From NCBI RefSeq assembly GCF_030068475.1, contig NZ_JAQOSP010000003.1:1-35885 (forward strand): DNA of 35,885 nt. Direction: 5' to 3'. A program made the translations under genes and the position numbers. How positions within the stretch are numbered: position 1 is the stretch's first letter; each line of letters begins with the position of its first letter. The notes beneath the pieces were generated by a model. It had not been told where the DNA came from. It made no database searches and was given only the letters and a program-made list of their open reading frames with translations. Shown piece after piece: positions 1-35,885 of this stretch. The DNA is from Roseofilum acuticapitatum BLCC-M154. Its GTDB lineage: Bacteria > Cyanobacteriota > Cyanobacteriia > Cyanobacteriales > Desertifilaceae.

Positions 1-336
1 CAGCGCTTTGCGCTGTATTGGTGGACAGTAGGAAAAGATCCCCCCTTGCCCCCCTTAAAAAGGGGGGAATAGGAAAGTCCCCCTTTTTAAGGGGGATTTA
101 GGGGGATCAAGATGTCCCACATAACAGCGAAAACTGCTGTATCAGTAAATTTACGTTATTTTTGGATTAAGAAAATTTCTATAACTTTGTTGGTTGCTTA
201 GGGGGTCATACCCTTATTCCCATTTTTCTTTTCTCAGAACATACTAAATAATAGGAGCATTTATGGCCTAGGAAATCCTAGCGCTCAACAGTGAATCTTA
301 AGGGAAAAATCGGTATAAAAGACGAGGTAGTTAGCA
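1..336. other. Intergenic region with palindromic repeat
   Basis: No gene is seen. The left edge carries a short hairpin (CAGCGC-TTT-GCGCTG, 1-15). Positions 37-108 form a long imperfect palindrome starting GATCCCCCC and ending GGGGGATC, with internal blocks of C and G runs, typical of miniature interspersed repeats in cyanobacteria. The rest (110-336) is the upstream region of the TPR gene. A GAGG about 11 nt before the ATG at 337 is the only ribosome-binding-site candidate. Confidence 0.7.
37..108. repeat. Palindromic interspersed repeat (GATCCCCC...GGGGGATC)
   Basis: The two halves are near reverse complements: GATCCCCCCTTG then CCCCCCTTAAAAAGGGGGG on the left, and CCCCCTTTTTAAGGGGG then ATTTAGGGGGATC on the right. 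The transcript could fold into one long or two nested hairpins. It codes for nothing evident. A non-autonomous mobile repeat is the likeliest origin (inference). Confidence 0.65.
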
Positions 337-735
337 ATGACCAAAACACTAATGAGCCAAAATTATGCCCAAAAAGCCGAGCGCTGTGTCGAAGAAGGGA
401 ACTATGTAGAGGCGATCGCCCACTTTGACCGCGCTCTGATTTTCGATCCCGAAAACATCAACCTTTGGATTCAGCGAGGATGTGCCTGTACCCATCTCCA
501 CCACTATCAAAAAGCCCTATGGAGCTTTGAAGAAGCCCTCAATCTTAATCCTCAAGATAGCACCATACAGCTCTTTCGAGGTGTATGTCTCCATCATTTG
601 CAACAATATAATCAAGCCTATCAAAGTTATAACCAAGCCCTTGGCCAAAAAGCCCATAACCCCTTCACTTGGGTGCGCCAAAAAATAGCCTTACTCTGTG
701 AAACCGGAAAAACCCTGGTCTTGACTCAATTCTAG
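337..735 (+). CDS. TPR repeat protein
   Basis: The product is a 132-aa protein made almost entirely of about three tetratricopeptide repeats, each ~34 residues. They lie near residues 9-42 (Ala-Glu-Arg, Gly-Asn-Tyr, Ala-Ile, Asp-Pro-Glu), 43-76 (Gly-Cys-Ala, Tyr-Gln-Lys-Ala, Leu-Asn-Pro) and 77-110 (Gly-Val-Cys, Tyr-Gln-Ser-Tyr). TPRs are helix-turn-helix scaffolds for protein contacts, and no catalytic domain or signal peptide is present. The partner is unknown. It stands alone, ~100 bp ahead of the hicBA pair. The C-terminus ends abruptly after the third repeat, so it may be a short stand-alone TPR protein or the remnant of a longer one. Confidence 0.8.
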   Translation: MTKTLMSQNYAQKAERCVEEGNYVEAIAHFDRALIFDPENINLWIQRGCACTHLHHYQKALWSFEEALNLNPQDSTIQLFRGVCLHHLQQYNQAYQSYNQALGQKAHNPFTWVRQKIALLCETGKTLVLTQF

Positions 736-843
736 AACGCTTGCGCGATCTATCTATTAGTGCGATCGCCTATTGACTTCATCATGATTCCGTTTGATGC
801 TAATAAAGAACAGCGACCCATCGAAACATAGGAGGCGTTGGTT

Positions 844-1083
844 GTGATTCAAGAGTATCTACAAGAAGCCATGGAAAAAGCGACGTATGAATTCCTGGAA
901 GAAGAAGGATTTTATGGGTCAATTGCTGGTGCGGCTGGAGTCTGGGCAACGGGTGAGACTTTGGAAGAATGTCGCCGAGAGCTGTTAGAAGTGTTGGAAG
1001 AATGGGTATTAATTGGTCTTGCTAGGGGGGATGAACTGCCCGCATTTGATGACGTGCAGTTGAAGGTGGAGTTAGTCGGATAA
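844..1083 (+). CDS. hicB: HicB-family antitoxin
   Basis: A 79-aa protein of the HicB/UPF0150 fold: an aromatic N-terminal strand and helix, then Gly-Phe-Tyr-Gly-Ser-Ile, Gly-Val-Trp-Ala-Thr-Gly-Glu-Thr and the acidic helix Leu-Glu-Glu-Cys-Arg-Arg-Glu-Leu-Leu-Glu. HicB partners bind and block HicA and usually repress their own operon. The GTG at 844 is chosen because GGAGG at 831-835 sits 8 nt before it; the TTG at 838 would be only 2 nt away. The stop overlaps the start of the next gene (TAATG), so the two are translationally coupled. The antitoxin comes before the toxin here, the reverse of the classic hicAB order but common in related cyanobacterial pairs. No extra DNA-binding domain is seen. 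Confidence 0.8.
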   Translation: MIQEYLQEAMEKATYEFLEEEGFYGSIAGAAGVWATGETLEECRRELLEVLEEWVLIGLARGDELPAFDDVQLKVELVG

Positions 1084-1301
1084 TGCCTGTTTTTGGCCCC
1101 ATATCCCGCCGCGAGTTAATTGCAGCCTTGAGAGCGGCTGGTTTTGATGGCCCTTATTCTGGGGGAAAGCATCAATTTATGGTTCGGGAAAGTTTACGAG
1201 TTCGTATTCCTAATCCCCATAAAGGAGATATTAGTAAGGGTTTGCTGAGACGAATTTTAATGCAAGGGGGTATTTCTGAAGAAGAATGGGAAAGTTTGTA
1301 G
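1083..1301 (+). CDS. hicA: HicA-family mRNA interferase toxin
   Basis: A 72-aa basic protein with the double-stranded-RNA-binding-like fold of HicA (YcfA family). It begins with Ser-Arg-Arg-Glu-Leu-Ile and a helix ending Ala-Gly-Phe, followed by Gly-Gly-Lys-His-Gln-Phe-Met. The His in this segment matches the catalytic His of HicA toxins. Then come a strand (Arg-Val-Arg-Ile-Pro-Asn-Pro-His) and a final helix (Gly-Leu-Leu-Arg-Arg-Ile-Leu) with the usual end Gly-Ile-Ser-Glu-Glu-Glu-Trp. Family members cleave mRNA when freed from HicB. It looks intact. It is coupled to hicB by the TAATG overlap and has no separate ribosome-binding site. Confidence 0.82.
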   Translation: MPVFGPISRRELIAALRAAGFDGPYSGGKHQFMVRESLRVRIPNPHKGDISKGLLRRILMQGGISEEEWESL

Positions 1302-1349
1302 TCTCTGGAAACCTTAAAGGGCGGTGGAATAAACCCGGTTTTTCAGTGT

Positions 1350-1520
1350 CTGTTATGGTTACTGTAGGGGCAGGTTAACCCATATCCCCCAATTCCCACC
1401 AATAACTGTTGTGAACCTGCCCCCAACCCTTCGCGGGGGTGGGGCGGGTTTAGATAATTAATTGGTTTATGTCCTAAATTTGGGTATAACCCGCCCCTAC
1501 AGATCATTGTTCATTTTTAA
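1350..1520. repeat. Interspersed repeat, GTAGGGGC family, copy A
   Basis: This copy shares its start (CTGTTNTGGTTACTGTAGGG) and end (CCCTACAGATCATTGTTC) with 1992-2138, in the same orientation. Its core runs from CTGTAGG at 1362 to CCTACAG at 1502 and holds a second hairpin near 1431-1446 (CCCTTCGCGGGGGTGGGG). It differs from copy B by roughly 25 extra bases after AATTCCCACCA. The two copies bracket the antitoxin-like gene. Confidence 0.8.
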
Positions 1521-1644
1521 ATGAGTTATGTAATACCTGCCCCTCATCCCCCTACCCCCTTCTCCCGCAGGAGAAGGGGGAAAGTCCCTCTCCCAAGGGA
1601 GAGGGATATAGGGAGAGGGACTTTCCTGTTGCACAACTCATTTA
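1518..1644. repeat. MITE-like element with 10-bp terminal inverted repeats
   Basis: The perfect terminal inverted repeats are TAAATGAGTT (1518-1527) and AACTCATTTA (1635-1644). The 127-bp element is non-coding and itself palindromic: CTTCTCCC-GCA-GGAGAAG, then a second fold CCCTCTCCC-AA-GGGAGAGGG with a repeated GGGAGAGGGACTTT at the right. It ends 3 bp beyond the stop codon of the antitoxin-like gene, in the spot where a partner toxin would be expected. No target duplication is obvious. Confidence 0.55.
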
Positions 1645-1646
1645 GA

Positions 1647-1922
1647 CTAGCTATAGTCATAAAAGCGATCGCTATCTAAATCCGTCCATTCCCTCCATTG
1701 GTCATCTTCCTGATAATGTTGTACCATGGCTTCTGCTTGCTCTTCTAAGATTCGATTTCGCTCGGCTAAGGATAACCTTAAAACGCTTTTTCGGTCAACT
1801 TTCTTGTTCGCTGTCTCTTGATACAGGGAATCAATGAAATCAATTGCGATTTGTTGCTTCTCAATGGGCAAAGCGCTCAATTTCTCTATAATTTCCTGTG
1901 TTTTGAGAATATTCCTATTCAT
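1647..1922 (-). CDS. Orphan antitoxin-like protein (DUF2281-type N-terminus)
   Basis: A 91-aa protein. Residues ~8-34 resemble the helical start of DUF2281-type proteins (Ile-Ile-Glu-Lys-Leu-Ser-Ala-Leu-Pro and Ile-Asp-Phe-Ile-Asp). Residues ~47-85 (Leu-Ser-Leu-Ala-Glu-Arg-Asn-Arg-Ile-Leu, Gln-Ala-Glu-Ala-Met-Val, His-Tyr, Trp-Arg-Glu-Trp) resemble a short segment common in cyanobacterial proteins encoded just before a MazF/PemK-type toxin. No toxin follows: the next DNA downstream is a MITE-like element starting 3 bp after the stop, then a repeat, then hicA on the other strand. It is therefore read as an antitoxin that has lost its partner, or one acting in trans. The family call is from memory of similar proteins, not a search. 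Confidence 0.55.
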   Translation of the reverse strand: MNRNILKTQEIIEKLSALPIEKQQIAIDFIDSLYQETANKKVDRKSVLRLSLAERNRILEEQAEAMVQHYQEDDQWREWTDLDSDRFYDYS

Positions 1923-1991
1923 ATTGCTTAACTGGAAATCACACTTCCATAATCATAATCTAAAATAATTTGGTTTTTAATCAGGCGATCG

Positions 1992-2138
1992 CTGTTCTGG
2001 TTACTGTAGGGGCAGGTTAACCCATATCCCCCAATTCCCACCAGCCCTTCGCGGGGGTGGGGCGGGTTTTGGGAATTGATTGGTTTATGTCCTAAATCTG
2101 GGTAAAACCCGCCCCTACAGATCATTGTTCATTTTTAA
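1992..2138. repeat. Interspersed repeat, GTAGGGGC family, copy B
   Basis: A direct repeat of 1350-1520 with a shorter middle. The core inverted termini are CTGTAGG at 2004 and CCTACAG at 2120, with the inner hairpin CCCTTCGCGGGGGTGGGG conserved. Its last bases overlap the start of the 55-bp inverted repeat that flanks the kinase gene, showing elements stacked on one another. Confidence 0.8.
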
Positions 2139-2183
2139 TTTTTTCGGCTGTCGCCGACATGAAAATTTTTAATTTTTAATTGA
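2129..2183. repeat. 55-bp inverted repeat, left copy
   Basis: Perfect reverse complement of 4303-4357. It contains the small palindromic core CGGCTGTCGCCG flanked by A/T-rich arms. Shorter relatives with the core CATGTCCGC...GCGGAAA occur at 5462-5480 and 5579-5595. Together with the right copy it encloses the whole kinase/FGE gene. Confidence 0.92.
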
Positions 2184-2290
2184 TTTGCCTTGACTTTCCC
2201 CCCAGTCTCTGCTATTCTAGGATCTATAGTCAGGAAATGTGTCCGCATATATAGTCAAAGAGTAGAACTCGGTTTTTTCCCAAAAAATTT

Positions 2291-2307
2291 TTCCGCCTTC
2301 GGCGGAA
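2291..2307 (-). terminator. Hairpin downstream of the kinase/FGE gene
   Basis: The stem TTCCGCC/GGCGGAA (7 bp, GAA loop on the - strand) lies 27 bp past the stop codon and is followed on that strand by AAATTTTTT. It can act as an intrinsic terminator. A short G/C-rich hairpin just behind the variable region is also a known feature of DGR targets, so both roles are possible. Confidence 0.6.
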
Positions 2308-2334
2308 CACACAAAAGGGCAAAAGTGCAGAGGG

Positions 2335-4299
2335 CTAGAAAGTCCTGCCCGAAACGAGGGGAAGGACAACCCGCAGCCCGATGTTGTTGTCACGAACGTC
2401 GGGATTGTCGTAGACCCGATTCGCGCAACGACAATCCCTCGAATCGCTGCTGTACCAATAACCACCGCGAAGCACTCTTAATTTTGATTCATCGCTAGAT
2501 AGCCATATACTCCCATCAGTAGGAGCGTTATTATAATTATTATGCCAATGGTCGGCACACCACTCCCACAGATTGCCATGCATATCATACAAGCCAAACC
2601 CATTTGGTGGAAAACTTCCTACTGGGGTGGTGGTCTGACGATATTCTCCTTTCGGCTCATCAGCATATCTGTAGTCGGTACTCCCATTATAATTGGCGAG
2701 GTCAGTAGTCAGGGTGTCGCCAAAATGAAAGGGGGTAGTCGTTCCGGCGCGACAGCCATATTCCCATTCCGCCTCGGAAGGCAAGCGATAGGAGTTTCCC
2801 GTATATCGGGACAGCCGGGCGCAGAATTCCTCGCAATCGTACCATGAAACTTGTTCTACGGGCAAGTTTTCTCCCTTAAAACGAGAGGGATTAGATTCTA
2901 GGGTACGATTCACTTGCGGAAACGACGCTACTCTGCGCCATTGCGCCTGGGTAACTTCAAATTTTCCCATATAAAACGGCTGCACCGTCACCGAACGCTG
3001 CGGCCCTTCATCATTATCTCGGTCTTTTTCCTCCGGTGGCGAACCCATGAGGAATGTTCCCCCCGGAATAGCGACCATATCTAAAAAGATGCCTGCTCCC
3101 AAATTCTCCTGGAAATATTGCGCTTGCCGATTTTCCCGTGCAATAATTTCTCCCCGTCGGTTCACGGTCACGACTTCAAACCGGAAGATGGGCAGTTGGG
3201 GTTCCTCTGGTTCGGGTTCTGGCTGTGGTTCCGGTTCGGGTTCGGGTGGTGGTTCCGGTTCAGGCTCTGGTTCTGGACTAATTTCCGGTTCTACTGGTAT
3301 TTCCGGTTCAACACTCGGTTCTAGTTCTCCTCCCCATCCATCCATCACCGAACGCGCCAACAAACTCCCCACAAATCCCATCCCCACTAAACCCACACCT
3401 TGAATGACTCGCCGTCGCGTAGGGTTATTCGATGCTACTGTTGGGCGTGGCGGCGGTGTTGGTGACGGTAGGACAGTCCCTCCTCGCAGTTCTTTCACCT
3501 CCTGCAAAGCTTCCCTCGCGGAACTGTAGCGCTGACGAAAGTGCTGATAAACCATTTTCTGCAACACTCGCTTGAGTCCCCGGCTGGCATGAGGCGCAAA
3601 GGGTTGCCAAATCACTTCTAGGGTATCTGGGTCATCTTTGAACTGGCTGGGTGACTTTCCGGTTAAGGCTTCTATGGCCGTCATCCCCACTGCATAGATA
3701 TCGCTGGCTAATTTGGGCTTACCTACTGCTTGTTCCGTCGGCATATATCCGGGTGTGCCAATGGCAATGGTGAAAACCGTTCCCCCGGTGGGAGTTATCT
3801 GGGAGAGTTCTTGCTTGACTGCTCCAAAGTCAATCAACACCAGCTTGTTATCCCCATCCCGTCGCATCAAGTTATCCGGTTTAATATCCCGATGAATCAC
3901 TTGCTTTTGATGGACAAACTTCAAGGGGATGAGCATCTCTTCTAGGAGTTTCAGTACCTGCTCCTCTGACCAAGGTTTTCCCGGTTGTATCTCCTGTCTC
4001 AATTCATGACCCTGGATATATTCCTGAACCAGATAAAATTGTCCTCCTTCTGCCACAAATGCCAACAGGCGCGGAATTTGATCGTGATTTCCCAATTCTT
4101 CTAAAATTTCCCCTTCCTGGTCAAATAACCGTTTCGCCACTTTCAGACCTTGGGGGTTATTAAACTGGAGCTTGAGCTGTTTCACCACACAGAGGGGATG
4201 TCCCGGACGGTGGATATCTCTGGCGAGGTACGTTATGCCAAATCCTCCCTCGCTCAGTTTCCGTTCGATTTGGTAATGACCCGCAAGCACTTGTGGCAT
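2335..4299 (-). CDS. Ser/Thr kinase with FGE/C-type-lectin ectodomain, candidate DGR target
   Basis: A 654-aa protein. Residues 9-272 form a Hanks-type kinase with all key residues: the glycine loop at 16-21, Lys40, His-Arg-Asp at 136-138, Asn143, Asp-Phe-Gly at 157-159 and a Gly-Thr-Pro-Gly-Tyr activation segment ending Pro-Thr-Glu. A single membrane span (~299-317) follows Arg295-Arg297, which predicts the kinase inside and the rest outside. A Pro/Glu-rich stalk (~327-368) leads to an FGE-sulfatase-type domain (~405-646) of C-type-lectin fold, starting Met-Val-Ala-Ile-Pro-Gly-Gly. The first catalytic Cys of true formylglycine enzymes appears to be Ser, so it is probably a binding domain. 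Codons 614-638 have the layout of a DGR variable region (see findings). The start ATG has no Shine-Dalgarno site, and its leader is the 55-bp inverted repeat, ending 3 bp away. Kinase and fold are firm; DGR status is a strong inference. Confidence 0.93.
   Translation of the reverse strand: MPQVLAGHYQIERKLSEGGFGITYLARDIHRPGHPLCVVKQLKLQFNNPQGLKVAKRLFDQEGEILEELGNHDQIPRLLAFVAEGGQFYLVQEYIQGHELRQEIQPGKPWSEEQVLKLLEEMLIPLKFVHQKQVIHRDIKPDNLMRRDGDNKLVLIDFGAVKQELSQITPTGGTVFTIAIGTPGYMPTEQAVGKPKLASDIYAVGMTAIEALTGKSPSQFKDDPDTLEVIWQPFAPHASRGLKRVLQKMVYQHFRQRYSSAREALQEVKELRGGTVLPSPTPPPRPTVASNNPTRRRVIQGVGLVGMGFVGSLLARSVMDGWGGELEPSVEPEIPVEPEISPEPEPEPEPPPEPEPEPQPEPEPEEPQLPIFRFEVVTVNRRGEIIARENRQAQYFQENLGAGIFLDMVAIPGGTFLMGSPPEEKDRDNDEGPQRSVTVQPFYMGKFEVTQAQWRRVASFPQVNRTLESNPSRFKGENLPVEQVSWYDCEEFCARLSRYTGNSYRLPSEAEWEYGCRAGTTTPFHFGDTLTTDLANYNGSTDYRYADEPKGEYRQTTTPVGSFPPNGFGLYDMHGNLWEWCADHWHNNYNNAPTDGSIWLSSDESKLRVLRGGYWYSSDSRDCRCANRVYDNPDVRDNNIGLRVVLPLVSGRTF
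2356..2470 (-). other. Putative DGR variable region (VR) with IMH-like end
   Basis: Read on the - strand, scaffold codons (CGC GGT GGT, TGG, TGT CGT, GCG AAT CGG, AAT CCC, AAC AAC ATC GGG) alternate with codons TAC, AGC, AGC, GAT, GAT, GTC, TAC, GAC, GAC, GTT and GAC. All of these are reachable from AAC or AAT by changes at the first or second adenine only. The third bases (C/T) are kept. The end, GGGCTGCGGGTTGTC (2366-2380), is G/C-rich like an initiation-of-mutagenic-homology site. No template copy was found in the window. Confidence 0.7.
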
Positions 4300-4302
4300 G
4301 GT

Positions 4303-4357
4303 TCAATTAAAAATTAAAAATTTTCATGTCGGCGACAGCCGAAAAAATTAAAAATGA
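4303..4357. repeat. 55-bp inverted repeat, right copy
   Basis: Exact reverse complement of 2129-2183. It lies 3 bp before the kinase start codon, so it forms the 5' leader of that mRNA. On the - strand it contains a six-codon mini-ORF (Met-Lys-Ile-Phe-Asn-Phe, stop) just ahead of the true start. Confidence 0.92.
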
Positions 4358-4407
4358 TTGGGTGGTGGGTGGATATGCCCGACTTTAGTATAGTACCCAG
4401 AGCAATT

Positions 4408-4470
4408 GTAGGGGCGGGTTATACCCAAAACGAGGAAACCCATCCATCAATGTCGTAAACCCGCCCACCC
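4408..4470. repeat. GTAGGGGC-family repeat, short type, copy 1
   Basis: GTAGGGGCGGGTT at the left pairs with AAACCCGCCC at the right. The middle (GAGGAAACCCATCCATCAAT, then GTCGTAAACC) is nearly identical to 5622-5682. The two copies are direct repeats on either side of the DUF4058 gene. Confidence 0.75.
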
Positions 4471-4528
4471 CAACCATTTTGGTTAAATGATGACAAGGGG
4501 CGGCAATTGATTGATTCCGGCGAAGACC

Positions 4529-4561
4529 AGAAACCCGGTTTCTTGAAGAAACCGGGTTTCT
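4529..4561. repeat. Perfect 16-bp-stem palindrome (AGAAACCCGGTTTCTT)
   Basis: AGAAACCCGGTTTCTT, one G, then AAGAAACCGGGTTTCT form an exact hairpin. Such AAACCCGGTTT palindromes are dispersed in many cyanobacterial genomes; a lone half-site relative (AAACCCGGTTTTTC) occurs at 1331-1344. It could fold in RNA, but there is no T-tract to mark it as a terminator. Confidence 0.75.
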
Positions 4562-4631
4562 AGACAGGGGCGGGTGTTCTAGATTTGAGTATCGCGCCGT
4601 TTATCATAGGTTAAGCAATACCATCAAACCC

Positions 4632-5414
4632 ATGCCTTCCCCATTCCCTGGAATGAATCCCTATCTGGAGCATCCAGACCTTTGGTCTGAAGTGCATAGC
4701 CGTCTGATTGTGGCTATAGCCGATCGCATTGCACCAACCTTACTGCCCAACTATTATGTAGCCATAGAAAAGCGTGTTTATTTGAGTACCCCAGAAGATA
4801 GCGTCCTCATTGGTATTCCCGATGTTTCCGTTATCGCTCCACAGGTCAAATCTACTCAAGAATTAGAACAGAATCCAACTTCAACAGCAACATTGTTGAA
4901 ACCCGATGAAGCGCAAACAGTGACGGTAGCATTAGCTGAGGAAGTAGAAGAACGGTATTTAGAGATTCGGGAAACCAAAACGGGACAGGTGGTCACTGTC
5001 ATTGAGCTACTCTCACCGAAGAACAAACGAGCAGGAGAGGGAAAGGAGGCTTATCTGCGTAAGCGCCAGAGCCTTTTGACTCACTCTACCCACTTAGTCG
5101 AGATTGATTTACTCCGAGGGGGAAAACCGATGCCAATGCAAGGGGTAATTCAGTTGAAAGACTATCGAATTTTGGTGAGTCGATGGGATAATAGGCCTCA
5201 TGCCCAACTTTACGCCTTCAATTTACCGGAGGCTATCCCCAAGATTGAGTTACCGTTGCAGGTTGGAGAAAATTCCTTAGTGTTTGATCTAAAACCCATT
5301 CTCGATGGGGTTTATGACCGTGGTGGTTATCACTTCCGCATTGATTATAATCAAGCTCCTATTCCTGCTCTTTCTGGGAAACTGGCAGCTTGGGTGAAGA
5401 CACTCCTAATCTGA
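4632..5414 (+). CDS. DUF4058 family protein
   Basis: A 260-aa soluble protein with the family's typical opening, Pro-Ser-Pro-Phe-Pro-Gly-Met-Asn-Pro-Tyr-Leu-Glu, followed by Trp-Ser-Glu-Val-His-Ser-Arg-Leu and a domain rich in strands. Conserved-looking charged motifs include Glu-Leu-Leu-Ser-Pro-Lys-Asn-Lys (~residues 124-131), Tyr-Leu-Arg-Lys-Arg and Val-Glu-Ile-Asp-Leu-Leu-Arg-Gly-Gly. The Glu/Lys arrangement recalls PD-(D/E)XK nuclease folds, which is only a suggestion. DUF4058 has no established function and is often present in many copies in cyanobacteria. Length is normal and the frame intact. It is flanked by repeats, so copy gain by recombination is plausible. Confidence 0.85.
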   Translation: MPSPFPGMNPYLEHPDLWSEVHSRLIVAIADRIAPTLLPNYYVAIEKRVYLSTPEDSVLIGIPDVSVIAPQVKSTQELEQNPTSTATLLKPDEAQTVTVALAEEVEERYLEIRETKTGQVVTVIELLSPKNKRAGEGKEAYLRKRQSLLTHSTHLVEIDLLRGGKPMPMQGVIQLKDYRILVSRWDNRPHAQLYAFNLPEAIPKIELPLQVGENSLVFDLKPILDGVYDRGGYHFRIDYNQAPIPALSGKLAAWVKTLLI

Positions 5415-5443
5415 TATCCATTAAAAATTAAAAATTGGCCATG

Positions 5444-5609
5444 ATATCAAGTTCGCTTATTCATGTCCGCGAAGCGGAAATACCCTAATTAAAAATCCAG
5501 GGAGCAAGATGCTCCCACTCCAGCAATATCAAGGGATTAGAGGAGTGCGGGCATCTTGCCCGCTTCTTAACCAATTTTCATGTCCGCTTGCGGAAACTGG
5601 ACTTGATAT
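5444..5609. repeat. Composite repeat bounded by ATATCAAGT inverted ends
   Basis: ATATCAAGT (5444-5452) and ACTTGATAT (5601-5609) are exact inverted ends of a 166-bp non-coding segment. Inside are two CATGTCCGC-N3-GCGGAAA hairpins (near 5462 and 5579) and the double-hairpin repeat at 5500-5563. It has the build of a nested miniature element. Confidence 0.5.
5500..5563 (+). repeat. Double-hairpin structured repeat, copy 1
   Basis: Hairpin 1 is GGGAGCA-AGA-TGCTCCC (5500-5516) and hairpin 2 is GCGGGCA-TCT-TGCCCGC (5547-5563). CACTCC (5516-5521) can also pair with GGAGTG (5542-5547), closing the stretch between the hairpins. The same layout recurs in reverse at 16452-16515. Confidence 0.7.
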
Positions 5610-5621
5610 GATTCATTGATG

Positions 5622-5682
5622 CGTAGGGGCGGGTTTACCCAAAATTAGGAAACCCACCCATCAATGTCGTAAACCCGCCCCT
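5622..5682. repeat. GTAGGGGC-family repeat, short type, copy 2
   Basis: GTAGGGGCGGGTTTACCC at the left and AAACCCGCCCC at the right form the inverted ends, with a middle nearly identical to copy 1 at 4408. It ends 15 bp before the stop codon of the DUF2079 gene on the - strand and could serve as its terminator hairpin. Confidence 0.7.
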
Positions 5683-5697
5683 GCCCTGTTTCAGGGC

Positions 5698-7380
5698 TTA
5701 CGGTTGATTCAAAATCGGTTGAATGGATTGTTCATATTCTTGCCATTCCTGTAACTCCTGGGGAACAGAATTAACCCCTTTTTGCATTAAAATCACCCCA
5801 TTGATAAAATCAGTGATGCCATACTGGGAAGTCGCCAGGAGATGATGAATTAAACCCAGATGGATGTTGAGAGATTCCCTATCCTCTGAAAATGCCGATT
5901 GATAGCGCACTAAACGCCATAAATCCACTACCAGATAATCTACCGTTTCCACCTGCCCATTATCGCCCCGAATAAACACAAAGGGAGAACGGATAATCTC
6001 GCGACGACTGGAAAGATGGGGAACAATATAGGTTGTCGCTGAAACACTGGCATCTTCTGGAATTTGACCGATAATTTGATAAATTTCTCGGCTTCTTTGC
6101 CACTGTTGGAGGGGAGAGACATAAACCCATGGCTCCACGGCATCGGGCACTATAAAGTATAAGGTGCGATTGGGATTAGCGGCGATCGCCAAAAAAATCG
6201 AAGTGCTAAGACATATCGCCCAAAACCGTCTCCAAAAGCGCGTCAAAGACCGAGGTTCACGGGGTTTATGGGGCTGAAAAAAATTATTAAACCCTTCCCC
6301 AGCCCACCATAAAATCGTCCCATAACAAAGGCCCGGAACCAAAGCTATAGCATAGCGCACATTAATCGAGAGTAGGGAAGTCGTTTGACCGACCAGTAAT
6401 TTCAGTAAGGGAAACCCGGCAATAATCCAGGCAGTCGGCGCAACCACAGGCACAAAGGCAAAGGGCAACCATTGAGCAAGAATATACCTAAAGGTCAGGG
6501 AAAATGGGGTAAACAATTCGATCGCCAATTTCCCCGGATTCATCAACATCCCCCGAATAATATCCAGAGTTGACGCTTCCTCAGCCTCCGTATATTGGCC
6601 AAACTGCTCCAACATAAACCGCTTAGAAATATCATCGGAAAACAGGGGCATGATCAGATTAGTCAATGCCAAAATATACCCAAAACTCAGCAAACACACG
6701 ATCGCCCCAATCCGAGGAAACCGGCGGCTCAAAATCATATACATCCCCACCCCAAACAAGGCAATCCCCGTATCCTCACGAATGGCTAAAATCAAAGGAC
6801 ACATGAGAGCAAACAGCCACCACCAGCGCTTTTCCATGGCCAGCAGCAGCGTAAACATAAACAGGGGCAACTGAAAATTATCGTGGAAATTACACAGGGT
6901 TGGCCCGATTACCGCATGGGCCCCATAATAGCTAAATGTAATCCAGCGAGCTGGAATCGGCTCCAAATACTGCCGAGCAAGCACATATAATACCAGAGCT
7001 GCCGCCGAAATTGCCGTCACTAATAATACCGACAGGGTAGCAGCTTGGGGAAACCAAGAATAGAACGGCAACCAGAGCAACAAAGCCGGAGTAAAATGCT
7101 GTCCCAACCGGTGATAACTCACATCCGGCATTTCCCCAGCATGAACCACATTCGTCGAAAGCTGAGAAGACAAACTACTTTGGAAAAAATTACCCTGGAC
7201 TCCATTCCACATCACCTGATTAAAAATGCCCTGATCGTAGGACGAATAGAATGTGAAATGGCGATGCAACACCAGCGCCATACAGACCATCAAAAAAAAT
7301 CCCCCGACCATCAGCAGGGGTTTCCATTCATCAGCTTGAAGGGGGGTTAGGTTTCGCCCTTGCGGAAAATTGGCAGTCAT
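5698..7380 (-). CDS. DUF2079 family polytopic membrane protein
   Basis: A 560-aa integral membrane protein with about ten hydrophobic spans, the first at ~residues 22-40. The loop after span 1 has the family hallmark Ser-Tyr-Asp-Gln-Gly-Ile-Phe-Asn-Gln (~47-55), and a His-Phe-Thr-Pro-Ala segment follows (~95). Acidic residues early in the first external loop are a general feature of GT-C-fold glycosyltransferases, to which DUF2079 is thought to be distantly related, but the substrate is unknown. The C-terminal ~130 residues form a soluble domain with a nucleotide-sugar-like Ser-Arg-Arg-Glu-Ile-Ile-Arg-Ser region. It is transcribed in the same direction as gloA with an 18-bp gap, so the two may share an mRNA. 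Confidence 0.85.
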   Translation of the reverse strand: MTANFPQGRNLTPLQADEWKPLLMVGGFFLMVCMALVLHRHFTFYSSYDQGIFNQVMWNGVQGNFFQSSLSSQLSTNVVHAGEMPDVSYHRLGQHFTPALLLWLPFYSWFPQAATLSVLLVTAISAAALVLYVLARQYLEPIPARWITFSYYGAHAVIGPTLCNFHDNFQLPLFMFTLLLAMEKRWWWLFALMCPLILAIREDTGIALFGVGMYMILSRRFPRIGAIVCLLSFGYILALTNLIMPLFSDDISKRFMLEQFGQYTEAEEASTLDIIRGMLMNPGKLAIELFTPFSLTFRYILAQWLPFAFVPVVAPTAWIIAGFPLLKLLVGQTTSLLSINVRYAIALVPGLCYGTILWWAGEGFNNFFQPHKPREPRSLTRFWRRFWAICLSTSIFLAIAANPNRTLYFIVPDAVEPWVYVSPLQQWQRSREIYQIIGQIPEDASVSATTYIVPHLSSRREIIRSPFVFIRGDNGQVETVDYLVVDLWRLVRYQSAFSEDRESLNIHLGLIHHLLATSQYGITDFINGVILMQKGVNSVPQELQEWQEYEQSIQPILNQP

Positions 7381-7398
7381 ACCGTCATTCAGGTCTAC

Positions 7399-7785
7399 TT
7401 AAGACTTAGTTTGAATCAGTTCCACTTTATAGCCATTGGGGTCTTCCACAAAAGCAATTACTGTAGAGCCATGTTTCATCGGCCCCGGTTCGCGCACCAC
7501 TTTACCCCCCTTAGCCGTAATTTGCTCACAGGTTTGATAGATATCCTCGACTCCTAGGGCAATATGACCATAGGCATCACCGAGATCATACTGGTCTTTA
7601 CCCCAGTTATAGGTCAGCTCCAAAACCGTATGATCCGATTCTTCCCCATACCCGACAAAGGCTAGGGTAAACTCTCCTCCCGGATAATCCTTTTGCCGCA
7701 GCAGCTTCATCCCTAAAACGTCGCAATAAAAGCTTAGGGACTCTTCTAAGTTTTTCACTCGTAACATGGTGTGCAAAAATCGCAT
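7399..7785 (-). CDS. gloA: Lactoylglutathione lyase (glyoxalase I)
   Basis: A 128-aa vicinal-oxygen-chelate enzyme that converts the hemithioacetal of methylglyoxal and glutathione to S-lactoylglutathione in the cytosol. The four metal ligands fall exactly where they do in E. coli GlxI: His5, Glu56, His74 and Glu122. Two beta-alpha-beta-beta-beta modules are visible (1-60 and 70-128). The pattern Phe-Val-Glu-Asp-Pro-Asn-Gly-Tyr-Lys precedes the last Glu. Length is typical of the short Ni-dependent bacterial type. It is divergent from eno, sharing a 114-bp intergenic region, and lies just ahead of the DUF2079 gene. Pairing methylglyoxal detoxification with a glycolytic gene is sensible but may be chance. 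Confidence 0.96.
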
Positions 7786-7860
7786 AGTTTAATCCCCTAG
7801 TTTCAATCCCAAATACTTTCCAAAATTCAAGGCAGATTGGCTATCCATGGCGTATTCTAG

Positions 7861-9192
<1,332 letters not shown>

Positions 9193-9225
9193 GACTCTTG
9201 CTGAGAAATTCCCAAAACCCCTAGT

Positions 9226-9255
9226 TGTAGGGGCGAACGGCCGTTCGCCCCTACA
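9226..9255. terminator. Perfect 30-bp palindrome after eno (GTAGGGGC family)
   Basis: TGTAGGGGCGAACGG followed at once by its exact reverse complement. In RNA this makes a very stable hairpin 33 nt after the eno stop, but there is no T-tract, so it may stabilise the 3' end rather than be a classic intrinsic terminator. It belongs by its ends to the GTAGGGGC...GCCCCTAC repeat family. Confidence 0.65.
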
Positions 9256-9337
9256 GATATACCTATGGATAGATCTGGGTGTATATTCCAGAATCTGGAG
9301 AGGATACTATAGAACAAACCCACTTAAATCTTACCCA

Positions 9338-9472
9338 ATGGTTAATCTCAGCCAAAAATCCATAAAAATATCTCGACTCTATCAAGACAGAGAATTACGC
9401 AAAAGTTATGTGGTCTGGCAAGAAGAAGTGCATCCGGAAGCATTACCCGCTCTGGACAGTAATCGGTCATAA
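9338..9472 (+). CDS. Possible 44-aa small ORF
   Basis: An ATG-started ORF for 44 residues with a mixed, protein-like composition, including Lys-Ile-Ser-Arg-Leu-Tyr, Tyr-Val-Val-Trp-Gln-Glu-Glu-Val-His-Pro-Glu and Leu-Pro-Ala-Leu-Asp. It lacks hydrophobic segments and a clear Shine-Dalgarno site. It does not match any small photosystem or phycobilisome subunit I know. It may be a real small protein, a fragment of a lost gene, or chance. Confidence 0.25.
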   Translation: MVNLSQKSIKISRLYQDRELRKSYVVWQEEVHPEALPALDSNRS

Positions 9473-9623
9473 TTTTTAAGAAAGATTAAGAATTCTTGCA
9501 TTAAAACCAGAATTACTCATTCAATTTTATTGATCAACCTTTCTACAGGATTGGCCCAAAGTCTGATATATAGTAAATAGTTAAGGAATGTAAGTTTTTC
9601 TAAGATTCGGGAGATATACCAAG

Positions 9624-10382
9624 GTGGCAATTCCTTTATTAAACTACTCTCCAAAAAGTCAAAATGTGCGTGTTGCCGGCTATGAAACCGGTTCCGAAGA
9701 GCAACCCATTGTTTTTTCCACGGAAGATCTGCTCTCTGGCAGTGGCCTGGATGAATTAATCTGGGCTGCCTATCGCCAGGTTTATAGCGAACACCAAATG
9801 CTCAAGCAAAATAGACAAACCGCCCTAGAGTCTCAACTCCGGTATGGTCAAATCACCGTGCGTGATTTCATTAAAGGTTTAGTCACCTCCGATCCTTTTA
9901 TGCGTCGGAACTTTGAAACCAATAGTAACTACCGCTTTGTAGAAATCTGCGTTCAACGCTTGTTGGGCCGCGATGTATACAGTAAGCGGGAAACCATTGC
10001 TTGGTCGATCGTGATTGTGAATAAAGGTGTAGCCGGATTCGTCGATGAACTCCTAGAGAGCGATGAATACCTGGAAAACTTTGGTTATGACACGGTTCCT
10101 TACCAGCGTCGGCGGGTTCTTCCCCAACGGGCAGTAGGAGAAACTCCTTTTAACCTGAAGACTCCTCGGTATGAAGCTTATCACCGTTCTCAGTTGGGCT
10201 TCCCCCAAACCGTTTGGCAAAACCAAATCCGCAAGTTTACTCCCCAAGAAAAAGCACCGTCTGCTGGCAGCCCTGTCAGTTTCTTGGATATGGCTAAGTC
10301 TATCGGCAGTGCCCGGCCCGGAGGAGTAGGACGGGTTTCAACCGCAACTCTGCCTATTGCGGCTCCTTATCGCAAGTCCTAA
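9624..10382 (+). CDS. cpcG: Phycobilisome rod-core linker CpcG
   Basis: A 252-aa linker that attaches phycocyanin rods to the allophycocyanin core on the stromal face of the thylakoid. It opens with the family start Ala-Ile-Pro-Leu-Leu-Asn-Tyr-Ser-Pro. The Pfam linker domain spans ~residues 20-150, with Trp-Ala-Ala-Tyr-Arg-Gln-Val, Leu-Glu-Ser-Gln-Leu-Arg and [16 protein letters not shown]. The C-terminal core-binding part is hydrophilic (Arg-Tyr-Glu-Ala-Tyr-His-Arg), with no C-terminal membrane helix, so it is the ordinary CpcG1 type, not the membrane CpcL type. Start is GTG, supported by GGGAG 10 nt upstream. It is not next to the cpcBA operon here, a common arrangement. Confidence 0.95.
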
Positions 10383-10389
10383 TGGGTGC

Positions 10390-11391
10390 TTAAGCTCTTT
10401 GTCTAAGGACTTGTAAAAGTTTATTAAATTCTGGGGGTGGTGGAGCAATGGCTTCTATCCACTCCTTTTTTGTGGGATGCTCTAGGCGCAGTCGCCAAGC
10501 ATGGAGGGCTTGTCCAGAGAGATTAATGCCGAGGGAGCGGTTGCGGCTATAGGTGGCATCTCCGACGAGGGGATGGCCGATAAAGGCGCTGTGGACGCGA
10601 ATTTGATGGGTACGGCCGGTTTCGAGTTGGAAATGGATGAGGGTGTAGTTACCGAGGCGCTCTTGGACTTGCCAGTGGGTGATGGAAGCACGGCCGCCTT
10701 TTTCCACGGGTACGATCGCCATTTTTTGGCGATCGCCGGGATGTCTGCCAATGGGTTGGTCAACGGTTCCGCTTTCGCTGCTGGGGGAACCATGGACAAT
10801 ACCGAGATAGTCGCGACGAGCGGTTTTGTCTTTCAGTTGAGCTTGGAGATGATAAAGAGCGGTGTCGGTTTTGGCGATCGCCAGAGCGCCGGTAGTATCC
10901 TTATCCAGTCGATGGACAATTCCCGGTCGTTGCTCGCCGCCAATGCCTTTTAAGTCAGGACAATGGGCTAAAATGCCATGAACTAATGTCCCGGTTTCAT
11001 GACCTGCGGAGGGATGTACCACTAAGCCAGCCGGTTTATTGATAATTAAGATCTGCTCATCTTCATAGAGAATATCTAGGGGCATCTCTTCCGGAATTAG
11101 GTCAATCGGTTCCACGGGGGGCAACTCTAAGGTAATGCGATCGCCCGGTTGTAGAGTCATTTTCTTCAGTTGGCAGACGCAATCGTTCACTTTCACTTGA
11201 CCGCGATCGATCAATTTCTGGAGACGGGAGCGCGAAAAATCCGGTAACTGCTCCGAGAGATAGCGATCCAGGCGATCGGCTTTCTGCTTGACTTGAAGAT
11301 CTATCATTTCCGATGAATTCACAATCACAACTATAGGTTTGGCGATCGTCATGGGCAATGGGTAGTAGATCGATAGGATAGCTTGAATCAC
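10390..11391 (-). CDS. RluA/RluD-family 23S rRNA pseudouridine synthase
   Basis: An N-terminal S4 RNA-binding domain (~residues 39-85: Asp-Arg-Leu-Asp-Arg-Tyr-Leu and Ser-Arg-Ser-Arg-Leu-Gln-Lys-Leu-Ile) is followed by the catalytic domain with the motif His-Arg-Leu-Asp-Lys-Asp-Thr-Thr-Gly (160-168), where Asp163 is the catalytic Asp. Later motifs include Gly-Arg-Thr-His-Gln-Ile-Arg-Val-His. The domain order fits RluD, which modifies helix 69, but RluC/RluB-like targets cannot be excluded. The first 28-38 residues are not part of the family fold; an internal ATG at codon 29 (position 11307) is a likely true start, though neither start has a good Shine-Dalgarno site. It is convergent with cpcG, 7 bp apart. 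Confidence 0.93.
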   Translation of the reverse strand: MIQAILSIYYPLPMTIAKPIVVIVNSSEMIDLQVKQKADRLDRYLSEQLPDFSRSRLQKLIDRGQVKVNDCVCQLKKMTLQPGDRITLELPPVEPIDLIPEEMPLDILYEDEQILIINKPAGLVVHPSAGHETGTLVHGILAHCPDLKGIGGEQRPGIVHRLDKDTTGALAIAKTDTALYHLQAQLKDKTARRDYLGIVHGSPSSESGTVDQPIGRHPGDRQKMAIVPVEKGGRASITHWQVQERLGNYTLIHFQLETGRTHQIRVHSAFIGHPLVGDATYSRNRSLGINLSGQALHAWRLRLEHPTKKEWIEAIAPPPPEFNKLLQVLRQRA

Positions 11392-11482
11392 TACTTTAAA
11401 ATAAGTGGTTTCTCCCCCTATGTCACTTGAGAAAAAAAGCGGTAAAGTGAAGGTATCCAGAGTTCAAGGGTGCATATACACA

Positions 11483-11650
11483 ATGAATAATCTACCGAAA
11501 CTGCTCCAGATCCTTTTGGCGATCGCCGCTATCAATAGTGTAGGGTGTTCCCCACGAAACCCAAACATCATGAAACAGAACCTTGCCATTGATTGTTGCC
11601 AATGCTGTGATGACGATGGCAATAACTGTAAATGTTGTTTATGTGGATAA
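11483..11650 (+). CDS. Small Cys-rich probable lipoprotein
   Basis: A 55-aa protein from the ATG at 11483; the frame is open further upstream (ATG at 11405), but that extension lacks a signal sequence at the N-terminus. Residues 1-22 look like a lipoprotein signal (hydrophobic stretch ending Asn-Ser-Val-Gly-Cys). The Ser at -3 is not ideal for a lipobox, so membrane anchoring is likely but not certain. The last 19 residues hold eight Cys as Cys-Cys-x-Cys-Cys, then Cys-x-Cys-Cys-x-Cys around an Asp-Asp-Asp-Gly-Asn-Asn turn, a metallothionein-like spacing. I do not recognise the family. It stands alone, divergent from the pseudouridine synthase. Confidence 0.55.
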   Translation: MNNLPKLLQILLAIAAINSVGCSPRNPNIMKQNLAIDCCQCCDDDGNNCKCCLCG

Positions 11651-12001
11651 CCTCTGAATTGTTTAACCCCAAAGGCTAAAGCTTTAGCTATTTTACTTAT
11701 GAGTCATTCCACTGGCTCTATTTTTATCAGTCATTAAATATACTGAATCTTCAACCCGTTTTAAACTCCTCTGATGCAGTATAATTAGTCAGAAGAATAC
11801 CATCGCACTTTTGCCATAACTGAACCCCAGCCATAATCCTTATCATTTGTAGGGGCAATTCATCACATTGCCCCTAAATTAGTATTGATAACTATCCACT
11901 GTATGATAGCAACAGTAAACTAGAAGATAAGGTCAACCCTTCATAGCAGCCCACGAGAGAAAGCTATGGTTGAACCAATTCTTAGTGAGCAGGTTTAAGG
12001 G
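11651..12001. other. Intergenic region upstream of the hybrid kinase
   Basis: It contains CTAAAGCTTTAG just after the Cys-rich gene (a weak hairpin), a GTAGGGGC-family hairpin (11850-11876) and a ten-codon ORF (11966-11998, Met-Val-Glu-Pro-Ile-Leu-Ser-Glu-Gln-Val) that stops 3 bp before the hybrid kinase start. No promoter boxes were assigned. Confidence 0.5.
11850..11876. repeat. Short GTAGGGGC-family hairpin
   Basis: TAGGGGCAAT and ATTGCCCCTA form a perfect 10-bp stem with a 7-nt loop. By its ends it is a minimal member of the interspersed family seen at 1362, 2004, 4408, 5622, 9226 and 34560. Confidence 0.7.
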
Positions 12002-14737
12002 ATGCGGGCAAAGTTGAGCGGCACAATCAAGGGATGGGGTAAAATCTTGCTCACCGCTACTAGCATAACCGCAGCGATCGTTGGGGTGCGGCTGACGGGG
12101 GTATTGCAACCTTTAGAACTGGCGGCATTAGATCAAGGGTTTCGCTTGCGCCAACAAGAAGCGATCGACGATCGCATCATCATTATTGGCATTAATGAGG
12201 CAGATCTGCAAACCTTGGGCACTTGGCCGATCTCCGATGCCACCTTAACCCAAGTCTTAGAAAAAGTAAAAGCCCAAAATCCCACTGTTATCGGATTAAA
12301 TTTATACCGCAATTTACCCGTTGAGCCAGGATATGAGGATTTAACGACCCTATTTCGAGCCACTTCTAATTTAATTGGCATTCAAAAAGTCGTAGGAGAT
12401 AGTGATGGGTTGGCGATCGCCCCCCCTCCCGTCTTAGCGGAACTCGGCCAAATCAGTGCCAATGACTTTCCCTGGGATGTAGATGGTAAAATTCGCCGAG
12501 GATTTCTTTATCTTGATGACGATCAAGGCAATACGATCCTCAGTTTAGGCTTTCGTCTAGCCCTATTGTACCTAGAAACCCAAAATATTCTTCCCACCAT
12601 TACAGAAGACTTTGAGATCACCCTAGGGCAGGCCCAATTTTATCCCTTTTCCAGCAATGATGGGGCCTATATCCACAGCAATGATGCCGGTTACCAAATT
12701 CTGCTCAATTATCGCGGTAAACCCGGCAGTTTTATCACGGTTTCTTTAATGGATGTCCTAGAAGAGCGCATTCCACCGGATTTAATGCGCGATCGCATTG
12801 TCTTAATTGGTTCCACCGCCAAAAGCTTAAAAGAATCCGTCTTAACCCCCTATAGTAATGAGATCCAAGGCATTCCTCAAGCCATGGCCGGAGTAGAAGT
12901 CAATGCCAACTTAATCAGCCAGATCATCAGCGCAGCCATTAATGGCCGCTTATCCATCAAAACCTGGCCCGATATTTACGAATACCTATGGATTTTTTTC
13001 TGGTCAATCATTGGCGCAAAATGGATTAGTCAATGGCGCTTAATAGACGATGTTGCCAAACTTTATATTGGTCGAACCACTCTCAATTTTATTATCAGTG
13101 CTGCCAGCCTGATGGGTCTAAGTTATCTTCTCTTTCTTCAGGGCTGGTGGATACCCGTTATTCCCTCTATTTTTGCCTTAACCACCTCTGCACTCTTAAA
13201 AACAAGTTATACCCTCTGGAATAATCTGAGAAAATCTCAACAACAACTGCAAGAATATCTACGCACCTTAGAAGCCAAAGTTGCTGAACGGACTCAAGAA
13301 TTACAAGCAGCTAAACTCGCAGCAGATGATGCTAATAAAGCCAAAAGTGAATTCTTAGCCAATATGAGTCATGAATTACGCACCCCCTTAAATGGAATTC
13401 TTGGTTATAGTCAAATTTTGATTAGAGATTCTAGCTTAAATTCTCAGCAAGTTAATAGTATCAATATCATCAATCAATGTGGAACGCATTTACTCAATTT
13501 AATTAATGATATTCTCGATCTAGCCAAAATTGAAGCGCGTAAGATGGACTTAAACCCTACCGATGTTCATGTTCAATCCTTTTTGATGGGTGTAGCTGAA
13601 ATTTGTCGCATCAAGGCAGAACAAAAAGATATTGAATTTATTTATAAAATGGATGATGATCTACCAGACACTCTATATTTTGATGAAAAACGCCTCAGAC
13701 AGGTTTTAATTAATTTAATTGGTAATGCCATTAAATTCACCTACAAAGGGGGAGTGATATTCCATATTTATCGACGCACTCCAGTAATTGGTTTAGATTC
13801 TGATGCTATTATTTATCCCCTTGTATTTGCCATTGAAGATAGCGGTGTGGGAATGACTCCTGAACAAATAAAAACTATTTTTTTGCCCTTTGAGCAAGTG
13901 GGAAGTAAAAGCCAAAATGCAGAAGGAACGGGTTTAGGGTTAGCGATTACTCATCAAATTATTGATTTGATGGAGGGAGAAATAAAAGTTAAAAGTGAAT
14001 TGGGTAAAGGGAGTCAATTTCAGATTCTTCTTAACTTGAAAAGTAACCCTTCTAAATGGATTGATAAAAAACAGAAAATCAAACAAAAACCAATTCAAAT
14101 TAAAGGCATAGCTCCCCGGATTTTAATTGTTGATAATCGTTGGCAAAATCGGGGTATTTTCATCGAAATTTTATCTCCTTTAGGGTTTGAGTTAGCCGAA
14201 GCAGAAAATGGTCAAGAGGGCTTAGAAGTCGCGGAAAAATTTAAGCCTGATTTAATTATTAGTGATGTGGGAATGCCGGTTATGGATGGGTTAGAGATGA
14301 TCCAGCATTTACGACGATTGACCCAATTTCAAAACACGATTATTTTAATTGCATCCGTGCGTGCATTTGCTTCTGATCGAGTTCAGTTTTTAGAGTCGGG
14401 TGCTAATGATGTATTATCAAAACCGGTTCAAATTGATGAGTTGTTGGATAAATTAGAGGATTATCTGCATTTAGAATGGATTTATGAAAATCAAGAAATA
14501 GAAGGTTATAATTCTCCTGGTTCTGCGGAAGTTAAGGAACAAAAAATACCGGAAAATGTAGAGCTAAAAAGCTTACATTATGCAGCTAAAATTGGCGATA
14601 TTGAAGCCATTAAAGTAGAATTAGACCGGATTCGAGAACTCGATGCTAGTTATGAAGCATTTGTGATGCAGTTGGAAGATTTGGCAGCGAATTTTGATGT
14701 GGAAAGTATTGAGGAACTTTTGCAGAAAATACTGTAA
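12002..14737 (+). CDS. CHASE2-domain hybrid histidine kinase/response regulator
   Basis: A 911-aa membrane sensor. One N-terminal span (~14-34) leads to a CHASE2 sensory domain outside the membrane (~35-320), then three spans (~327-345, 361-380, 384-402), a coiled coil (~405-445), a HisKA domain with phospho-acceptor His457 in Ser-His-Glu-Leu-Arg-Thr-Pro, and a HATPase domain with Asn575, Asp613-x-Gly615 and the Gly642/Gly644/Gly646 loop. A receiver domain follows (~705-822) with Asp755 and Lys807. Its acidic pocket shows Asp711-Asn712 in place of the usual double acid, so Mg2+ binding may be weaker. About 90 further residues (helical, ~855-911) resemble tails seen after receivers in cyanobacterial hybrid kinases. 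The ligand and downstream regulator are unknown; no partner lies beside it. Confidence 0.94.
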
Positions 14738-14780
14738 ATACTGTTGATGAGTTGAGGATTTTAATTAGAGTAATAAACCT

Positions 14781-14801
14781 AGGGCGGGCATTGCCCACCC
14801 T
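14781..14801. terminator. Hairpin between convergent genes
   Basis: AGGGCGGGCATTGCCCACCCT folds with GGGC/GCCC and AGGG/CCCT stems, separated by one mismatch. It lies between the ends of the hybrid kinase and purQ, so it could stop transcription from either side. Confidence 0.5.
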
Positions 14802-14818
14802 ACTTCTGATATCAATAA

Positions 14819-15487
14819 TTAATGATTCATGCTCTCCAAAAGACTCTTAAATAAGGTTAATCCATCTGTTCCTCCTAAGATGGGATCGCTGGCGCGTTCA
14901 GGGTGAGGCATCATGCCCATAACATTGCCTTTTGAATTACAAATTCCGGCGATATCATTCAGGGAACCATTGGGATTTTCGCCTAGATAGCGGAAGAGAA
15001 CTTGCTGATTGTCTTCGATTTGGGCGAGGGTTTCGGCATCGGCATAATAGCGTCCTTCTCCATGGGCGATGGGGATGGTTACCCTCTGATCTTTGGCGTA
15101 TAAATGGGTAAAGGAGGTTTGATTATTGTCTACTTTTAAGGTGATACGATCGCAGACAAAATGCAGTCCTTGATTCCGGGTTAAGGCTCCCGGCAGTAAT
15201 CCCACCTCGGTTAAGACTTGAAATCCGTTACAGATGCCCAAGACGGGTTTGCCTTGATGGGCATGTTCGACGATCGCCGTCATAATGGGAGAAAACCGGG
15301 CGATCGCCCCGCAGCGCAAATAATCCCCATAGCTAAATCCTCCCGGTAATACCACCCCCTCCACATCCTCTAACGTCGTTTCCTGATGCCAAATTAACCG
15401 AGTTGGGCAACCTAAGCCATCGCGCAGGGCATACACCATATCGCGATCGCAGTTAGAACCGGGAAAAACCACCACCCCAAACTTCAC
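14819..15487 (-). CDS. purQ: Phosphoribosylformylglycinamidine synthase subunit PurQ
   Basis: A 222-aa class I glutamine amidotransferase subunit that supplies ammonia to PurL for making FGAM in purine synthesis. The catalytic triad is Cys86 (Gly-Ile-Cys-Asn-Gly-Phe-Gln), His195 and Glu197 (Pro-His-Pro-Glu-Arg). The N-terminus shows the family's Val-Val-Phe-Pro-Gly-Ser-Asn-Cys-Asp. Start is GTG, well supported by GGGAGGAG a few bases upstream inside the purS-purQ gap of 12 bp. It is the second gene of a purS-purQ operon; purL is not in the window. Confidence 0.97.
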
Positions 15488-15499
15488 GATCTCTCCTCC

Positions 15500-15757
15500 C
15501 TACTCTGGAATCAAATCAAAACGATAATTTTCAATCACAGGATTCGCTAACAGGCGATCGCACATTTGATCGAGCTGCTCCTGAGCCTCCCTTTCTCCCT
15601 CCGCTTGCAATTTCAAATCAATATATTTGCCAATTCTGACTCCTTCCACAGTTTCATAACCCAACTGTTTTAAGCCCGACTCCACCGCCACCCCCGCCGG
15701 ATCGAGAACGGAAGGGCGCAAAGTGACAAAAATTTTCGCACGATAGGTTTGAGCCAC
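15500..15757 (-). CDS. purS: Phosphoribosylformylglycinamidine synthase subunit PurS
   Basis: The small bridging subunit that couples PurQ and PurL. The GTG at 15757 gives 85 residues beginning Ala-Gln-Thr-Tyr-Arg-Ala-Lys-Ile-Phe-Val-Thr-Leu-Arg-Pro, the usual PurS length and opening. The reading frame is open to a possible ATG at 15871, but that would overlap the divergent peroxiredoxin start by 10 bp and add 38 residues with no family match, so the short form is preferred. Key pattern: Ser-Val-Leu-Asp-Pro-Ala-Gly, then Gly-Leu-Lys-Gln-Leu-Gly-Tyr and Val-Arg-Ile-Gly-Lys-Tyr. purQ follows 12 bp later. Confidence 0.93.
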   Translation of the reverse strand: MAQTYRAKIFVTLRPSVLDPAGVAVESGLKQLGYETVEGVRIGKYIDLKLQAEGEREAQEQLDQMCDRLLANPVIENYRFDLIPE

Positions 15758-15861
15758 GATTGACTTGCCTTTAGGGTACACCACTTCTAAGAGTACACCC
15801 CCTTTCCCCATAAAGAAACTGCTACAGTGAGCAATTGAACTCCTATTAAACATAAATACCC

Positions 15862-16422
15862 ATGAATCCATTCAATCGGCGATCGCTCTTACGCCTCATC
15901 CTCAGTAGTTGCCTCCTCCTGCTCCTCTCCCTTCCCTTTGCACCATCCACCCTCGCCCTAGGCGGCAAACTCCCCCAAATTGGGCAACCCGCCCCCTCCT
16001 TCCAACTGCCCACCAACACCGGAGACGGAGAAATCGCCCTTTCCGACTACCAAGGAAAATGGGTAGTCGCCTACTTCTACCCTGCCGACTTCACCCCCGG
16101 TTGTACCCTAGAAGCCCGGCGCTTTCAAGAAGACTTACCCGAATACCTCAAGCGCAATACCCAAATCCTAGGCATTAGCGCCGATGATATTAAATCCCAT
16201 GCCGATTTCTGCGACAGTGAAGGCTTAAAATTTCCCCTGCTTGCCGATACCACAGGCGAAGTGAGCAAAGCCTATGGTTCCTGGTTGCAGTTTATCTCCA
16301 TGCGCCATACCTTTATTATCGACCCCGATGGCATTCTCCGCGCCACCTTTACCGGTGTTCGTCCTGCCATTCACTCCCAAGAAGTTCTCGCCCGTTTGGA
16401 TGAACTACAGCAACTCAATTAA
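15862..16422 (+). CDS. Exported peroxiredoxin, PrxQ/BCP type
   Basis: A 186-aa thioredoxin-fold peroxidase. Residues 1-32 form a signal peptide (Arg-Arg, a Leu-rich core, cleavage near Thr-Leu-Ala), so it acts in the thylakoid lumen or periplasm. The peroxidatic Cys81 is in Phe-Thr-Pro-Gly-Cys-Thr. The usual PrxQ resolving Cys five residues on is replaced by Arg, but Cys117 in His-Ala-Asp-Phe-Cys-Asp lies in helix alpha-3, the alternative place for a resolving Cys in this family. Other matches: Ala-Tyr-Phe-Tyr-Pro-Ala-Asp and Phe-Pro-Leu-Leu-Ala-Asp. It is divergent from purS across ~100 bp. It would reduce peroxides using a thiol donor. Confidence 0.92.
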   Translation: MNPFNRRSLLRLILSSCLLLLLSLPFAPSTLALGGKLPQIGQPAPSFQLPTNTGDGEIALSDYQGKWVVAYFYPADFTPGCTLEARRFQEDLPEYLKRNTQILGISADDIKSHADFCDSEGLKFPLLADTTGEVSKAYGSWLQFISMRHTFIIDPDGILRATFTGVRPAIHSQEVLARLDELQQLN

Positions 16423-16451
16423 ACCGTATACCGGTTAATCGGAAAAGAGAA

Positions 16452-16515
16452 GCGGGCATTTTGCCCGCACTCCTGAAATCCATTGATCTGACTAGAGTGG
16501 GAGCGTCTCGCTCCC
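16452..16515 (-). repeat. Double-hairpin structured repeat, copy 2 (reverse)
   Basis: On the - strand the order is GGGAGCG-AGA-CGCTCCC, then CACTC, a ~20-nt spacer, GAGTG and GCGGGCA-AAA-TGCCCGC. This is the same architecture as 5500-5563. The A-T pair at the tip of the first stem there is G-C here. Confidence 0.7.
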
Positions 16516-16541
16516 TATATTTTTGATCGTGCTTGAATAGT

Positions 16542-17048
16542 ATGCCTGCTTCTGAAACTATGGATCAAAACTTCAGTTTTAAGTACCAATCAACCAAAGT
16601 TTTTGATGGATTTTCAACCTGCTTTCGGCAGTGGCGATCGCAAAACTCCCATTGTCAATTTTTACATGGCTATAGCATCTCCTTTAAGGTTTGGTTTGAA
16701 GGAGAGCTAGATCAACATTCTTGGGTGTGGGACTTTGGCGGCATGAAAAGAGCCAAGACTCTCATTGATGGCATGAATCCTAAAGAATGGATGCATTATA
16801 TGTTTGACCATACCGTGATTGTGGCTGAAGACGATCCTCACTTATCCAGTTTTTATCAACTTCAAGAACAAGGAGTGATTCAGCTCCGGGTACTGCCCGC
16901 CGTCAGTGCCGAACAATTTGCCCAATTGGTGTTGACTAAACTCAATGCCTTTGTCCAAATCGAAACTCAAGGCCGAGTCTGGGTTAAGCGCGTAGAATTT
17001 AGGGAACATGAGCGCAATTCAGCCGTAGTCGAAAGAAATGAATCTTGA
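16542..17048 (+). CDS. QueD/PTPS-like protein with altered zinc site
   Basis: A 168-aa protein of the 6-pyruvoyl-tetrahydropterin synthase fold. Conserved pieces are Ser-His-Cys-Gln-Phe-Leu-His-Gly (36-43), with Cys38 as the catalytic Cys position, Val-Trp-Asp-Phe-Gly-Gly-Met-Lys, Phe-Asp-His-Thr-Val and Glu-Asp-Asp-Pro. The first zinc His of the family (Phe-Ser-Ala-Ala-His) is Phe28 here, and the second His of Leu-His-Gly-His is Tyr44, leaving His42. It is unlikely to bind zinc in the standard way, so queuosine-pathway activity should not be assumed. Start is the ATG at 16542; a TTG at 16533 is also in frame. Downstream, the convergent DUF1517 gene ends 6 bp away. Confidence 0.75.
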   Translation: MPASETMDQNFSFKYQSTKVFDGFSTCFRQWRSQNSHCQFLHGYSISFKVWFEGELDQHSWVWDFGGMKRAKTLIDGMNPKEWMHYMFDHTVIVAEDDPHLSSFYQLQEQGVIQLRVLPAVSAEQFAQLVLTKLNAFVQIETQGRVWVKRVEFREHERNSAVVERNES

Positions 17049-17054
17049 TTTCCC

Positions 17055-18404
17055 CTATATGGGGATCATTTGACTGTAAGACGTTAGTAATTCATCACTC
17101 GATAGGCTGGCGCTTTCTTCTTGGGGACTCCATAGTAATTCAAACACCATCAGATATTCTGGAGAAATAGACCCTAAACGTCCCAAAGTTTCCCTTAAGG
17201 CTTGGGCAGTGTGGATATCTTTGAATAGGGGTTGATCGTCAGCCGTTCCTACCAACAACGTGACAACTACATAAGAACCCGGTTCAGATAATTCTTGGCT
17301 TAAAGCAGCCAATCTTTCTTGAACTGCACCGTTGACATTTACCAAGGTTTCAGAGGTGAATTTACTTCGCTCTTGTAACGAGAGTTTTTCAAATAACTGT
17401 TGCGCTTCTTCACGAGAATTTACCGTTTGTGAACTCGAAGCAACATAACACCAGCGATCGCTCCTTCGCATTAATGCCAAAGCTCCCTCTTGCAGCATAT
17501 CAACCAATCCTTCGTTGCTCTCGGTATCCCCATTCAAAGTTAACTGAGTTAACTGTTCCTGAAGATCCCCCTCTGGAGTCAACAAAGCCACTTGTAACTT
17601 ACTAACCGTAACCCTATCATTCTCCAACTCATTGCTAGGAGAACGTCGGCTAAAAATCAGGTAAGCAATAAATAGAGCGCCCCCAAGAATAAGTAGCCCC
17701 AACATAAAGCCCATCCAGTTCGATGGAGCGGTTCGACCACTCGCATAAACCGCCCCAGTGATTCCCGGATCGGGTCGGTAATGGCCAGGAGGCGGGGCAC
17801 TATTTAATGGCTCAGATGGCTGTAAATGGCTGCTAGGGGGCGGTGGAGCAAGAGGAGCAGGGGGGGGATCGGATCGGGGCATACCTTCCTCAACCGGGCG
17901 GCGATCGCCCGGTATGGGCACAGGAATCGGAACCGGTATCATCGGTCTAGGTGGCGGCGGTGCAGAGTGAACCGGTAGACGAGCAGGGGGAGGCGCAGAA
18001 GGGTGTGGGGGTGGAGGTGGTGGAGCAGGTGAGGGTGCAAACGATCCCCCCCGTACTCGTCCCCCCGTACTACTGCTACTCGGAACATTGGGGGAAGATT
18101 GACTCGCAGAAGAACCCGAAGTAGGCGTTTTTTTAAGCGCAGGCGTAGAACTCGAAGAACCGCCACTAGAGCTAGAACCCCTGGAACGGGAGCGACTACC
18201 ACTGGTCGATCGCGAACCGGAGCTAGAACCAAACGAACCGCCCCGCGATCGCCCCCCACTCCGTTTCGCCAAAGCCTCCGTACCGATCTGAAATTCCGTA
18301 TTGCGCCATGACTCGGATACCGAAAGCGGAAGCCCTTGAACCATCAACCATAAGGCGATCGTCGTGACCAAAAACCGTAATCTAGCATTCAGGTGCATCT
18401 TCAC
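17055..18404 (-). CDS. DUF1517 family membrane protein
   Basis: A 449-aa protein. It has an N-terminal signal/anchor (~residues 10-30), then a low-complexity Ser/Gly/Arg-rich segment starting Arg-Ser-Gly-Gly-Arg-Ser-Arg-Gly-Gly-Ser-Phe (~50-120), a Pro-rich stretch (~125-215), a membrane span (~231-250) and a C-terminal alpha/beta domain (~262-449). The RSGGR-type stretch plus a C-terminal domain is the mark of the DUF1517 family, shared with chloroplasts of plants and algae; its role is not established. The long Pro/Ser run gives open frames on other strands, which are shadows. It lies upstream of no clear operon partner; trmD is transcribed toward it 74 bp away on the same strand. Confidence 0.85.
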   Translation of the reverse strand: MKMHLNARLRFLVTTIALWLMVQGLPLSVSESWRNTEFQIGTEALAKRSGGRSRGGSFGSSSGSRSTSGSRSRSRGSSSSGGSSSSTPALKKTPTSGSSASQSSPNVPSSSSTGGRVRGGSFAPSPAPPPPPPHPSAPPPARLPVHSAPPPPRPMIPVPIPVPIPGDRRPVEEGMPRSDPPPAPLAPPPPSSHLQPSEPLNSAPPPGHYRPDPGITGAVYASGRTAPSNWMGFMLGLLILGGALFIAYLIFSRRSPSNELENDRVTVSKLQVALLTPEGDLQEQLTQLTLNGDTESNEGLVDMLQEGALALMRRSDRWCYVASSSQTVNSREEAQQLFEKLSLQERSKFTSETLVNVNGAVQERLAALSQELSEPGSYVVVTLLVGTADDQPLFKDIHTAQALRETLGRLGSISPEYLMVFELLWSPQEESASLSSDELLTSYSQMIPI

Positions 18405-18478
18405 CCTACCCTTTGAAGCACATTATCTCCAGTGTGCCTTTTCATCCCCCAACTGTCGAATCGGAAGTGGGCGATCGC

Positions 18479-19183
18479 CTATTCCCTATTCCCTATTCCC
18501 TGTTCTCTCCACGCCTCATACAAATCCGGTCGTCGCTCCTTCGTCCGCTCCACCTGCTGCTCATAACGCCATTGAGCAATTTTGCCATGATCCCCAGAGA
18601 GCAACACCTGCGGAACCCTCTGCCCCCGAAACTCAGCCGGGCGCGTATAGTGAGGATAATCCAACAACCCCTCCTCAAAACTCTCCGCCTTCAAAGACTC
18701 CTCCTTTCCCACCGTCCCCGGTAACAGCCGCATCACCCCATTGAGCAGCGTCAGCGCCGGAATCTCGCCCCCCGTCAGCACAAAATCCCCCAAAGACACC
18801 TCGCGAGTCACCAGACTTAATACCCGCTCATCTATCCCCTCATAATGGCCACAAAGGATTACCAACTGGTCATACTCCCTAGCCCAAGTTTTAAATAATC
18901 CCTGTTCCATCCGCTCTCCCTGGGGAGTCATCAACAGCACCTCCCGGCGATCCAACTGGGGTAAAGACTCCACCGCCGCAAAAATCGGTTCCGGCTTAAT
19001 CACCATCCCCACCCCACCCCCATAAGGTTCATCATCTACCTTATGGTGCTTATCAGTGGTAAAATCGCGGGGATTGGTCAAATAAACCTGAGCAATGTTT
19101 TTGGCAAGCGCCTTGCCCAACAATCCTGAACTCAGGGGGGACATAAAAAAATCAGGAAACAGTGTAATGAGATCGAATCGCAA
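18479..19183 (-). CDS. trmD: tRNA (guanine-N1)-methyltransferase TrmD
   Basis: A 234-aa SPOUT methyltransferase that makes m1G37 in tRNAs. The knot motifs are present: Cys-Gly-His-Tyr-Glu-Gly-Ile-Asp-Glu-Arg and Leu-Gly-Asp-Phe-Val-Leu-Thr-Gly-Gly-Glu, plus Pro-Tyr-Gly-Gly-Gly-Val-Gly-Met near residue 55. The start is TTG, decided by AGGAG 6 nt upstream and by the exact family opening Met-Arg-Phe-Asp-Leu-Ile-Thr-Leu-Phe-Pro. The last codons (Gly-Ile-Gly-Asn-Arg-Glu, stop TAG) are read from a heptamer tandem repeat, so the tail is not ancestral. Confidence 0.96.
   Translation of the reverse strand: MRFDLITLFPDFFMSPLSSGLLGKALAKNIAQVYLTNPRDFTTDKHHKVDDEPYGGGVGMVIKPEPIFAAVESLPQLDRREVLLMTPQGERMEQGLFKTWAREYDQLVILCGHYEGIDERVLSLVTREVSLGDFVLTGGEIPALTLLNGVMRLLPGTVGKEESLKAESFEEGLLDYPHYTRPAEFRGQRVPQVLLSGDHGKIAQWRYEQQVERTKERRPDLYEAWREQGIGNRE
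18481..18501. repeat. Heptamer tandem repeat (ATTCCCT)3, STRR type
   Basis: Three exact copies of ATTCCCT (GGGAATA-type on the other strand, with a TAG in one frame) overlap the 3' end of trmD. Short tandem heptamers of this kind are known from filamentous cyanobacteria. Confidence 0.85.
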
Positions 19184-19399
19184 GAGTGGCTCCTATTTAA
19201 CTGAACGAGCATCACAGAGACAGATTTCCCCGTGATTAGATTGTGTATTGGCCATTAAGCTATAGCATAGAAGATACCCGAAATCCCAGAGGTTGAAGGT
19301 CTAAAGGGTTGAACTTCTCAACCCATTTGCTAGTCCCTTGTTGACCGTTTCAGAAGAGAATTGTTTTTTCAACCCTCTCTTCTAACCCCATAAGTCACC

Positions 19400-20296
19400 A
19401 TGATGTGTAAAGTCAGTTCCATGTTAAAGTTTCAATCCCAACCCCAATCGCCACAGGCTCCTCGATCGACGAAAACCTCAATTATGATCATTGGTGGTGC
19501 AGAAGATAAAATTCATGGTCGAGAAATTCTGCAAACCTTTTTTAACCGCTCTGGGGGGCAAGAAGCCAAACTAGCGATTATCCCCTCTGCCTCTCGCGAA
19601 CCCCTATTAGTCGGCGATCGCTACCGTACCATCTTTGGCGACATGGGAGCCAAAGATATCATGGTCTTTGATATTCGAGACCGGGAAACCGCCAGCTCTT
19701 CCCAATGGCAAACCTTCCTTGAAAACTCTACCGGAGTTTTCATGACTGGAGGAGATCAACTGCGTTTATGTGGACTACTCGCCGATACCCCCGTCATGGA
19801 AACTGTACGCCAAAAAGCATTAGCAGGAGAAATCACCCTAGCCGGAACCAGCGCCGGGGCCGCAGTTATGGGAGAATATATGATTGCCGGTGGCGGCAGT
19901 GGTGAATCCCCCAATCGATCCCTCGTGGATGTCACCACCGGATTGGCGATCGTTCCCCAACTCCTCGTCGATCAACACTTCCATAACCGCAATCGGATGG
20001 CCCGCCTAATCAGCGCCATATCCGCCTACTCAGACCGCATCGGCATCGGTATAGACGAAGATACCTGCGTCATTGTCGAAGGAGATGGACTCTTATCCGT
20101 CATTGGTAAAGGAACCGTCACCATCGTCGATCCCGGCAATCTCCTCTTCAACAACGAACACACCGTTGGCGCAACCGATCCCCTCAGTGTCTGTAACCTC
20201 AAAGTTCATATCCTTTGCCATGGAGGACGCTACAATATGCACTCAAGAGAAATTATTGTCGATCCCGGTCAACCCGGAAGCCCACCATCGAGCTAA
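19400..20296 (+). CDS. cphB: Cyanophycinase
   Basis: A 298-aa serine peptidase (S51 family) that cuts cyanophycin to beta-Asp-Arg dipeptides in the cytosol. The nucleophile is Ser151 in Gly-Thr-Ser-Ala-Gly-Ala, with Gly-Gly-Asp-Gln-Leu-Arg-Leu (117-123) and Asp-Gln-His-Phe-His-Asn-Arg (191-197) as further family signatures. The first ~25 residues before Ile-Met-Ile-Ile-Gly-Gly-Ala-Glu-Asp are variable; the ATG at 19421 is an alternative start. cphA follows after 180 bp in the same direction, so degradation and synthesis of the nitrogen reserve are encoded together, the common order in cyanobacteria. Confidence 0.97.
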   Translation: MMCKVSSMLKFQSQPQSPQAPRSTKTSIMIIGGAEDKIHGREILQTFFNRSGGQEAKLAIIPSASREPLLVGDRYRTIFGDMGAKDIMVFDIRDRETASSSQWQTFLENSTGVFMTGGDQLRLCGLLADTPVMETVRQKALAGEITLAGTSAGAAVMGEYMIAGGGSGESPNRSLVDVTTGLAIVPQLLVDQHFHNRNRMARLISAISAYSDRIGIGIDEDTCVIVEGDGLLSVIGKGTVTIVDPGNLLFNNEHTVGATDPLSVCNLKVHILCHGGRYNMHSREIIVDPGQPGSPPSS

Positions 20297-20476
20297 ATCC
20301 AATCGACACCGGTTAACATTGACCGGAAAACTGTCCAAAGTGAACAGTCTCTTATCCACTATCCCCTTCATGCTTACCAGAGGGTAGAATCAGGATGTCA
20401 AAAACCTTAACCAACAACCTGTATCAACCTATCTATCTGTCATAGCAGTTTCCCTACCGCGCGATCCATCTGCCCC

Positions 20477-23101
20477 ATGAAAATCCTCAGAACACTAACT
20501 CTACGTGGCCCCAATTACTGGAGTATTCGCCGAACCCAATTGGTGATTCTACGTCTAGACCTAGAAGACCTCGCCGAAAGACCCTCGAATACCATTCCCG
20601 GTTTCTATGAAGGACTTACACAAGCCTTACCCAGTTTAGTCGAACACTATTGCGCCCCAGGATATCGAGGCGGATTCCTGCAAAGAGTTCAAGAAGGCAC
20701 ATACATGGGCCATATTGTCGAGCATGTAGCCCTAGAACTACAAACCCTAGCCGGTATGAGTGTTGGCTTCGGTCGTACCCGTCAAACCGCCGATTCAGGA
20801 GTTTATCAAGTCGTCTTTGCCTATCTGGATGAAAAAGCCGGTCGATATGCAGGAAGAGCAGCAGTCCGACTGTGCCAAAGCATTGTTGAAACCGGTAGTT
20901 ATTCCCTCTCAGAATTAGAACAAGATTTACAAGACTTGCGAGAACTGTGGGCAGATGCCGCTCTTGGCCCCTCAACCGATGTCTTAGTTAAAGAAGCTGA
21001 AGCCCGTAATATTCCTTGGATGAGACTAAGCGCCCGATTCATGATCCAATTGGGCTATGGGGTACACCAAAAACGCATTCAAGCCACCCTGAGTAATCTG
21101 ACTGGCATTTTAGGAGTAGAACTAGCTTGTGACAAAGAAGGAACCAAAAAAATTCTCCGAGATGCGGGGATTCCGGTTCCTAGAGGAACGGTGATTGAAT
21201 ACCTGGATGAACTCGAAGATGCCATTGATGAAGTCGGGGGCTATCCTTTGGTGCTTAAACCCCTCGATGGTAACCATGGTCGAGGCATTACCATCAATGT
21301 TAAATCCTACGAAGAAGCAGAACTCGCCTATGATGATGCCAGTTCTGCCTCTAAAACCCGTCGGGTGATTGTGGAACGATATTATGAAGGCAATGACCAT
21401 CGGGTTCTGGTGGTTAATGGTAAATTGGTGGCGGTAGCTGAACGAGTGCCGGCCCATGTGGTGGGAGATGGAAAATCAACCATTGCCGAATTAATTGAAG
21501 AAACGAACCGAGACCCCAACCGAGGACAAGGCCATGATAATATCCTGACTCGGATTGAAATCGATCGCAACAGCATGAATTTGCTAGACCGGCAAGGCTA
21601 CACCCTCGATAGTGTGCCCAGAAAAGGGGAAAGATGTATGCTGCGGGCAACCGCTAACCTTAGCACAGGGGGAATTGCCATTGACCGCACGGATGAAATT
21701 CATCCGGAAAATATTTGGTTAGCTGAACGAGTTGTCAAAACTATTGGTCTAGATATTGCCGGAATTGATATTGTGACCTCTGATATTAGCCGGCCCCTGC
21801 GGGAAACCGATAGCGTCATTGTAGAAGTGAATGCGGCTCCTGGCTTCAGAATGCACGCAGCTCCGAGTCATGGATTGCCCCGGAATATTGCTGCCCCCGT
21901 GATGGATATGCTCTTTCCTCCGGGTAAGCCCTCCCGTGTGCCGATTTTTGCTCTGACGGGAACCAATGGGAAAACTACCACGACCCGCCTCACAGCCCAT
22001 ATCATGAAGCACACGGGGAAAGTGGTGGGATATACAACCACTGATGGAACATATATCGGCAATTATTTGGTAGAGTCCGGTGATAATACTGGGCCGCAAA
22101 GTGCAGAATTGATTCTGAAAGACCCAACGGTAGAAATAGCGGTGTTAGAAACGGCTCGCGGGGGCATCTTGCGGAGTGGACTGGCCTTCGATTGCTCGGA
22201 TGTGGGTGTGGTATTAAATGTGGCAGCCGATCATTTAGGGCTGGGAGATATTAATACCATAGAACAAATGGCCCAAGTCAAAGCGGTGGTTGCTGAAACG
22301 GTTAAACCGGATGGCTATGCGGTACTGAATGCGGACGATCCCCTGGTTTCGGCTATGGCAGAACGCTTAAAGTGTAATGTGGCCTATTTTTCCATGGAAG
22401 CGGATAATCAGGTGGTGAAACGACATACCTCTAAAGGGGGTATCGCGGCAATTTATGAGAATGGCGATTTACTGATCCTCAAAGGAGAATGGAAAATGAG
22501 GATTAGTAAAGCGGTAGAGATTCCCATGACTCTGAAGGGAATGGCTCCGTTTATGATTGCTAATGCGTTAGCGGCAAGTTTAGCTGCGTTTGTTCACGGG
22601 GTGAGCTTGGATCAGATTCGGGCAGCTTTAAGTACGTTTGAGGCTTCATCAAGTCAAACCCCAGGACGGATGAATTTATTCGAGATTGGGGATTATAGTG
22701 CCTTGATCGATTATGCCCATAATGCCCATAGTTATAAGGCTTTAGGGGAATTTGTGAAAAATTGGCCGGGAGAGCGGATTGGGGTAGTGGGTGGCCCTGG
22801 AGACCGCAGGGATGAAGATTTTATGCTGCTCGGCGAGCTGTCGGCGGAGATCTTTGACCGCGTTATTGTTAAAGAGGATGATGATACGCGGGGGCGGCCT
22901 CGCGGAGATGCGGCCGATTGGATTGCTAAGGGGATTGAAAAGAGCGATCGCCCGTGCAAGTATGAGATTATTCTCAATGAAACGGATGCTGTTAATACGG
23001 CTTTAGATTCGGCTCCCAAGGAGAGCTTGGTGGTGATTTTGCCCGAAACAGTCTCGCGGGCGCTTCGCTTAATTGAGAGCCGTCTCCCTTCTAAGAATTA
23101 G
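20477..23101 (+). CDS. cphA: Cyanophycin synthetase
   Basis: An 874-aa enzyme that adds Asp to the backbone and Arg to the side chain of multi-L-arginyl-poly-L-aspartate using ATP. It has an N-terminal domain (~1-160), an ATP-grasp domain (~210-480; Lys261-Pro262, then Gly-Asn-His-Gly-Arg-Gly, and Glu450-Val-Asn-Ala-Ala-Pro-Gly) and a C-terminal Mur-ligase-like domain with the P-loop Gly-Thr-Asn-Gly-Lys-Thr at 495-500 and a Mur-type C-terminal region (Asp-Tyr-Ala-His-Asn near residue 755). Length and order match CphA1. The stop overlaps the convergent tatA stop by 3-4 bp. It follows cphB and may be cotranscribed, with a ~180-bp gap that could hold its own promoter. Confidence 0.98.
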   Translation: MKILRTLTLRGPNYWSIRRTQLVILRLDLEDLAERPSNTIPGFYEGLTQALPSLVEHYCAPGYRGGFLQRVQEGTYMGHIVEHVALELQTLAGMSVGFGRTRQTADSGVYQVVFAYLDEKAGRYAGRAAVRLCQSIVETGSYSLSELEQDLQDLRELWADAALGPSTDVLVKEAEARNIPWMRLSARFMIQLGYGVHQKRIQATLSNLTGILGVELACDKEGTKKILRDAGIPVPRGTVIEYLDELEDAIDEVGGYPLVLKPLDGNHGRGITINVKSYEEAELAYDDASSASKTRRVIVERYYEGNDHRVLVVNGKLVAVAERVPAHVVGDGKSTIAELIEETNRDPNRGQGHDNILTRIEIDRNSMNLLDRQGYTLDSVPRKGERCMLRATANLSTGGIAIDRTDEIHPENIWLAERVVKTIGLDIAGIDIVTSDISRPLRETDSVIVEVNAAPGFRMHAAPSHGLPRNIAAPVMDMLFPPGKPSRVPIFALTGTNGKTTTTRLTAHIMKHTGKVVGYTTTDGTYIGNYLVESGDNTGPQSAELILKDPTVEIAVLETARGGILRSGLAFDCSDVGVVLNVAADHLGLGDINTIEQMAQVKAVVAETVKPDGYAVLNADDPLVSAMAERLKCNVAYFSMEADNQVVKRHTSKGGIAAIYENGDLLILKGEWKMRISKAVEIPMTLKGMAPFMIANALAASLAAFVHGVSLDQIRAALSTFEASSSQTPGRMNLFEIGDYSALIDYAHNAHSYKALGEFVKNWPGERIGVVGGPGDRRDEDFMLLGELSAEIFDRVIVKEDDDTRGRPRGDAADWIAKGIEKSDRPCKYEIILNETDAVNTALDSAPKESLVVILPETVSRALRLIESRLPSKN

Positions 23102-23295
23102 GATTTGGGCGAGTCAGAGGGGTTGGCTTCTGAAAGAGGGTCAACCTCGGCTTCTGGCTCATGATTCATTTCTTCTTTGAATCCGCGAATGGTTTTGCCC
23201 ATGGCTCTACCCATTTCGGGGATTTTTTTGGGGCCAAAAATGAGTAGGGCTACTACAGCAATAATGCCAATTTCCGGTAATCCGAGACCAAACAT
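23098..23295 (-). CDS. tatA: Sec-independent translocase protein TatA/TatE
   Basis: A 65-aa protein with one N-terminal membrane helix (~residues 7-21), then the hinge Phe-Gly-Pro-Lys-Lys-Ile-Pro-Glu-Met-Gly-Arg and an amphipathic helix ending Gly-Phe-Lys-Glu-Glu-Met, as in TatA, followed by a short acidic tail. TatA forms the channel-like assembly that exports folded proteins across the thylakoid and plasma membranes. tatB and tatC are not adjacent. Its last bases overlap the end of cphA on the other strand, so the two transcripts must be antisense at their 3' ends. Confidence 0.93.
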   Translation of the reverse strand: MFGLGLPEIGIIAVVALLIFGPKKIPEMGRAMGKTIRGFKEEMNHEPEAEVDPLSEANPSDSPKS

Positions 23296-23353
23296 AGGGG
23301 TTTCCTAAGTGCTAGAGTTGAAAGTTACTGATGCCAATCCTAGGTTATGGGTT

Positions 23354-23380
23354 TTGGCCAATCAAGCAACCTGGTATACT
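23354..23380 (+). promoter_or_regulatory. Candidate extended -10 promoter for pcyA
   Basis: TTGGCC (23354-23359) and TATACT (23375-23380) are 15 bp apart, with TGG before the -10 giving an extended -10 (TGGTATACT). The short spacer is offset by the extended -10. It lies in the divergent tatA-pcyA gap and points toward pcyA. Confidence 0.4.
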
Positions 23381-23448
23381 GATATGCTTAAAGGTTAGCA
23401 TCCTTTGGAAGTCCCTTGCTGATGTCTTGAATGGGTGAAGGTCTGGTT

Positions 23449-24198
23449 ATGTCAAAAGTGGTATTGAGAGAGCAACAACATCCCCTGATTCGGCGTTTGG
23501 CCGATACTCTAGAGCAGGTTTGGCATTCTCTTTTGGATCTCGAACCCTATGATTTGCCCGGAGAGTTGGGCTATGTTGAGGGACGACTGGAAGGGGAGAA
23601 GCTAACGATTGAAAATCAGTGCTATCAAACGCCGCAATTTCGGAAAATTCATTTGGAGTTGGCGAAGTTGGGCCAGGGTTTGGATATTCTCCATTGTGTG
23701 ATGTTTCCGCGACCGAATTATAATTTGCCTATGTTTGGGTGCGATTTGGTGGGGGGTAAGGGCCAGATTAGCGCGGCGATCGCCGATTTGTCTCCTGTGA
23801 GCCAGAACCGGACTTTACCAGATTCTTATTATCGGGCGCTGCAATCTTTGCCCAAATCAGAATTTGCCCAACATCGCCAACTCCCCCCTTGGGCGGATAT
23901 TTTTTCTGAGTTTTGTTTGTTTATTCGCCCGGAAAATGAAGCGGAAGAGCTTCAGTTTGTGCAACGGGTGGAGGCATTTATGAAAATTCATTGCGCCCAA
24001 GCCGCAGCCGCTCAACCCGTTTCAGAGGGAGAGCAAAAGACGATTTTGGCGGGTCAACGCTATTACTGCACCCAACAACAGCAAAATGATAAGACTCGCC
24101 GGGTGCTAGAAAAGGCATTTGGCCGGGAATGGGCAGATAATTATATGAATCAGGTGTTGTTTGATTATGTGGAAACTCCGGAAGATTGTGTGGTTTAA
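23449..24198 (+). CDS. pcyA: Phycocyanobilin:ferredoxin oxidoreductase
   Basis: A 249-aa bilin reductase that converts biliverdin IXalpha to phycocyanobilin in two 2-electron steps from ferredoxin, supplying the phycobilisome chromophore. Catalytic residues match Synechocystis PcyA with a constant offset of 6: Glu70 (Glu76), His82 (His88) and Asp99 (Asp105). The segments [11 protein letters not shown] and [13 protein letters not shown] are typical. The ATG at 23449 is chosen; an in-frame ATG at 23431 would add Met-Gly-Glu-Gly-Leu-Val. The single-gene unit has its own upstream region. Confidence 0.97.
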
Positions 24199-24213
24199 GC
24201 GCCTTGAATGCTG

Positions 24214-24732
24214 CTAAAATTCGGACTTCAGATAGGTTTGAATGACCTGAAGCTCGGTCTCTGTGGGAGCGCTCCGGTGATGGACTTCTTTGAGAAATCG
24301 TAGGCTCTCCCAGAGTTCGAGACCTTGGTGACGACAGAGATAGGCAAGACAGACGGTGGGCGATCGCTCAATGGCTGCGAAACAATGGATATAGAGGGAT
24401 TTTCCTTGCTCTAGGGTTTGCTGAACTAGCTTAACGGCTTCGCCTAAGTCTTCCGGTGTCATTGGCTCTTGATAGTGGCTATCGGGTAAAGGATAGGACA
24501 GACAATCAAATTGATCCCTAAATTCGGGCAGGATCGATCCTTCGGTTTCGGGACAAAGGGAGAGAATCGCTTGAATTTGTTCTTGCTGCAAATGAGCATA
24601 ATGCTTTTTCTCGGTGGGTAAAGGCCCGATCGCCAATTTGCCCGGTAAAACCCAATGACAACAAAACCGATCTTTGCCGGTTGAACGTTGTCTGAGAGAG
24701 GGTTGAGTTAATTTCTTCCAGAATGAAATCAC
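24214..24732 (-). CDS. Dual-specificity-type protein phosphatase
   Basis: A 172-aa cysteine phosphatase. The P-loop is His-Cys-Phe-Ala-Ala-Ile-Glu-Arg-Ser (Cys117, Arg123, the Cys-X5-Arg motif), and Asp84 before it is the probable general acid. The compact size and position of the loop fit the DSP/Cdc14-like class. It is divergent from the SLBB export gene across ~170 bp, the start of the polysaccharide region, where the next gene is a tyrosine kinase; it may oppose that kinase, but this is inference. It ends close to pcyA on the other strand. Confidence 0.88.
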   Translation of the reverse strand: MISFWKKLTQPSLRQRSTGKDRFCCHWVLPGKLAIGPLPTEKKHYAHLQQEQIQAILSLCPETEGSILPEFRDQFDCLSYPLPDSHYQEPMTPEDLGEAVKLVQQTLEQGKSLYIHCFAAIERSPTVCLAYLCRHQGLELWESLRFLKEVHHRSAPTETELQVIQTYLKSEF

Positions 24733-24902
24733 GATAGTTGATAATTATTGATAATTTTAGATCCTGAGTATAATCAAGGGGAGGACAAAAAACTCCGGAA
24801 TTTTAGCCCCTAAAGGTGATGTAGTAGTCGTCAACACCCTTGGCGGGTTGAGTGTTAAACTATATCCCCATAGTATACGGTTGAATCTTATAAAAAGCAT
24901 AT

Positions 24903-26387
24903 ATGACTAAGTTGATGATGGCAGAGGCGATCGCCCAGAAAAACTCAAAGCGAAGAAAAACCACAGGGGGAAAATGGATACGCTCGGTAGGGGCGATCGC
25001 CTTAGCGAGTGTCCTGACTTGCAGTAGTTTCCCCTCCCTAGTCTTGGCTCAAAGCCTAAACGCTCCCGTCTCCTCTCCCTTACCCGTAGATGAAGGCTAT
25101 ACCTTGGGAGCAGGCGATCGGCTCAAAGTCGATATTTTTAATGTCCCCGAATATAGTGGCGAATTTTTAGTCTTGTCCGATGGTTCCCTAAATTTACCCC
25201 TCGTAGGAGCCATTCAAGTTCAAGGTTTAACCTTCCCCCAAGCCTCGGATAAAATTGCCACCGTCATGTCTCGCTATCTGCGAAACCCCATCGTCACCCT
25301 CAGCTTAATTGGGGTACGCCCCGTCAAAGTCGGTATAGCCGGAGAAGTCTATCGTCCTGGCGTATACTCCATGTCCTTAAATGGTAATGAAGAAGTGGCC
25401 ATACCCACCGTTACCCGTGTGATTGATTTAGCCGGAGGAATCACCCAAGCCGCAGATATCCGACGGATTCAAGTGCGCCGTACCCGTCCCAGTCAGCAGG
25501 GAAGCGATCAAATTATCACCGTAGATTTGTGGAAATTACTACAAACAGCCGATCTCAGTCAAGACATCCTCCTAAGAGATGGCGATAGTATTTTTATCCC
25601 CACTGCCACCGATGTGGACTTACAAGAAAGTAGTATTTTAGCCAGCGCTAGTTTTGCCGGTGCAGACTCAGGCCCCTTAAAAATAGCGGTTGTCGGCGAA
25701 GTCAAACGTCCCGGCCCCTACACCATCAATAATGACTCAGAACAAAACGATGTGACCGTCACAGCCGCCATTCAATCAGCCGGTGGCATTACCGAACAAG
25801 CCGATATTCGCAATATCCAAGTGCGCCGGTTAACCAAATCTGGACAAGAGCAAATCGTTGATGTGGATCTATGGAAATTGCTCCAAGAAGGGGACTTGCG
25901 CCAAGATCTTCCCTTACAAGAAGGGGATACCATCGTCATCGGCATGGCAACACAACTGAGTCCGGATGAAGCCACGGAACTCGCTTCAACCAGCTTTTCC
26001 CCAGAATTGATCAATATCAATATCGTTGGAGAAGTGATCCAACCGGGTAGAGTAGAGGTTCCACCCAATACGCCCTTAGCCCAGGCTTTATTAGTGGCAG
26101 GCGGATTTAATAATAATGCTAGAGAACGTTCTGTGGAATTAGTCCGTCTTAATCCTAATGGGACGGTCACCAAGCGACAAGTTTCCATTGACTTTAGTCG
26201 AGCGCTGGATGAAGAAAATAATCCGGCTTTGCGTAATAACGATACAATCATCGTGTCTCCGTCCCGTGTAGCTGAATTGGGCAATGCCGTAAGTCCGATA
26301 TTTAATGTCATAGGAACTGTAGGCGGAATCTTTTCGATTCCCAGAACGGTGTATCGTTTATTTGATGGTTTATTCGATGGTTTCTAA
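24903..26387 (+). CDS. Polysaccharide export protein with SLBB domains (Wza-like)
   Basis: A 494-aa outer-membrane-type export protein. After a long basic N-terminus, a signal sequence lies at ~28-50 (Ala-Ile-Ala-Leu-Ala-Ser-Val-Leu, ending Val-Leu-Ala-Gln-Ser). The Poly_export domain (~62-140) starts Tyr-Thr-Leu-Gly-Ala-Gly-Asp. Three SLBB repeats follow, each beginning Val/Ile-x-Gly-Glu-Val-x-x-Pro-Gly (~residues 145, 260 and 375). The first two are followed by near-repeats of Asp-Ile-Arg-x-Ile-Gln-Val-Arg-Arg and Asp-Leu-Trp-Lys-Leu-Leu-Gln, so the region grew by duplication. It works with the Wzc-like protein encoded 98 bp downstream to move exopolysaccharide to the surface. Confidence 0.92.
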   Translation: MTKLMMAEAIAQKNSKRRKTTGGKWIRSVGAIALASVLTCSSFPSLVLAQSLNAPVSSPLPVDEGYTLGAGDRLKVDIFNVPEYSGEFLVLSDGSLNLPLVGAIQVQGLTFPQASDKIATVMSRYLRNPIVTLSLIGVRPVKVGIAGEVYRPGVYSMSLNGNEEVAIPTVTRVIDLAGGITQAADIRRIQVRRTRPSQQGSDQIITVDLWKLLQTADLSQDILLRDGDSIFIPTATDVDLQESSILASASFAGADSGPLKIAVVGEVKRPGPYTINNDSEQNDVTVTAAIQSAGGITEQADIRNIQVRRLTKSGQEQIVDVDLWKLLQEGDLRQDLPLQEGDTIVIGMATQLSPDEATELASTSFSPELININIVGEVIQPGRVEVPPNTPLAQALLVAGGFNNNARERSVELVRLNPNGTVTKRQVSIDFSRALDEENNPALRNNDTIIVSPSRVAELGNAVSPIFNVIGTVGGIFSIPRTVYRLFDGLFDGF

Positions 26388-26485
26388 TGACTAGCTTTAA
26401 TTGATCAATTTTAATTAATCAAACCATACTCCTAGGCGATCGGTTTTATTGCTACACTGCTGTCAATTGAGAGGTTCTGAAATCC

Positions 26486-28789
26486 ATGCAAGCTGGTACT
26501 CCCCCTAAATCTAATCAAAACGGACATAACTCAAACGGCAACGGCCACAACGGTTATAAGCCGTATCCGGTAGCCATCCCTGCTCTTCCCAATGCATCGG
26601 AGACGGAGGAATTTGATCCCAAGCAGTTGTTGGTGATTGCTCGTAGACGCTGGCTGCCCCTGGTGGGAGTGGCGATCGCCGTTACCGGAGCAATCTGGGC
26701 CTGGACGCTGACGCGCACCCCCGTTTATCAAGCGGATTTCCGGATGTTGGTTGAACCCATTTCAGAAGATGATAATTCTAAGGAATTATTACGGTTAGGG
26801 TTCGGGCCGAGCTTTGACTATGCTACTCAAATTGAAGTATTGCGATCGCCCACCCTGCTAGAACCCCTAGTGCGAGAACTCCAACAAACTTATCCCGACA
26901 TGACCTATGGGGAATTAGTCGGAAATTTGACCATTCAACAGGCCCTAGGTGACCAAGAACGATACACCAAGATCCTAAATATCTCCTTTCAAGGAGACGA
27001 TCCTCAAAAAATTAAAGACGTTTTAGACACCTTACTCAAAGGCTATTCTCTCTATGGTGTTCAACTGCGGCAACTCAGTATTCAACGGGTTGTGCAATTT
27101 GTCGAAGAACAACTCCCCGTTATCCGCGAGCAAGTCAACTCATACCAAGCCGAACTAGAAGCCTTTCGGGAACAACATAGCGTCATTGACCCCGAATTTA
27201 GAGGCAATGATATTTCTCGCTTGCTTACCGACATTAATAAACAACAAAAGGACGCACAAACCCAACTAGCCGAACTACAATCGCTGTATGTCGTCCTGCA
27301 AAGGCAATTAGGAGCCTCCCCAGAACAAGCCCTAGCAGAAGCAGCCCTTAGTGAATCCTCTCGATATCAACAACTGCTCAACCAACTCCTAGAAATAGAA
27401 ACCAAGATTGCCGAAGAATCCGTTCGTTTTCAGCCCGATAGCCCCAATATAAAAGTTCTCCTAGAGCAACGACAAAATCTATTACCCCTAATTAACCGAG
27501 AAGCTCAACGGGTCGCGGGCGATCAACCCATTCCGGGCAATAGTGGACAATTAGCCCCTATTTCCGTAGACTTAAGTAAACAATTGGTAGACACAACCAA
27601 TCAGATCCAAGTCCTACAGGTACGTCTCTCGGCCTTAGCTCAAGTTGAAACTCGCCTGAAAGAAGAATTCTCCATTATTCCCGGTTTGGCCAGAGAATAT
27701 ACCGATATCCAACTGAAACTCGAAGTAGCCACCCAAAGCCTAGCCCGACTACTCGAAACTCGGCAAACCCTACAACTGGAGGCGGCGCAAAAATCCGTAT
27801 CTTGGGAAGTTCTTTCTCAACCCTTCCAACCTGGAGCGCCCATTTCTCCCAATGTGCCCCGTAATATAGTCTTAGGCCTCTTCGCCGGAACCTTAATGGG
27901 ATTAGGGGCTGCCCTATTGTCCGAACAACTCGATAATGCTTTCCACTCTACCAACGACCTCAAAGATCTGACGGGCTTACCCCTATTAGGGATTATTCCC
28001 TTTAAGCGAGGCTTGAAACCCATTAGTGCCCCAGAAACGGTTAGGGCGAAAGTGGCAGCAGGCTCGGATCATGAACCGACTCCAGAACAAGCACCAAAAC
28101 GTCCTCTCAATCTGAGCTTAGGAGCCAAGGGGACTTACTATAATTCCTCTCCCTTCCTAGAGTCTTTCCGCTCTCTGTACACCAATATTCGCTTTCTCAG
28201 TTCCGATACACCGATTCGTTCCTTGGTGATTAGCTCTTGTTTACCCATGGAAGGAAAATCGACTGTATCGGTTAATTTAGCGCGATCGGCCGCCGCCATG
28301 GGTCAACGGGTACTCCTTGTTGATGCTGACTTACGCCATCCCATTCTCCATAGTCGGTTAGGGCTACCCAATCTACGGGGATTAAGCAATATTATCACCA
28401 GCGAAATTGACCCCCGTGAAGTCATTCATGCTGTTGAAGATCATTTCTATATGCTCACCTCTGGACAAGTGCCCCCCGATCCCATCAAGCTATTGTCCTC
28501 TCGCAAAATGCAGCATCTGATCGAACAATTCCAAACGGAATACGATCTTGTCATTTATGATACTCCTCCCAGTTTGGGATTAGCGGATGGTAGCTTGCTT
28601 GCCAAGCGTTCAGATGGAATTCTGCTTGTGGTTGCTCTCGGAAAAACCGGGCGCTCTGAACTCAATCAAGTCTTAGATAATCTGAAAATGTCCTATGTAT
28701 CGGTTCTGGGCATTATTGCTAATGGAGTTAAAGGCTTTGCGTCCGGTGTAGATTATTATTACCGAAACTATACCCCCAATGAAGACTAA
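26486..28789 (+). CDS. Wzc-like tyrosine kinase / chain-length determinant
   Basis: A 767-aa inner-membrane protein controlling exopolysaccharide length and export. After an Asn/Gly-rich start, span 1 (~57-74) opens a periplasmic Wzz domain with a coiled-coil stalk (~200-435), and span 2 is at ~459-478. The cytosolic bacterial tyrosine kinase domain has Walker A Pro-Met-Glu-Gly-Lys-Ser-Thr (Lys591), Walker A' Val-Asp-Ala-Asp-Leu-Arg-His-Pro (612-619) and Walker B Val-Ile-Tyr-Asp-Thr-Pro-Pro (689-695). The tail holds Tyr757, 758, 759 and 762, the usual autophosphorylation cluster. It follows the SLBB gene in the same direction with a 98-bp gap, so the two are probably one operon. Confidence 0.94.
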   Translation: MQAGTPPKSNQNGHNSNGNGHNGYKPYPVAIPALPNASETEEFDPKQLLVIARRRWLPLVGVAIAVTGAIWAWTLTRTPVYQADFRMLVEPISEDDNSKELLRLGFGPSFDYATQIEVLRSPTLLEPLVRELQQTYPDMTYGELVGNLTIQQALGDQERYTKILNISFQGDDPQKIKDVLDTLLKGYSLYGVQLRQLSIQRVVQFVEEQLPVIREQVNSYQAELEAFREQHSVIDPEFRGNDISRLLTDINKQQKDAQTQLAELQSLYVVLQRQLGASPEQALAEAALSESSRYQQLLNQLLEIETKIAEESVRFQPDSPNIKVLLEQRQNLLPLINREAQRVAGDQPIPGNSGQLAPISVDLSKQLVDTTNQIQVLQVRLSALAQVETRLKEEFSIIPGLAREYTDIQLKLEVATQSLARLLETRQTLQLEAAQKSVSWEVLSQPFQPGAPISPNVPRNIVLGLFAGTLMGLGAALLSEQLDNAFHSTNDLKDLTGLPLLGIIPFKRGLKPISAPETVRAKVAAGSDHEPTPEQAPKRPLNLSLGAKGTYYNSSPFLESFRSLYTNIRFLSSDTPIRSLVISSCLPMEGKSTVSVNLARSAAAMGQRVLLVDADLRHPILHSRLGLPNLRGLSNIITSEIDPREVIHAVEDHFYMLTSGQVPPDPIKLLSSRKMQHLIEQFQTEYDLVIYDTPPSLGLADGSLLAKRSDGILLVVALGKTGRSELNQVLDNLKMSYVSVLGIIANGVKGFASGVDYYYRNYTPNED

Positions 28790-28879
28790 GGGGTTCAATA
28801 TGGATTCAAATTAGCAAGACATCAACCCTCAATAAACTTGTTGGTTGATGTTCGGGAAGGTTGGACTTTGGAGGGAAAC

Positions 28880-30214
28880 TTAAAACTCTTTGAACTTCAC
28901 TAGCCTTCCCATATTGACTTTGCTTTTCCATTCGGGATCGACGGTTAAGACTTCTCCATATTGTTGGGCAATGCGTTCTGGGGTAAAGTGGGTTTCTAGA
29001 TAACGACGACCTTGGCTGCCCATAAATTCGGTTTTTTCCCGATTAGTAGCCAGCTCTCGAATAAACTGGGCTAATCCTTGAGAATCTCCATTATCAAAGG
29101 CTTGACCAAAATTGACTTCGGATAACATTTGACGGAGATAGGAATGGGACTCACAAATGGCAGCCACTGGGCGACCGGCAGCTAGAATGCCATAGAGTTT
29201 ACTGGGAGCAACTAAACCTTCCATACCGGGACTAATGCTGACTAAGGACAGGTCGCAGGCAGTCAGGGAGTAGGGTAAGCATTCTTTGTCTTGATAGGGC
29301 AAGAAGGTGATGTGATTGAGTCCTAATATTCTGGCTTGTTCTTGACAGGCTTGATATTTGGCTCCATTACCAATAAAGACAAATTGGATGGGTTCATTTT
29401 TGAGGTGTTGGGCTGCCTCTAAGATAGTGTCCATATCATGGCAGCGTCCCATGTTGCCTGAGTAGAGAACGCAGAATTTTTCGACTAGGTTATGTTGATG
29501 GGCAAACCAGTTTTCTGATTTGGGAATGGGGACAATATGATGGGGGTCTGCCCAACTGTGAATGACCGCGACGCGATCGCCAATTTCTGGACATTGGGCA
29601 AGCACTCGGTTTTTCATGCTTGAACTGAGAACAATCACTGATTTGGCTTTGCGCCACACTAAGCGATTGACCTTATTCCAAAGCTCGACTAATTTATGGG
29701 TTCTGGAAATAACTTTGAGTTCTACAGCGACATCCGGATAGAGATCGTAAATGAGGCAAACATAGGGAACACCAAAACAGAGGTTGGCTAAATACCCTAA
29801 TAGGGGTAAGAAGGGCGGGGCTGTTGTGACTAATAAGACATCTCCACGACTAGCGGTTTTCAGTAAGTGGAGTCCAGCCCGTAAACTGAAAATCAGACCA
29901 TTGATCGCTTTGCCTCGAATGCGTTGTGATAGGATTCGGGTAGTTCGCGATCGCCGCACAGATAAGCGATCGTTTTCTTCTAATGTAGGAGCATCCTCTT
30001 GGCCAAAGGCATATCCGGGCTGTCCAGTAAAAATATGAACTTTCATCCCCTGACGACCCAGCTGATTGGCCAGTTCTTCAATCAGTTGGCCTGTAGCGGC
30101 ATAATCTGGGGGATAATACTGAGTTAATATGGACAACCTTGTTGAATAGGATGCTTTTTTACCATTTTGGCTCGTATTGATTACGCTTAGATTCTGACTA
30201 AAAGAGCGATACAA
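28880..30214 (-). CDS. Glycosyltransferase family 4 (WbuB-like)
   Basis: A 444-aa GT-B enzyme. The N-terminal domain starts Leu-Ser-Ile-Leu-Thr-Gln-Tyr-Tyr-Pro-Pro-Asp-Tyr-Ala-Ala-Thr-Gly (~28-43), typical of WbuB-type transferases. The C-terminal domain has Tyr-Ser-Gly-Asn-Met-Gly (~252) and the nucleotide-sugar site Pro-Gly-Met-Glu-Gly-Leu-Val-Ala-Pro-Ser-Lys (the E-x7-E-like region). The start is TTG, set by a strong GGAGG 8 nt upstream; the first ~25 residues are extra to the family core. It is likely a sugar transferase in exopolysaccharide synthesis, convergent with the Wzc gene. Donor and acceptor cannot be read from sequence. Confidence 0.9.
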   Translation of the reverse strand: MYRSFSQNLSVINTSQNGKKASYSTRLSILTQYYPPDYAATGQLIEELANQLGRQGMKVHIFTGQPGYAFGQEDAPTLEENDRLSVRRSRTTRILSQRIRGKAINGLIFSLRAGLHLLKTASRGDVLLVTTAPPFLPLLGYLANLCFGVPYVCLIYDLYPDVAVELKVISRTHKLVELWNKVNRLVWRKAKSVIVLSSSMKNRVLAQCPEIGDRVAVIHSWADPHHIVPIPKSENWFAHQHNLVEKFCVLYSGNMGRCHDMDTILEAAQHLKNEPIQFVFIGNGAKYQACQEQARILGLNHITFLPYQDKECLPYSLTACDLSLVSISPGMEGLVAPSKLYGILAAGRPVAAICESHSYLRQMLSEVNFGQAFDNGDSQGLAQFIRELATNREKTEFMGSQGRRYLETHFTPERIAQQYGEVLTVDPEWKSKVNMGRLVKFKEF

Positions 30215-30340
30215 TTTAGAGTCCTCCTCAACAAGGATAAGGTTTAAATCTCTTTGCTTGGGTTATTTTTGTGTGGGCTATATATAGACTTCACACTCTC
30301 TTTTCCCAATTCCAGTTAAAAGCGCTCGATTTAGGATAAT

Positions 30341-31333
30341 TTATTTAACACAGGATGGCAACCGATCGCCCAGTTGCAGATGTTGACAAATCAGAGTCGC
30401 GACAGCCTGGTTACCTTGTTCATTGAGATGTACACTATCTCGAAAGAAACTATCAATCACCGATGGACTTAAACTAGACCAAGCTTGATAAACATCAATC
30501 ACTGGGATATTTTCTGACTCTAACAACGCCAAAAACTCTGGATAATACGGCGGAGTTTGAGGAGTCGGAATGAGATCGAAGTGATTGGGTGTAAATAGCA
30601 CCATTACAGGAATATTTTGGGCGCGAATAAACTGAACCATTTGCTGAAAAGTATTCATATTTGCAGCAAACTGTGCTTGGGGTTGAAGTTGTGGTTTAGG
30701 AATTTCTGAGCTGGGGGTATTTAAGGGGAGATAACCCTGGATTCTCGGCCAAGCATATCGACTCCAAGCTTCTGAAATAGCCAAGACAGGAGGACGATCC
30801 GGGAAGTAAATTGAACCTACAGAATCACTGGTACTTGTAGGTTGTAATAAATCATGGACTCCAATTTGTAGAATCACTAAATCGCTGTCAAACAGACCAA
30901 ATTTTTGTAAATATCCCCATTGATTTCCCAATCCCCAAGATCCAGATGAAGCATTGAGAACTTCTAGGGGATAACCAGAGGTTTCGAGCTTGAGTTTAAA
31001 CTGTTCAGAAATAATATCCGCTTGATCGGTTGGATTGCCACCATTTAAGACTGAATCCCCTACCATTAAAACTCTTAATGTTCCTTGGGGTGTTTCAGGA
31101 GTGATAGGATTAGAGCGTTGAGAATACTGATTATAAATAATCGTTTTACCAAAGCGCCATAGGTGCTGATTGGGTTGAAAACGATATCCTGTGTCGCGAT
31201 CAGCTTGTACAAGAGCGGGTTTCCCTAAACCTAAGCCTAGCCTTAAAAACACTTCAACGATCAGAAAAAAAGCTAAAATACCTAGAGGAATTCGATAAGG
31301 CGATCCTTTTTTAAATAGATGGGAAAAATTCAT
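30341..31333 (-). CDS. SGNH/GDSL-type hydrolase or acyltransferase, membrane-anchored
   Basis: A 330-aa protein with one N-terminal membrane helix (~15-36), then a periplasmic SGNH fold. The blocks are Met-Val-Gly-Asp-Ser-Val-Leu (Ser94), a Ser-Gly-Ser-Trp-Gly-Leu-Gly-Asn block (~130-137), Gly-Val-His-Asp-Leu-Leu (~158-163) in place of the usual Gly-x-Asn-Asp, and Asp299-Ser-Val-His302. Such proteins remove or transfer acyl groups on polysaccharides. The His in place of Asn in block III is a variant worth noting. It sits between a glycosyltransferase and a methyltransferase gene on the same strand, so modification of an exported glycan is the likely job (inference). Confidence 0.82.
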   Translation of the reverse strand: MNFSHLFKKGSPYRIPLGILAFFLIVEVFLRLGLGLGKPALVQADRDTGYRFQPNQHLWRFGKTIIYNQYSQRSNPITPETPQGTLRVLMVGDSVLNGGNPTDQADIISEQFKLKLETSGYPLEVLNASSGSWGLGNQWGYLQKFGLFDSDLVILQIGVHDLLQPTSTSDSVGSIYFPDRPPVLAISEAWSRYAWPRIQGYLPLNTPSSEIPKPQLQPQAQFAANMNTFQQMVQFIRAQNIPVMVLFTPNHFDLIPTPQTPPYYPEFLALLESENIPVIDVYQAWSSLSPSVIDSFFRDSVHLNEQGNQAVATLICQHLQLGDRLPSCVK

Positions 31334-31383
31334 GAATTTAAATATATTTTGATTCCATTAATTTTAGATTCACCTCTAAGGTT

Positions 31384-32109
31384 CTAGCTTTTGTTTTTAC
31401 AGATCCAAAGAACTGTACTATTAAATAAGTTACCTAAAATAGGAAATGGAGAAAAGACTTTTTGCTCCAGGGTTAGTCTTTGATTTAAAACGTCTTCTAA
31501 ATCCCGATAATCAAAACCTTTATGGGCGCGATAGGATGATTTTTGGGCATGGGATGAAGGGAAGCTTTTGCAATCCCAAAGAATGGCCGCAGAAAAGAGT
31601 TCCTTGGGGGTATAGCGCTCATAGCCATATCCGCCTTTGAAGTTGGCTAAATAGCGTCCAGTTTGTTTAACAAATAGGGAAGGGCCAACTTCAATGGGAA
31701 CAGAAATCACAATTTTGGCATTGGGTTTACAGAGGGGTAAAATGGTGTCGATAATCAGGGCAGGATCGGGGACATGCTCTAAAGTTTCGGTGCAAAAAAC
31801 TAGATCGAGACTTTGGGGAGAAATTAGGGTGTGAGTTTCTGAGGGGAGACCCAATTTAAATCCGGGGATCTCTTTTAAGGTTTCTTCAGATGCAGTGAGC
31901 ATATCTGGAGAAATATCAATACCAAAACCTGATTGAATGAAACCTTGTTCATAGGCCGATCGCAGTAACCATCCATCCCCACATCCATAGTCTAGGGCGC
32001 AGAGATAATTTTGATTTCCCAGGGCATTAAGAACAGCTTTAAATCTAGATTTATGGGCAACACGAGTGAGGGTATTTCCTTTTTCTAGAAGACGTTCTGA
32101 GTAAGACAT
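31384..32109 (-). CDS. Class I SAM-dependent methyltransferase
   Basis: A 241-aa cytosolic methyltransferase. Motif I is Leu-Asp-Tyr-Gly-Cys-Gly-Asp-Gly-Trp (39-47), followed by the acidic post-I residue in Gly-Ile-Asp-Ile-Ser, a Cys-Thr-Glu-Thr-Leu-Glu-His-Val block (motif IV region) and Lys-Ile-Val-Ile-Ser-Val-Pro. The fold is UbiE/methyltransferase-11 type. The substrate is not identifiable. It is the first of three same-strand genes (with SGNH hydrolase and glycosyltransferase; gap to the next gene 50 bp), so it may methylate a sugar or lipid precursor of the polysaccharide. There is no Shine-Dalgarno site before the ATG. Confidence 0.88.
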   Translation of the reverse strand: MSYSERLLEKGNTLTRVAHKSRFKAVLNALGNQNYLCALDYGCGDGWLLRSAYEQGFIQSGFGIDISPDMLTASEETLKEIPGFKLGLPSETHTLISPQSLDLVFCTETLEHVPDPALIIDTILPLCKPNAKIVISVPIEVGPSLFVKQTGRYLANFKGGYGYERYTPKELFSAAILWDCKSFPSSHAQKSSYRAHKGFDYRDLEDVLNQRLTLEQKVFSPFPILGNLFNSTVLWICKNKS

Positions 32110-32488
32110 AAAAGTAGGAGAGTTTGAAGTTTAGGTTAGTTTACCACAAGGAATAGAACGGGATTAGTGTCAAGGCTTTAGTGGATCAATGCCATAGATG
32201 GGCGGATGATGAGCCAAATTGACTCACGCCCAAGGTTAGCCTACATTAGCATTAGCACGTATTCCTGATGTTCTTCATAGTTCTGTGCATCATTTAGGGC
32301 CAGAGCCTCAATCTAGACATCAGTTACTACTTATACCCAAATCCTTGGGGAATAGGGTTAGGTTACAGATACTCCGTCAAATCATCGTCAACTATAGCTT
32401 TAATATCTTCAATCTGGCTACCCTATATAAGATATGGGGCGAGCCATGGCTAGAAGTAATGAGTTAATTTAAGAAATATTGCCGCACC
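32110..32488. other. Intergenic region without recognised gene
   Basis: A 379-bp divergent gap between the methyltransferase and acyltransferase genes. A 60-codon open frame (32285-32467) has no protein-like pattern I recognise and is not called. A TATATAAGAT stretch at ~32423 could be part of a promoter, but no matching -35 is clear. No palindromic repeat of the families seen elsewhere is present. Confidence 0.5.
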
Positions 32489-33856
32489 ATGTCTGAATCT
32501 ATCATCGATCGCATCCAACCCCCCCTCGAACACATCCCCCCTCAATTCAACCCCCTTGTCCTCAAAGGTATACAACTGATTTTGCCCCTGTGGTTACGCA
32601 CCCAGTGTCAAATCAGCCAACTTCACACCCACAACACCCTCACCCTTGCCCAGCTCTATCATCAATTTCAGCAACGCCAAATTCGCCTCATTCTCGCCTT
32701 TCGCCATCCCAGCACCTATGACCCCTATTCCATGGCTCATTTGCTCTGGAGTGCCGTACCCCAAACCGCTAAACAACATAAAATTCGCCTAAAAGCACCG
32801 GTTCATACCCATTTCATGTACGATCGCGGTATTGCCATTTGGGCCGGAAAACTTGCCAGCACCATTTTTTCTCAACTGGGGGGTACATCCATCCAACGAG
32901 GAAAACTCGACCGAGAAGGCCTAAAATGCGCCCGCTCTTTACTCCTTGATGGTCGTTTTCCCCTCACCTTAGCACCCGAAGGAGGAGTGAACGACCATAG
33001 CGAACTCATGAGTCCCTTAGAACCCGGAGTGGCTCAACTCGGATTTTGGTGTGTAGAAGACTTACAAAAAGCCAACCGAGCCGAAAAAGTGGCCATTCTT
33101 CCCATCGGTATTCGTTACTCCTTTACCCAACCCCCATGGGAACAACTGGATCGGCTCTTAAATGCACTCGAACAGGATTTAAGTCTACCTCCCTTGAGCA
33201 ACTCTTCACCAGAGACTATTACTCAAGTTCGTTATACTCGACTGCTGAGAATTGGTGAAAATTTACTCTCTCTCATGGAATCCTTTTACTACCAATTTTA
33301 TGATGTTAAATTTGAAGAACTGCCAGACCTAAAAGACCCCAATCAAAACTTTTCCCAACGCCTAAACCGGTTACTAGAAAATGCCCTTCAAGTATCTGAG
33401 GATTACTTCAAAATTAAGCCTAAAGGATCGTTTATTGACCGATGTCGGCGCTTAGAACAAGCCGGTTGGGAACGGATTTATCGCTCTGATATTGAAAGTT
33501 TATCCCCTGTGGAATCTGGGTTAGGGAATTGGGTTGCCGAAGAAGCGAGTTTACGCATGGGTCATATGCGAATGGTGGAGCGCGTTTGTGCAGTAACGGG
33601 GAAATATGTGCGGGAAAAACCGACGGCCGAACGGTTCGCCGAAACCCTATTAATTTTGTGGAAAACGATCGCCTGGATTAAAACTGGAAAAGTTGATGCT
33701 CGCCCCAATTTAGGGTCATTAGAAGCAACGCTCACAGTAGGAGAACCTTTATGGGTTAATGACCGATGGGAAGATTACCAAAACAGCCGCCGTCAAGCCG
33801 TTTCTAGCTTAACTCAGGAGTTGCAAGTTGCCTTAGAAAAGTTAATAATTTCCTAA
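32489..33856 (+). CDS. PlsC-like glycerophosphate acyltransferase, extended
   Basis: A 455-aa protein with the acyltransferase motifs His73-x4-Asp78 (Arg-His-Pro-Ser-Thr-Tyr-Asp) and Pro-Glu-Gly-Gly (163-166), the core of 1-acyl-sn-glycerol-3-phosphate acyltransferases. The ~200-residue C-terminal extension after the acyltransferase domain is not seen in short bacterial PlsC, but similar long forms occur in cyanobacteria. There is no clear membrane span, so association may be peripheral. The acyl acceptor is not certain. It stands alone between unrelated genes. Confidence 0.82.
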   Translation: MSESIIDRIQPPLEHIPPQFNPLVLKGIQLILPLWLRTQCQISQLHTHNTLTLAQLYHQFQQRQIRLILAFRHPSTYDPYSMAHLLWSAVPQTAKQHKIRLKAPVHTHFMYDRGIAIWAGKLASTIFSQLGGTSIQRGKLDREGLKCARSLLLDGRFPLTLAPEGGVNDHSELMSPLEPGVAQLGFWCVEDLQKANRAEKVAILPIGIRYSFTQPPWEQLDRLLNALEQDLSLPPLSNSSPETITQVRYTRLLRIGENLLSLMESFYYQFYDVKFEELPDLKDPNQNFSQRLNRLLENALQVSEDYFKIKPKGSFIDRCRRLEQAGWERIYRSDIESLSPVESGLGNWVAEEASLRMGHMRMVERVCAVTGKYVREKPTAERFAETLLILWKTIAWIKTGKVDARPNLGSLEATLTVGEPLWVNDRWEDYQNSRRQAVSSLTQELQVALEKLIIS

Positions 33857-33955
33857 GTTAAATCTGTACTCAACGATACGTTATAGGATTGCTCTCGATC
33901 GCCCCTTTTGCTATACTTTCTAGCAACATTTAGGTTATATAAACTGTAAACTCCT

Positions 33956-34534
33956 ATGACTGTTCAAGGCGAACCTTTTCGATTTTCAGCAGGTGATAAT
34001 CTCCATTTAGTCCGCTCTATACCCTCTGCAAGTTCAGAGTCAGAGTATTTTGACTACTTTGCCTATGGATCGTGCATGTGTCCTGTCGATCTTCAGCGCA
34101 CCCTAGGAGAACCAACCTATCCTTATGTTGTTGGTCAAGCTACTTTACCTGGATATCGTCTAGGATTTTATCGCCGTTCTATCAAACGTAATTGTGGTGC
34201 TTTAGATGTAGTTCCCGATCCACAAAGATCGGTAGAAGGGGTACTTTATCGACTGCCTTGGCGCTTAAGTGAATTGCTGGATATTCGGGAAGAAATTCCC
34301 CGCAATGGGTATCGCCATGAAACGGTGGAAGTGTACTGTGAAGGGAAGCTTTACAAAAATGTGCGTACCTATGTGGTGGTGGACAAGTTACCAGAAGAAT
34401 TGGCTCCCAATGATTGGTATTTTAATGTGGTCATGCGGGGGGCAATTACTTGCGGATTACCGGAAGAGTATTGTTGGGATTTATTTAACCATATGCATCG
34501 CCTGCAAGCGACTCAGTTCAGGCGATCGGCTTAG
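33956..34534 (+). CDS. Gamma-glutamylcyclotransferase-like protein
   Basis: A 192-aa protein of the AIG2/GGCT fold. After a ~30-residue variable lead, the substrate-loop motif is Phe-Ala-Tyr-Gly-Ser-Cys-Met (35-41), and the presumed catalytic acid is Glu112 in Leu-Asp-Ile-Arg-Glu-Glu, where family members have Leu-Asp-x-x-Glu. Val-Glu-Gly-Val-Leu-Tyr (~93-98) is also typical. Such enzymes release 5-oxoproline from gamma-glutamyl groups, but related proteins include other cyclotransferases. It is the only gene in its unit; a GTAGGGGC-family hairpin follows the stop. Confidence 0.85.
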   Translation: MTVQGEPFRFSAGDNLHLVRSIPSASSESEYFDYFAYGSCMCPVDLQRTLGEPTYPYVVGQATLPGYRLGFYRRSIKRNCGALDVVPDPQRSVEGVLYRLPWRLSELLDIREEIPRNGYRHETVEVYCEGKLYKNVRTYVVVDKLPEELAPNDWYFNVVMRGAITCGLPEEYCWDLFNHMHRLQATQFRRSA

Positions 34535-34559
34535 GGAGATGGGGAGAGGTGAAGAGAGT

Positions 34560-34587
34560 GTAGGGGCAAAAAACCTTTCACCCCTAC
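34560..34587. repeat. Short GTAGGGG-CCCCTAC hairpin between genes
   Basis: GTAGGGG (34560-34566) and CCCCTAC (34581-34587) form a 7-bp stem. It lies between the convergent ends of the cyclotransferase-like and unknown membrane protein genes, and may terminate either transcript. It is a reduced member of the interspersed family. Confidence 0.6.
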
Positions 34588-34599
34588 GGATTTGAATCA

Positions 34600-35640
34600 C
34601 TATTTGAGTTCAAAACTCGTGCCGCGATAACAGCCTTGAAAAGAGGTGAGAGGAATTTGGGTACGGTGTTGTAATTGAGCGACTAAGGATTGACTATTGG
34701 CAGTGGCGGATGCTTCGCCCCAATTGTAGTGAATCATGCCCAACATATTGCCCGTTTGATGATAGCTGTATTCTTCTACGGGAATGCCTTTTGCGCCGGT
34801 AATGGTTTGGTCGTAATAGCCATTAATGACAATTTTCTCGATTTTCACGCCGGGAGCGGTGCTAATGTTCCATTGTACGGGTTCGTAGGCGGAGAGGGCG
34901 AGGGTGATGGGCCGATCGCGTCTTTCAACTCGAATATCCACTTGTCCGGTGGGATGATAACCACCACTGTGATCCCAACGGGCTTCATAAATACTGATTA
35001 AGTGTAATTCGCGATTTTGGACTCCAGCGGCCACATATCCGGAAAAATCCCCGCTTCCTCCCACACCACAGCTATAACCGGGGCTAAAGGTAGTAGGGGT
35101 AGGGCTTTGGCTCAGTTGCTCTTGCAGCCTCGGTTTGAGCCATGTCCAAGCGGCAAACCCAAGGCCAGCAACTAAGACCATACCCACACCGACGGGGAGA
35201 ACGGTTTTGAGTAAACGGGCTGCATCAGATTGACCCCATTGATTGAGGGTTTGTTTTAGGGTGTCTGCGGTATCTTGAATGGGGTTGGTATTGCCATCAA
35301 GCTGGGCGAGTAGGTGTAAGCTTTCTGGGTTGTCGAGTAAGCTTTGAATGGCTGTACCTGCACCCACATAACACTGGCGGGAGGTGCGATCGAGCAAGAG
35401 CCAATTTTCTTCTTGTTCCAGATGGTAGGGTTCAATGATGGGGTGGACTTGACTATGTTGGAGAAAGACTTGCCAGGCGATCGCATGACCTGCACCGACA
35501 TCATCACCATCAGTATACATGAGTTGTCCAATATCACTATCCCAGTGCCAGGCAACCCAACGGCGATCGCCACTATAACCAAGAGACTTTTCTAACTGAG
35601 CATGGGCCGTAAGATTAATTCGTTCAACTAATTTAGACAT
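34600..35640 (-). CDS. Unknown single-span membrane protein
   Basis: A 346-aa protein I do not recognise. Residues ~1-130 form a soluble acidic domain with Trp/His-rich stretches (Arg-Trp-Val-Ala-Trp-His-Trp and Gly-Asp-Asp-Val-Gly-Ala-Gly-His) and a run ending Leu-Leu-Leu-Asp-Arg-Thr-Ser-Arg. A single membrane helix lies at ~153-176 (Val-Leu-Pro-Val-Gly-Val-Gly-Met-Val-Leu-Val-Ala-Gly). The C-terminal ~150 residues are strand-rich with Cys-Gly-Val-Gly-Gly-Ser-Gly-Asp near residue 200 and a paired Cys near the end, so they probably lie outside. The overall plan is cytosolic domain, span, beta-rich outer domain. The frame is clean and codon use is like its neighbours. Confidence 0.7.
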   Translation of the reverse strand: MSKLVERINLTAHAQLEKSLGYSGDRRWVAWHWDSDIGQLMYTDGDDVGAGHAIAWQVFLQHSQVHPIIEPYHLEQEENWLLLDRTSRQCYVGAGTAIQSLLDNPESLHLLAQLDGNTNPIQDTADTLKQTLNQWGQSDAARLLKTVLPVGVGMVLVAGLGFAAWTWLKPRLQEQLSQSPTPTTFSPGYSCGVGGSGDFSGYVAAGVQNRELHLISIYEARWDHSGGYHPTGQVDIRVERRDRPITLALSAYEPVQWNISTAPGVKIEKIVINGYYDQTITGAKGIPVEEYSYHQTGNMLGMIHYNWGEASATANSQSLVAQLQHRTQIPLTSFQGCYRGTSFELK

Positions 35641-35756
35641 AATAATGATGTTGTGGGGTAAGGACTTGGCTTTGTTATACGTTAACCTGTCCTTCTTTCC
35701 GGGCCAAGTGTTGGCTCAATTAAAAATGAACCATTGTGACGGCTGATTGACATACT

Positions 35757-35777
35757 CCCCGCGCTGAAGCGACGGGG
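35757..35777 (-). repeat. IS200/IS605-type right-end hairpin
   Basis: CCCCG(CGCT-GA-AGCG)A-CGGGG folds into a stem with one bulged base. The sequence around it (GACATACTCCCCGCGCTGAA) resembles the ends of IS200/IS605 elements, which are excised as single strands through such hairpins. The element extends to the right, so this is its 3' end relative to tnpB. Confidence 0.65.
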
Positions 35778-35792
35778 ATTCTAACTCTCGGT

Positions 35793-35885
35793 TCACTGAA
35801 GTCCACTTGCTGTTTCAGGTTTCCCCTCGACAGTAGAGGCGGTCTTCTCCCCGATCTTTCCCTCTTTCGAGGCGGATCGCGTATG
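35793..35885 (-). CDS. tnpB: Partial TnpB (RNA-guided nuclease) C-terminus, cut by window edge
   Basis: Thirty codons and a stop are open on the - strand, reading Ser-Ala-Ser-Lys-Glu-Gly-Lys-Ile-Gly and ending Thr-Ala-Ser-Gly-Leu-Gln. The hydrophilic tail just before an IS605-type right end is what is expected of a TnpB C-terminus. The catalytic RuvC part lies outside the window, so identity rests mainly on the flanking hairpin. The 3' coding end and right end of such elements also encode the guide RNA, so this segment may be part of an omega-RNA. Confidence 0.5.
   Translation of the reverse strand, partial: HTRSASKEGKIGEKTASTVEGKPETASGLQ

Follow-up and report, generated by a model that had tools for sequence, protein, structure and literature searches.

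A Ser/Thr kinase gene of Roseofilum acuticapitatum BLCC-M154 that ends in an FGE domain with the C-type lectin fold is very probably a remote (trans) target of a diversity-generating retroelement (DGR), its own template being lost or left unassembled. The gene lies in the window, that is, the whole stretch of 35,885 nucleotides that was analyzed, which is one entire contig of a 5.22-Mb genome in 154 contigs. A sequence-only reading had taken the FGE domain of this kinase to be DGR-diversified and suggested a search for a template repeat (TR) matching positions 2356-2470. The diversified domain is retained here, as that of a remote target, but a matching template was found neither in the own genome nor in five further genomes of the genus. 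The gene, coordinates and domains given in that reading were borne out, and the features are as follows.

2335..4299, minus strand: Ser/Thr kinase-FGE (C-type lectin fold) fusion gene, 654 aa
3502..4275, minus strand: Hanks-type protein kinase domain, residues 9-266 (Pkinase, E 3.9e-33)
3343..3417, minus strand: RRR (residues 295-297) followed by a weak hydrophobic span (about 297-319), from hydropathy
3196..3309, minus strand: Pro/Glu-rich linker, residues 331-368
2365..3081, minus strand: FGE-sulfatase domain (PF03781), residues 407-645 (E 3.7e-63)
2368..2469, minus strand: core of the variable region (VR), residues 611-644, 102 nt or 34 codons, from the alignment with the genes C76 and C119
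2357..2379, minus strand: 23-nt block rich in G/C, at the 3' end of the VR, candidate site for the initiation of mutagenic homing (IMH; putative role)
2291..2307, minus strand: perfect hairpin with a 7-bp stem and a GAA loop, TTCCGCCGAAGGCGGAA
2129..2183, no strand assigned: left arm of an inverted repeat, perfect over 55 nt, part of a dispersed repeat
4303..4357, no strand assigned: right arm of the inverted repeat, 55 nt, 3 nt before the start codon

The catalytic motifs of a Hanks-type Ser/Thr kinase are present (VVK at residue 38, HRDIKPDN at 136 and DFG at 157). In the FGE part there are matches to PvdO (E 1.2e-41) and to FGE structures of the SUMF1 type. The VR occupies the 3' end of the gene (core residues 611-644 of 654), with RGGYW from residue 611 and IGLRVV from residue 640 as landmarks. 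A structure prediction is of low confidence (mean pLDDT 59 with 14 sequences; residues 148-218 and 230-262 below 50) and carries no part of the argument, and an Rfam scan of the window gave 0 matches at gathering scores. The remainder of the window resembles ordinary chromosome when its translations are judged by eye, with an enolase-like gene at 7900-9192 and polysaccharide-export-type genes at 24903-28789. The 55-nt inverted repeat was rejected as a gene-specific boundary, since a 31-nt piece of it, with up to 2 mismatches allowed, has 15 copies genome-wide, though its two arms are paired around this gene. One copy of the 31-nt piece ends some 10 nt upstream of the reading frame of another kinase-FGE gene of this genome, C71.

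A search of the own genome (G000) with the window VR found a close copy, C76 (84% identity), and C71 (69%). Among 99 related genomes, own included, for each of which up to eight candidates were scored, so that weak templates could be missed, five had matches at E 1e-8 or better, those outside the own genome being G005:C119 (86%), G002:C79 (78%), G004:C24 (73%) and G036:C92 (73%). By their sequences, the window gene, C76 and C119 are one VR scaffold family, and C79 belongs to it at a greater distance. C119 comes from a sister species and, like C76, is of the TPR-FGE type; the C76 gene is devoid of the amino-terminal part of FGE (L175, G000:C76:9000-14500). Further downstream of the C76 VR gene and on the same strand, there is a 412-codon open frame, transposase-like by eye. 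Outside the VR, the body of the window gene is only 40% and 39% identical to those of C76 and C119, respectively, over 75-76 codons, with 47-48 third-position differences, and therefore the common part is the VR and not the whole gene.

We compared the VR core of these three genes, a small sample of VR sequences. The 102-nt core has 24 variable columns, of which 14 are at the first, ten at the second and none at the third codon position; A is present in 22 of the 24 variable columns and in only six of the 78 invariant ones. As a control, 86 codons of the bodies of the same genes were analyzed and yielded 131 variable columns (41, 36 and 54 at the first, second and third positions, respectively), with A in 72 of the 131 variable and 37 of the 127 invariant columns. 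The core differs from the body in third-position variation (Fisher P = 1.3e-5), in the presence of A among variable columns (P = 4.9e-4) and in its presence among invariant columns (P = 1.8e-4), so that the pattern of a fixed scaffold and variable codons described in the sequence-only reading is beyond chance. The lack of any third-position variation in the core of genes whose bodies are so diverged is an argument for the DGR. Addition of the more distant C79 brings five third-position changes and raises the number of variable columns to 34, of which 30 have A. Silent variation resumes past the core: codons 35 to 38, numbered from 0 at the core start, all differ at the third position, so that the common sequence ends abruptly near the G/C block.

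The pattern is thus of the adenine type, but the stronger claim that each codon listed in the sequence-only reading is an altered AAY codon need not hold. Codon 622 (GAT) is unchanged in the window gene, C76 and C119, and the first G of codon 634 is kept in these three genes and in C79; at these two places GAY template codons fit better. Codon 614 is TAT in the window gene and TCT in C76, C119 and C79, and, judging from this alignment, looks like a private change outside the template adenines. Further codons that vary among the relatives are 621, 627, 632, 638, 639 and 640.

The own genome harbors one DGR, at G000:C87 (L005, L176), composed of a target, Avd (NF033474, E 1.2e-38), a reverse transcriptase (RT) and a TR located after the RT. 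The target is a 917-aa TPR-FGE protein with no kinase match. The RT carries the motif IGNLTSQ, which we take to denote a DGR-type RT, and is the sole one to do so among the RVT_1 matches of this genome; four of the other five have QGxxxSP, and one (L001) has no motif match. The RT frame at L004 (G000:C39) is situated directly upstream of a frame that is cas1-like by eye, and is probably CRISPR-associated and unrelated to the DGR. Relatives of the C87 RT, 90-92% identical to it, were found in G001 and G003, and a DGR with an FGE target VR, an RT and a TR stands at matching places in three of the six genus genomes (L005/L176 at G000:C87, L111 at G003:C37 and L112 at G001:C88; Avd was checked in G000 only). 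In G002, G004 and G005 no DGR-type RT was found, the best RT matches being 27-28% identical. Of the two components for which the sequence-only reading proposed to search the genome, the DGR-type RT is thus present, together with Avd and a TR, whereas this TR is of a different scaffold and none matching the window VR was found in the searches made.

Four VR/TR pairs, each taken from one genome, served as a positive control. Mismatches fall at TR adenines in 11 of 14 cases for C87, 9 of 9 for G003:C37, 13 of 13 for G001:C88 and 10 of 11 for G003:C63. That these pairs differ mostly at adenines also argues for the DGR origin of the window VR. The last of them, G003:C63, is a kinase-FGE gene of a sister species, 82% identical to the window gene over the 94 codons before the VR (G003 shares 1400 identical nt with a Roseofilum halophilum contig, L038); its near adenine-only differences from the TR of its own genome make this close kinase relative a trans DGR target. 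A target VR with the resident scaffold occurs in G002 as well, where no DGR-type RT was found, and its mismatches are at TR adenines in 15 of 17 cases when compared with the G003 TR and in 15 of 18 when compared with the G000 TR.

The kinase-FGE bodies carry both scaffolds, the one with the missing template (window gene) and the resident one (G003:C63), and so do the TPR-FGE bodies (C119 and C87, respectively); at the level of these alignments, body type and template family are uncoupled in the genus. Seven kinase-FGE genes, mostly from Nostoc-type cyanobacteria (L033, L034, L080, L082, L086, L087 and L100), share the near-identical end RGGSWK-S-R/S-LCRS-YRSWNPQ and have no hairpin in the scan described below. 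They are probably non-diversified relatives.

The G/C-rich IMH-like block and the hairpin of the sequence-only reading are both present. The block has one mismatch each in C76 and C119, its first 17 bases being the same in all three genes, and the hairpin lies 60 nt past the VR core. Two copies of the hairpin's 15-mer core exist in the 5.2-Mb genome, one in the window and one at C87:56016-56030, 3' of the resident DGR target, against an expectation of about 0.02 (simple arithmetic with equal bases). This excludes a common genomic repeat, and the hairpin core common to the window gene and the resident DGR target is a further argument for the DGR. At all loci taken together, a G/C hairpin was found at +50..110 in 32 of 106 VR-like stretches, which are related, so the counts are not independent; seven control windows had it in 6, 0, 1, 7, 11 and 7 of 106 and in 5 of 104 stretches, and TRs in 0 of 10. 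The GAA loop is present in 14 of the 32 hairpins and absent from the 12 commonest control-window loops. The same scan did not find the hairpin at C119 or C79. Among VRs that share one locus with a TR it was found at five of 11 (L005, L078, L085, L111 and L112), and not at the six VRs of the TR-bearing loci L063, L067, L077 and L106. Hence the hairpin, as scanned, is not a general requirement. A G/C hairpin with a GAA loop after cyanobacterial FGE VRs may be of use in the search for targets without a template, though it marks only some of them.

A search of the own genome with E values up to 10 turned up no TR for the window VR, and a search of the six genus genomes with the G005 VR as the query (E up to 1) turned up no TR of its scaffold. 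Among 388 genomes of the order, seven, own included, had a match, and among 386 genomes of the phylum, two, own included; none of these was a matching TR, up to two candidates per genome having been scored in both searches, so that weak templates could be missed. The plasmid (72,556) and phage (50,697) records gave no match either, and viral contigs, queried with three exact patterns, gave no template. As a check on the procedure, the VR of the resident target was used as the query, and its TR was recovered in G000, G001 and G003. Given the state of the assembly, failure to see a template is no proof of its absence. Several candidates were inspected and rejected: short leftover matches (eight with the window VR and four with the G005 VR), none of which is template-like; the resident C87 TR, whose scaffold and 3' end differ (VCPLA vs VLPLVSGRT); and a TR of G297 (L154), which belongs to another scaffold (72%).

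The missing template is an argument against a DGR, together with the fact that two genomes with members of the VR family, G005 and G002, have no detected DGR-type RT. Two scenarios would account for these observations; both subdivide the DGR reading and do not compete with it. In the first, to which we assign not quite an even chance, a former DGR of the lineage wrote the VR, the template and perhaps a second RT were then lost, and the variant became fixed. The lack of the template in all six genus assemblies and of a DGR-type RT in G002, G004 and G005 is as expected for such a history, and the departure at codon 614 and the presence of the C76 copy in a truncated gene are signs of an idle system. 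A precedent may be all3226, for which PMC7517822 describes remnant TR-VR homology without a nearby RT. The timing, on the other hand, speaks against it. C76 and C119 are 85% identical over the 94 codons before the VR, where they differ at 12 of the 94 third positions, and have no third-position change in the 34 core codons; at the body rate, the chance of zero silent changes in the core is about 0.01 (simple arithmetic), so the writing of the VR looks recent. The window hairpin is also still perfect.

In the second scenario, whose probability we place short of one half, the template resides on a plasmid, a phage or an unassembled stretch and is used by its own or the resident RT, the target possibly being diversified still. 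The fragmentation of the assembly leaves room for such a template, the VR scaffold is common to two species with little silent change, and PMC7517822 mentions cyanobacterial DGRs on two plasmids. However, three genomes have members of the VR family and the template is in none of their assemblies, and it was found neither in the plasmid and phage records nor, with the three exact patterns, in viral contigs. As an extension of this scenario, a mobile or episomal DGR outside the assembled chromosomes might write kinase-FGE and TPR-FGE genes in more than one species, with targets passing between templates; we regard this as unlikely. If true, a travelling template would give several resident genes the same rewritable scaffold, and DGRs would act in trans on chromosomal signalling genes across species. 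Gene conversion between paralogues, with later diversifying selection acting on a loop that binds a ligand and with no DGR at all, could put one VR on bodies of different descent. It is very improbable, since it leaves unexplained the lack of variation at third codon positions, the presence of A in nearly all variable columns, the near adenine-only differences of the close relative from its template, and the hairpin common with the DGR cassette.

If the window gene is a remote DGR target, errors would arise at the adenines of a template RNA during its reverse transcription, by the resident RT or by a sister RT since lost, and the resulting cDNA would take the place of the 3'-terminal VR of the kinase gene, guided there by the G/C-rich block and the hairpin that follows. 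The template itself would now be gone or unassembled. The outcome would be a kinase whose catalytic half stays fixed while the binding patch of its lectin-like domain is randomised, most likely a sensor with a changeable ligand preference.

The sequence-only reading placed the variable domain outside the cell and the kinase inside. The arginines 295-297 are indeed there, and RRR plus a hydrophobic span presumably resembles a twin-arginine-type anchor, but the span (about 297-319) peaks at only 1.50 on the Kyte-Doolittle scale, and three close relatives, C71 (L009), G003:C63 (L038) and G002:C79 (L029), have no span, with peaks of 0.27-0.45. The hydropathy of the linker reaches 1.5 in five of 24 kinase-FGE sequences, the window's included, and an automated scan found an RR motif plus hydropathy of 1.4 or more in two of the 24; by eye, two of the other four that reach 1.5, L035 and L036, and also L039 (1.18) have an RR/KR-type anchor like that of the window protein. 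A membrane topology is plausible for the window protein, but the case for an ectodomain is weak. According to PMC7517822, a cytosolic location is predicted for the majority of cyanobacterial DGR variable proteins.

The same reading took the loss of the first FGE catalytic cysteine as a pointer to binding rather than catalysis. In alignments with SUMF1 chains no cysteine of the window protein falls on the FGE active-site pair, at the positions we assume for it, and the loss itself is thus upheld. However, these positions are inside the VR, so that the loss in one copy says little: codon 618 is AGC (Ser) in the window gene and TGC (Cys) in G002:C79.

Several known systems resemble the one described here. 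The FGE domain matches formylglycine-generating enzyme (SUMF1; PDB 2aft and others) in sequence with E 1.4e-26, the difference being that the presumed active-site cysteine positions fall in the window VR and are not kept. It also matches Treponema denticola variable protein 1 (PDB 2y3c) with E 7.2e-17, which we take to be a DGR variable protein from another organism and with other partner domains. The resident DGR at G000:C87 has in common with the window gene an FGE target, the hairpin core and the genome, but differs in the TR and 3' end (VCPLA, not VLPLVSGRT) and in its TPR-FGE target without a kinase match. In Bordetella phage BPP-1 (Guo et al. 2011, PMC3240598), efficient homing requires the stem structure of a hairpin located 3' of the VR. 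The window gene has such a G/C-rich hairpin, but with a GAA loop and 60 nt past the core, whereas the phage DGR hairpins described there have four-base GRNA loops and lie 4-34 bp from the VR. For Thiohalocapsa PB-PSB1, PMC10907252 discusses DGRs that act in trans and repeats of the MITE type in the surroundings of DGR loci. A literature search found no paper pairing Roseofilum with a retroelement.

The closest published class is that of the cyanobacterial kinase-CLec remote DGR variable proteins (Vallota-Eastman et al. 2020, PMC7517822). That paper already documents kinase-lectin targets, remote targets and a single remnant VR, and it names kinases as the functional domain met most often. The window gene shares with them a C-terminal CLec domain, a 3'-terminal VR, an N-terminal Ser/Thr kinase and a location distant from the RT, and this fit, along with the resident RT, Avd, TR and target, adds to the case for a DGR. 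It differs in that the DGR of its genome has another scaffold and no template for the window VR was found in the genome or genus assemblies. The window gene is thus a clear case of a kinase with DGR marks and a template missing from the assembly, and the points worth following beyond the published class are the absent template common to two species and the GAA hairpin.
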